Below are positions 1-52,041 of a DNA stretch of 52,041 nucleotides, in pieces. Position 1 is the first letter of the stretch, and every line of letters begins with the position of its first letter. The notes beneath the pieces were generated by a model. The model made no database searches. It was not told the origin of the DNA and saw only the letters and a list, made by a program, of their open reading frames with translations. A program made the position numbers and the translations under genes. Source of the DNA: Sulfurimonas sp. (GTDB lineage Bacteria; Campylobacterota; Campylobacteria; Campylobacterales; Sulfurimonadaceae); assembly GCA_027448805.1 (NCBI GenBank), contig DAIDMU010000072.1, positions 1-52,041 of the forward strand, given 5' to 3'.

Positions 1-1
1 T

Positions 2-76
2 CATCTCATAAAAGATATAGGCGAAATTCCTGCCGTGCGAAATACAGCATATGAGATTTTAGAGAAATTTGCATAG
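2..76 (+). CDS. C-terminal fragment of an upstream gene (ends ...HLIKDIGEIPAVRNTAYEILEKFA*), product not identified
   Basis: Open frame from base 2 to TAG at 74-76, immediately followed by the ATG of the next gene; truncated by the window edge. Confidence 0.5.
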   Translation, partial: HLIKDIGEIPAVRNTAYEILEKFA

Positions 77-1360
77 ATGAAGAAAATAGTTTTAATATTA
101 CTCGCTTTAGGAAATATAATAATGGCAGCAACAATAGAAGAGATAAAAGTTAAAGATACGAACATCCCTGTAATTTTTGAGCAGGATAAAAGATTGCCTC
201 TTGTCACGATGCAGTTTGTTTTTAAAAACAGCGGAAGCATAGCAGACATTACAAAAGCCGGTTTGGCAAAATTTAGTGCAAAAGTGATGAACGAGGGAAC
301 TCAGAAGCTTGGTTCAAGCGCATTTGCCGAGGCTCTAGAGAGTAAAGCAATTCATATATCCGCTTCGACAGGAAAAGAGACTTTCGTTATAGAGGTGGGG
401 TGTTTAAAAGAGGAGCTTGACGAGGGGTTGAAATATTTTGAGATGCTCTTAAAGGACCCAAATCTTACCGAGGATGTGATAGACAAGGTAAAAACTACTA
501 CTCTTGGCTCCCTTGCCCGCAAAGAGAATGATTTTGACTATATCGCTTCAAATGAGTTAAAAGCGCTTCTTTTTGAGGGCAGCGTGTTGGCAAAGCCATC
601 TTTGGGAACAGTTGAGAGCGTAAAGAGTATAGCTCTTGAAGATGTTAAAAAGTTTTTAGAAGATAATTTAGTTATATCTAAACTGATGGTGGTAGTCGGC
701 GGAGATATTGAAGCCGAGGATGTAAAAACTAAAGTAACGAAAATTATAAAAGCAATGGCCGTCGGCGAAAATGGCGAAGTGAAAAACTACTCCGTAACGA
801 AAGAGCCCAAAGAGAAGATGGTTAAAAAAGAGACGGAGCAGGCTTATATCTATTTTGGTTCTCCGTACGACATTAGTATTGATTCAAAGGATTACTATAA
901 GGCGAGAGTAGCTACTTTTATCCTGGGCAGCAGCGGTTTTGGTTCAAGACTTATGGAGGAGATTAGAGTTAAGAGAGGGCTTGCATACTCGGCTTACGCA
1001 AAGATAGACGTTACTAAATCAAGCAGTTATATGAACGGTTATCTGCAGACAAAGCTTGACTCACTTGAAGAGGCAAAAAAAACTGTTAAAGACGTCGTGG
1101 CAGCTTTTGTAAAAAACGGTGTTACAAAAGATGAGCTTGAGCAGACTAGAAAGTTTTTGCTTGGAAGCGAACCTTTGAGGGTTGAAACTATGAGCCAGAG
1201 GCTAAATAGAACTTTTATGGAGTACTATAACGGTCAAGAACTTGGGCACTCACTGAAAGAGTTGGAGCTTATTAGAAGTTTAAACCTAAAAGATTTAAAT
1301 GATTTTATAAAAGCTCATAAAGAGATTTTAGAGATGAGTTTTGCAATAGTAACCAAGTAA
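77..1360 (+). CDS. M16 family peptidase-like protein (secreted/periplasmic), probably non-catalytic
   Basis: Signal-peptide-like N-terminus; M16 fold-type sequence (LMVVVGGDIEAEDVK, GFGSRLMEEIRVKRGLAYSAYA). The HxxEH site region reads KFSAK. Confidence 0.85.
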   Translation: MKKIVLILLALGNIIMAATIEEIKVKDTNIPVIFEQDKRLPLVTMQFVFKNSGSIADITKAGLAKFSAKVMNEGTQKLGSSAFAEALESKAIHISASTGKETFVIEVGCLKEELDEGLKYFEMLLKDPNLTEDVIDKVKTTTLGSLARKENDFDYIASNELKALLFEGSVLAKPSLGTVESVKSIALEDVKKFLEDNLVISKLMVVVGGDIEAEDVKTKVTKIIKAMAVGENGEVKNYSVTKEPKEKMVKKETEQAYIYFGSPYDISIDSKDYYKARVATFILGSSGFGSRLMEEIRVKRGLAYSAYAKIDVTKSSSYMNGYLQTKLDSLEEAKKTVKDVVAAFVKNGVTKDELEQTRKFLLGSEPLRVETMSQRLNRTFMEYYNGQELGHSLKELELIRSLNLKDLNDFIKAHKEILEMSFAIVTK

Positions 1361-1431
1361 ATATTGCAAAACGCAATATTTTTAACATGTAGTTCATAAA
1401 AATAGGTAGTATTTGATACTAAGGATTTAAG

Positions 1432-3249
1432 ATGAACGTAACAAAAGAGCAAGAAGAAAAGTTCAAAAAACTTGGGCTGGGCAGTTGCTGTGAACTTGCT
1501 CTTATTACCCCGTCCTCCTATGAAGATTTAAGAATCTCAGACAAGCTCCAAATTCATGCAATGGGGCTCATTGACGCTACTGTAGAGGCACTTTACAGAG
1601 CGCCAAATTCCCTTCAAGTTACATTTTTTGCTCATAATTTCGGACATGTTATTACGGGTGTTATATTTCGTCCAAAACCATATATGATGCATCAATTTAA
1701 AATTGGCGAGAGAGACTACTACTATGGAATGGTGGAGTGCAAGAGCGGTTTGTGCAGCATTAGCATGCCAAAAAAAGTTACAAACATCGGAGCGATTACA
1801 CCAAAATACAAATCTCCTCTAAGAAGCGACGTGATGCTCCGCCTGATGCAGAGTTCTCTAACAAAAGAGAATTTAGTCTCAGAGGGTTTAAATGAAGAGA
1901 TTGCAGAGGAGCTTTTAAAACTTCACTTTCCGAGCCAAAATATACCAAATTTAAGAGATTTAGAGCCAAAAACCATAAACGCGCTTAAATATACAGAGCT
2001 CTTTACCTATATGAAAAAACTATCAAATAAAAGAAGATATTTTAAAGCTTTATTTTCTACGTGTAACAGTTACGAAGAGTGGGCGAAAACACTTCCATTT
2101 AGCTTGACCCTTGAGCAGATAAAAGCTATTGAAGAGATAAAAGCAGATTTTTGCAAGGATATCTCAGCCAAACGAATGGTAGTCGGAGACGTGGGAAGCG
2201 GTAAAACAATGGTAATTCTTGCATCTGCACTGATGATGTTGCCAAACCGCTCTGTTTTAATGGCTCCGACGACAATTCTTGCAAATCAACTCTTTGTAGA
2301 GGCCAAAAAATTTCTACCTAATGTCAAAATTGCACTAGTCACAAACAAAAGCAAAAACATAAACCTTGAGGAGGACGATTTTATCATAGGCACTCATGCT
2401 CTGCTTTACAGAGAGCTCCCAAAAGCTGCTCTTGTAATGGCTGATGAACAGCACCGCTTTGGAACTGCTCAGAGAAATATGCTTGAAAAGTTGGTCAGTA
2501 AAGGCAGCCAAAAGCCGCATTTTTTGCAGTTCTCGGCTACGCCAATCCCTAGAACGCAGGCAATGATTGAGACGGCGCACATAGACGTTTCGCTTATCAC
2601 AACAACACCTTTTAAAAAAGATATAACAAGCAGAGTTATTCATAAGAGCGATTTTAAAGATTTACTGCTTCATATAGAGGATGAGATAGCTAAAAAAAAT
2701 CAAGTTCTTTTGGTCTATCCTCTTGTTGAGCAGAGCGATGTTTTAGAGTATCAGAGTATTGATGAGGCGAGAGGATTTTGGGAGAAAAATTTTAGCAACG
2801 TTTATGTTACCCATGGAAAAGACAAGGAGAAAGAGGAGGTTTTGCAAGAGTTTGACAAAAAAGGTGCTATTCTTATAGCTACTACGGTTGTAGAGGTCGG
2901 GATATCTCTGCCTAAACTTAGCACGGTTGTTGTCGTCGGTGCTGAGAGGTTAGGTCTTTCTACTCTTCATCAGCTTCGAGGTCGTGTTAGTCGTACCGGA
3001 CTTAAAGGACACTGCTTTTTATATACAAACCAGAGTTCATCAGAGCGACTTGATAGATTTACCAAAACGACAAGCGGCTTTGATATTGCAAATCTTGATT
3101 TGAAGTTTAGAAAGGGCGGTGATTTGCTAAAGGGACACAACCAAAGCGGAAGCCAGTTTAGGTGGATCGATTTGGCAGAAGATGAAGAGATAGTAAAATG
3201 TGTGAAAATGGATTTGCAAAGGGGAGCTGCCCCTTTGCATATTGATTAA
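1432..3249 (+). CDS. recG: ATP-dependent DNA helicase RecG
   Basis: Walker A VVGDVGSGKT, DEQHRFG box, QFSATPIPRT, QLRGRVSRTGLKGHCFL; short RecG. Confidence 0.93.
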   Translation: MNVTKEQEEKFKKLGLGSCCELALITPSSYEDLRISDKLQIHAMGLIDATVEALYRAPNSLQVTFFAHNFGHVITGVIFRPKPYMMHQFKIGERDYYYGMVECKSGLCSISMPKKVTNIGAITPKYKSPLRSDVMLRLMQSSLTKENLVSEGLNEEIAEELLKLHFPSQNIPNLRDLEPKTINALKYTELFTYMKKLSNKRRYFKALFSTCNSYEEWAKTLPFSLTLEQIKAIEEIKADFCKDISAKRMVVGDVGSGKTMVILASALMMLPNRSVLMAPTTILANQLFVEAKKFLPNVKIALVTNKSKNINLEEDDFIIGTHALLYRELPKAALVMADEQHRFGTAQRNMLEKLVSKGSQKPHFLQFSATPIPRTQAMIETAHIDVSLITTTPFKKDITSRVIHKSDFKDLLLHIEDEIAKKNQVLLVYPLVEQSDVLEYQSIDEARGFWEKNFSNVYVTHGKDKEKEEVLQEFDKKGAILIATTVVEVGISLPKLSTVVVVGAERLGLSTLHQLRGRVSRTGLKGHCFLYTNQSSSERLDRFTKTTSGFDIANLDLKFRKGGDLLKGHNQSGSQFRWIDLAEDEEIVKCVKMDLQRGAAPLHID

Positions 3250-3788
3250 TATAGCCCGAATCTTCCGTCGTTTCTTTTGTAAAGAACACGAGTTTTACCG
3301 TCGTTATCTATAAAGATTTCAAAGAGCTTTTTGTTCTCTTTTATATCGTTTAGAACATCTTCAACTTCGCGCGGTTTGTAAAGCGGGAGTTCGACAGGCA
3401 CAATCTCATCCTCCATAGCCTCGCTTGCCTCATGAAGATCCACATTTGCACTAGCCTCGCTCTTAGCTTCGTTTATCCCGTCTTTATGGTGGTTGTTGTC
3501 TTTGTCGTGCGTACGGCGCATAGCTTTTTGAGCTCTTGCAGTCGCCAAATCGATAGCCGCATAGAGGTCTTGGTCATTTTGTTTGATAACGATGGAATTT
3601 TTGTGAGCCAAGTTGATAACATACTCAACAACCGACTGCTCTTTTCCCTTTTTTGTTTGAGTTGATGCGATGACATTCACAGAAATAATGTCCATGTTGT
3701 ATTTGCTAAGTGTTTCGATAGATGAGTTCATATGAGCTTTGATAGGTTCTGTAAGCTCTAAATGTCGTCCTGTTAATGATATATTCAT
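3246..3788 (-). CDS. hpf: Ribosome hibernation-promoting factor, long form (HPF/RaiA)
   Basis: N-terminal MNISLTGRHLELTEPIKAHMNSSIETLSKY and C-terminal YKPREVEDVLNDIKENKKLFEIFIDNDGKTRVLYKRNDGRFGLY domain. Confidence 0.92.
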   Translation of the reverse strand: MNISLTGRHLELTEPIKAHMNSSIETLSKYNMDIISVNVIASTQTKKGKEQSVVEYVINLAHKNSIVIKQNDQDLYAAIDLATARAQKAMRRTHDKDNNHHKDGINEAKSEASANVDLHEASEAMEDEIVPVELPLYKPREVEDVLNDIKENKKLFEIFIDNDGKTRVLYKRNDGRFGLY

Positions 3789-3852
3789 GTTAAATCCTTT
3801 AGTCTCTAAATGTGAAATATTATATCATTAAATGGTTTACAATATTTACAAT

Positions 3853-4344
3853 TTAGAGTTTTTGGATGCTTCTTCTAAAGTAGTGAATTGGTTCTGCAGA
3901 AATGTTTGCATCGTCTCTTACACTTACCGTTATATCCATCAGTACCGAACCGTTTTGTTCGGGAGTCGTAATGTTAATATAGTTTGTACATCCGCCAACA
4001 GCCCCCGTATAAATATATTGCATAGTTACATTTGCGTCAAAGAGCGGATTTCCGCTGACATCGTCAAATGTGATATTTTTACTGTTGATACAGCCGTTTT
4101 GTGCAATATCTAAAAGTGTAAGTTCTGCCGCACTTTTTGAATACAACACGGCTTGTTCATAAAGATACAAGTCAGCTGTTCTTTTGCTTGTTTCGGCTGT
4201 TAAAGCCAGAGAAAGAGCCATAATTGTAGAGATTATTAAAATTACTATTATGGCAGTAATCATTGCAAAGCCTGAGCGTTTCTTTGCAAATCCGGTTCTT
4301 TTTTGGAGAGGATTGGTTTTTAGAATATAGTTTTTTCTTTGCAT
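3853..4344 (-). CDS. Prepilin-like protein lacking Glu5 (PilX/GspK/MshP-like minor pseudopilin)
   Basis: KKRSG|FAMITAIIVILIISTIMALSLAL: class III signal-like, no Glu at +5; overlaps the preceding pilin gene. Confidence 0.7.
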   Translation of the reverse strand: MQRKNYILKTNPLQKRTGFAKKRSGFAMITAIIVILIISTIMALSLALTAETSKRTADLYLYEQAVLYSKSAAELTLLDIAQNGCINSKNITFDDVSGNPLFDANVTMQYIYTGAVGGCTNYINITTPEQNGSVLMDITVSVRDDANISAEPIHYFRRSIQKL

Positions 4345-5213
4345 AACGAATAATCCTCCATCAAATCAGAATTTACACACACCTGTATTTTTACTATTGA
4401 CCCAACTGCCATGAATTGGAAAGTACTTACATCATTCATTATAACAGCACTTTTTCCATTTAAATAACTCTCTCCCTTCCACGGCTGATAATCATAGTAG
4501 AGCATAAGCGTACCTGTTTTTGTAGCAGCATTATAGTTTCTTATCCCAACAGCGTAGGCTGTCCATGCCAGTTGGTGGTACTCATAGATATTGGCACCGC
4601 TAAAATTCACTCCTGCTATTCCGGATGCAAACTGGTTTGGTTGACCCGCAACATCATTTATCGGGTGCATAACGCTGGTGTTATGATCACTTAAAGGTGT
4701 TCCACCTACCCAACCGTAATTATTTATATCGCTATCGGAGCCTATAAAGTAGAGAGCTGCATCGTCAATACCGCTGCCTCCATCTGATAGAGTACTTATA
4801 AGTGTATTAAGCGCTACTGTGTCTGTTCCTGGAGATACAAGAGTTGTAACATTTGAGAGGTCTAGATCAATTATCCCGCTCCAGTGCGGAAGCGTGCCAA
4901 CATTTCCTCTAAAGCCGTCTATCTCGGTTCCGACCCACTCTAAAATAGGAGCAGTATGGTCCGTATTGCTAGCGAGTGCCTGAAAGGAGTTGTCTAGCTG
5001 TCTTGCTATTACAGAATCTTTTATGCGGTACTGAAGTCTTGAAGCTATGGATTCTACTGCTGCCGCACTGTTTGACTGCAGAGCGTTATTTATGCTTGAA
5101 AATATAAAACTCTTATACGCCTGAGAGAGAAGTTCGACGCCATACTTACTAAGAATGCCAATAATGACTATAACAAATATAAGTTCAAGAAGTGTAAAGG
5201 CAGATTTACGCAT
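4320..5213 (-). CDS. Type IV prepilin-like protein (PilW/MshO-like minor pseudopilin)
   Basis: MRKSA|FTLLELIFVIVIIGILSKYGVELL N-methylation motif and hydrophobic helix. Confidence 0.8.
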   Translation of the reverse strand: MRKSAFTLLELIFVIVIIGILSKYGVELLSQAYKSFIFSSINNALQSNSAAAVESIASRLQYRIKDSVIARQLDNSFQALASNTDHTAPILEWVGTEIDGFRGNVGTLPHWSGIIDLDLSNVTTLVSPGTDTVALNTLISTLSDGGSGIDDAALYFIGSDSDINNYGWVGGTPLSDHNTSVMHPINDVAGQPNQFASGIAGVNFSGANIYEYHQLAWTAYAVGIRNYNAATKTGTLMLYYDYQPWKGESYLNGKSAVIMNDVSTFQFMAVGSIVKIQVCVNSDLMEDYSLCKEKTIF

Positions 5214-5836
5214 TAAAATCTCCTCTTATAAAAATCTATTTCGCCGATGTTAGCACTATATGTGCTTAAGAGAGTAATGGTATTTGGAGCCGCATCTGTT
5301 ATTGTAACCGTAATTCTTTTAACATTGTTATCTGCTGCTCCTGTTTCATTAAAATTTCCAACCGCTACAGTGCTATAGTAATTATTTTTATATCCAGCCG
5401 CATCTTTTGTGGCATCGGTAAAAATCAATTCGCTTCCATGAACAGCATTATTTAGATTTGGAAAAGTTGCATTTGAGGTGTTTGTAAGCCCAATTGCACT
5501 GCTGTCCAAACATCTTCTGTGGTATGGTTGATTCACATGTCCTAGTCTTAGTCTATCTCCATTACAAGATATACCTTCTACATCTATAACTCTCTCTAAG
5601 CGGCTGAGATTGTTGTCATACATTGAGTTTAAGTCCCAGTAGTACGACGTTGCACCCATTAACTCGGCAGAAGCAGCAAAGATAGCCTCTTGAGCTATGT
5701 TGTCTTCGATGCCTTTTGAGGTAATTTGAGCCATCATAGGAAGAGTGATAACGGCGATAGAGATAACAACAATGGCAAATATAAGCTCTATCATGGTAAA
5801 AGCAAATCTACCAAGAGCGGTTTTTCTACTTACCAC
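5213..5836 (-). CDS. Type IV prepilin-like protein (PilV/MshD-like minor pseudopilin)
   Basis: RFA|FTMIELIFAIVVISIAVITLPMMAQ N-methylation motif and hydrophobic helix. Confidence 0.8.
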   Translation of the reverse strand: MVSRKTALGRFAFTMIELIFAIVVISIAVITLPMMAQITSKGIEDNIAQEAIFAASAELMGATSYYWDLNSMYDNNLSRLERVIDVEGISCNGDRLRLGHVNQPYHRRCLDSSAIGLTNTSNATFPNLNNAVHGSELIFTDATKDAAGYKNNYYSTVAVGNFNETGAADNNVKRITVTITDAAPNTITLLSTYSANIGEIDFYKRRF

Positions 5837-8800
5837 ATTATTCTCCTGTTAGTAGTTGTTCCGCCTACGCTTTTTGTAGTGGTGTTGGTTTCATGCTCAC
5901 CAGTCCAGCCACCTGAAAGATCAAACTCAACTTGGAACTCGTTTGTCGTGGCATTTGGATTTGTTTCATTTTGTATAAGCCATGCAGAAGCTGTATTTTG
6001 CATTGTTGTTTTGTATGGGAAGCCATTGTTTCCGTCATATGTTAAAGTTGTTTGCGATGGGTTGGTTGCCGTCGGTCCGGTTGCCGTTACACGAACGGTA
6101 GTAGTTTTTTCGCTAACCGTACCTGCTGTTCCGTCATGAGGAACTGCGTGCGCCCCATTTACATACCATCTCACATCATCAGTTCTTGTAGAGTTTACCC
6201 CGTTTGGAAGCAGAGTTTTATTGCAAAGGGTTCCAAAACAAAAAGACTCAAAGTAGATGTTTGCAGTGCCTGTGTTTCCTTGATATCTCTGTCTTGAAGC
6301 GTGTGTGCGACCAAATAGATATGTGGCATTGTTATCTATGGAATTGTTACCGTCAACAAGGTCTGTATCAGTAACAACCATTTGAGGAATCGTCATCTGG
6401 AATGGGTTGACTGGAACTATTATACTTCTGTCAAAGTTAAGGCGATAGTTTAGGTTTCCTACTCCGCTTGTAAAACGAGCAGCAGGGTGTGGAAAACTAA
6501 ATGGACCGGCAATAGCAAAATTACCCACGACACTATTATTGTTATCATCATACCACAGCAACTGTGTCAAATCTCCAAGTGGTGGAGATGGATTTAATGT
6601 AATATTTAATACACTGTTTCCACTTTTTGCGTAACACTCGCTTGAGTAGTTTTGTGTAGTAGTATTTATGTCAAATGCTTTTGCGGTAACAACTGCATTT
6701 AAAGTCGCTGATATATCTTGATCTAAAGAGGCATTAGTATCAAAATTGTTTAGGTATGTAAACCCGTTTGAACCGTTCGCAAGAGTTCCGTTTACATCGA
6801 AATGGTCAGGTATAACCATAGGGTTAATAACAGTTTTTATTAAACAACCTATTTTGCCGTTTGCATCTGCAATATTTGTATCATCTTCATCAATACACTC
6901 AATCGGGTTTTTTGTACTGTCAACAGCTGTCCAAGTTGAGTCTGTTATATTGACATCAAAAACACCGACATCTCCAAACTTGATGTTGTTGGAAACATTT
7001 GTGTCAACACCGTTAAAAACTATAGCGTTGAAAGAAGTATCGGAAGAGTTTGTGAGGTTTCCATCAGGTACGGCACAGAGGTCTATCTGTGTTTGCGGTG
7101 CAACGGTAGCTATGCCGTTGTATCCGGTTAAGGCGGTGTTATTAAATCCTTTTGCTACAGTTGTTAAATCAAACTCTTGACCGGCTACAAGCGTTCCTCC
7201 TGGAGCAATTGCGGTTGTATAAGTATCTGGACGGATAGAAAAATTATCACTTGAACATCCATCCATACCCAGTGCATCAGCTAAACACATAGCACAACCG
7301 ATATCATTGTTGTATTTGCTTGGGCTTATTGTTGTTTTCTTACCACCACAGCTTCCGTTATATGCACTTGAATCACAAGGTGCTGCTCCTCCTCCATCAC
7401 CATATAAACAAGTAGCAACATACGGATACTCTGCAAGTGGGAAAACGTTTAAAATTTGTGTATCACTGTTTAGACACGCAGGAACTAGACATAAAGAACT
7501 ATCCAATGAACTAGTTGCACAATTTAAGTCGCTTGTATTGTTTATGAGTGTGCCATAATCAATAAAGTTTGCCTTTATTCTCCTATTTGGCGATGCTTTA
7601 GCAAGGAGGAAGCCTTCTTCTTCATCTGCGGTGTCAACATCAATATTATCCACAACGGCAGTAGCATGTGAATTGTTGTGCACTATTTGCCCTCGCCATA
7701 TAAGCTGGTCTTCTTCTGTACATGTGTTATCTGTAGTGTATAACATGACAGCCATATTAACTATTTTATTTCCTATAATACCGTTGTAAATTTGCTCATT
7801 TCCAGAAGTATCTAAATAAACGGCTTCTAAATTGAAATCTTTGTTTACCATTTTAGTAAAGATGTTTTTATCTGCTGCTGCGTATGAGCCGGCATTAGCA
7901 TAAGATGTGTTTTCAATAACATCCATATTTCCGACCACAATGGCTTGCGGAATAACTCCAAAAGTGTTATCAAATTCTTCACATTTTGCCAGCTCACCTT
8001 CATATCTGTACCCTATGGTTGGCATCGTGTATGCTATTTGGTAAGATATAGAGGTGTTTCCGTCAAAGTTTGCAGTGGTTGAGTACTCAAAAAGAGCCTC
8101 TTGTCCAAATGTAAAATCTCCGCCTTGGTTGTAAGTAGCTCCTGACCCTGTATGAAGAGAGAATAGCTTTAACGGTGTGCTATAGTCAAATATATCGCCG
8201 TCTAACAAATCTGTAAGAGGCGCTGTTGTGTCTGTCATCATGTCGGCAACCGTAAGTCCAATAGGGTTAAGTTTATAGCTCGTTGAGCTCGGTGTATATG
8301 GAAGACCTGTATTAAAAGTTCTATAAAGCATAACTTTTTCAGCAGGTTCGTTCATGTCGTTTCTTAATAAAACTCTTACATCAATAGCACTTCCTTTTGC
8401 TACAAGAGCGCCTGTTGTAAGTTCAACTCCACCAGAGTTGTAAAGTTTTTCATAGTAACACATTCTAGGGTGATAAACTTCGGTTGAAAATGCGAGCATT
8501 GAGGGGTAAAAATAGTCAATATCTCCCCCTGTCCAAAGCTTAAAGCTTATGCTGTTTTGAGAATTTGAAAGAAGATCCTTTCCTGTAGTTCCGATTTGGT
8601 ATGTTTCTATATCAATACCTTGATTATTGGTTAGCAAAGGAGTTCTTGTACCAGCTAATGAAATACTTGCATCAAATGCATTGTCAGAAGGAATGCCTAA
8701 ATCAACCCAACTGCCTCCATCCTGCGCTTGAAATCTATCACCACTACGGTATTTGTCACCCTCTGCAGCAAATATTGAAACTGCAGATTCAATACTTCCG

Positions 8801-10278
8801 GTTGTAGGTGTATAAAAATTATCTACAGTAATTGTTGCAGAAGTTGAAGAGGTAGAACCTGTAATCTTTTGCCATCCGTCATAAACAGAAACACTTTTAA
8901 GTGGTTTTGAAACATTCTCATATATGACAACCAATGACCATGCACCATATTTACCGATAACTGCAGTACCACCCTGAATAGTATCTGTTGTTACAGGAAC
9001 ATTCGCAATGGTATAAGTTCCATCTTTCCAGCTATTTGCAGTAAATTTACTTGTTACGTCAATGAAAGCTGAGTAATTATCATAGGCTGTTGAATTTGCA
9101 GTCGTATAGGAGCCATAATTGACTACATTGGGAGTTCCGACATCAACATAGCTTCCGTTATCCTTTTTCATTTTCACATTCATAGATGAAAGAGCTGAAG
9201 CATCGCTGTGCTTAACGACAGACTGCAAATATAGTCCAGCCCATTTGACTGTACTGCCGGCAGGAATACTTAGTTCGGCAGTAGTCGCATTGAGATTCGT
9301 ATCTGGTTTATAGCTACATAAATAAAGAGATTGATTATCCAGACCTGGTGTGTCCGCAAGAAAAGCACCGTTTGTGTAGCTGCTGCAATATGTTGTTTGA
9401 GTTGCTGATACTGGCTGAGGACTAGGTGGAACAACAAGGGTATTTCCGATTGTTACCATATCTCCAAACAAAACAGTTTGTTTTCTAAGACAAAAATTGC
9501 GTTCTGCATTTACAAGACCTGTTGCAGTACATGCTGAGCCGATACCTATCTGAAGTGTGCCTGTTGTTACTCCACCTCTTCCATCACTTACTGCATAGGT
9601 ATATTCATCCGTCTCTCCAGTAAAATAGCCGGGTGTGTAAGTAAACGCGCCATTAGCTGCGATGGTAAGAGAACCAAAACTTAGAGTAAAGGTTCCTGCG
9701 TTGGTAACACTTAAAGAGTCGCCGTCTAAATCAGAATCATTTGTCAGTACATTTCCGCTTACGGCTGTATGAGAAGCTGTATTAAAAAGGTCATTAACAG
9801 TAACAGGAGGGCGGTTGAGTGTTACACTTATGGCAGGGCTAATATTGTTAGCTAATACTATATCATCCGTGCCGCTAGTAGTAACTGAAGCGGTATTGCT
9901 AAATGTGACTGCACCTGCAACGACAGAAGTAGGAGCAGTCACATTCAATGCCAGCGATGTAGAGGTTCCTTTTTCCAGTTCTGCAAGTGAACATGTTACA
10001 GTTACAGGCGAGCCAACACCGCTACAACTCCAATCAGTTCCGTTTCCGCTTGTAAATGACATTCCAGATGGCAATGTGTCGGTAACATTAATACCTAACG
10101 CTTTAGTGCTAGCGGATAAATTTGTTACCGTTATTGTGTAAAACATGGCTGAAGCTTCATTGACTATAGCCGATGAAGCCGCTTTTGTTATACTTAAGTC
10201 AGCTTTCGCAGCTCCAAAGAGATAACTAGGAAACGACACTGTAAACAAGACAATTAAAAAAGAGCGAAAGAAATTCAT
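5830..10278 (-). CDS. Large secreted DUF11 / cadherin-like repeat protein, MshQ-like candidate adhesin
   Basis: Signal peptide MNFFRSFLIVLFTVSFPSYLFGAAKA; DUF11 segment (ADLSITKAASSAIVNEASAMFYTITVTN...); cadherin-like VSGNVLTNDSDLDGDSLSV...GAFTYTP; Cys-rich middle. GGAGG upstream of ATG at 10278, so start is 4 codons inside the supplied ORF. Confidence 0.8.
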   Translation of the reverse strand: MNFFRSFLIVLFTVSFPSYLFGAAKADLSITKAASSAIVNEASAMFYTITVTNLSASTKALGINVTDTLPSGMSFTSGNGTDWSCSGVGSPVTVTCSLAELEKGTSTSLALNVTAPTSVVAGAVTFSNTASVTTSGTDDIVLANNISPAISVTLNRPPVTVNDLFNTASHTAVSGNVLTNDSDLDGDSLSVTNAGTFTLSFGSLTIAANGAFTYTPGYFTGETDEYTYAVSDGRGGVTTGTLQIGIGSACTATGLVNAERNFCLRKQTVLFGDMVTIGNTLVVPPSPQPVSATQTTYCSSYTNGAFLADTPGLDNQSLYLCSYKPDTNLNATTAELSIPAGSTVKWAGLYLQSVVKHSDASALSSMNVKMKKDNGSYVDVGTPNVVNYGSYTTANSTAYDNYSAFIDVTSKFTANSWKDGTYTIANVPVTTDTIQGGTAVIGKYGAWSLVVIYENVSKPLKSVSVYDGWQKITGSTSSTSATITVDNFYTPTTGSIESAVSIFAAEGDKYRSGDRFQAQDGGSWVDLGIPSDNAFDASISLAGTRTPLLTNNQGIDIETYQIGTTGKDLLSNSQNSISFKLWTGGDIDYFYPSMLAFSTEVYHPRMCYYEKLYNSGGVELTTGALVAKGSAIDVRVLLRNDMNEPAEKVMLYRTFNTGLPYTPSSTSYKLNPIGLTVADMMTDTTAPLTDLLDGDIFDYSTPLKLFSLHTGSGATYNQGGDFTFGQEALFEYSTTANFDGNTSISYQIAYTMPTIGYRYEGELAKCEEFDNTFGVIPQAIVVGNMDVIENTSYANAGSYAAADKNIFTKMVNKDFNLEAVYLDTSGNEQIYNGIIGNKIVNMAVMLYTTDNTCTEEDQLIWRGQIVHNNSHATAVVDNIDVDTADEEEGFLLAKASPNRRIKANFIDYGTLINNTSDLNCATSSLDSSLCLVPACLNSDTQILNVFPLAEYPYVATCLYGDGGGAAPCDSSAYNGSCGGKKTTISPSKYNNDIGCAMCLADALGMDGCSSDNFSIRPDTYTTAIAPGGTLVAGQEFDLTTVAKGFNNTALTGYNGIATVAPQTQIDLCAVPDGNLTNSSDTSFNAIVFNGVDTNVSNNIKFGDVGVFDVNITDSTWTAVDSTKNPIECIDEDDTNIADANGKIGCLIKTVINPMVIPDHFDVNGTLANGSNGFTYLNNFDTNASLDQDISATLNAVVTAKAFDINTTTQNYSSECYAKSGNSVLNITLNPSPPLGDLTQLLWYDDNNNSVVGNFAIAGPFSFPHPAARFTSGVGNLNYRLNFDRSIIVPVNPFQMTIPQMVVTDTDLVDGNNSIDNNATYLFGRTHASRQRYQGNTGTANIYFESFCFGTLCNKTLLPNGVNSTRTDDVRWYVNGAHAVPHDGTAGTVSEKTTTVRVTATGPTATNPSQTTLTYDGNNGFPYKTTMQNTASAWLIQNETNPNATTNEFQVEFDLSGGWTGEHETNTTTKSVGGTTTNRRIMW

Positions 10279-10410
10279 TGGGTCCTCCAAGTAAAAGCAT
10301 GAGCTCGACTTACTAATCTTACATTATACTATCAGTTGTACTTAATAAGCGCTTAATGATTTTAGCGAGGCTAAGAGATTATTGTGAAGTTAAATTATTT
10401 TTTATCTATT

Positions 10411-11607
10411 TTATTTTTCTGGAACTAGCGTAGGAAAAAGAAACGATGCCATAGAAGCTCCGATTTTTAATCTGATTGGAGATGCTTTCGAATCTGATTC
10501 TATAAAATTTCGTTTCAGCAGCTCAGCTGTAACCCTAGATGCTGTTCTCTCTTTTATGTCTATGATTTGAGCAATTTTTCCTCTTTTACACTCGCCATTA
10601 AGCAGTAAATATTGAAATATCTTATTGCTATGTTTTGGCAAAGGTTCTATATCTAGCAGGCCGTCATCTGCTTTTTGAACAAATAACTCAATTTTTGATG
10701 AAAGAGCATCTAGTTTAAGGTGTTTACTCATAAAAAGTACTTGATCTAGCGAAATATCAAGCATAAAATTTACATACTCCTCCAAAGCCTTTGATGAGAG
10801 CGAACCTTTGCCATCAAATTGCCCTTGTTGTGGCATATCGGCAAGAGATAGGTATTTTTTATATTCTAGAGAATTTCTTGAAAGTCCGCGTGAGATGTTC
10901 CACATGCCGTAGCCACTCATGCCAATACTTATAAACGCCCCATCCAGTGCTAGTCTTGCAGCCCTGCCGTTGCCATCTAAAAACGGGTGTATCCACATTA
11001 GTCTATGATGCGATGATAGCGCATAAATCAGATTAAGAGCTTTGCTTGAGTTTAATGATTTATTATAAAGGTGCTCAAATTCGTTCATTAAACTTTCAAC
11101 CTTATCATAGCTTGGTGCTATGTGATTTCCAACTTTAACACTTTGCTTGCGGATAGCTCCAGGAACTATTACTCCTTCTAAATCATTATGTGCTACATGT
11201 AAAAATGGTTCCATGCCTTTTTTGCCATAAAAACTTTTGTGAATATTTAAAATAAACTCTTTGCTGTACGGTGAGCCATCAGGAGTGCTTTTAAAATAGT
11301 TTTCACACTCTTTTTGAACTTCTATGTGAGCAAGCGAAAGTATTTGCAGGTTTCTCTCTTTAGTGTCTTTAGAGTAGTCGTTTTGCATTGCTCTTTCTAT
11401 ATCTATGATGTGGGTGCCTTCCGATTCTATCTTGTTGGAGTAGTAGCTGTTGACTGTGTATAAAAGGTTTTTTACGGCTTGAATAATTTGAGTTGTATGC
11501 GTTCCCGTTAGTTTTGCACTTTGGATTAAAAGTTCATCAGCTTTGGATATCAGAGTAGAATTGATATTTCCGTTTATATCCGTAGGCGCTATCGGAGTGA
11601 AGTTCAT
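10411..11607 (-). CDS. Fic family protein (putative AMPylase) with C-terminal winged-helix-like region
   Basis: Fic motif HPFLDGNGRAAR; N-terminal SNKIES...ERAM segment typical of Fic inhibitory helix region; C-terminal KRGKIAQIIDIKERTASRVTAELLKRNFI helix-turn-helix. Confidence 0.92.
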   Translation of the reverse strand: MNFTPIAPTDINGNINSTLISKADELLIQSAKLTGTHTTQIIQAVKNLLYTVNSYYSNKIESEGTHIIDIERAMQNDYSKDTKERNLQILSLAHIEVQKECENYFKSTPDGSPYSKEFILNIHKSFYGKKGMEPFLHVAHNDLEGVIVPGAIRKQSVKVGNHIAPSYDKVESLMNEFEHLYNKSLNSSKALNLIYALSSHHRLMWIHPFLDGNGRAARLALDGAFISIGMSGYGMWNISRGLSRNSLEYKKYLSLADMPQQGQFDGKGSLSSKALEEYVNFMLDISLDQVLFMSKHLKLDALSSKIELFVQKADDGLLDIEPLPKHSNKIFQYLLLNGECKRGKIAQIIDIKERTASRVTAELLKRNFIESDSKASPIRLKIGASMASFLFPTLVPEK

Positions 11608-11652
11608 GAACAGCCTTTTTTATATTGATAAACAAATTATATCATAATTTTA

Positions 11653-11670
11653 TGGCGAGTTAAATGGCGA
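11653..11670. repeat. 18-bp direct repeat TGGCGAGTTAAATGGCGA, copy 1
   Basis: Identical to 11742-11759; contains two TGGCGA hexamers 12 nt apart; upstream of fic. Confidence 0.9.
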
Positions 11671-11741
11671 GATGTTAACACCTTGAAGAGCCCAATATAA
11701 CGCTAAAATAAAATAAATATAAGTGATTTTAAAGATATATT

Positions 11742-11759
11742 TGGCGAGTTAAATGGCGA
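11742..11759. repeat. 18-bp direct repeat TGGCGAGTTAAATGGCGA, copy 2
   Basis: Identical to 11653-11670, 89 bp apart. Confidence 0.9.
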
Positions 11760-11776
11760 TATTTTTGTTACAACTT

Positions 11777-12157
11777 CTACTTCTTTAAAAAAGTAGAAAT
11801 TTTCTCTGCAACACTGTACTTTGTAGATTCTGATAGGATAATTTGAGCAGCTTTGTTGTTGTCGGTGTTAAAGACCATAGGCCCTACAAAGTTTACTACC
11901 GAGTTCTCTATCGGGGATTGGATAAGGACGATGTTTAAAATTATTAGGTTTGAGTTTTTATCTATGCCGAGCAGCTGTTGCGTGTTGTCAGGAATTTCAA
12001 AATCATACTCCCTCAAGACAAACGGGTTAATTAGAGTAAAAGAGATATATTTATCTTCCGCTGATTGCATTCTCATAAAAATATCATCAATCTTCTCCAG
12101 CGTCACTTCTTTTACATTTTCAAAGCCTAAAATAGGTACACAAATATCAAATTTCAT
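11777..12157 (-). CDS. fliW: Flagellar assembly factor FliW
   Basis: MKFDICVPILGFENVKEVTLEKIDDIFMRM...FTLINPFVLREYDFEIPDNTQQLLGI...FVGPMVFN typical FliW; start at internal ATG preceded by AGGGG. Confidence 0.9.
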   Translation of the reverse strand: MKFDICVPILGFENVKEVTLEKIDDIFMRMQSAEDKYISFTLINPFVLREYDFEIPDNTQQLLGIDKNSNLIILNIVLIQSPIENSVVNFVGPMVFNTDNNKAAQIILSESTKYSVAEKISTFLKK

Positions 12158-12279
12158 AAAAACCCCTGTCATTTATTTCGTTAATTGTATCACTTTAAGC
12201 ATAAAATATACCTAGTTTAATGAGTGTTGTATATCTTTTAGATAAAATATCAACCTATTTATAATCAGGAATATATTTA

Positions 12280-13038
12280 ATGAAATTAAAAACTTACAAG
12301 ATAATCGCTCTCTTGCCCATAGCACTGCTTTTTACAAACTGCTCAAAGAGCGTCGAGGAGTATAACAAACCTGCAATGTACTGGTACTCAAAAATAGTGG
12401 AGAATGTTTCTCATGGCGATTTGGAGCAGGCGGATAGTTACTACAGCTCACTCCAGGGGGAGCACATCGGCTCTCCTTTGCTTCCTGAAGCAACCATGAT
12501 ACTGGCTCTTGCCCACATGCATGAAGAGGAGTATCTCCTAAGTGAGCATTTTTTGGATGAGTATATAAAAAGGTATGCAACGCCAAACGAAAAAGAGGAG
12601 GCGGAGTTTTTAAAGATAAAAGCAAAATACAAAGCCCTTCCAAATCCAAGACGTGATCAGGTTTTGATAGATGAAGCCATAACGGACGGAGAAGCGTTTA
12701 AGTCCAACTATCCAAATTCCATCTACACAGAGATTGTAAATACAATGCTTACACGCCTCTATCTTGCGCAGTTTGTGTTAAATGAAGAGATAACTGACCT
12801 TTATAAAAGACTTGATAAGCCAAAAAGTGCCGATTATTACAGAAGTATAAATCCACAGCCATGGATACTCTCCCAAGATATAAACAGAGCTACTGCCTCT
12901 TGGTATCGTGCATGGTTTGAGGGGGACGGTACTTCTAGCTGGTATGAATTTTTGATACCGGATACAAAAAGTGTTGTATCAAGAAACTCTGTATCAGAGG
13001 ATGATAACATATCAGGAGATAACAATGAAGCTAAGTGA
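12280..13038 (+). CDS. bamD: Outer membrane protein assembly factor BamD
   Basis: Lipobox LLFTNCSK, TPR-like repeats, located directly upstream of lon. Confidence 0.85.
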   Translation: MKLKTYKIIALLPIALLFTNCSKSVEEYNKPAMYWYSKIVENVSHGDLEQADSYYSSLQGEHIGSPLLPEATMILALAHMHEEEYLLSEHFLDEYIKRYATPNEKEEAEFLKIKAKYKALPNPRRDQVLIDEAITDGEAFKSNYPNSIYTEIVNTMLTRLYLAQFVLNEEITDLYKRLDKPKSADYYRSINPQPWILSQDINRATASWYRAWFEGDGTSSWYEFLIPDTKSVVSRNSVSEDDNISGDNNEAK

Positions 13039-15436
13039 TTACAGTAATTTTCCTACAAACATACCCGTAATTGCCGAAGATGAGATTTTTTTATATCCTT
13101 TTATGATTGCACCGCTTTTTTTGAGTGACGATAGCAATATATTGGCGGCTACAAAAGCCATAGAAGACGGCTCTTTAGTAATAGTCTGTCCAACTAAGCC
13201 CTCACAAGAGGGAGAGCGAGAGTTTGAGTCGCTTTATGACGCAGGTGTAGTTGGTTCTATTATGAGAAAAGTGGCGCTTCCCGATGGAAGAGTTAAGGTT
13301 CTTTTTCAGGGGCTTGCTCGTGCTAAGGTTTTATCTAAAGTTTCGGATAATCCGCTTATGGCACATGTAGATGTGATAAAAGCAACAAACGTAAACTCAC
13401 TAAAGATAGACGCAATACTGGAAATTCTTCGTGAAAAAGTTAGAACACTCGCTAGTGTGAGCAACTATTTTCCGCCGGATTTACTCAGAACAATAGAAGA
13501 AAATCATGACTATAACCGCATCATCGATCTTATTTGCAGTACCGTTAAGATAAAGAAAGAGCAGGCTTACGGCTTGTTTGTAGAATCAAACACCGAGAAG
13601 AGATTTTTAGACCTTATAGAGCATCTTATTGATGAAATTGAAGCTAACAAACTTCAAAAAGAGATTCGCTCAAAAGTGCATACACACATAGAGAAGATAA
13701 ACAAAGAGTATTTTTTAAAAGAGCAGTTGAAGCAGATTCAAAAAGAGCTTGGAAGCGATACTTCAAGAGACGAAGAGATGCAAGAGTATCGAAGAAAACT
13801 TGCAGCCAAAAAAGAGAAGATGAGCCCTGAAGCTTACAAAGAGATAAACAAGCAGATAGAGAGATTTTCGCGTATGCACCCTGACTCTTCCGATGCTTCA
13901 ATGACTCAAACATACCTTGACTGGGCTTTGGAGATTCCTTTTGGAGACGAGAGCAAGAAAGAGCTCAAAATCAGCGAAGTGGAAAAACAGCTTGACAAAG
14001 ACCACTTCTCACTTGAAAAACCAAAAGAGAGAATAGCAGAGTTTTTTGCGGTTAAAGAGCTGATGGAGCTAAGAGGCGTAAAAGGCAATTCAGGCGCAAT
14101 AATATGCTTCTGGGGTCCTCCCGGAGTCGGTAAAACATCATTGGCAAACTCAATTGCCGAAGCTTTAAAAAGACCGCTCATCAGAATTGCACTCGGCGGG
14201 CTTGAGGATGTAAACGAGTTAAGAGGGCACAGAAGAACTTATGTCGGAGCAATGCCAGGACGTATAACACAAGGGCTGATTGACGCAAAAAAAATGAATC
14301 CGGTTGTGGTTTTGGATGAGATTGACAAAGTCGCAAAAACAGGAAGAGGCGACCCGACGGCTGCACTCTTAGAGATACTAGACCCTGAACAAAACAGAGA
14401 GTTTCGTGACTACTATCTTAACTTTAATATTGATTTGAGCAAGGTTATATTTATAGCAACGGCAAATGATGTCGGCAATATTCCAGCACCTCTGCGTGAT
14501 AGAATGGAGTTTATAGGTATTAGCTCATACACTCCTCAAGAAAAATTTGAGATAGCATCAAGATATCTTATACCGCAAGAGCTTAAAAAACATGGACTTA
14601 GAAAATCTGAAGTCAGCATCTCTAAACCGGCGTTAAAAGAGCTGATTCACAGCTATACACGCGAAGCAGGCGTTCGTAATCTTCGCCGCCGTCTTGCCAA
14701 CATGTCAAGAAAAGTAGCTCGTGAAATTTTGGAACATCCGGAAACCAATAAAGTTTCACTGACTCAAAAAAATCTTAAAGATTATTTTGATAAAACGGTG
14801 TTTGAGATAGAAAAAACGACAAGGATTCCGGTTATCGGAGTTGTTAATGGTCTTGCTTGGACGGCAGTCGGCGGGGATGTTTTAAAGATAGAGAGCATCC
14901 GTATAAAAGGCAAGGGCACAATGCAGCTTACCGGCAGTCTCGGCGAAGTTATGAAAGAGTCGGCGGTAATCGCATACAGCGTTGTAAAAACTCTAATTGA
15001 CACTAAAAAATTAAAAATAGATGCAAAAAATATTCCGCTTTCTCCAAAAGAGGTTGAGGATAAAGTTAAAATCGACTCCAGCGAAGTTTACAAGCGGTAC
15101 GATTTGCATATACATGTTCCAGACGGCGCAACTCCAAAAGATGGTCCAAGCGCAGGCATAGCTCTTGTAAGCGCTATTGCTTCAATCCTAAGCGGCAGAA
15201 AAGTTCGCTCAGAAATTGCGATGACGGGAGAGGTGTCGCTTAGCGGGGATGTTCTGCCAATAGGCGGGCTTAGAGAGAAGCTGATTGCAGCACATAAAGC
15301 TGAGATGAGCAAGGTGCTTATTCCGTCAAAAAATTATGAGAGAGATTTAGATGATATTCCAAGCGAGGTAAGAAAATCGCTGGAGATTGTCGGAGTTAGC
15401 AGGATAGAAGAAGTCTTAAAACAGGTTTTGGTTTAA
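13025..15436 (+). CDS. lon: ATP-dependent protease La (Lon)
   Basis: Walker A WGPPGVGKTSLANSIA, Lon N-domain, catalytic Ser motif PKDGPSAGIA. True start is the ATG at 13025 (MKLSDYSNFP), overlapping bamD by 14 nt. Confidence 0.95.
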   Translation: MKLSDYSNFPTNIPVIAEDEIFLYPFMIAPLFLSDDSNILAATKAIEDGSLVIVCPTKPSQEGEREFESLYDAGVVGSIMRKVALPDGRVKVLFQGLARAKVLSKVSDNPLMAHVDVIKATNVNSLKIDAILEILREKVRTLASVSNYFPPDLLRTIEENHDYNRIIDLICSTVKIKKEQAYGLFVESNTEKRFLDLIEHLIDEIEANKLQKEIRSKVHTHIEKINKEYFLKEQLKQIQKELGSDTSRDEEMQEYRRKLAAKKEKMSPEAYKEINKQIERFSRMHPDSSDASMTQTYLDWALEIPFGDESKKELKISEVEKQLDKDHFSLEKPKERIAEFFAVKELMELRGVKGNSGAIICFWGPPGVGKTSLANSIAEALKRPLIRIALGGLEDVNELRGHRRTYVGAMPGRITQGLIDAKKMNPVVVLDEIDKVAKTGRGDPTAALLEILDPEQNREFRDYYLNFNIDLSKVIFIATANDVGNIPAPLRDRMEFIGISSYTPQEKFEIASRYLIPQELKKHGLRKSEVSISKPALKELIHSYTREAGVRNLRRRLANMSRKVAREILEHPETNKVSLTQKNLKDYFDKTVFEIEKTTRIPVIGVVNGLAWTAVGGDVLKIESIRIKGKGTMQLTGSLGEVMKESAVIAYSVVKTLIDTKKLKIDAKNIPLSPKEVEDKVKIDSSEVYKRYDLHIHVPDGATPKDGPSAGIALVSAIASILSGRKVRSEIAMTGEVSLSGDVLPIGGLREKLIAAHKAEMSKVLIPSKNYERDLDDIPSEVRKSLEIVGVSRIEEVLKQVLV

Positions 15437-15458
15437 AACTTCTTCTATAATTTAGTAT

Positions 15459-15833
15459 TTAGATTATAATTGACTCTATCTTTTGCATCAATTCAGCACT
15501 TCTTATAGGTTTCATTAAAAAATCGTTAGCGCCGAGTTCCAGCGCTTCGGTTTTTTTTGTCTCATCTGTTGTTAAAACAATAATAGGAAGCTGCTCTATA
15601 TTTTCATCTGAACGAACAACTTTTAGTACTTCCAATCCATTCATAATAGGCATAATAATGTCTAAAAGAATAAGATTTATGTCACTTCTTGATTTTATTT
15701 GACCAATAGCGTCAGCTCCATTTTTTGCCTCTATTACCTCTTTGACATCAGGATTCTTCATCAGCATCGATTTTAAGAGTTTAAGGTTTATCAAATCATC
15801 ATCGACCGCTAGTATTATTAACTCTTTTGACAT
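15459..15833 (-). CDS. Single-domain response regulator (receiver)
   Basis: ILAVDDD...LILLDIIMPIMNGLEVLK...LTTDETK...DFLMKPI. Confidence 0.93.
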   Translation of the reverse strand: MSKELIILAVDDDLINLKLLKSMLMKNPDVKEVIEAKNGADAIGQIKSRSDINLILLDIIMPIMNGLEVLKVVRSDENIEQLPIIVLTTDETKKTEALELGANDFLMKPIRSAELMQKIESIII

Positions 15834-15845
15834 CTATTTTTCCTT

Positions 15846-18800
15846 TTAGGCATATTTTGTAAACAGAGATTTTAACAGATCTCTGTTTACCACATTATCT
15901 ATTATTTCATCTACGTGCTCTATATGTTGTGAACTGTTTTTTTGAATAGAGTCATCTACTAAGACGACATGGGATTCAAGTCCGTTGGAGAGGCTCAGTT
16001 TTCTAATGCTTGAAGCTATCTCTTGAACATCTAAATCACTATACTCCTTGTCAAAAAGAACAACTTTGTAAGAGTAGTTATTTATAAGCTCTTGAAAGTC
16101 TATCAAAGAGGATGCTATCTCATAGGTTAAGCCGCCCATTGCTTCTATCACTTTGGTGTACAGTCTTGTTTCAAAAGCGCTTTTTTTAGCAATCAATATA
16201 TCCGCTCTATATTCAGGAGTTGTGTGTTCCTGAGCTTCGGTTAGTTTTTCTACTAGAACATCTTGCGCGCTCATATTTTGTGTCTCATGAGCTTCGGATT
16301 TTGGCATGTCGGCAGCCTCAACTATATAATCAGCCAAGAAGTTATTGAGTACTGATATTATCTCCGCACGTACAAGCGGTTTTGTCGTATATTCATCAAG
16401 CCCTGCAGCCAGGAACTTCTCTCTGTCTCCTTTTAGGGCATTTGCCGTTAGCGCAACGATAGGTGTATGAGGCTGATTGTAGTCATGCTCCCACTCTAAA
16501 ATCTCAGCAGTTGCTTCAACCCCGTCAAGGAACGGCATCTGAATATCCATAAATATAAGATCATAATTTCCGTCTTTTCTCTTTTGAAACGCATCAAGAC
16601 CATTGTTTGCAATAGTTACGGTTAACCCTAAATCCTCAAGCGTTCTTTGGATAAGTTTTTGATTTATTATATTGTCTTCCGCAACCAAGACGTTAGCAAC
16701 AAATTTTGATTTGCTTAAGTCAAACTTTTTACGAGACTGCTTCTTAACAACCTGAGTAGCAGAATTTAATAATACATAGTTCTCTAATGCCAGCTTTATC
16801 TTACTTGAGTGTATAGGTTCATAAAGAATTTTAAATATATCAAAGCCAAGCGAATCTACTCGCTTCATTAAATTTGATTTTGTTAAAACTATAAGTTCCT
16901 GCGGAAGTTTTGCAAATTCACGCAGAGAATCTTCCGTCACATAATCATAATCCACAAACAGAAGATTATAGTTTGCCTCTTTTTGAAGAATCTCTATTTT
17001 GCTTATATCTTTAAATGTCGTATATCCGACCCCAAAATAATCAAGATACTCTCTCAAATATCTGTCCTGTTTTTTAAGTTTTACGGAGTCGCTTAAAATC
17101 AGTGCTTTTAGAGTGTTGAAACTTCCTTGAGAGCTTTCGTTTAGAGTTTCAACTTCTTCAAAATCAATAGTGAAGAAGAAAGTTGTACCCTCTCCAACCT
17201 TACTCTCTAAGTCAAGTTTACCGCCCATAAGCTCAACGAAATTGCTTGAAATTGTAAGTCCAAGTCCAGTACCGCCGTATTTACGCGTAATAGAAGTGTC
17301 GGCTTGAGAAAATGCTTCAAAGATTTTAGATTTTTGCTCGCTCGTAACACCGATACCGCTATCTTGAATCTCAAACTTAACTCTTGTTTTACCTATCTCG
17401 CTAGAATTGACTCTTCTGATATTGACGTTGATTGAACCTGCATTGTTGGTAAATTTGACGGCATTTGAAAGAAGGTTGATAATAACCTCTTTAAGTTTTG
17501 TAGGGTCGCCTTTAAGTGGAAATTCAAGACTTGGGTCGATGAAACAGCCGAGATTAATATGTTTTTCACTAGCACGAACCGCATAAACTTCAACAGCGCT
17601 TTCAAACTCTAATATCGGGTTGAATGCAATATGTTCTATTTCGAGTTTATTACTTTCAATTTTAGAGAGGTCAAGAATGTTGTTGATGATTTCAAGCAGG
17701 TTCTCAGAACTTTTTTCAATAATGTCGACAAATTCACTCTGCTCCTCTTTTAAGCCTGAATCTTTCAAAAGTTCAGTAAATCCGACAATACCGTTTAGCG
17801 GAGTACGTATCTCATGTGACATATTTGCCAAGAACATTGATTTTGCTTCACTCGCCTCTTGGGCAGAGAGTTTATCTCTTTTTGTCTGCTCAATAATCTC
17901 TTCAAGAAGCGCATAAGCCAAGTCCGTACCTTCTGATGTATGGAGGTTTATTTGTCTGCTGCTCGAGTCATAATCCTCAGCAACTTTTCCTAAAACGCTC
18001 TCAAGGTGTTTTATGTTGTTGGTAATCTCTTTTGAGAGGATATAACCAAGAAGCGCAAGAACGATTGCAACGAGCCATACGGATAGGGTTATTATTAGTA
18101 CTTGCAGAGAATTTTTTTGTACATCGCTTGCCCTGTTATTCATGGCATTAAGAAGCAAGTTTTCTGCCTCAGAGATAATGTTGATCTTTTCTGACAACAT
18201 TGTAAACCAAATACCGGAGTCAATCTCATACTCTCCGCTCTCGGCAACTGAAATAATCGCGGTTCTTTCATTGTTTATATCTTGAAATAATTCTATATTC
18301 TCTTCAGTCGTAAACAGTGCGTCCAGTTTAGTTACCAGAGCTTTGTTATGTATCCCCTCATAGTTAATAGCATCAGCTTTACCGATAATAGAAATCCACT
18401 TATTTAAGTCTTCGCTTTCCAATGCTGTTGAACGAGAGATGATATATGCAAGATAACCTCTCTCAATTCCAGAAGCCTCTTTGGCATTAACCATTGAGAT
18501 ATATAGAGAGTAGAGCTCATTAATCTCTTTATCTACCTGATTGTCAGCAATTTGCTCCAGCTGCTTAATGAAAACTTCTTGAACCGCAACATAAACGTTC
18601 ATAAACATTTCATTAAACTCTATTTTATGTTCATCCACAAGCGGTCTAACCGATTTGATTTTAGCCATAGAAGCAATAACGCCGTCTATGTTGGCACAAG
18701 CCAAACACTCTGATTTGTTTTTGCTATCTTTGTGTGTATGGAGTGTTGTATTATTTTGTGAATACTCAAGATATTTGGCTGCCTTTTCATCGACAACTTT

Positions 18801-19052
18801 TCTCTGCTCATTGAGAGATTTTAAAATATTTTCTGTTTTATTGCCGAGATACATTGCGCTCATACCGCGTTCACGGGCAACATTACCTACCACTTCATTA
18901 AGATGCTTGTTTTGATCCAATTTGTCTTGAAGTTCTTGCGCTGCATTAAACGCAACGTAAGAGTTATAAAGATAGTAACTTGTTACCGAAAAGAGAATAA
19001 AAATCGGTAAAAGACTTATTAGCCTTAATCTATTTTTTAATCCAAGTTGCAT
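15846..19052 (-). CDS. Hybrid sensor histidine kinase with N-terminal NIT-like (nitrate/nitrite-sensing type) domain, HisKA, HATPase and several receiver(-like) domains
   Basis: VVGNVARERGMSAMYLG NIT signature; MSHEIRTPLNGIVGFTELL; HATPase NAVKFTN, GTGLGLTIS; receiver VLVAEDNIINQKLIQRTL...LIFMDIQMPFLDG. Confidence 0.92.
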   Translation of the reverse strand: MQLGLKNRLRLISLLPIFILFSVTSYYLYNSYVAFNAAQELQDKLDQNKHLNEVVGNVARERGMSAMYLGNKTENILKSLNEQRKVVDEKAAKYLEYSQNNTTLHTHKDSKNKSECLACANIDGVIASMAKIKSVRPLVDEHKIEFNEMFMNVYVAVQEVFIKQLEQIADNQVDKEINELYSLYISMVNAKEASGIERGYLAYIISRSTALESEDLNKWISIIGKADAINYEGIHNKALVTKLDALFTTEENIELFQDINNERTAIISVAESGEYEIDSGIWFTMLSEKINIISEAENLLLNAMNNRASDVQKNSLQVLIITLSVWLVAIVLALLGYILSKEITNNIKHLESVLGKVAEDYDSSSRQINLHTSEGTDLAYALLEEIIEQTKRDKLSAQEASEAKSMFLANMSHEIRTPLNGIVGFTELLKDSGLKEEQSEFVDIIEKSSENLLEIINNILDLSKIESNKLEIEHIAFNPILEFESAVEVYAVRASEKHINLGCFIDPSLEFPLKGDPTKLKEVIINLLSNAVKFTNNAGSINVNIRRVNSSEIGKTRVKFEIQDSGIGVTSEQKSKIFEAFSQADTSITRKYGGTGLGLTISSNFVELMGGKLDLESKVGEGTTFFFTIDFEEVETLNESSQGSFNTLKALILSDSVKLKKQDRYLREYLDYFGVGYTTFKDISKIEILQKEANYNLLFVDYDYVTEDSLREFAKLPQELIVLTKSNLMKRVDSLGFDIFKILYEPIHSSKIKLALENYVLLNSATQVVKKQSRKKFDLSKSKFVANVLVAEDNIINQKLIQRTLEDLGLTVTIANNGLDAFQKRKDGNYDLIFMDIQMPFLDGVEATAEILEWEHDYNQPHTPIVALTANALKGDREKFLAAGLDEYTTKPLVRAEIISVLNNFLADYIVEAADMPKSEAHETQNMSAQDVLVEKLTEAQEHTTPEYRADILIAKKSAFETRLYTKVIEAMGGLTYEIASSLIDFQELINNYSYKVVLFDKEYSDLDVQEIASSIRKLSLSNGLESHVVLVDDSIQKNSSQHIEHVDEIIDNVVNRDLLKSLFTKYA

Positions 19053-20647
19053 TATTTACCCTCTGTTTTTGAGATTAAATCTAGTTTTGAGAGAACACTT
19101 TTTACAAAAGCTTTAGCACTATTTGCATCAGTTGAGTTGATAATAGCTTCTAGTGAGCTGTCAAAATCGTGAATCCTCATGTTTTCACTCATCACTTTTA
19201 GTTTTATAGCGGCACTCTTGCATGCATATAAATCATTTTTTTCAATAGAGCTGCTCATTGACTTTGAGAGATCTTTCGTTTCACTCAAGTAATCTTCAAA
19301 CAGTTCATTAAAACTATCTATGTCCAAGCCAATATCATGTGCTATCTTTTTTTTGTCATAATGGAGAACGGTCTCTTGAACCTCTTCGATTTTATCTTGA
19401 ATAACGCTTTTTGGCTCCTCTAAAGCAGGCAAATCTTCATCAACCATCATAGCTTCATCTATCTCTGCAATAGGTTTTTGCTTTAAAAAATCATCATCCG
19501 CCAGTTCCGGCATATCTATGGAGTCAGGAACTTGCGAATCATCAATCTCTATAGTTGAGAAATCTTTTGGTTTATCAGTTTTTTTAGCAGGTGAAAAGCT
19601 GTCGTCTTTAAATGATAAAACAAAATCCTCTTCAACTTCTTTAGGCTTTTCTACGGGAGCCAAAGGCTCAGGTGGCGTGTTTTCTTTGTTGTCCAATTTA
19701 TTTATGATTCTATACAGCCTATTTAGATTTGCCATAATTTCATCGTCATTGTTTGATGAGTTGATTATCGTTAAGGCGTCCAGCGCATCTTCAATTCTAA
19801 GATTCGCGGCAACACCTTTGAGTTTGTGAGACTGTATTTTTAGATTATCACTGTTTCCTATTTTTGCCGATTCGTAAAGGTCATTTTTAAAACTGTTTGC
19901 CTGCGCAATAAAGTCCTGTATAAACTCTTCTACCAAATCTATCGGCAAGCCAAGGTCTTCAGATGCAACATGCGGGTCATATATGTAATCTGCAAAAGAG
20001 TCCTCTTCTTTATGTTCTTCTTTTTTTTCAATAACTTGTTTTTTCAGAGGCTCTTTAACAACAGGTTTTTCTTTTTCAACAACCGGCTCTGCTACAATTT
20101 CTCTCTTTTCTTCTTCAATCTCTATATCAAGAGGTTTGCCAACATCAAAGGCAAATTCGTGGGCATCTTCCTCATAAATGTCTTTAACAATATTTGGATT
20201 TAGGCGCTCATGCGTGACATCACTTTTTGGAGCGGCTTTTGGGGGAGTTATAGGCTCTTTAACCGCTTCATCCTGTTTCTGCGCCACACTGATAGCTATT
20301 TTTTCATTTTGCGCTTGTGATAAAGCTTTAATATTTGGCAACTCTATGATGTAGGCTTTCTGGGTAGGGCTATCGACCAAATAGATTGTTCTGATATCGA
20401 TGGTTGTCGAGTAGCTCTTGCCTTTAACATTAATAATCGCTTTGGAATCTACACCGCTGTCGCTGCAGGTAATATAATCAATCCAGTGAACATGTTTAAA
20501 ATTATGAATGTAACCCGGTGATTTTACAAACAAATCGGCAAAATCTGCTACTTCAGCGCGTAAATCTGCGAGACTTGAGAAGCCAAGAGTTTTTAAATCA
20601 CTCTCATCAATTCCTAAAAACTCTTTTTTATGATTATAGATTAACAT
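19052..20647 (-). CDS. Hpt domain-containing phosphotransfer protein (two Hpt-like modules)
   Basis: KIQSHKLKGVAANLRIEDALDAL Hpt motif plus a second Hpt-like segment ACKSAAIKLKVMSENMRIHDFDSSLEAI; TAATG overlap with the kinase gene. Confidence 0.85.
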   Translation of the reverse strand: MLIYNHKKEFLGIDESDLKTLGFSSLADLRAEVADFADLFVKSPGYIHNFKHVHWIDYITCSDSGVDSKAIINVKGKSYSTTIDIRTIYLVDSPTQKAYIIELPNIKALSQAQNEKIAISVAQKQDEAVKEPITPPKAAPKSDVTHERLNPNIVKDIYEEDAHEFAFDVGKPLDIEIEEEKREIVAEPVVEKEKPVVKEPLKKQVIEKKEEHKEEDSFADYIYDPHVASEDLGLPIDLVEEFIQDFIAQANSFKNDLYESAKIGNSDNLKIQSHKLKGVAANLRIEDALDALTIINSSNNDDEIMANLNRLYRIINKLDNKENTPPEPLAPVEKPKEVEEDFVLSFKDDSFSPAKKTDKPKDFSTIEIDDSQVPDSIDMPELADDDFLKQKPIAEIDEAMMVDEDLPALEEPKSVIQDKIEEVQETVLHYDKKKIAHDIGLDIDSFNELFEDYLSETKDLSKSMSSSIEKNDLYACKSAAIKLKVMSENMRIHDFDSSLEAIINSTDANSAKAFVKSVLSKLDLISKTEGK

Positions 20648-20660
20648 GTGAACCCTTTAC

Positions 20661-21065
20661 TTAATTATTAGTGTTTTGATGAGATTTTTCATTCTCTTGG
20701 ATGTTTTTTCTAGGAGAAGGCTTGCTTACGGAGATATATCCTGTTGTTTGCCCTTTTTTGTCTAGTATCGGAGCAATTTCTATATCAGTCCAGTAGTAAC
20801 GGCCGTCTTTACGCAGATTTTTAAGCATGCCGTTGTAGACTTGGCCGCTGCTTAGAGTTTTCCACATCTTTTCATATACGGCTTGGTCAACGTCTGGATG
20901 TTTTATTATGCTGTGGCTGGTGTTGATAAGCTCATCAATCGTATAACCTGATATTTCACAAAATTTTCTATTGACAAAAGTTATGTTACCCTTCAAATCT
21001 GTTTGACTAATAGCTACTTTGCCTTCAAAAACATACTCTTCATTTTTCGGTACAACTTTGTTCAT
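20661..21065 (-). CDS. PAS domain protein (Aer/CetB-like)
   Basis: ISQTDLKGNITFVNRKFCEISGYTIDELINTSHSIIKHPD...DGRYYWTDIEIAPILD. Confidence 0.9.
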   Translation of the reverse strand: MNKVVPKNEEYVFEGKVAISQTDLKGNITFVNRKFCEISGYTIDELINTSHSIIKHPDVDQAVYEKMWKTLSSGQVYNGMLKNLRKDGRYYWTDIEIAPILDKKGQTTGYISVSKPSPRKNIQENEKSHQNTNN

Positions 21066-21136
21066 AGAAACCTCTGTGTAATATAGTTAACGTCATAAAC
21101 TCGACTAAATATATCATTAATAGTTTAAAAAAAAAC

Positions 21137-22939
21137 TTATATATAAATATTTTTTATTATTTTTGCATCTTTTAGGTTTAAAATAGAACTTATTTCTTCA
21201 ACGCTTGATTTTTTTAGTGCATCAAACGTGCCAAAGTGTTTTAGTAACTTTACAATCTTTGCTTGAGATATCCCTTTGAGCGTCAAAAGCTTACTCTCTT
21301 GGTCAAGTTTTAGTTTGGTTTTTTTGTGAAAGCCTATGGCGCATCTGTGGGCTTCATCCCTTAGTTTCTGTACCCATTGGAGTTTTTTATCGCTCTCTTG
21401 GAGTTTAAAAGCGCTCTCTTTTGTGTGGATGATATCTTTTGCTTTTCCTTTGGCACGGTGGGCTTTTGCGTCAATTTTTTCTTTCGATATAGCTATAACA
21501 TCTAAAAAAATTCCCTCTGACTCCAAAATTTCAAGAGCAAGATTTAAAAGTGTGCTTCCGCCGTCTAAAATCCATAAATCAGGCGGAGAGTTTTTAGAAA
21601 AACTCTCCGCTCTTCTTGTAAGAAGCTCTCTCATTTGAGAGTACTCGTCTCTTGCATTTAGATGGTAGATACGATAGTTTTTTTTATCAAATTTGCCATC
21701 CTCATAGACCGCCATTGCTCCGACGGTTGCCACTCCAGACATATGTGAGTTGTCAAAAATTTCTACACGATTAGGAGTTTTTTGCAGTGAAAAAAGTTCC
21801 TTTATTTCATCTATTATTTCGATATCACTTTGTTTATGCTCTTTTTTTAGAAGCTCGGAGGCGTTGATGAGAGCCAAATCTATAAGCTGTTTTTTATTTC
21901 CGGTTTTTGGCACTCTTATATGTGCTTTTTTTTCAAAAAGTGTCGTGAGGTAGCTCTCTATAATATCTCTGCCTTCAAACTCTGAGGCTACTAAGATTGG
22001 TGCTATAATTGGAGGTTTGCCGCTAGAGTAGAACTCCATTATTACCCTTTGGTATATCTCATCTTCATCATACCCTTCGTGAAGCTGAATATAGTCGTAA
22101 GTAGAGGAGATTATTTTGCCCTCTCGCATAAACATTCTGACAACAACTGCTCTGTTTGGTGTGTTTTGTACCACAAAAATGTCATAATTTTCATTGCTTG
22201 CAAAATCTATCTCGCTCTTAATCTCTGAACGGCCTATTCTTTCGCATCTGTCTCTTATCTCGCTTGCCTCTTCAAAACGGAGGTTCTCGGCATAAAAGAG
22301 CATCTTCTCTTCTAGTCTTTTTATCAATATTTTTTTGTTTTGAATCAACTCTTTTGCCGTGTCAAGCTCTTTTTTGTAGGTCTCCTCTGAAACTTCCAGC
22401 TCACATGGACCCAGACACTTTCCTATCTGATAGTAGAGGCAGAGTTTTTTTGATTTTAGAGGCCCTTTTTTTTGAACAAGCCTGCATATCTCATAGACAG
22501 AGTCCAAAATATCTCGAGCACCCACGGAATATGGACCATAGTATTTAATATTTGGAGATTTTATAATTTTTCTAGTTATCTCAAACCTTGGGTAACTCCG
22601 CGAGTTGTCTATGTAGATGTATGGATATGTCTTATCGTCGCGAAGCAAAATATTGTACTTTGGAGTAAGCTGTTTTATAAGTGAATTTTCAAGTATTAGC
22701 GCATCGTGTTCTGAATTTACGACTATGTAGTTCATAGAGAGCGTCTCAGAAATCATCTTTGTAATTCTGCTTGAGAGATTTGGGTTAGGTTTTAGCTCCG
22801 GAGTGAAGTTAAAATAGCTCTTTACCCTTTTTGCCAGACTCTTCGCTTTTCCAATGTAGAGCAGATGTCCGTTTTTATCGAAATATTGGTATATTCCGGC
22901 AGAATTCGGCAGCTGTTTTATAGTCTCTTCAAGATTCAT
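21137..22939 (-). CDS. uvrC: Excinuclease ABC subunit C
   Basis: [39 protein letters not shown] domain; [25 protein letters not shown]. Confidence 0.95.
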
Positions 22940-23387
22940 GATTGTTAGTTTCTTTTATAATTTTTTGGATGCTTCTGACTAATGAATTTAATTTCTCGTC
23001 TTCTATATTTACCTCAAAATTACCGGTTGAACGCTCTTTGTAGATTTGTTTCACCTCTTTGAAATTTTCTTGACTCTTTTTTGGGGTATGTGTCACAAAA
23101 GCTTTTATATCATCAAAGATACTCTCTTTGCACTCTTTGCACTCCTCGGGCATATAAAACTTTAAAGCACTTTTAATGCTTTGTATATTATTATCAAACT
23201 CTTGTTTCCCAACGGGATGATTAAATACAAAAAATAGGGTTCTGTTTTTTATGTAGGCAAAGTTGATCATTTTTTGTACAGGTGCAGTGAACATAGATTG
23301 TACTATTTTAATACACTTGTAATAAGATAGTTTAGAGAATTGAGGTCTACTTTGAATAGAGTTTATAATTTGAGCAGCGTTTTTCAT
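22929..23387 (-). CDS. DUF721 (DciA-like) family protein
   Basis: Small basic protein with DUF721-like N-terminal half ([24 protein letters not shown]), overlaps uvrC start. Confidence 0.6.
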
Positions 23388-23546
23388 TTAGTAATTATAG
23401 CAATGTTTTTGTTAAGTTTGAGTGGATGTGGATACAGGGCAGATCCATATTATTTAGAGAATGCGCCACAGGGTGATAATAATATAAAATTTATTATCAA
23501 AAAGCCAAGCAGTGATAATAATGAAAGCGATAATGTAAATAGATGA
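23340..23546 (+). CDS. Small lipoprotein, LptM(YifL)-like
   Basis: Signal plus lipobox LLSLSGCGYRADPYYLENAPQ; ends by ATGA overlap with nadB; 5' end overlaps the divergent DUF721 gene, exact start uncertain. Confidence 0.6.
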   Translation: MRSTLNRVYNLSSVFHLVIIAMFLLSLSGCGYRADPYYLENAPQGDNNIKFIIKKPSSDNNESDNVNR

Positions 23547-24994
23547 AATATGATGTGATAATAGTAGGTGCGGGCGTAGCAGGTCTTTATGCCGCAATGC
23601 ATCTGCCGCGTGATAAAAAAGTTCTTCTTATAAACAAAAGAGAAACTTTCAAATGCAATAGCTTTTATGCCCAAGGCGGTATAGCTCTAGCCATTGATAA
23701 AGAGGATATTCCGCTGCATATAAAGGATACGCTTGATGCAGGAGCAGGTCTTTGTGATGAAGAGGCTGTAAAAGTTCTGAGCGAGAGTTCAAGAGGTATT
23801 ATTGATGATTTAATAGCGCGCGGATTTGAGTTTGACAAAGACAGAGAGGGGAAATTGCTCTATACAAAGGAGGCGGCCCACTCGAAAGAGCGCATACTTC
23901 ATGCGGGCGGAGATGCAACCGGCAGATACATGCACTACTTTTTGCTGGAGCAAAATCCACATCCTATGCTGACGGATGCCAGAGTCGTGGATTTGCTTAT
24001 AAAAGATGGTGAATGCTACGGCGTGACGGTGCTAGACCATAGAGAGAGCAGAAATATATATGCAGACAATGTAATAATTGCCAGCGGCGGGGTAGGCTCA
24101 CTATATGAGTATCACACAAATGCGCCGTGTATCAGCGCCGATATGCAGGGTCTTTGTGTTTTAAAAGGAATAGAGCTCGCAGACATGGAGATGATGCAGT
24201 TTCACCCGACCGTTTATGTTGATAACAACTCTGCTCAAAAGCTGCTCTTAACAGAGGCATTAAGAGGCGAGGGTGCTACCGTTGAGGATGAAAAGGGAAG
24301 AAGATTTCTGTTTGATTATGATGAGAGAGGCGAGCTTGCTTCAAGAGATATTGTCAGCAAAGCGATATATGATCATAATAAAAAAACGGGAATGCAGACA
24401 TACCTCTCATTTAAAAATTTTGACCATGTCTATTTTACAAAAAGATTTCCAAACTTATATAAAAATTTACAGCTTTTAGGGTTTGATGTGCCAAAGCAGA
24501 GAGTTCCGATATCTCCGGCTTTTCACTATGCAATAGGCGGGATAAAAACGGATATAAACGGTGCCGTGCCGAGTGTTAAATCTCTTTATGCCGTGGGCGA
24601 GGTTGCATCTACGAAAGTTCACGGTGCAAACAGACTTGCTTCAAACTCTCTTCTAGAGGGTCTTGTATTTGGGAAAAGGGCAGTCGAGGATATTTTAAAG
24701 AAAAAGAGTGCTAAAAAAGAGATAAAATTTGAAGTAAGCGATGAGGTAATGAGCCTTAAAGAGGATAAGGAGAAGAAGAATCTTCTTAGAAAAATCATGT
24801 GGGAAAATGTCTCAATAGTCAGAACGAAAAAAGGTCTAAGCAGTGCGCTTAGTCAAATAAATACTCTTTTAAATGAAAAAATCGGCAAACTTCTTAAATT
24901 TCGTCTGCTTACCGCAAAAGAGATTGTGAATGCGGCATTAGCCAGAGATGAGTCAATAGGTGTGCATTTTATAGAAAAGTGTGATAATGATTAA
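23543..24994 (+). CDS. nadB: L-aspartate oxidase
   Basis: DVIIVGAGVAGLYAAMHL FAD motif; NSFYAQGGIALAI; HPTVY; GANRLASNSLLEGLVFG. Confidence 0.93.
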   Translation: MKYDVIIVGAGVAGLYAAMHLPRDKKVLLINKRETFKCNSFYAQGGIALAIDKEDIPLHIKDTLDAGAGLCDEEAVKVLSESSRGIIDDLIARGFEFDKDREGKLLYTKEAAHSKERILHAGGDATGRYMHYFLLEQNPHPMLTDARVVDLLIKDGECYGVTVLDHRESRNIYADNVIIASGGVGSLYEYHTNAPCISADMQGLCVLKGIELADMEMMQFHPTVYVDNNSAQKLLLTEALRGEGATVEDEKGRRFLFDYDERGELASRDIVSKAIYDHNKKTGMQTYLSFKNFDHVYFTKRFPNLYKNLQLLGFDVPKQRVPISPAFHYAIGGIKTDINGAVPSVKSLYAVGEVASTKVHGANRLASNSLLEGLVFGKRAVEDILKKKSAKKEIKFEVSDEVMSLKEDKEKKNLLRKIMWENVSIVRTKKGLSSALSQINTLLNEKIGKLLKFRLLTAKEIVNAALARDESIGVHFIEKCDND

Positions 24995-26369
24995 ATTATT
25001 AATTATTATGCTCAGTTTTAGTTTTGTGTTCGCAAATTCAGGAAATGTCGCTGGTACCATCCCTGATTTAACATTTACATGGGTTGGTTTTGCTTCTCTT
25101 GTTGTATTTGTGGTTGCGTACTATTTTGTAGCAACTGAAGAAAAATATCATATTGATAAAGCTAAGCCGGCACTGCTAGCAGGTACTTTCATGTTTATCA
25201 TCATAGCGGTATTCTACATGTTAAATGAACTTGATATGAATCTTGTTAACACTCAAGTAAAGCATTTGATACTTGAAATAGCCGAGATCTTTTTCTTCCT
25301 ATTTGTTGCGATGACCTATATTGAAACATTAATTCATATGAATGTTTTTGAGAAGTTGAAATATAACCTTGTCTCAAAGGGTTATACGTATAGAAAACTT
25401 TTTTGGCTTACAGGTTTCTTGGCATTCTTTATCTCGCCGGTTGCCGACAACTTGACAACAGCGCTTATTCTCTCAACCGTATTAATTACAATTGAGCGTG
25501 AAAAGGCATTGTTTTTAGTCCCCGGTGCCATTAATATAGTTGTTGCGGCAAATGCGGGCGGTGCATGGAGTCCGTTTGGGGATATCACTACGCTTATGGC
25601 TTGGACATCGGGCAAAGGGCAGTTTGCAGACTTCCTGTTTCTGTTTCCCGCTGCAATCGGCGGATATCTGATAACCGCATATCTGCTAAGCAGATTTGTG
25701 CCTGAAACTCAGCCAAATTTTGACGTTACGACAGAGAAAGTCCCTGAGCTGATGCAAGGAGCCAACAGAGTTGTTGCGCTTGGAGTAATAACGATTCTCT
25801 CGGCAGTGCTCTTCCATCAGTTTTTGCATCTTCCGGCTATGTGGGGTATGATGTTTGGTTTGGCGCTTCTAAAAATATATCAATACAGATTGAAGAAAAA
25901 GTATAACTCAAAGCTCAATATATTTGAATCTATGAGCAAAATAGAGAACAATACGCTTCTCTTTTTCTTCGGTATTTTGGCTGCAGTCGGAGCGCTCTAT
26001 TTTGTAGGATGGCTAGGGTTTGCTGCCGTTGTTTATGACCCGTCAGTTTTGGGACCTACTTGGGCAAATATAGGCGTCGGTTTCCTCTCTGCTATCGTTG
26101 ATAACGTTCCTGTTATGTCTGCGATTTTGAAAGCAAATCCTGACATGGGAGTTGATCAGTGGATGCTCGTTACCATGACCGCGGGAGTAGGCGGCTCGTT
26201 AATCTCGTTTGGTTCTGCTGCTGGAGTAGGCGTAATGGGCAAACTTCCTGGAATTTACACATTCAGCTCACATATGAAATACGCATGGACTATTTTTATA
26301 GGTTATGTTGCATCTGTTGCTATTTGGTATGTGCAGTATCAGGTATTAGGTCTATATATTAAACATTAA
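24987..26369 (+). CDS. nhaD: Sodium:proton antiporter NhaD
   Basis: Multi-pass ArsB/NhaD-type permease; SPVADNLTTALILSTVLI, NAGGAWSPFGDITTLMAW, AIVDNVPVMSAIL. Confidence 0.9.
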   Translation: MIKLLIIMLSFSFVFANSGNVAGTIPDLTFTWVGFASLVVFVVAYYFVATEEKYHIDKAKPALLAGTFMFIIIAVFYMLNELDMNLVNTQVKHLILEIAEIFFFLFVAMTYIETLIHMNVFEKLKYNLVSKGYTYRKLFWLTGFLAFFISPVADNLTTALILSTVLITIEREKALFLVPGAINIVVAANAGGAWSPFGDITTLMAWTSGKGQFADFLFLFPAAIGGYLITAYLLSRFVPETQPNFDVTTEKVPELMQGANRVVALGVITILSAVLFHQFLHLPAMWGMMFGLALLKIYQYRLKKKYNSKLNIFESMSKIENNTLLFFFGILAAVGALYFVGWLGFAAVVYDPSVLGPTWANIGVGFLSAIVDNVPVMSAILKANPDMGVDQWMLVTMTAGVGGSLISFGSAAGVGVMGKLPGIYTFSSHMKYAWTIFIGYVASVAIWYVQYQVLGLYIKH

Positions 26370-26458
26370 TCTTAATTATTGTATCCTTTCATCATCGAAG
26401 GGGTGCGCCCTCTTAAAGCCATTTTTGGCACTTCAAAACACTCTTAAAAAGGTATCAT

Positions 26459-28009
26459 ATGACAAATGTTAGCATCATAGTATTAGATTTTGGCTCTCAA
26501 TATACCCAGCTTATTGCTCGTCGTCTTCGTGAAGATAAAATTTATTGTGAAATTCTTCCTTACCACACAAAGGTAGAAGATATTAAGGCTAAAAATCCAA
26601 AAGGAATTATTCTTAGCGGAGGACCATCTTCTGTCTACAACAAAGATGCATATGAGGTTGACCTTGGCGTTTACAAGATGGGAATACCTGTTCTTGGTAT
26701 CTGTTATGGTATGCAAAGAATTGCTGTTGATTTTGGCGGCAGTGTTATTCGTTCATCTCATCATGAGTATGGTAAAGCTGAACTAAAAATCAAAGATGTC
26801 GGTGAGAACTGTTCGCCGCTCCTAAAAGATTGTGATGATGACAGAGTTGTATGGATGAGTCATAGCGATAAAGTTGATGTTCTGCCAGAGGGCTTTTCGC
26901 CTATTGCAACATCGGCAAACTCTCCTTATGCGGCTATTTCAGATGAAAAAAGACGCGTTTATGCAATGCAGTACCATCCGGAGGTTCAACACTCTGAAGA
27001 GGGTTATTTGATGCTTCGCAACTTTGCAAGAAATATTTGCGGAGTAACTGAGAAGTGGAAAATGGAACACTTTTTAAAAGAGCAGATTAAGATTATTCGC
27101 GAAAAAGTCGGAACGGGAAAAGTTCTTTGCGGGCTAAGCGGCGGAGTTGACAGCTCAGTCGTTGCCGCTATGCTTTATGAGGCCATCGGTGAGCAGCTAG
27201 TGCCTGTTTTTGTAGATAACGGGCTTTTACGCAAAGGCGAGAGAGAACAGGTTGAAGAGGTATTTAAAATCAATCTAAAAGTGCCTTTGGTAGTTGTTGA
27301 TGCCAGAGAAAACTTTTTAAGCAAACTCGCAGGAGTAAGCGATCCTGAAACAAAAAGAAAGATTATCGGTCACACATTTATAGAAGAGTTTGAAAAAGAG
27401 GCTAAAAAGCACGACGGCATTAAGTTTTTGGCTCAAGGCACGCTTTACCCTGATGTTATAGAGTCTGTTTCTGTAAATGGTCCATCAGAGGTTATAAAAT
27501 CTCACCACAATGTTGGCGGATTGCCTGACTGGATGGATTTCCAACTAATAGAGCCGCTTCGTGAACTTTTCAAAGATGAAGTTCGTAAAATCGGTTTAGA
27601 ACTTGGTCTTCCGGAATCTATGATAAACCGTCATCCTTTCCCTGGACCGGGACTTGCAATCCGCATAATGGGCGATGTAAATAAGCCAGATCTGGAGCTT
27701 TTGAGAGAAGCCGATGTTATCTTGTTGGATGAGTTAAAAGCAAGCGGGTATTACGCAAAAACTTGGCAGGCATTTGTAGTTTTACTAAATGTAAAATCGG
27801 TCGGCGTAATGGGCGATAACCGTACTTATGACAATACCGTTTGTGTTAGAGTTGTTGAAGCGGTTGATGGAATGACGGCAACATTTGCGCATCTTCCGCA
27901 TGATTTGCTGGAGAGAATAAGCAGAAGAATCATAAATGAGGTAGATGGCATAAACCGCGTAGTATATGATATCTCTTCAAAACCACCAGCAACAATTGAG
28001 TGGGAATAA
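26459..28009 (+). CDS. guaA: GMP synthase (glutamine-hydrolysing)
   Basis: [41 protein letters not shown]-terminal [28 protein letters not shown]. Confidence 0.97.
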
Positions 28010-28018
28010 AATTAGTAC

Positions 28019-28657
28019 ATGTCAAAAAAAATTTATCTCTTTGCCACGTCAAAAAGCAAACATGCTATAAATGTGAAATCTCTGGATGTCAGGCTTTTAA
28101 AGCCCGACATTGATTTTTCTAAATATAACTACCTGATTATCACATCAAAACAGACCGTAAAAGCGCTGGAGCAGTATGATAAAAAAGATTTTATAGATAC
28201 TCCTGCGCTTTGCGTATCAGTTAAAACGGCGAATGAGTATGAAGAGTTTGGCGGTAAAATTTTGGCAATCGGGGATGGATACGGCGATAATCTTATTAAG
28301 AATATTAAAGAGTATCCAAAAGAGACTAAGTGGCTCTATCTAAGAGCAGAGCTTATAGCTTCTGATTTTGTTCAAAAGAGCAGAGATGACGGATATATGA
28401 TAGATGAAAAAATTATTTATGTAAGCGAATGTTCTAAAGAGATTTTAGATATCAGGGTAACTGACGATTCCACGCTTATTTTCACTTCGCCATCATCAAT
28501 AGAGTGCTTTTTGAAAAATAATTCTATACATCCCGATGCAAAAGTTATAGTAATAGGCAAGACAACGGCTAATTATTTGCCGCAAGGCACGGAGTATATA
28601 GTTAGCCAAAATACATCGATAGAGAGCTGTGTAGAGTTGGCATTAGATATAAAATAG
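28019..28657 (+). CDS. hemD: Uroporphyrinogen-III synthase
   Basis: HemD-like bilobal sequence: IITSKQTVKAL..., LIFTSPSSIECFLKNN, VIGKTTANYL. Confidence 0.8.
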   Translation: MSKKIYLFATSKSKHAINVKSLDVRLLKPDIDFSKYNYLIITSKQTVKALEQYDKKDFIDTPALCVSVKTANEYEEFGGKILAIGDGYGDNLIKNIKEYPKETKWLYLRAELIASDFVQKSRDDGYMIDEKIIYVSECSKEILDIRVTDDSTLIFTSPSSIECFLKNNSIHPDAKVIVIGKTTANYLPQGTEYIVSQNTSIESCVELALDIK

Positions 28658-28689
28658 CATTTTATAAAAGAAAATCAAGAATTATTTTG

Positions 28690-28695
28690 TATAAT
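28690..28695 (+). promoter_or_regulatory. -10 element TATAAT for the 6S-like RNA
   Basis: TGTATAATAGTAC, about 8 nt before the predicted RNA 5' stem. Confidence 0.6.
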
Positions 28696-28701
28696 AGTAC
28701 T

Positions 28702-28906
28702 AGTAGTCTGGGTAGTTCGACATATCGCGTAATGAGGGTTCTACATTTTCAAATTGCGAACTACTAGGGTTTTCGTGTGTCGGTGTTATCGTTTGAGATA
28801 CGTTAACTCTGTCGAGATAATGCCGCCGATAGAGAACTCTCTCTTCGCCCAAATACGGCTTTTAGAACCGAGCCAAATGCGAGACGGCTATCCGGGCTAT
28901 TTTTAT
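28702..28906 (+). ncRNA. ssrS: 6S RNA (epsilonproteobacterial purD-motif type)
   Basis: Directly upstream of purD; rod-like fold: closing stem 28704-28715 (TAGTCTGGGTAG) with 28888-28899 (CTATCCGGGCTA), TCGCG/TGCGA, GGTTCTA/TAGAACC, and apical stem CGGTGTTATC/GATAATGCCG around a large internal loop, then T-run. Confidence 0.75.
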
Positions 28907-28973
28907 AAAGATGCTTATTTAGTACATTTAGATGTTTTAAATAGATATTTTTTAACTTATTTATGGAGTTTTG

Positions 28974-30239
28974 ATGAAAATTTTAATATTAGGAAACGGC
29001 GGCAGGGAGTACTCGATTGCCCGTGCAATTTTAAACGAAAAAGAGTCGCATGAGCTCTTCTTTATGCCTGGAAACGGTGCAACTTCCTCTCTTGGAACGA
29101 ATCTGAATATTAAAGATTATGGCGAATTGGCAGAGTTTGCTAAGAAAAGCGGCGTTGAATTAACTATTGTTGGACCTGAGGGTCCGCTTGTTGATGGTGT
29201 GGTAGATATATTTAAATCTCACGGACTTACTATTTTTGGACCAAGCAAAGAGGCTGCGAGGCTTGAAGGCTCAAAAGTATATATGAAAAATTTTCTTGCG
29301 AAGTATAATATCCCGACTGCCCGCTACATAGAGACCTCTTCAATAGAAGATGCGTTTAGATTTGCAGAGAAGCTCTCTACCCCGATAGTTGTAAAGGCAG
29401 ACGGCCTTTGCGGCGGCAAAGGTGTTATTATTGCCCAAACGCATGATGAGGCTAAAATTGCAATCTCTGAGATGCTGAGCGGAAAGAGTTTTGGAGATGC
29501 TGGGAGAAAAGTAGTTGTCGAAGAGTTCTTGGACGGCTATGAGCTCTCAATGTTTGCCGTTTGCGACGGAGATGATTATATTTTACTTCCGGCAGCGCAA
29601 GACCATAAAAGACTTCTAGATAATGATCAGGGACCAAACACTGGCGGTATGGGGGCGTACGCTCCGACACCGCTTGTAGATTATGAGCTTTATCAAAAGG
29701 TAAGAGAGAGAATTATCCGTCCAACATTAGACGGCATGAAAAAAGAGGGTGCTCCGTTCGAGGGAGTTCTTTTTATCGGGATTATGGTTGTTAACGGCGA
29801 GCCTATTACACTGGAATTTAATGTTCGTTTTGGAGACCCTGAGTGCGAGATACTTATGCCGTTAATGACTTCAAGCGTGAGTGACATGTTCTATAAAGCC
29901 GCTACGAATAGACTTGGTGAAATAAAAGTGGAGTTTTCTAAAGAGTTTGCGGTAGGCGTGGTTATGGCAAGTGCGGATTATCCATATAAAAGCTCGACGC
30001 CGGCAGAGATAATAGTAGATAATGTACATCATGAAGATATAGAGAAATATACGCATATATCATACGCCGGAGTTAGCATGATTGATGGCAAACTCTATGC
30101 AGATGGCGGCAGAGTTTTGGTTTGTGTCGGCATTGGAAGTACGATAAAAGAGGCAAGAGACAGAGCATATATGAGATGCGGGCAGGTTCATTTTGCAGGC
30201 AAAAAACTTCGTACCGATATAGCTTACCAAGCTCTCTAA
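28974..30239 (+). CDS. purD: Phosphoribosylamine-glycine ligase
   Basis: [59 protein letters not shown]. Confidence 0.96.
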
Positions 30240-30250
30240 GAAGATGTGAA

Positions 30251-30700
30251 GTGAACGAAGAGATTCAAGAGATCCTTAATCGTGAGGGAATGAGTTTGGC
30301 ACCGATAAAAAAGAGAGCCATCGCATTTTTTATAGATGAGATGCTGCTCTCACTTTTGCTTATTATCGCTTTGTCGGACTCATTTTTTGAGGCTAAAACG
30401 GTTGAAGAGATGATTATTTTAACAAATACGTTCGTTCTGGAATATATGGCAATGAAGATTTTTTACCAAGCTTTTTTTGTTATGCAGTATGGCGCAACAC
30501 TGGGCAAGCTTATTATAAAAATAAGGGTAGTAGAGATTAAGACACTCCAAACCCCAAATGTTATCGTTGCACTAAATCGCGCGATTGTAAGAGTGGTAAG
30601 CGAGATGCTTTTTTATCTTGGATTTTTATGGGGTGCTATGGATCCATCTCGACAAACTTGGCATGACAAAAGTGCTAAAACTTTGGTTGTAAATGTTTAA
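30251..30700 (+). CDS. RDD family membrane protein
   Basis: KKRAIAFFIDEMLLSLLLII and GATLGKLIIKIRVV; GTG start at 30251, since the longer supplied ORF runs back over purD. Confidence 0.85.
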   Translation: MNEEIQEILNREGMSLAPIKKRAIAFFIDEMLLSLLLIIALSDSFFEAKTVEEMIILTNTFVLEYMAMKIFYQAFFVMQYGATLGKLIIKIRVVEIKTLQTPNVIVALNRAIVRVVSEMLFYLGFLWGAMDPSRQTWHDKSAKTLVVNV

Positions 30701-32876
30701 GTTATTTATGCTTTTAATGGTGTTTATTACACATCTAATCGGTGATGATGTTAATGACAAGGTTGAAGTATATGCAACAACAATGGATACAAAAGATAAT
30801 GTTGTTACAGCAGGCGGAGAGGTTGTAGTAGTATATCAGGATTACCATTTAAGTGCCAAAAGAGCGATTTATGACAGAAATAGCGGTGAATTAGAGCTTT
30901 TTGGAAATATTAGAGCAAGCCAAGGCGAAAATATTAAACTACTCGGAGAGTATGCAAAACTCAATATTGCCCAAAAAGAGAGAACATTTAAACCTTTCTA
31001 CATGTTAGAAAAAACATCCGATGTTTGGCTTAGCGGCGCCAACTCTTATGCAAAAGATATAGAAGTAGAGGTAGAGTCAGGGGTTATGAGCGGATGTGAT
31101 CCCAATAACCCGCTTTGGAAGATAGAGTTTACATCATCAGAATATAACACGGATACGATGTGGTTAAATCTTTACAATGCAAGAATTTATCTCTATGACA
31201 TCCCGGTTTTTTACACTCCATACTTTGGATACTCTCTCGATACGACAAGAAGAACAGGAGTTTTACCTCCTATGGTCGGATTTTCGGACAAAGAGGGTTT
31301 TTACTATGAGCAGGCACTCTATATTGCTGAGCAAAACTGGTGGGATTTGGAGCTAAAGCCTCAGATAAGAACAAATCGCGGCTCTGGTTTATATAGTACC
31401 TTTAGGTTTGTGGACAGCAAAATATCAAAAGGCTCTTTGACAGCAGGATATTTTAAAGAGAGGGAAAAATATTTTCTTGAGAGCGGTTTAGCAAATAAAA
31501 AACATTATGGGTTTAATTTTCTCTATGACAACGGCGATGTTATAAATCAGTGGTTTGGCACAAGCTTTGAGGGGCAATCAGGTTTATATATGGATATCGT
31601 CAATATGAATGATGTTGATTATATTAACCTCTCTACAAATGATACGACTCAAAATGTGACGACAACGCAGTTGCTCTCAAGAATAAACCTATTTTATAAT
31701 ACGGACAATAACTATTTCGGCTCATATTTTAAGCATTATAAAAATTTAACGCTAGATAGCAATGAAAAAACTCTTCAAAATCTTCCGGCACTTCATTATC
31801 ACAAATATTTAGAGACGTTACTGGATGAGCATTTTTTATATAATATTGATGTGCAAAGTAATAATTACTACAGAAGTCTTGGTAAGAGTGCTACTCAAAC
31901 AGATATAAACATTCCATTAACACTTCAGACATCGCTTTTTGATGAGCTTATGAATGTTTCATATAAATCATACATAAATGCACAGCATACAAGCTTCAAA
32001 GGTGATGAAGAGATACCGACGACAAATGAGTACAGTGACGGCTTTTTTGCAAGAAACTATCACTCAGTAACGGCGTCAACGCAGCTCACGCGTGCTTTTG
32101 ACGAAATCACGCATGTGGTTGATTTCGGTGCAGAGTATCAGTTAGGCGGCTATGAGATGGAAGATGGGTATTATGATGAACAAAAAGATTACTGTTCAAT
32201 AAAAGAGAACAAGAAACAGCCTATTTGTGAGTTTTATAATATTACAGATATCGAGGAGAGCCTGCAGCTGTATTTCTCACACTATCTATATGATATTTCC
32301 GGAAGGCAGATAATTTATCATAGAGTTGCTCAGGGCATATCTTATGAAGATATTGGAGGCGGAGCCGGCGAGCTTGAGAATGAACTTGATTATCAGATTA
32401 CAAATAGCTTGAATTACTACAATAATATGTTTTATAACTATGATGAAAGTGGTTTTTCTAAAAATTTCAATAAAATAAAGTATGTAAGCAGCAGTTTTGA
32501 CATTGGGCTCTCTCACATGTATAAAAATAGTTTTATACCTGATTCCGGGAATATTTTGCAACATACAAGTTATTTGACTTCTAGTATAAGCTACAAATAT
32601 AATAAACACTACTCCTATTCCTATAAACATGATTACGACTTAGAGAGAAGTGAAAAGAAGGGGTTTGAAGTTGGCTTTTTGTATCAAAAAAGATGCTGGG
32701 ATTTTGGGCTTAGATATGTTGAAAACAACAGACCTATCCTAAATCTAAGCGGTGTTTCAGATTCAATATATGACAGATATATTTACATTATTGTAAGACT
32801 AAAACCTATTATGTCGCCGGAGGGCAAAGGAACAGGTTTTTCATACAGACTTCCTGATAAATCGGAGACAAATTAG
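30693..32876 (+). CDS. lptD: LPS-assembly protein LptD
   Basis: N-terminal OstA domain (VVTAGGEVVVVYQDYHLSAKRAIYDRNSGELELFGNI), long beta-barrel, IIVRLKPIMSPEGKGTGFSY C-terminal part. Confidence 0.88.
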   Translation: MFKLFMLLMVFITHLIGDDVNDKVEVYATTMDTKDNVVTAGGEVVVVYQDYHLSAKRAIYDRNSGELELFGNIRASQGENIKLLGEYAKLNIAQKERTFKPFYMLEKTSDVWLSGANSYAKDIEVEVESGVMSGCDPNNPLWKIEFTSSEYNTDTMWLNLYNARIYLYDIPVFYTPYFGYSLDTTRRTGVLPPMVGFSDKEGFYYEQALYIAEQNWWDLELKPQIRTNRGSGLYSTFRFVDSKISKGSLTAGYFKEREKYFLESGLANKKHYGFNFLYDNGDVINQWFGTSFEGQSGLYMDIVNMNDVDYINLSTNDTTQNVTTTQLLSRINLFYNTDNNYFGSYFKHYKNLTLDSNEKTLQNLPALHYHKYLETLLDEHFLYNIDVQSNNYYRSLGKSATQTDINIPLTLQTSLFDELMNVSYKSYINAQHTSFKGDEEIPTTNEYSDGFFARNYHSVTASTQLTRAFDEITHVVDFGAEYQLGGYEMEDGYYDEQKDYCSIKENKKQPICEFYNITDIEESLQLYFSHYLYDISGRQIIYHRVAQGISYEDIGGGAGELENELDYQITNSLNYYNNMFYNYDESGFSKNFNKIKYVSSSFDIGLSHMYKNSFIPDSGNILQHTSYLTSSISYKYNKHYSYSYKHDYDLERSEKKGFEVGFLYQKRCWDFGLRYVENNRPILNLSGVSDSIYDRYIYIIVRLKPIMSPEGKGTGFSYRLPDKSETN

Positions 32877-32880
32877 AGCT

Positions 32881-33543
32881 ATGACAAAATATAAAAATAT
32901 TTTAAAAAACCGTGAAGATGCGGCAAAAAAGCTCCATGATGTTATACCTATGCAAAAATTCAAAGATGAAAACTGGAGGTTAGTCGCGGTTTCAAGAGGC
33001 GGTTTGGAGCTTGCGTACCAGATAAGAGGAAAACAAAAAAACAGCATTGATATTCTTTTTTCAGAAGCGATAATGGCTCCAAACAATCATGAGTGTGAAA
33101 TAGCCAGGGTTTGCGAAGGAGAAGAGATAGTAATTAACGAAAATCTGGTTTCAAGTTTTGGAATAAAGTATGACTATATTTATGGTGAAGCACATAGAAA
33201 ACATGAAGAGAAGATACTTAGCTATATTTATAAGTATAGAAAGGGGCGTCCTTTTACCTCAATGTGCAATCAGATAGTTTTGCTGGTTGATGAGGGAACA
33301 GAAACAGGATTAAAATTTGCAACCGCATTAAAAGCGATTTTGGCAATGAAACCAAAGGCTATTTATATCGCCTCTCCGGTTATACCTAGTGATGTTTTGG
33401 AGTTTTTGGAGCCATTTGCGGATGATCTCTTTTTTCTTTACAAAATAGACGATTACGTTGAGACATCGCTATATTACGAAGAGTTTGCTAAGATAGATGA
33501 AGAGAGAATAGAAAAAATATTAGGAGAAAAAAGTGAAATATAA
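32881..33543 (+). CDS. Phosphoribosyltransferase family protein
   Basis: LVAVSRGGLELAYQI and IVLLVDEGTETGLKFATAL PRPP-loop-like motif. Confidence 0.8.
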   Translation: MTKYKNILKNREDAAKKLHDVIPMQKFKDENWRLVAVSRGGLELAYQIRGKQKNSIDILFSEAIMAPNNHECEIARVCEGEEIVINENLVSSFGIKYDYIYGEAHRKHEEKILSYIYKYRKGRPFTSMCNQIVLLVDEGTETGLKFATALKAILAMKPKAIYIASPVIPSDVLEFLEPFADDLFFLYKIDDYVETSLYYEEFAKIDEERIEKILGEKSEI

Positions 33544-35698
33544 CGTTAAAGTAGATTTAAAAAATAGAAGTGAAGAGTACTCATTTACAGAGGTTGCAAA
33601 ACAGGCAAACGGATCGGCTTGGTTAAAAAGCGGTGATACGGTTATTTTAGCAACGGTTGTTATAGATGAGACAGAGATAGTAAAAGATGATTTTCTCCCG
33701 TTAACAGTTCAGTATATTGAAAAAACGTATGCAGCGGGCAAAATTCCGGGCGGATTCTTTAAGCGCGAAACGAAGCCAAGTGATTTTGAAACTCTGACAT
33801 CTCGCATAGTTGACCGCTCGCTTCGTCCTCTGTTTCCAAAAGGATTTGGGTATCCAACGCAAATAACAATTATGACTTTCAGCGTTGATAAAGAGTCAGA
33901 TCTTCAGGTTTTAGCCCTAAATGCGGCTTCAGCGGCACTATTTGTAAGCAATATTGATATCAACACATCTGTATCAGCCGTAAGAGCCGCAAAAATTGAC
34001 GGAGAGTTGGTCCTAAATCCGACTTTATCAGAGCTTAACCGTTCTACGCTGGACCTTTATCTCTCTGGTACAAAAAATGATCTTCTTATGATTGAGATGA
34101 GAAGTATCGGAGGAGAAAAAGTTGACACCACTCTGATTGTGGATCCTATGATGGACCCTACGCTTAGCACTCCTGTTATAACAACTCATGTTTCAAATGC
34201 TGTCGGTGAGGATGAGTTAATAACTATTTTTGAAAAAACAGAGGAGCTTCTTTTTCTTAGCAATGCCAAGTATGAAGAAGCGTTTAGTGCATTTAAAAAA
34301 GAGACGATGGAGATAGAGTATAAAGCACATTTGCTAAATGAAGAGATGGTCAGATATGTACGCCAAAACCACTTTGCAGATATAAAATCCGCAATGAATC
34401 AGATGGCGAAATCTGAGCGCTCAACTGCACTTAGAACTCTTAGAAAAAAAATCATTCTTGAGCAAGAAGATTGGAATGAAGTGGAGCTTAAAGATGCAAT
34501 AGAAAATGTAAAAAAAGAGCAGGTAAGAGCTCAGATTTTAAATGAGAGAGTGCGAGCTGATGGAAGAGCATTAAATGAAGTAAGGCCAATATCTATAAGC
34601 ACAAACGTACTTCCAAGAGCTCACTCGTCATGTCTATTTACCCGCGGACAAACTCAGGCATTGGTGGTTCTTACAATGGGCGGACCAAAAGATGCGCAGA
34701 TGTTTGAAAACCTAACTGACAGCGGAGTGCAAAACGAGAACTTTATGGTTCACTACAACTTTCCGGGGTTTAGCGTGGGTGAAGCCTCTCCGATTATGGG
34801 AACAAAGAGAAGGGAGCTTGGTCACGGAAATTTGGCTAAAAGAGCGTTAGAGCCGATAGTTAACCTTGATGGGCAGACAGTTCGTATTGTTTCTGAAATT
34901 TTAGAGTCAAACGGCTCATCTTCAATGGCTACGGTTTGCGGTGGATATATGGCTCTGCGCGCTGCTGACATAGAGACAAGTGATGTTATCGCTGGTATTG
35001 CTATGGGTATGGTCAGTGAAGGAAGCAAATATGCGATACTTTCAGATATTATGGGACTTGAAGATCACGATGGGGATATGGATTTCAAAGTAACAGGCTC
35101 TAAAGAGGGCATTACTGCTATGCAGATGGATATAAAACTCGGCGGAATCAGTTTAAATATTTTAAAAGAGGCACTCTATCAGGCGAAAGAAGGCAGAGCC
35201 CAAATTATAGATGTTATGGTTGAAGCAGAGAAAAATATTGAGTTTAACGACGGCGTATTGCCTAGTACTGACTTCTTTCATATAGACCCGAGTTTTATCG
35301 GAGAGATTATAGGTCAGGCAGGCAAAACCATACGTGAAATAATTGAGAAGTTTGAAGTGGCTATTGATATTGATAAAAAAGACGGAAAAGTAAAAGTAAC
35401 AGGAAAGAGCAAGGGCGGCGTCAAATCTGCAAGAGACTATATTGAAGCTATCATAAACGCTCCAAAAGTTGCAAAAATCGAGTACAAAGTCGGCGATAAA
35501 TATAAAGGTGTAGTTAAAAAGATAGTTGATTTTGGGGCTTTTATAGAGCTTCCGGATGGAACAGACGGACTTATGCACATCTCTAAAATATCCGATCAAA
35601 GAGTAGAAAAAGTAAGCGATGTTTTAAAAGAGGGAGAAGAGATAAATGTTGAGATTTTAGAGTTTAAAGGCAACAAAATCTCACTAGGCCGCGCATAA
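33533..35698 (+). CDS. pnp: Polyribonucleotide nucleotidyltransferase (PNPase)
   Basis: Two RNase PH domains, KH (FIGEIIGQAGKTIREI) and S1 (GDKYKGVVKKIVDFGAFIELPDGTDGLMHIS). Confidence 0.96.
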   Translation: MKYNVKVDLKNRSEEYSFTEVAKQANGSAWLKSGDTVILATVVIDETEIVKDDFLPLTVQYIEKTYAAGKIPGGFFKRETKPSDFETLTSRIVDRSLRPLFPKGFGYPTQITIMTFSVDKESDLQVLALNAASAALFVSNIDINTSVSAVRAAKIDGELVLNPTLSELNRSTLDLYLSGTKNDLLMIEMRSIGGEKVDTTLIVDPMMDPTLSTPVITTHVSNAVGEDELITIFEKTEELLFLSNAKYEEAFSAFKKETMEIEYKAHLLNEEMVRYVRQNHFADIKSAMNQMAKSERSTALRTLRKKIILEQEDWNEVELKDAIENVKKEQVRAQILNERVRADGRALNEVRPISISTNVLPRAHSSCLFTRGQTQALVVLTMGGPKDAQMFENLTDSGVQNENFMVHYNFPGFSVGEASPIMGTKRRELGHGNLAKRALEPIVNLDGQTVRIVSEILESNGSSSMATVCGGYMALRAADIETSDVIAGIAMGMVSEGSKYAILSDIMGLEDHDGDMDFKVTGSKEGITAMQMDIKLGGISLNILKEALYQAKEGRAQIIDVMVEAEKNIEFNDGVLPSTDFFHIDPSFIGEIIGQAGKTIREIIEKFEVAIDIDKKDGKVKVTGKSKGGVKSARDYIEAIINAPKVAKIEYKVGDKYKGVVKKIVDFGAFIELPDGTDGLMHISKISDQRVEKVSDVLKEGEEINVEILEFKGNKISLGRA

Positions 35699-35789
35699 AC
35701 TTTTTGCACCGCAATATCAGCTCTGTTATGCAGAGCACGCTTGTTAAATAAATTTATAAAACTTAAACTCTATTTTAGCACTTCTTATG

Positions 35790-35863
35790 TATAATCCGCC
35801 ATCAAATTTTAGTAGGGAAATCTTTGCATTTATGCATAGATTGCCATATTCATTGGAATATGG
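35790..35863 (+). promoter_or_regulatory. Promoter (-10 TATAAT) and two-hairpin leader upstream of atpE
   Basis: TATAAT at 35790-35795; hairpin AATCT.TGCA-TTTA-TGCA.AGATT (35819-35842); hairpin CCATATTC-ATTG-GAATATGG (35844-35863). Confidence 0.5.
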
Positions 35864-35907
35864 TTACGCTAGCCGAAAAAATTTGTAATAATTTTAAAGG
35901 AAATACT

Positions 35908-36234
35908 ATGAAAAAAATTCTTTTCTTAATGGTAGCATTCGCTGCTGCTTTATTTGCTGAAGACGCTGTTGCTGCTACTGATGTTGCTAACCAAACTCTT
36001 AAAGCTTACTCAATGATTGCTGCTGGTCTTGGATTAGGTCTTGCTGCACTAGGCGGAGCTATCGGTATGGGTCATACTGCTGCTGCAACTATCGCTGGTA
36101 CAGCTCGTAACCCAGGTTTAGGCGCTAAACTTATGACTACAATGTTCATTGCTCTTGCAATGATTGAAGCGCAAGTTATTTATGCACTGGTAATTGCTCT
36201 TATAGCACTTTACGCAAACCCATATTTAGGTTAA
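35908..36234 (+). CDS. atpE: ATP synthase F0 subunit c
   Basis: MKKILFLMVAFAAALFAEDAV...GLGLAALGGAIGMGHTAAATIAGTARNPGLGAKLMTTMFIALAMIEAQVIYALVIALIALY; start ATG at 35908 with AAAGG upstream. Confidence 0.96.
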   Translation: MKKILFLMVAFAAALFAEDAVAATDVANQTLKAYSMIAAGLGLGLAALGGAIGMGHTAAATIAGTARNPGLGAKLMTTMFIALAMIEAQVIYALVIALIALYANPYLG

Positions 36235-36248
36235 TCAACTTAAATATT

Positions 36249-36268
36249 AAAACGCCTTAGGGCGTTTT
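36249..36268 (+). terminator. Rho-independent terminator of atpE
   Basis: AAAACGCC-TTAG-GGCGTTTT perfect 8-bp stem. Confidence 0.85.
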
Positions 36269-36287
36269 AAACCTCTCTTCTCTATAT

Positions 36288-36372
36288 GCGACCGTGGTGG
36301 AACGGTAGACACACTACCTTGAGGTGGTAGCGCCCTACGGGTGTGGGAGTTCAAATCTCCCCGGTCGCACCA
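36288..36372 (+). tRNA. tRNA-Leu (anticodon GAG), CCA encoded
   Basis: GCGACCG...CGGTCGC acceptor stem, anticodon loop CTTGAGG, long variable arm, GTTCAAATC T-loop, ACCA end. Confidence 0.93.
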
Positions 36373-36554
36373 TTATTTTAAATGTAAAAATCCCCTTTTA
36401 AATTTTAACTCTCTTTTATATTATTATGTGTACTATTGTTTTGAAATATTTTTAAACTTCCGTTTTAAAAGCTTTAATTCTCTAATGAGACCAAAACCAG
36501 CTTTTATATCTATAGTAGTATATGTATATCATATAGCAAATAAAAAGGATTCTT

Positions 36555-36884
36555 ATGAAAAAAGTTGTTTTTAAAATATTATGTGTTGCATCGCTCATCG
36601 CTATGCCATCTGTTGTTTTTGCTCAAAACGGTGAGCAAAATAATGAAAGTAACGGTGAAAAAATAAAAGCGGAAAAACGCCAAGATGGGGATAATAGAGC
36701 TGAAAAAAAAGTAAAAAAAGAGAAGCATAAGGCTGAGGAAGGGCAAGACGAATCTGAAAAGAAGGCAAAAAAAGAGAAGGATAAATCAGAAAAAAAAGAT
36801 TCTAAGGTAAAAAAAGAGAAAAAGAGTTCTGAGAAGAAAGAGCGCAAAAATAAAAAAGAGGAAGAAGATAGCTCTGAAGAGTAG
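36555..36884 (+). CDS. Exported Lys/Glu-rich (KEKE-type) low-complexity protein
   Basis: Signal peptide MKKVVFKILCVASLIAMPSVVFAQ followed by ~85 residues almost entirely K/E/S/D/A. Confidence 0.65.
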   Translation: MKKVVFKILCVASLIAMPSVVFAQNGEQNNESNGEKIKAEKRQDGDNRAEKKVKKEKHKAEEGQDESEKKAKKEKDKSEKKDSKVKKEKKSSEKKERKNKKEEEDSSEE

Positions 36885-36890
36885 TAGTCT

Positions 36891-36918
36891 GTTGCAGAGC
36901 ATATATTATCTCTGCAAC
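36891..36918. terminator. Putative (bidirectional) terminator hairpin
   Basis: GTTGCAGAG-CATATATTAT-CTCTGCAAC perfect 9-bp inverted repeat between convergent genes; weak T-tract. Confidence 0.5.
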
Positions 36919-36920
36919 TA

Positions 36921-37037
36921 TTAATCTATATAGAAAATAAAAATTGAATCCTGCTCTGCTTTCATATAGCCTCTCTTCTCTACATGTAAACGGAGGTCTT
37001 TTCCATTTTGTTTGACTTTTTTTGAAGCGCTTCTCAT
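36921..37037 (-). CDS. Candidate 38-aa small ORF (MRSASKKVKQNGKDLRLHVEKRGYMKAEQDSIFIFYID)
   Basis: ATG to TAA open frame in an otherwise unexplained gap; below the ORF-track length cutoff; weak RBS. Confidence 0.25.
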   Translation of the reverse strand: MRSASKKVKQNGKDLRLHVEKRGYMKAEQDSIFIFYID

Positions 37038-37059
37038 ATCAAACATATTACAAGAGATA

Positions 37060-37416
37060 TTATTTTATAATCGTAATACAGTCCTCGCCTTTTGGCACCA
37101 AACATAAAAAACTATACGCTTCATCACCGATTGTTTTATAGCTGTGGGAAAGACCTGCCGGAATCAATAAAACATCGCCTGCTTTTGCTTCAAAAGTTTC
37201 ATCTCCGATTTGCACAAGCGCGTGACCTGATAAAACATACTGCTCATGTTCGATGCTGTTTGTATGAAGCGGCATATGCCCGCCTGCTTCTATTATAAAG
37301 TTTCTCATTGCAAAATTTGGTGACTCATCAGGGGATAAAAGCATCTTCATGGATACGCCTTTTCCCGCCTTTTGAGGCATTGCTTCGATAGAATTAATTT
37401 GTTTGTGTAGGTACAT
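37060..37416 (-). CDS. Cupin domain protein
   Basis: GGHMPLHTNSIEHEQYVLSGHALVQIGDETFEAKAGDVLLIPAGLSHSY cupin motifs. Confidence 0.9.
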   Translation of the reverse strand: MYLHKQINSIEAMPQKAGKGVSMKMLLSPDESPNFAMRNFIIEAGGHMPLHTNSIEHEQYVLSGHALVQIGDETFEAKAGDVLLIPAGLSHSYKTIGDEAYSFLCLVPKGEDCITIIK

Positions 37417-37496
37417 AATAGCTCCCTATTATAAATTTTTTGGTAGCATATCATAAAAATGTTTTAGAGTTACCCTTATTATTTTGGAGATAATTT

Positions 37497-38420
37497 ATGA
37501 AAATAGCAAAAAATATAACCGAACTAATCGGAAATACTCCCATAGTCAGACTAAATAAAGCTTCAGAGCGCTGTGGCGCAAATATTATCGCCAAATGCGA
37601 GTTTATGAACCCTACAAGTTCTGTTAAAGACAGAATCGGGTTTAATATGATAAGACGTGCAATCGAGGCTGGCCAAATCATTGATGGAACTACCGTAATA
37701 GAGCCGACAAGTGGAAATACCGGGATAGCGCTTGCTGCAAATTGCGCCGCCCTTAATATAAAACTGATTTTAACAATGCCAGAATCAATGAGCATGGAGA
37801 GAAGAAAGCTATTAAAGGCGTTTGGGGCCGAGCTTGTACTCACTCCTGCCGCGCTTGGAATGAGCGGGGCAATTGCGAAAGCGGATGAACTAAAGAGTGA
37901 AATTCAAAACTCGATAGTCTTGCAGCAGTTTAAAAATCCGTCAAATCCTGAGATTCATGAACTTACTACAGCACAGGAGATATTGCGAGATACTGATAAA
38001 AAAGTTGACGCCTTTATTGCCGCAGTTGGGACTGGCGGAACACTAACCGGAACTTCAAAGGTGTTAAAGAGAGAGATAAAAAATATTGCAATATTCGCGG
38101 TTGAGCCGCTTAGCTCGGCAGTTCTCTCAGGAGAGTGCGCCGGTGGGCACGCAATTCAGGGAATAGGTGCAGGATTTATTCCAGACACCTTAGATGTTAC
38201 GGTTTATGGTGAAGTTGTAAAAGTTAGTAATGAAGATGCAATTAACACCGCAAAAATGTTAGCAAGGGAGGAGGGCCTGCTTGTCGGTATATCTGCTGGC
38301 GCGAATGTATTTGCAACGATGCAAATTGCCTCACGAGAGGAGTTCAAAGGCAAAACGCTTCTTACTATTCTTTGCGACACTGGTGAGAGATATTTGAGCA
38401 CAGAGCTTTTTAGTGAATAA
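37497..38420 (+). CDS. cysK: Cysteine synthase (O-acetylserine sulfhydrylase)
   Basis: ITELIGNTPIVRLNK; NPTSSVKDRIGFNMI; EPTSGNTGIALA; GTGGTLTGTSK. Confidence 0.93.
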   Translation: MKIAKNITELIGNTPIVRLNKASERCGANIIAKCEFMNPTSSVKDRIGFNMIRRAIEAGQIIDGTTVIEPTSGNTGIALAANCAALNIKLILTMPESMSMERRKLLKAFGAELVLTPAALGMSGAIAKADELKSEIQNSIVLQQFKNPSNPEIHELTTAQEILRDTDKKVDAFIAAVGTGGTLTGTSKVLKREIKNIAIFAVEPLSSAVLSGECAGGHAIQGIGAGFIPDTLDVTVYGEVVKVSNEDAINTAKMLAREEGLLVGISAGANVFATMQIASREEFKGKTLLTILCDTGERYLSTELFSE

Positions 38421-39012
38421 AACTTTTTTGGAAACCATCAAAGCAGCAGATGGGGAGCTTTTTCATATCTCTTTTCATCAAGAGCGATATGAGAGTGTTT
38501 TAAAAAAGTTTGGCGTGCAAGATGTGGAAAATTTAGAGCAATTTATAAAACCGCCGGAAATCGGTCTATATAGATGCCGCCTAACGTATGATTTGTCAAA
38601 AGGACCGCACAGGATAGATGTGACATATCATGAATACAAAAAAAGAGATATAAGCTCCCTAAAGCTTGTTTATGACAATGAAATAGAGTACGCCTTAAAA
38701 TCTGTATGTAGAGATAGACTGGATGCTCTGTATGACCAAAGAGGCGAATGCGATGATGTTTTAATTGTAAAAAACTCTCTTGTAACAGACACAACCATAG
38801 CAAATATAGCTTTTTTTGATTCAAAGAGATGGCTAACTCCTGCTTTCCCGCTGCTAAAGGGGACAACCAGAGAGAGGCTGATTAGAGATGGAAAAATATT
38901 TGAAGCCGATATAGCTGTAAAAGATTTAAAAAAATTTTCTAAAATTGCTCTTATGAATGCTATGGTAGATTTTGATATAATTACGCAAAACACAAAGGAT
39001 TTTTTTTGCTAG
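38413..39012 (+). CDS. Aminotransferase class IV (PabC-like) family protein
   Basis: FHISFHQERYESVLKKFG; DDVLIVKNSLVTDTTIANIAFF; TPAFPLLKGTTRERLI. Confidence 0.8.
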   Translation: MNKTFLETIKAADGELFHISFHQERYESVLKKFGVQDVENLEQFIKPPEIGLYRCRLTYDLSKGPHRIDVTYHEYKKRDISSLKLVYDNEIEYALKSVCRDRLDALYDQRGECDDVLIVKNSLVTDTTIANIAFFDSKRWLTPAFPLLKGTTRERLIRDGKIFEADIAVKDLKKFSKIALMNAMVDFDIITQNTKDFFC

Positions 39013-39464
39013 ATAATGTGATAGAAGATAAAAATTTTGCAAAAGTGATGCAAAAAAATATACAAAATTTGATAATTTATCTATTTGAAAAAGATGAGCA
39101 TTTTGGTGTTCTTTGCAAGATAGATCAGATAACATTTGAGCCCCCGCTTCCAAAAGAGATAAGCTCAGAGTTTAGGTCAATGACCCTTTTCTTTTTGGCA
39201 GGATACACATTTGACACTGCTGCTATTTTAGATGATAATTTAGTATTTGAGGCTGGATTTGGAACAGATAATTTTGGCAGCATTGTCACTGTTCCGCTTT
39301 TAGGCATAGTACAGATAATCATAGATGAAACACCGCTGCTTATAAATTTGGCAAATTATAAAAAAGTGAAAAAAACGGTTAAAAAGGTTGATAACGGAGG
39401 AGTTGAAAATTCAATGGCCTCTTTTCTGTCAAATCCTGAAAACTCAAAATTTTTTAAAAAATAG
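39006..39464 (+). CDS. Conserved-looking hypothetical protein
   Basis: Intact ORF overlapping the preceding gene by 7 nt; no recognised domain. Confidence 0.65.
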   Translation: MLDNVIEDKNFAKVMQKNIQNLIIYLFEKDEHFGVLCKIDQITFEPPLPKEISSEFRSMTLFFLAGYTFDTAAILDDNLVFEAGFGTDNFGSIVTVPLLGIVQIIIDETPLLINLANYKKVKKTVKKVDNGGVENSMASFLSNPENSKFFKK

Positions 39465-39479
39465 ACTTTTTGCAGAGTG

Positions 39480-39502
39480 TCTTGTGAGATTGACTCACAA
39501 GA
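39480..39502. terminator. Terminator-like hairpin between convergent genes
   Basis: TCTTGTGAG-ATTGA-CTCACAAGA perfect 9-bp inverted repeat. Confidence 0.6.
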
Positions 39503-39520
39503 TTGTTAAAGTTGTTCGAT

Positions 39521-40423
39521 TTATACTTTGTTTAGGGATAGTAAAAAGTTTACAACATTGTCAACAAAAGCGTCATGTTTTCTATCTTTTAGGTAGGCTA
39601 TATAGAAGTGTCTCTCAATCTTATAATTTTTAAGTCTTGCTTCAAAAAGCTTGCCTTCAGCAAGTTCAGCGGCAATTACATGTTTTGACATAACGGAGAC
39701 AATAGGTCTCTCGCTGTGTGGATCTGCATGTAAAATAGACTCTTTAATTGCGGTCGGGCTTCCTAAAATACCGAGCACGCTGAAGTTATTACACTGAACT
39801 CCCATCTCTTCAAAAACTTCGCTTGTAAGCTTTCTCGTATGTGAGTGCTCATCACGGCATATCCAGTCAAAATCAAGCAAATCATCGGCAGTCAAATGTT
39901 TTTTCAATGGCTGATTTGAAAACACCACAAGCTCATCTAAAACCCACTCTCTATACACAATACCGTCTCTAAAAACAGGAGATTCAATAAGGGCAACGTC
40001 TATTTTTTTATCTTCTAGCTGGTCTATAATTTCGCACGAGAGAGCGACATTCATATATACGTTATTGTTAATTCTTTTTTTAATTTCACTAAGATAGTTT
40101 GGTAAAACATAGTTTCCTATTGCATTTGATGAACCCATAATAAAAGTGAAATCTTTATTGATAATTTTTAAAACCTCTTTTTCACTATTTGCTATTGCTT
40201 TTTCAAGTCTAGAAGCGATTCTAAAAAGATCTTCACCCTCTTTTGTCAACAAAATACCGTTCTTGTTTCTATCAACTATTTTCGTATCAAGATAATCTTC
40301 AATAAATTTTATTTGCTGTGTAACCGCCGGTTGCGAAATGCCTAATTTTGCTGATGCCTTAGAAAAACTCTTCTCTTTTATGACCATCAAAAAAGTCTGT
40401 AACTTTGCAAAATCTTTTAACAT
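39521..40423 (-). CDS. LysR family transcriptional regulator
   Basis: LQTFLMVIKEKSFSKASAKLGISQPAVTQQIKFIEDYLDTKIVDR HTH. Confidence 0.93.
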   Translation of the reverse strand: MLKDFAKLQTFLMVIKEKSFSKASAKLGISQPAVTQQIKFIEDYLDTKIVDRNKNGILLTKEGEDLFRIASRLEKAIANSEKEVLKIINKDFTFIMGSSNAIGNYVLPNYLSEIKKRINNNVYMNVALSCEIIDQLEDKKIDVALIESPVFRDGIVYREWVLDELVVFSNQPLKKHLTADDLLDFDWICRDEHSHTRKLTSEVFEEMGVQCNNFSVLGILGSPTAIKESILHADPHSERPIVSVMSKHVIAAELAEGKLFEARLKNYKIERHFYIAYLKDRKHDAFVDNVVNFLLSLNKV

Positions 40424-40514
40424 AATAATTCCTATAAGTTTAGATAATAGGCAAAAGTATAACTCATTATTATAATTAATGCAATAGTTTCGTAATAATT
40501 TATATCTTTTTGGC

Positions 40515-40520
40515 TATAAT
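40515..40520 (+). promoter_or_regulatory. -10 element TATAAT upstream of the UvrD-like helicase
   Basis: TGGCTATAATAAATC, about 30 nt upstream of the inferred start. Confidence 0.5.
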
Positions 40521-40550
40521 AAATCAAATCAATAATAATAGCGGCAAGGT

Positions 40551-42599
40551 ACGGAAAAAATATTTGAAAAATTAAACAATTCGCAGGCTAGCGCTGTCAG
40601 GCAGACAGAGGGTCCTGTATTAATTTTAGCTGGAGCGGGCAGCGGAAAAACTACTACTATCGTTTCACGTCTAGCCTACCTTATAGAGGGACTTGGTATT
40701 CCCGCTTCAAATACTTTGACGCTTACATTTACAAACAAAGCCGCTAAAGAGATGAGAGAGCGTGCTTCTGGTATGATGAACAACCCTGCTTATCCCCCTC
40801 TTTTATGTACTTTCCATAAGTTTGGACTGCTTTTTTTAAAATTTAATATTCATCTTTTAAACCGCCAAAATAATTTTGTGGTTATTGATACCGATGATAA
40901 AAAGCGCATCATTAAAAAAATAAACAGTGAAATTCCCACACCGCTAATAGCGAGTGAAATATCGAGATATAAAAATTCGCTATTAACGCCTGACGATGCA
41001 TATAAGCAGGCAGAATTTTTTAATTATCAGCAGATTGCAAAGATTTATGAAGAGTATGAAACTTATCTTTTAGAGAATAATTTAGTAGATTTTGATGATT
41101 TAATCGCTCTGACATTCAGACTGTTGGATGAGAACTCAGAATTGGCGCATGCCACATCGCAAAAGTATCGCTACATCATGGTGGATGAGTATCAAGATAC
41201 AAATGAGTTGCAGTTGAAGCTTTTGCAAAAACTTTGCACAACGCATAACAACATATGCGTCGTCGGCGATGATGACCAGAGTATATATGGCTGGCGTGGG
41301 GCTCATATAAGAAATATTATGGAGTTTGATCAGGATTTTAAAGGCACTTCTGTTTTTAAGCTTGAAGAGAATTATCGCTCGCGAGAACCGATTCTTAAAG
41401 TTGCAAATGCGCTTATAGAACATAATCGCTCAAGGCTTGGCAAAAAACTTATTCCTACTCGCGGAGGCGGTGAAGATATAACTATCTTAAACTCCAATGA
41501 TGAAAATGAAGAGGCAAGAAAAATTGCTTCAAAGATTACAAAGCTTCTAGATTCAGGTGTGGGAGCAGAAAAAATAGCAGTGCTTTACCGCGTGAATGTC
41601 TTAAGCCGTTCAATCGAAGAGGGATTAAACCGTGCAGGAATTGCATATAAACTTGTCGGCGGTCTCAGGTTTTATGACAGGGCAGAGATAAAAGATTTGA
41701 TTAGCTATATCAGAGTTATTACAAATTTTCATGATGATTTTTCATTTAAGCGCATAGTAAACAAGCCAAAAAGAGGTTTGGGAAAAGCAAGTGTGGATAA
41801 GACAGAGTTGGCAGCACACGCAAACGAAACATCCATATTTGAGTATATCAAGAAAGTTCCAATCGCAGAGTTGGAGCTTTTAGTCAAAAACAAAAATGCA
41901 AAAACTCTTAAAAAGTTTGTTAAAGATATTCAAAATGTTGCAAAAATTGTAAGTGAATCTACATACAACTTTATAGATGTTTTGGAAGAGACATTCCGTC
42001 TTAAAGATATCTATATCGGCATGCCGGATGAAGCAGAGAGAGTTTTAAATATGGATGAATTTTACGGACTCTTTAGAGATTTCGTAAAAAATTCTCCAGA
42101 CTCTTCATTGGATGAGTTTTTAAATGAGCTGACACTTCAGAGTGAACAGGACCAAGTAGAGGGCGAGAGCATCTACATGATGAGTATTCACGCATCAAAA
42201 GGTTTGGAGTTTGACCATATATTTATAATCGGGCTTGAAGAGGGCTTCTTACCGCTTGTTGGTGATGGAAGTGACCTTGAAGAGGAGAGAAGGCTGGGAT
42301 ACGTCTCTTTTACCAGAGCAAAAGATACGCTAACACTCTCACATGCCGACAGTAGATTCTACAAAGGCCGCAGAAGCGATTTACAAAAGAGCAGGTTCTT
42401 TAATGAAGCGGGACTCTGCGAAGGCTCTTTGATAGTAGAGAAAAACACAGCCTTTAAAAAGGGTGATTTGGTGCGTCATAAAATCTTTGGAACTGGCAGA
42501 GTAAACGGTGTAAGCAAGTCAGGAAGAGAGTTTAAGTTAAATATTAACTTCGCCGGCACTTCAAGAGATATCTTGGCATCATTTGTTGAAAGACTATGA
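40551..42599 (+). CDS. UvrD/Rep/PcrA-type ATP-dependent DNA helicase, inferred non-canonical start (ACG at 40551 or ATA at 40560)
   Basis: In-frame upstream extension of the supplied ORF encodes EKIFEKLNNSQASAVRQTEGPVLILAGAGSGKTTTIVSRLAYLIEG (Q motif and Walker A); VDEYQDTN, DDQSIYGWRGA downstream. Confidence 0.88.
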   Translation, partial: TEKIFEKLNNSQASAVRQTEGPVLILAGAGSGKTTTIVSRLAYLIEGLGIPASNTLTLTFTNKAAKEMRERASGMMNNPAYPPLLCTFHKFGLLFLKFNIHLLNRQNNFVVIDTDDKKRIIKKINSEIPTPLIASEISRYKNSLLTPDDAYKQAEFFNYQQIAKIYEEYETYLLENNLVDFDDLIALTFRLLDENSELAHATSQKYRYIMVDEYQDTNELQLKLLQKLCTTHNNICVVGDDDQSIYGWRGAHIRNIMEFDQDFKGTSVFKLEENYRSREPILKVANALIEHNRSRLGKKLIPTRGGGEDITILNSNDENEEARKIASKITKLLDSGVGAEKIAVLYRVNVLSRSIEEGLNRAGIAYKLVGGLRFYDRAEIKDLISYIRVITNFHDDFSFKRIVNKPKRGLGKASVDKTELAAHANETSIFEYIKKVPIAELELLVKNKNAKTLKKFVKDIQNVAKIVSESTYNFIDVLEETFRLKDIYIGMPDEAERVLNMDEFYGLFRDFVKNSPDSSLDEFLNELTLQSEQDQVEGESIYMMSIHASKGLEFDHIFIIGLEEGFLPLVGDGSDLEEERRLGYVSFTRAKDTLTLSHADSRFYKGRRSDLQKSRFFNEAGLCEGSLIVEKNTAFKKGDLVRHKIFGTGRVNGVSKSGREFKLNINFAGTSRDILASFVERL

Positions 42600-43417
42600 A
42601 TAGACTCTTTGTTGCATACAAACCAACAGGGGTAGGTTCAAACTTCTTTTTAACAAAACTAAAAAGAAAATACAAAACTAAAAAAGCCGGCTTTTCAGGA
42701 ACGCTTGACCCTTTCGCAAGAGGGGTTCTTCTCATAGGTATCGGCAGTTATACAAAACTGTTTCGCTTTTTGAATAAAACGCCAAAAGTTTACCGCGCAA
42801 CCCTCTGGCTCGGAGCAAAAAGCGACAGCTTGGATACGGAACTGATTCAACATGTAGAAATTTTAAAAGAGCTTGATGAAGTTAAAGTTTTGCAAACCGT
42901 AAAATCTTTGGAGGGCTCACTTACGTATGAACCGCCGATATTTAGCGCAAAACGCATAGACGGGCAGAGGGCTTATGATTTGGCCAGAGCGGGCAAAGAG
43001 TTTACTTTAAATAAGATATGCTCAACGATTTATGAGACAAAACTGATAAGCTACTGCCATCCGTTTGTAACTTTTGAAGCAACAGTGTCTGAGGGGACAT
43101 ATATTCGTTCTCTTGGGTTGATAGTTGCAAATAGACTTGGCGTAGAGTTTGGGTCTCTTAGTGCTTTGGAGAGATTGAACGAGGGGCAGTTTAGATACGA
43201 CGGCGAAAAGCCGTTGGATATAAAAAAGTCTCTAAACATTAGGCAAAACTTTTACCATGGCGAGAGCGATAACCTAAAATATGGAAGAGTTCTTGCTTTA
43301 GAGGATTTAGAAATTAAAGAGGATGGATATTACTGGCTTGATGGCGGTAGTTTTATCTCAATTATAAATATAGCAAATACAGAAGTAAATTATGAATTAG
43401 GCAGGATTGAATGTTAG
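42596..43417 (+). CDS. truB: tRNA pseudouridine(55) synthase TruB
   Basis: LFVAYKPTGVGSNFFLTKLKRKYKTKKAGFSGTLDPFARGVLLIGIG. Confidence 0.93.
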   Translation: MNRLFVAYKPTGVGSNFFLTKLKRKYKTKKAGFSGTLDPFARGVLLIGIGSYTKLFRFLNKTPKVYRATLWLGAKSDSLDTELIQHVEILKELDEVKVLQTVKSLEGSLTYEPPIFSAKRIDGQRAYDLARAGKEFTLNKICSTIYETKLISYCHPFVTFEATVSEGTYIRSLGLIVANRLGVEFGSLSALERLNEGQFRYDGEKPLDIKKSLNIRQNFYHGESDNLKYGRVLALEDLEIKEDGYYWLDGGSFISIINIANTEVNYELGRIEC

Positions 43418-43641
43418 TACTATCCAGAAAAGTGGACGAGTCGATTGTTATCGGGGACAATATTATAATAAAAGTTATATCTGTTGAAAAGGGAGTTGTT
43501 AAGCTGGGAGTTGATGCGCCTAAAAATGTCTCCATAGTTAGAAATGAGCTGCTTGAAGATGTAAAAGATGCCAACATAGCGGCATCTAAAGAGACAAAAC
43601 TCTCTGATTTAACCTCCCTTAGTGCTATTATAAAAAAATAA
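43411..43641 (+). CDS. csrA: Carbon storage regulator CsrA
   Basis: MLVLSRKVDESIVIGDNIIIKVISVEKGVVKLGVDAPKNVSIVRNEL. Confidence 0.96.
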   Translation: MLVLSRKVDESIVIGDNIIIKVISVEKGVVKLGVDAPKNVSIVRNELLEDVKDANIAASKETKLSDLTSLSAIIKK

Positions 43642-43651
43642 GAGACAGATT

Positions 43652-44443
43652 ATGAAGCTATATAAAGCTTATGCTAAAGTAAATATATTTTTAAAAATAA
43701 CAGGCATAAGAGGCAGCTATCACGAAATTATCTCTAGATTTATGAGGGTTGACTCTCTTTATGATGAACTCTCGTTTGTTGAAAAAGAGCCTAGTGACCA
43801 CTTTAAAATTATCGGCTCTTTTTCCTGTGATACAAAGCAAAACACGATATATAAAGCCTACGTTGCGTTATTAGAATTTTTAGATGAAGCGCATACCGTT
43901 TCGTTGAAAAATCTGATGAGTAAATACGGCGTACATGTAAAAAAAAATATTCCTGCGTTTGCCGGTCTTGGCGGGGGAAGCAGTGACGCGGCGACATTTT
44001 TAAAAATGTGCAACGAGGTTCTGCATCTTGGACTTAGCCAAAATGAATTGGCGCTTGTAGGACTAAGGGTCGGTGCGGATGTTCCATTTTTTATTTACGG
44101 ATATGATAGTGCAAATGTCAGCGGAATAGGCGAAATAGTTGAAGAGTTTCAAGAAAAGCTGCTTGATATTGAGGTTATCACTCCAAAAATAGAGATAAGC
44201 ACGCCAAAGGTTTATGGTGTCTATAGAGAACATTTTTATAACCCCATAAACGGTTTTGAAGCAGAAAAGCTGAAAAAAACAGCATCATTGGATGTGCTAA
44301 AAAATATGAGTGTGGATGAGGCAAACGACCTCTTTAAGCCTGCGCTGGAAGTGTACAAAGAGCTAAAAAACCATTATAGACATGGATATTACTTCAGCGG
44401 TAGCGGAAGCAGTTTTTTTAGGGTAAAAGAAAAGGAGCAATAG
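43652..44443 (+). CDS. ispE: 4-diphosphocytidyl-2-C-methyl-D-erythritol kinase
   Basis: YAKVNIFLKITGIRGSYHEI; IPAFAGLGGGSSDAATFL; GADVPFFIYG. Confidence 0.93.
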   Translation: MKLYKAYAKVNIFLKITGIRGSYHEIISRFMRVDSLYDELSFVEKEPSDHFKIIGSFSCDTKQNTIYKAYVALLEFLDEAHTVSLKNLMSKYGVHVKKNIPAFAGLGGGSSDAATFLKMCNEVLHLGLSQNELALVGLRVGADVPFFIYGYDSANVSGIGEIVEEFQEKLLDIEVITPKIEISTPKVYGVYREHFYNPINGFEAEKLKKTASLDVLKNMSVDEANDLFKPALEVYKELKNHYRHGYYFSGSGSSFFRVKEKEQ

Positions 44444-44446
44444 GCA

Positions 44447-44899
44447 ATGGGCGAGACGATAGCAAAAAATAAAAAAGCCTATTTTGACTACTTTTTAGAA
44501 GAGAAGTTTGAAGCGGGATTGGTTCTTAAGGGAAGCGAGATAAAGGCCATAAGAGCAGGGCGTGTAAACTTAAAAGATAGTTTTATCCGTTTTGTGCAGG
44601 GTGAAGCATTTCTTTTTAACGCGCACATAGGCAGGTTAGAGACAACTCATCACTTTTATGCGCACGAAGAGAGGGGAAGCAGAAAACTTCTTTTGCATAA
44701 AAAGCAGATAGCAAAGATGATAAAAGCGGTTGAGAGGGATGGCTATACTGTTGTTCCTCTGCAACTCTATTTTAATGATAGAAATATTGTAAAAATTCAG
44801 ATTGCAATAGCAAAAGGAAAGCAGCTTCACGATAAGAGAAATGATTTAAAAGAGAAAGATATGAAACGCGATATGGAGCGTTCCATGAAAGATTACTGA
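44447..44899 (+). CDS. smpB: SsrA-binding protein SmpB
   Basis: [42 protein letters not shown]...[10 protein letters not shown]. Confidence 0.96.
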
Positions 44900-45765
44900 T
44901 GAAGCTCTTTCTCTCTTTTATTTTTTCTACATGTACAATTTTCGCGTTTGATGTAGAGGTTGTAAACTCAACCGTTTCAAACGGAAAAACTGCTCTTTTG
45001 GAGTTTAAAAAAGAGAAAAATATCAGCTATGAATATGCAGCGGTTGATAAAAAAAGATACAAAATTTTTGGTAATCCTGTAAATGGTGAAAAATTTTACG
45101 CATTGATTCCAATAAGTTATGAAGAGAAGCCTAGTGACAAAAAAGTGGAAGTTTTTTATAAAGAGGCGGGTAAAGAAAAAAGCAAAATCATCTCTTTAAG
45201 CATAAAAGATGCAAAATATGAGAAAGAGACATTGAGCGTTGATGACTCAAAAGTCACACTGAGTGAAGAGGACCAGCAAAGAGCTTCAAAAGAGTATGCC
45301 GAGGCGATGAAGATATACAACACGGCTACGCATAAAAGCTACATGACATCAGATTTTATAGTTCCAATGGATAGCAAAGTAACAAGCGATTTTGGAAAAG
45401 CGAGAGTTTATAACAATACGGTTAAGGGTTATCATGGCGGGACAGACTTTAGAGCTATTGTAGGCACTCCGTTTTTGGCAAGCAATGACGGAAAAGTTGT
45501 TTTAGTTCAAGATAGATTTTACTCCGGCGGCTCTGTTATAATAGACCATGGACATGGGATTTATTCCTGTTATTTTCATATGAGCAAGTTTGGCGTCAAA
45601 GAGGGTGAAGATGTTAAAAAAGGCGATGTTATAGGACTCTCAGGAGATACGGGAAGAGTAAGTGGACCGCATCTTCACTTTGGCATACGAATCGGAGGTG
45701 AGCAGGTTGACCCGCTTCACTTTATAGAGTTAATAAATAAAAATTTACTAAAAGGCACACAATGA
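44899..45765 (+). CDS. M23 family metallopeptidase
   Basis: GYHGGTDFRAIVGTPFLASNDGKVV...HGHGIYSCYFHMS...GPHLHFGIRIGG. Confidence 0.93.
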   Translation: MKLFLSFIFSTCTIFAFDVEVVNSTVSNGKTALLEFKKEKNISYEYAAVDKKRYKIFGNPVNGEKFYALIPISYEEKPSDKKVEVFYKEAGKEKSKIISLSIKDAKYEKETLSVDDSKVTLSEEDQQRASKEYAEAMKIYNTATHKSYMTSDFIVPMDSKVTSDFGKARVYNNTVKGYHGGTDFRAIVGTPFLASNDGKVVLVQDRFYSGGSVIIDHGHGIYSCYFHMSKFGVKEGEDVKKGDVIGLSGDTGRVSGPHLHFGIRIGGEQVDPLHFIELINKNLLKGTQ

Positions 45766-46358
45766 CACTATTTCAACTGCTAATGCTGGGGGCTTCGGCA
45801 TTTTTCGCATTTAAAGTTTATGAGCATATTAAAACACTAAAAGACGGTGGTTCAGAAGATATTGAGACTTCGTCGCAGGAGAATAAAACAGTAAATACAT
45901 TTTCTCCGTTTGATCCTGAAGCGCTGGTGATAAAGGCAGATGAAGAGTTTGAAGCAGGCAATCTGCAAAAGGCATACGCTCTTTTGAATGAAGCAAACGC
46001 AAAAAAGGCTCAAAATTCTGATGTTTTGTTTAAAATGGGCTATATTTTGCAACAGCTCGGTGATAACGAAGAGGCGCTAAAGCGTTACAAAGAGGCTCTC
46101 GAGCAGGACAAAGAGAATGAATTTATTCATAACTCCATAGCCAGTGTTTACAGGGCAAAAGGTGAGTTTGTATCGGCTAAAATCCACCTGAGCGCATCTT
46201 TGGCGATTGATGATAAAAATCCAATTACATGTTATAACTACGGAAATCTTTTGGTGGATATGAAACATTTAGATGAAGCCAAAGAGATGTATAAAAAAGC
46301 GCTGGAGCTTAAAGATGATTTTAAAGAGGCTAAAGAAGAGCTTGAAAAACTCGGCTAG
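45762..46358 (+). CDS. TPR repeat protein
   Basis: N-terminal TM segment; tandem TPRs (DVLFKMGYILQQLGDNEEALKRYKEALEQD...). Confidence 0.85.
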   Translation: MTLFQLLMLGASAFFAFKVYEHIKTLKDGGSEDIETSSQENKTVNTFSPFDPEALVIKADEEFEAGNLQKAYALLNEANAKKAQNSDVLFKMGYILQQLGDNEEALKRYKEALEQDKENEFIHNSIASVYRAKGEFVSAKIHLSASLAIDDKNPITCYNYGNLLVDMKHLDEAKEMYKKALELKDDFKEAKEELEKLG

Positions 46359-46366
46359 GAGAGCGG

Positions 46367-47089
46367 ATGAAAACATCGGAAATATATAATTTTTTAGACA
46401 AACTATCGCCTTTTGAGCTTCAAGAGCCTTGGGATAACTCAGGTCTGTTGCTTGGAGATTTCAATCAAGATATAGAAAAAATAGTTTTGAGCATAGACGT
46501 TGATGAAGCACTCATTGACTCCATGGAAGAAAACACTCTTTTAATAACACACCATCCGCTTATTTTCGGCGGACTTAAGCAGTTGGAATTTAGTAAATAT
46601 CCCGCAAATCTGATTCATAAAATGATGCAAAAAAATATCTCAAATATCTCAATGCACACTAACTTTGACCAAACGCATCTAAACGAATATGTCGCAACAG
46701 AAATTTTGGGGTATAAAATTGCACAAAAGGATGGGTTTGTTGCATATTTGGATATAGATGAAGATTTTGATACTTTTGCTTCTAAAGTTGCAGCAGCATT
46801 CTCTCTTCCGCATGCAAAATGTGTAAAAAGTTCTCCAAGAGTAAAAAGAGCAGCTTTGACAACAGGTTCAGGATGCTCTTTGATTAAATCAATAAAGGCG
46901 GATTGCTTTTTAACAGGAGATGTAAAATACCACGATGCGATGGAGGCAAAAAGTATAAATTTGTCGCTAATTGACATCGGACATTTCGAGAGTGAACAAT
47001 TTTTTGCAGAGATTTTACTGAAACATTTGAAAAATTTAGGTTTAGAAGCTATAATTTCATCATCAAAAAACCCTTTTACTTATATATAA
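46367..47089 (+). CDS. Nif3-like dinuclear metal centre protein (YbgI family)
   Basis: PWDNSGLLLGD; LLITHHPLIFGGLKQL; MHTNFD; FLTGDVKYHDA; DIGHFESE. Confidence 0.92.
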   Translation: MKTSEIYNFLDKLSPFELQEPWDNSGLLLGDFNQDIEKIVLSIDVDEALIDSMEENTLLITHHPLIFGGLKQLEFSKYPANLIHKMMQKNISNISMHTNFDQTHLNEYVATEILGYKIAQKDGFVAYLDIDEDFDTFASKVAAAFSLPHAKCVKSSPRVKRAALTTGSGCSLIKSIKADCFLTGDVKYHDAMEAKSINLSLIDIGHFESEQFFAEILLKHLKNLGLEAIISSSKNPFTYI

Positions 47090-47126
47090 GAAAATCGGCA
47101 TAACTATTTAATCCAAAAGGAGATTA

Positions 47127-47840
47127 ATGAACTTACATCTAAAACAGCTAATTGACCTATCACACGTAGATAAAGCGATAGATGCTTTTGAACCTCAAAT
47201 AGAAGAGGCTAACTATAAATTTGAAGCAGCCCTTGCAAAAAAGCAGAGTATTGATTCCGATATCGAAAACCTAACTAACGAAATCAGAGATGAAGAGATA
47301 AAAAAGAAGAAAAATGAACTTCATTTGGCCGAACTTTCTCAAAAGCTTGTAGATAACTCTAGAAAAAGCAATGAAGTTAAGACTGAGCGTGAAATGAAAT
47401 CACTTCAGCTTGAAGAGGAAATTGCTAAAGAGCAAGTTACTTTTGCAAATGAAGAGATAGAGAGACTTGAGAGAATTGTTGAGTTAAAAACAGAACAAGT
47501 TGAAGCTGCAAAAAAAACATTAGTGGAACTGGATGCTAATCTGGCATCTATAAAAGCTGAAGTAGATGAGAAGCTTGAAGTTATCAATAAATCTCGCCAG
47601 GAAGTTTTTGTAAAAAAAGAGAAACTAATCTCTGAAATGAATCAAAAAGGTTTGGCGTTTTATCAAAAAATTCGCAGATGGGCTAAAAACTCTACCGTAG
47701 TTCCTGTTGAAGAACAAGCTTGTATGGGTTGTCATATGCTTATCAATGATAAAATTTATGCTGATGTTATAAAAGCTGAGGAGATTACAACTTGTCCACA
47801 CTGCGGACGTATTCTCTACATGGAAGCTCACGAAGAATAG
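47127..47840 (+). CDS. Coiled-coil zinc-ribbon protein, homologue of H. pylori HP0958
   Basis: LKQLIDLSHVDKAIDAFEPQI...FYQKIRRWAKNSTVVPVEEQACMGCHMLINDKIYADV...CPHCGRILY; next to waaA as in H. pylori. Confidence 0.9.
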   Translation: MNLHLKQLIDLSHVDKAIDAFEPQIEEANYKFEAALAKKQSIDSDIENLTNEIRDEEIKKKKNELHLAELSQKLVDNSRKSNEVKTEREMKSLQLEEEIAKEQVTFANEEIERLERIVELKTEQVEAAKKTLVELDANLASIKAEVDEKLEVINKSRQEVFVKKEKLISEMNQKGLAFYQKIRRWAKNSTVVPVEEQACMGCHMLINDKIYADVIKAEEITTCPHCGRILYMEAHEE

Positions 47841-47842
47841 GC

Positions 47843-49009
47843 TTGAAGCCATTTACCCTTCTATACTTCATCCTGAGCGTGGTGCTATATCTTGTAGCAC
47901 TGCCGCTTTTGGTCTATCTCTCGTTTAAACAAAAATATAGAGAGTCGATTCCATCCCGTTTTTTTCTCTTTAACAATCCAAGATTTAAAAACGGTAACGG
48001 AGTTTGGTTTCATGTATGCTCGCTCGGCGAAGCAAGAGCGTTAAAACCTCTGTTAGAACTTTTAAAAGATCAAGATATAAAGATAACCACCATAACACAT
48101 ACCGGGCACTCAGAAGCCAGAAGGTACGATGCAGAGGTTAGGTATCTGCCGTATGAGATGTTTCTGCCGTTTTGGGCTAAGAAGCAGAGGATATTGGTAG
48201 TCCTAGAAGCAGAGTTTTGGTTTATGCTTTTTAGCGTTTTAAGAGCTAAAGGAACGAGAATTGTCCTTTTAAATGCCCGTATATCTGAGAAGAGCGCTAA
48301 AAAGTATCTCCAATTTGCATGGTTTTATAAAAAACTGCTCTCAAATGTAGAGATAATCTATGCACAGAGCGAGGCGGACAAAAACCGTTTTTTAGCACTT
48401 GGGGCAAAAAATATCGAGGTTATCGGAAACATTAAGCTAGCCGGTAAAATAGTCAAAACAAAAGAGTATAAGAAGCCTGAGGCCCAGCTAATAGTTGCAG
48501 GAAGCACGCATGAGAGCGAAGAAGAGAGCATTTTAAAATCATTTGTAGAGTATAGAAAGCAGAGTGACGCAAAACTGGCTGTTGTTCCAAGACATCCGGA
48601 GAGATTTGAGGCAGTTTTTGAACTTATGAAAAAATATGCAGATGAAAACTCTCTGACACTGAGTAGATTTTCTAAAGATAGAGAGTTTAAAACAGATATG
48701 ATTTTAGTCGATGCTATGGGCGAGCTTAACAATATATATGCAGTCAGCGATATAGCAATACTTGGCGGTGCGTTTAGGGATGACGTTGGCGGGCATAATC
48801 CGCTTGAACCGGCCTATTTTGGATGTAAAATAATTACTGGAAAACACTTTTTTCATCAAAAGGAGCTTTTCAGATATGTGCACCATGTTCAGTATGTTGA
48901 ACCTGATGAGATACATAAAGCACTTATGAAATGCAGAGGGTTGCCGCCTAGCATGGTGGAAGAGAAAATCAGTCTAGAACCGATTATAAAGAAGATATTA
49001 GAAAATTAA
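47843..49009 (+). CDS. waaA: 3-deoxy-D-manno-octulosonic acid transferase (KdtA)
   Basis: GVWFHVCSLGEARALKPLL; ILVVLEAEFWFMLFS; LGGAFRDDVGGHNPLEPAYFG. TTG start at 47843, 2 nt after the previous stop. Confidence 0.9.
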   Translation: MKPFTLLYFILSVVLYLVALPLLVYLSFKQKYRESIPSRFFLFNNPRFKNGNGVWFHVCSLGEARALKPLLELLKDQDIKITTITHTGHSEARRYDAEVRYLPYEMFLPFWAKKQRILVVLEAEFWFMLFSVLRAKGTRIVLLNARISEKSAKKYLQFAWFYKKLLSNVEIIYAQSEADKNRFLALGAKNIEVIGNIKLAGKIVKTKEYKKPEAQLIVAGSTHESEEESILKSFVEYRKQSDAKLAVVPRHPERFEAVFELMKKYADENSLTLSRFSKDREFKTDMILVDAMGELNNIYAVSDIAILGGAFRDDVGGHNPLEPAYFGCKIITGKHFFHQKELFRYVHHVQYVEPDEIHKALMKCRGLPPSMVEEKISLEPIIKKILEN

Positions 49010-49022
49010 GGAAATAAATAAA

Positions 49023-49757
49023 ATGGCACTAGAAAAAGCGTATAAACTTTTAGCAGCACAAGAGGGAATTTCAAACTCGGAAGCAAAATCAATGATAGAC
49101 CGCGGTTTGGTATATGTTGCTAATAAAAAAGTAATGATAGCCCGCGGAGATATTGATGCAAAAACTCTATTTAAAGTTGAAAAAGTAGAAAAAATAAAGC
49201 CTATTTTCGAGAATGATGATTTGATTGTTGTAGATAAACCTGCACATGTCAATTCAGACGAGATAGAAAGACAGTTTAAACCCGCTGTTCTTCTGCATAG
49301 ACTTGACAAAGAAACAAGCGGAGTTTTGATGCTTGTCAAAAACGAAGAGTTTCGCCAAAAAGCGATAATGGAGTTTAAAAAAGATAGAGTTTACAAAGAG
49401 TATATTGCATGGGTTGAGGGGATTATCAGCGAGCCGGTAGATATCGATAAACCAATTTTGACAACTAAAAAAAATAATCGTGCAGCATCAAACGTATCTG
49501 CAAAAGGAAAGCCTGCAAGAACGGAGATTTTTCCGGATTTAGTGAGCGGAAATAAGACAAAAGTAAAATGCATTATTCACCATGGAAGAACTCACCAGAT
49601 TAGAACGCACCTAAGATATATTGAACATCCGATAGTCGGCGATGAGCAGTATGGAGGAAGACGCGCGAAACGCGTAATGCTTCATGCGTATAAAGTAAGA
49701 CTTCTTGATATGGAGTTTGTAGCAGCTGAACCAAAGACATTTGTTACCTTTGAGTAG
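49023..49757 (+). CDS. RluA family pseudouridine synthase
   Basis: S4-like N-terminus, VVDKPAHVNSD, LLHRLDKETSGVLML, GRTHQIRTHL. Confidence 0.92.
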   Translation: MALEKAYKLLAAQEGISNSEAKSMIDRGLVYVANKKVMIARGDIDAKTLFKVEKVEKIKPIFENDDLIVVDKPAHVNSDEIERQFKPAVLLHRLDKETSGVLMLVKNEEFRQKAIMEFKKDRVYKEYIAWVEGIISEPVDIDKPILTTKKNNRAASNVSAKGKPARTEIFPDLVSGNKTKVKCIIHHGRTHQIRTHLRYIEHPIVGDEQYGGRRAKRVMLHAYKVRLLDMEFVAAEPKTFVTFE

Positions 49758-50007
49758 TCAAAAAAGTTTGTGGCATATCTACATGTTAAAATGTAGTGAT
49801 GAGAGTGTATATACAGGCATTACTACAGATTTAAACAGAAGGGTACATGAGCACAACAGCTCGTCAAAAGGGGCAAAATATACACGCGTAAGAAGACCCG
49901 TAGAGCTGATCTACTCTGAGTCTTATGAAGACAAAAGCAGCGCTTCAAAACGAGAGTATCAAATCAAACAGCTCTCAAAAATTCAAAAACTCTCCCTTAT
50001 AAAATAA
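49741..50007 (+). CDS. GIY-YIG nuclease family protein (UPF0213-like)
   Basis: WHIYMLKCSDESVYTGITTDLNRRVHEHN...AKYTRVRRPVELIY. Confidence 0.92.
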   Translation: MLPLSSQKSLWHIYMLKCSDESVYTGITTDLNRRVHEHNSSSKGAKYTRVRRPVELIYSESYEDKSSASKREYQIKQLSKIQKLSLIK

Positions 50008-50459
50008 TGCGTATTTTTGTTGACGGAGATGCTTTTCCAAACCTGCTTAAGCCGATTATATTTCGTTCAATTGAGAGATTAAATATAGAAACGTTTGTCG
50101 TCTCAAACAAGCATATAACCATCGGTAAATCTAAACTTATCTCTTATATTATAGTAGAAGAGGGCGCAGATGAGGCGGACAACCATATAGTCAAGTTGGT
50201 AAAAGAGGGCGATTTGGTTATAACCGCCGATATCCCGCTCGCCGACAGAGTTGTTGCCAAAGATGCGCATGCCATTGATCATAGGGGTGAGCTTTATAGC
50301 GTTGATAATATTAAGCAATATCTAGCCATGAGAAATTTGATGGAAAAGATAAGAGAGAGCGGAGAGATGACAAAAGGTCCAGAACCGTTTGACCAAAACG
50401 ATGCTCATCAGTTTGCAAATCAGCTTCATAAGTTTTTAAATAAGTATTGCAAAATTTAA
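50007..50459 (+). CDS. YaiI/YqxD (DUF188) family protein
   Basis: MRIFVDGDAFPNLLKPIIFR; GADEADNHIVKLVKEGDLVITADIPLADRVV. Confidence 0.92.
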   Translation: MRIFVDGDAFPNLLKPIIFRSIERLNIETFVVSNKHITIGKSKLISYIIVEEGADEADNHIVKLVKEGDLVITADIPLADRVVAKDAHAIDHRGELYSVDNIKQYLAMRNLMEKIRESGEMTKGPEPFDQNDAHQFANQLHKFLNKYCKI

Positions 50460-50500
50460 AGCAAACTTAAAGTAACTTTCAGATAAAATTCGCAACTTTT

Positions 50501-50596
50501 TACACTTAAATGAAAGTGTAACTATCAGTTTTTCAAGACTTACTCTCGCCAAAGGCGTAGCTTTAGTGACTGAGTGAAGTCTGGACTTGTTCAGAC
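50501..50596 (+). promoter_or_regulatory. Structured leader upstream of ffh, possible regulatory RNA or intergenic element
   Basis: Stems TACACTT/AAGTGTA (50501-50520), AGACTTACTC/GAGT(g)AAGTCT (50536-50582), CGCC/GGCG (50547-50557) and GTCTGGA/TTCAGAC (50579-50596), the last mutually exclusive with the second. Confidence 0.45.
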
Positions 50597-50623
50597 AATA
50601 CGAGATTAGAATAGGAGGGCTTT

Positions 50624-51970
50624 ATGTTTGATATATTAACAGATTCGTTTACAAATGCTATTAAAAAAATTCGATTTCATGATGACGACAAAGCCCTCGC
50701 TAAGGCTCTTGATGAGCTGAAGAAGTCTCTTTTAAAAGCGGATGTAAACCATAAAGTTGTTAGGGACTTAATATCTAAAGTTCAGATAGAGACCAGAAAA
50801 AACGGAATCGGAAAAGACCAGTTTTTGGCTGCTCTTAGAGGCGCGCTATATGAACTTTTAGAGATAGGCGGAAACAGAGGCTTTATTTTCGCTTCAAAAC
50901 CCCCGACCGTTATTCTTATGACCGGACTTCAGGGTTCTGGAAAAACAACAACTACGGGCAAGCTGGCACTTTATCTAAAAAACAAACAGAAAAAAGTCAT
51001 GGTGGTTGCAGCCGACTTACAGCGTTTGGCAGCGGTTGAACAGCTTCGTCAAATAACAACTCAAATAGGAGTTGAACTTTACGAGAATGAGAGTACAAAA
51101 AATCCTCTTGAAGTTGTAACCGCTGCGCTAAAAAAAGCAAACAGTGGCATTTACGATGTTGTGCTTATAGATACTGCCGGTCGTTTAGCGATAGATAACG
51201 AACTTATGAATGAGCTTGAAGCTGTTAAAAAAGCGGCAAATCCAAGTGAGATATTTTATGTAGCAGACTCTTTAACCGGACAAGATGCAATTAAAACGGC
51301 TACAACTTTTAAAGAGAAGATAGGCATTGACGGTGTAATTCTAAGTAAATATGACGGTGATTCAAAGGGCGGTGTTGCTCTTGGACTCTCATCACAAGTT
51401 CAAGTCCCGCTTCGCTTTATTGGAAGCGGTGAGAAGATGGAAGATTTAGAAATCTTCTTGCCAGACCGTGTCGTAAATCGTCTTATGGGTTTTGGAGATA
51501 TTGAAGGATTAGCTGAGAAAACAGCGTCGGCAATTGACGAAAAACAGGCTAAAAAACTTACTTCAAAGATTAAAAAGGGTGAGTTTAACTTCAATGACTT
51601 TTTAGAGCAGATGGAAAGCATGAAGAAAATGGGAAGCATGAAGTCTTTAATGGGTATGATTCCTGGTATGGGAAATATGTCTAAAGCGCTCAAAGATTTT
51701 GACATTGAAAATTCCGGCGAACTTAAAAATATTAAGGCAATGGTCTCTTCTATGACAATGAAAGAGAGAGAAAATCCTGATCTTTTAAACAACTCACGCA
51801 AGCAGAGAATCGCCGTCGGCTGCGGGCTTAGTCAAGTTGAGATTAATCGTATGATTAAGCAGTTTAAAAATGCCGGTAAAATGGCTAAGAGATTTTCAGG
51901 CAAAAGCGGCATGAAAGACCTTCAGGCAATGATGGGTCAGATGAGCGGCGCCGGAGCACTCAGAAGGTAG
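50624..51970 (+). CDS. ffh: Signal recognition particle protein Ffh
   Basis: MTGLQGSGKTTTTGKLALYL; VVAADLQRLAAVEQL; DTAGRLAID; C-terminal Met-rich M domain. Confidence 0.96.
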   Translation: MFDILTDSFTNAIKKIRFHDDDKALAKALDELKKSLLKADVNHKVVRDLISKVQIETRKNGIGKDQFLAALRGALYELLEIGGNRGFIFASKPPTVILMTGLQGSGKTTTTGKLALYLKNKQKKVMVVAADLQRLAAVEQLRQITTQIGVELYENESTKNPLEVVTAALKKANSGIYDVVLIDTAGRLAIDNELMNELEAVKKAANPSEIFYVADSLTGQDAIKTATTFKEKIGIDGVILSKYDGDSKGGVALGLSSQVQVPLRFIGSGEKMEDLEIFLPDRVVNRLMGFGDIEGLAEKTASAIDEKQAKKLTSKIKKGEFNFNDFLEQMESMKKMGSMKSLMGMIPGMGNMSKALKDFDIENSGELKNIKAMVSSMTMKERENPDLLNNSRKQRIAVGCGLSQVEINRMIKQFKNAGKMAKRFSGKSGMKDLQAMMGQMSGAGALRR

Positions 51971-52041
51971 CTTCTGTTTTTACATTGTAGAAGGTAAATC
52001 TATAATCTTTTAGAAGCTTATAGATTTGCATTCAAAATGCA

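Follow-up and report, generated by a model that had tools for sequence, protein, structure and literature searches.

The locus analyzed here consists of four mutually overlapping genes on the minus strand, in which the gene of a giant protein is followed by those of three prepilins, here referred to as V, W and X (Table 1). The window, that is, the whole stretch of DNA analyzed, covers 52,041 nucleotides of a Sulfurimonas genome. An earlier note had described the four genes as contiguous and overlapping and the giant as a secreted DUF11/cadherin-like protein of about 1480 residues, and both descriptions were borne out. The reading frame of the giant runs from an ATG at 10278, with GGAGG upstream, to a stop at 5830; the N-terminus is hydrophobic and signal-like, and both domains lie in the first 250 residues.

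Table 1. Features of the giant-prepilin locus and its surroundings (window positions).
Feature	Position	Strand	Details
Giant MshQ-like protein	5830..10278	-	1482 aa, signal-like N-terminus MNFFRSFLIVLFTVSFPSYLFGA
DUF11 domain, giant residues 27-147, in the variable head	9838..10200	-	Pfam E 8.5e-16
Big_9/cadherin-like domain, giant residues 155-244, in the variable head	9547..9816	-	Pfam E 2.8e-17
Giant middle region, beta-rich, common to many orthologues	7921..9528	-	alignment; AF2 mean pLDDT 67.7
Giant conserved C-terminal 480 aa: divergent DUF6701/MshQ-like, predicted all-beta, Ig-like domains	5833..7272	-	
AGGAGA Shine-Dalgarno of V within the last codons of the giant	5842..5847	-	
Prepilin V, MshD/PilV/GspI position, Glu5 present	5213..5836	-	
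Prepilin W, MshO/PilW/GspJ position, Glu5 present	4320..5213	-	
Prepilin X, MshP/PilX/GspK position, Glu5 absent	3853..4344	-	
hpf (ribosome hibernation factor), conserved neighbour, no pilus part	3246..3788	-	Pfam S30AE E 7.9e-16
Terminator-like stem-loop at the hpf/recG junction	3215..3239	-	10 pairs, both strands; consensus match only

V has a GTG start, 207 residues and the motif A^FTMIEL, while W has 297 residues with A^FTLLEL and lies slightly above the Pfam N_methyl cut-off. In both of them Pfam recognised the N-terminal pilin motif only. X, of 163 residues with a prepilin-like stretch G^FAMITA, starts at 4344 within the end of W. The GTG of V (5836) overlaps the stop of the giant (5832-5830), and by this overlap of start and ribosome-binding site the two genes appear to be translationally coupled. 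In nearly all orthologues, V is initiated from a ribosome-binding site and start codon that lie within the end of the giant gene (window 5830-5850), so that coding and regulatory sequence overlap. We considered the conserved C-terminal TNRR.MW of the giant as a docking signal and rejected it; its conservation is no evidence of docking, because in nearly every locus the codons also provide the AGGAGA site and the start codon of V. No minus-strand terminator-like site between X and hpf was among those listed, and hpf is possibly on the same transcript as the pilin trio.

The earlier note had assigned the three prepilins, in order, to the PilV/MshD, PilW/MshO and PilX/MshP types, and this assignment holds one-to-one against the complete MSHA-type operons of relatives. 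One such genome (G002) contains a full operon of giant, V2, W2, X2, MshC-like pilin, I, J, K, L, M, N, E and G, with two further MshA-like pilins beyond it. Profile matches extended over the full length for V-V2 (E 7e-33), W-W2 (1.5e-53) and X-X2 (2.5e-33), whereas mismatched pairs had little in common past the N-terminal helix. Against Aeromonas MshD, MshO and MshP the same assignment came top of the three, with weak and partly only N-terminal matches: with single sequences of A. caviae, W matched MshO over 75 columns (E 2.8e-7), X matched MshP over 60 columns (E 8e-5) and V matched MshD over 23 columns only. Moreover, Glu5 is present in 41/41 V and 41/41 W sequences and in 0/41 X sequences. 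In GspK the missing Glu5 marks the tip-most subunit. By analogy, X is probably the tip-most pilin, because it lacks Glu5 as GspK does.

Because the giant of the window has no direct match above the curated cut-off of DUF6701 (PF20419), we name it MshQ-like and not a DUF6701 member. Its orthologues in three genomes (G031, G046 and G010) do score above this cut-off, at the positions aligned with the window protein. We further compared by hhalign a profile of 36 window-type C-termini with five MshQ-position giants from complete MSHA-type operons, and obtained a probability of 100% (E 5.8e-49) over 430 columns. The match of the window profile to a piece of Aeromonas MshQ was weaker (86.6%, E 4.5e-6). 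The C-terminal piece of the gene in the mshQ place of A. caviae carries DUF6701 at nearly full length (E 6.3e-99); this gene is interrupted in its record, and the DUF6701 search took its pieces only. The interrupting reading frames are probably insertion elements. The record itself (NZ_AP026896.1 321339-362295, L161), 4.9 Mb long with the MSHA operon, is labelled as a plasmid and is chromosome-like. A search of plasmids for DUF6701-type relatives found none, and the literature searched contained no mention of DUF6701.

The model of the last 702 residues of the giant is mostly beta (mean pLDDT 76, pTM 0.66), and a fold search with it returned chains of Ig-like domains, nothing specific. For the C-terminal and middle models together, matches were generic Ig-like or weak, and TM-scores normalised by query length did not exceed about 0.2; the middle region gave no convincing fold match, and PDB sequence searches with the giant, middle region included, found nothing. 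A PilY1 identity was also considered and rejected, as the Pfam scan of the giant showed no PilY1 domain (PF05567) and the model is not a propeller. In the genome as a whole, a search for PilY1 gave no match, and neither did its controls. Thus, of the two kinships that the earlier note had put up for a search, that to DUF6701/MshQ stood, through orthologues and profiles, and no similarity to PilY1 was found.

The giants differ greatly in their front parts. Among 25 orthologous giants the Pfam domains vary and include He_PIG, Calx-beta, DUF11, Big_9/cadherin, PKD and HYDIN-like ones. In two close strains (G004 and G015) V, X and W are 100%, 99% and 98% identical, and the giants are 70% identical in the last 480 residues and 46% in the remainder before. 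For another pair (L069/L072), a sharp step near residue 1020 takes the identity from less than 50% to about 80%. Among 60 random pairs, the median identity is 55% for the last 75 residues of the giant, similar to the 49-58% of the pilins, and much lower for the remaining giant. Such a pattern agrees with an end used for docking and a head that is exposed and changes fast.

Homologues of the giant were found by protein search in 112 of the 135 genomes of the genus, and in 75 of the 79 of good quality. Conservation of the locus across Sulfurimonas, which the earlier note had left to be checked, was then evident from gene order: giant, V, W, X and hpf follow each other in all 39 orthologous loci from other Sulfurimonas genomes, mostly with recG and an opposite-strand peptidase gene next, the same as in the window. 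A second collection of 42 loci, largely from the same genomes, showed the same order wherever the contig was long enough. The conserved arrangement of the module is far beyond chance. Of 20 loci picked with the W profile from other groups of the phylum, 19 had a recognised V-W-X, 18 had hpf and 13 had the C-terminus of the giant; because of this difference outside the genus, the trio with hpf is the stabler unit and the giant varies more. V-W-X has no adjacent recognised giant in L164, L165, L169, L170 and L173, and, in other groups of the phylum, giants related to DUF6701 or to the window protein occur without adjoining V-W-X in L103, L104 (three in a row), L106, L107 and L113.

Three further observations concern the surroundings of the module. 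First, hpf comes after the pilin trio across the phylum (L050-L089, L162-L181), mostly on its strand but on the opposite one in a few cases (L115, L179); a link between attachment and dormancy is possible. Second, the Fic-domain gene upstream (10411-11607) is 94-95% identical in L076 and L139, which suggests a recent transfer of fic at this site, because the giants there are only about 28-41% identical. Third, in one locus of a metagenome assembly, present in both collections (L089 and L145), two frames make up the giant and W is truncated, by decay or sequencing error.

The earlier note had stated that the window holds no assembly genes and that the machinery would have to come from elsewhere. 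In agreement with this, the ATPase, peptidase and secretin matches of the genome, an incomplete draft (87.9% complete), are all on other contigs, together with further type IV pilus components. There are four T2SSE-type ATPases above cut-off, one prepilin peptidase (PilD, contig C85), two secretins and, on contig C13, two MshA-like pilins with N-terminal similarity only. ATPases of the PilT type are present in the genome. The module is on contig C72. Contig C103 carries MshL, an AAA protein in the place of MshM, a TPR protein in the place of MshN, MshE and MshG, and a further machine, on contig C121, comes complete with a secretin, an ATPase and pilins. The MshL of C103 scores 261.9 bits, above the NCBIfam MSHA cut-off of 250.2 bits, its MshE contains an MshEN domain (E 1.4e-15), and its ATPase and platform protein match the ATPase and GspF models strongly. 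MshL, MshE and MshG are homologous to those of Aeromonas, with a weak match (E 3e-7) between the AAA protein and the Aeromonas protein in the MshM position. A conserved 180-aa protein without a Pfam match (L013 2992-3531, contig C103) lies between MshN and MshE genus-wide.

The positions of the matches place the core about 0.95-1.5 Mb from the module in ten relatives with closed or nearly closed genomes. The gene order of the C103-type locus in these genomes is I-J-K-like, L, M, N, x, E, G, without any recognised pilin or giant gene. The best argument that core and module belong together, as a split MSH-type pilus, is this complementary gene content, because the core lacks what the module supplies. 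Two genomes (G006 and G034) have an MshL-type core and no detected module, and core and module are both absent from one good genus genome only (G025), too few for a test of co-loss. The MshL model was also considered as proof of MSHA by itself; this use is weakened, as the model is above cut-off in most genomes of the phylum (221/299), some of them from groups without full-length W.

Taken together, the module is likely an MshQ-D-O-P-like tip-and-initiation set of an MSHA (MSH) class type IV pilus, the remaining genes of which are scattered in the genome. PilD would cleave V, W and X, whose assembly in the inner membrane would follow the known order of GspI-J-K and PilV-W-X, with X at the tip, and would start a filament of the MshA-like pilins of C13. 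MshE and MshG would push this filament through MshL, the C103 machine being the one that we infer the module to use. The giant, exported separately via its signal peptide, would dock on the trio with its C-terminal Ig-like, DUF6701-related region and ride out at the pilus tip as a putative adhesin, its variable head displayed for surface attachment. Extension may be under c-di-GMP control, because MshE has an MshEN domain.

The main rival to this reading is a DNA-uptake pseudopilus, in which V-W-X would form the tip for a Cts-like competence machine on C103, with the giant as a DNA- or surface-binding add-on. Because the MshL model is unspecific in the phylum, the C103 core could be of the competence type, and its order of secretin, ATPase, X, E, F presumably resembles the Campylobacter cts cluster. 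The five trios without an adjoining recognised giant point the same way. However, the giant is nearly universal in the genus and coupled to V, homologous trios in complete operons accompany MshI-J-K, an MshC-like pilin and DUF6701-type giants, and C121 already offers a second machine with a secretin, ATPase and pilins of its own. We therefore regard DNA uptake as unlikely.

Less probable still is a type II secretion-like device, whose pseudopilus tip, formed by the trio, would expel the giant as a secreted effector and not carry it as pilus-tip cargo. Since some DUF6701-related giants stand apart from V-W-X, giants might be released or anchored by other means, and the trio has GspI-J-K-like features. 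A genome with MshA-like pilins and PilT-like ATPases, and one giant coupled to the trio, speak against this device, as does V. cholerae, where deletion of MshQ, a putative adhesin, lowers the number of surface MSHA pili and so links it to the filament, retraction having no need for MshQ (PMC7096442). That the module serves the C121 machine or is a remnant without any working machine is very improbable: the window has no core gene and the draft is incomplete, but C121 has its own pilin-type genes, and open frames and motifs are kept across the genus and beyond, contrary to decay.

Returning to the MSH-type pilus, we tentatively consider a bolder version, for which the odds are rather poor: one pilin-free MSH-type core might be served by separate plug-in tip modules, each a conserved trio and a giant that changes fast, its head exchanged for another even between close strains, with orphan MshQ-like giants possibly exchanged onto the same filament.

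MSH systems have already been detected in Epsilonproteobacteria, their genes almost exclusively in a single locus without a peptidase of their own, and the model of that study counts MshM and MshA, too, as mandatory (PMC6668835). MshQ is one of the MSHA components whose function is listed as unknown (PMC9815625). Literature searches that combined Sulfurimonas with MSHA or pilus terms brought up no paper on a pilus of this kind. Occurrence of MSH systems in Epsilonproteobacteria as such is thus known; added here are the homology evidence, the location of the core and its lack of pilins, the Q-first order, the head replacement and the firm link to hpf. An MSH pilus can apparently be split, with its tip genes at a fixed separate place, and therefore locus-based searches can miss or misname MSH systems. 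The phylum is also rich in natural giants that share a conserved base, carry differing heads and stand beside near-identical pilins, which makes it testable which part docks to the pilins and which part binds to surfaces.

The module can be compared with four known systems. First, minor pilins capped by the modular PilY1 are an established parallel (PMC10191384), and PilY1/PilC with PilV-W-X of T4aP is, by analogy, similar in that a large modular protein is exported, varies in its adhesion modules and caps a set of minor pilins; the giant here, however, has no PilY1 domain, and its model is Ig-like and not a beta-propeller. Second, the GspI-J-K tip of the T2SS pseudopilus shares a third member without Glu5. 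V, W and X match the T2SS families by the N-terminal pilin motif only, and here an MshQ-like giant is attached and the genome has PilT-like ATPases and MshA-like pilins. Third, the MSHA pilus of Vibrio, Aeromonas and Shewanella shares three minor prepilins in I-J-K order, a giant with DUF6701-related C-terminus, a core of likely MshL-M-N-E-G type and a locus without prepilin peptidase, as in all MSH loci (PMC6668835). It differs in that the module here adjoins hpf and is detached from its core, so that the single-locus feature is absent, and in that the giant comes first and not last, with a C-terminus too diverged for the DUF6701 model. The earlier note had remarked on this position of the giant; it does come first, but the order is not odd, since Q-D-O-P-C-I-J-K-L-M-N-E-G is the usual operon order in this phylum. 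Fourth, the complete MSHA-type operons (G002: L070 with L118; G162: L105; G342: L112) have giant, pilins, MshC-like pilin and I-to-G core clustered where these are split here, and their giants end in RGV..R instead of TNRR.MW. They nevertheless contain a homologous giant, V, W and X in the same order Q-D-O-P, and one such operon is present in the same genus.
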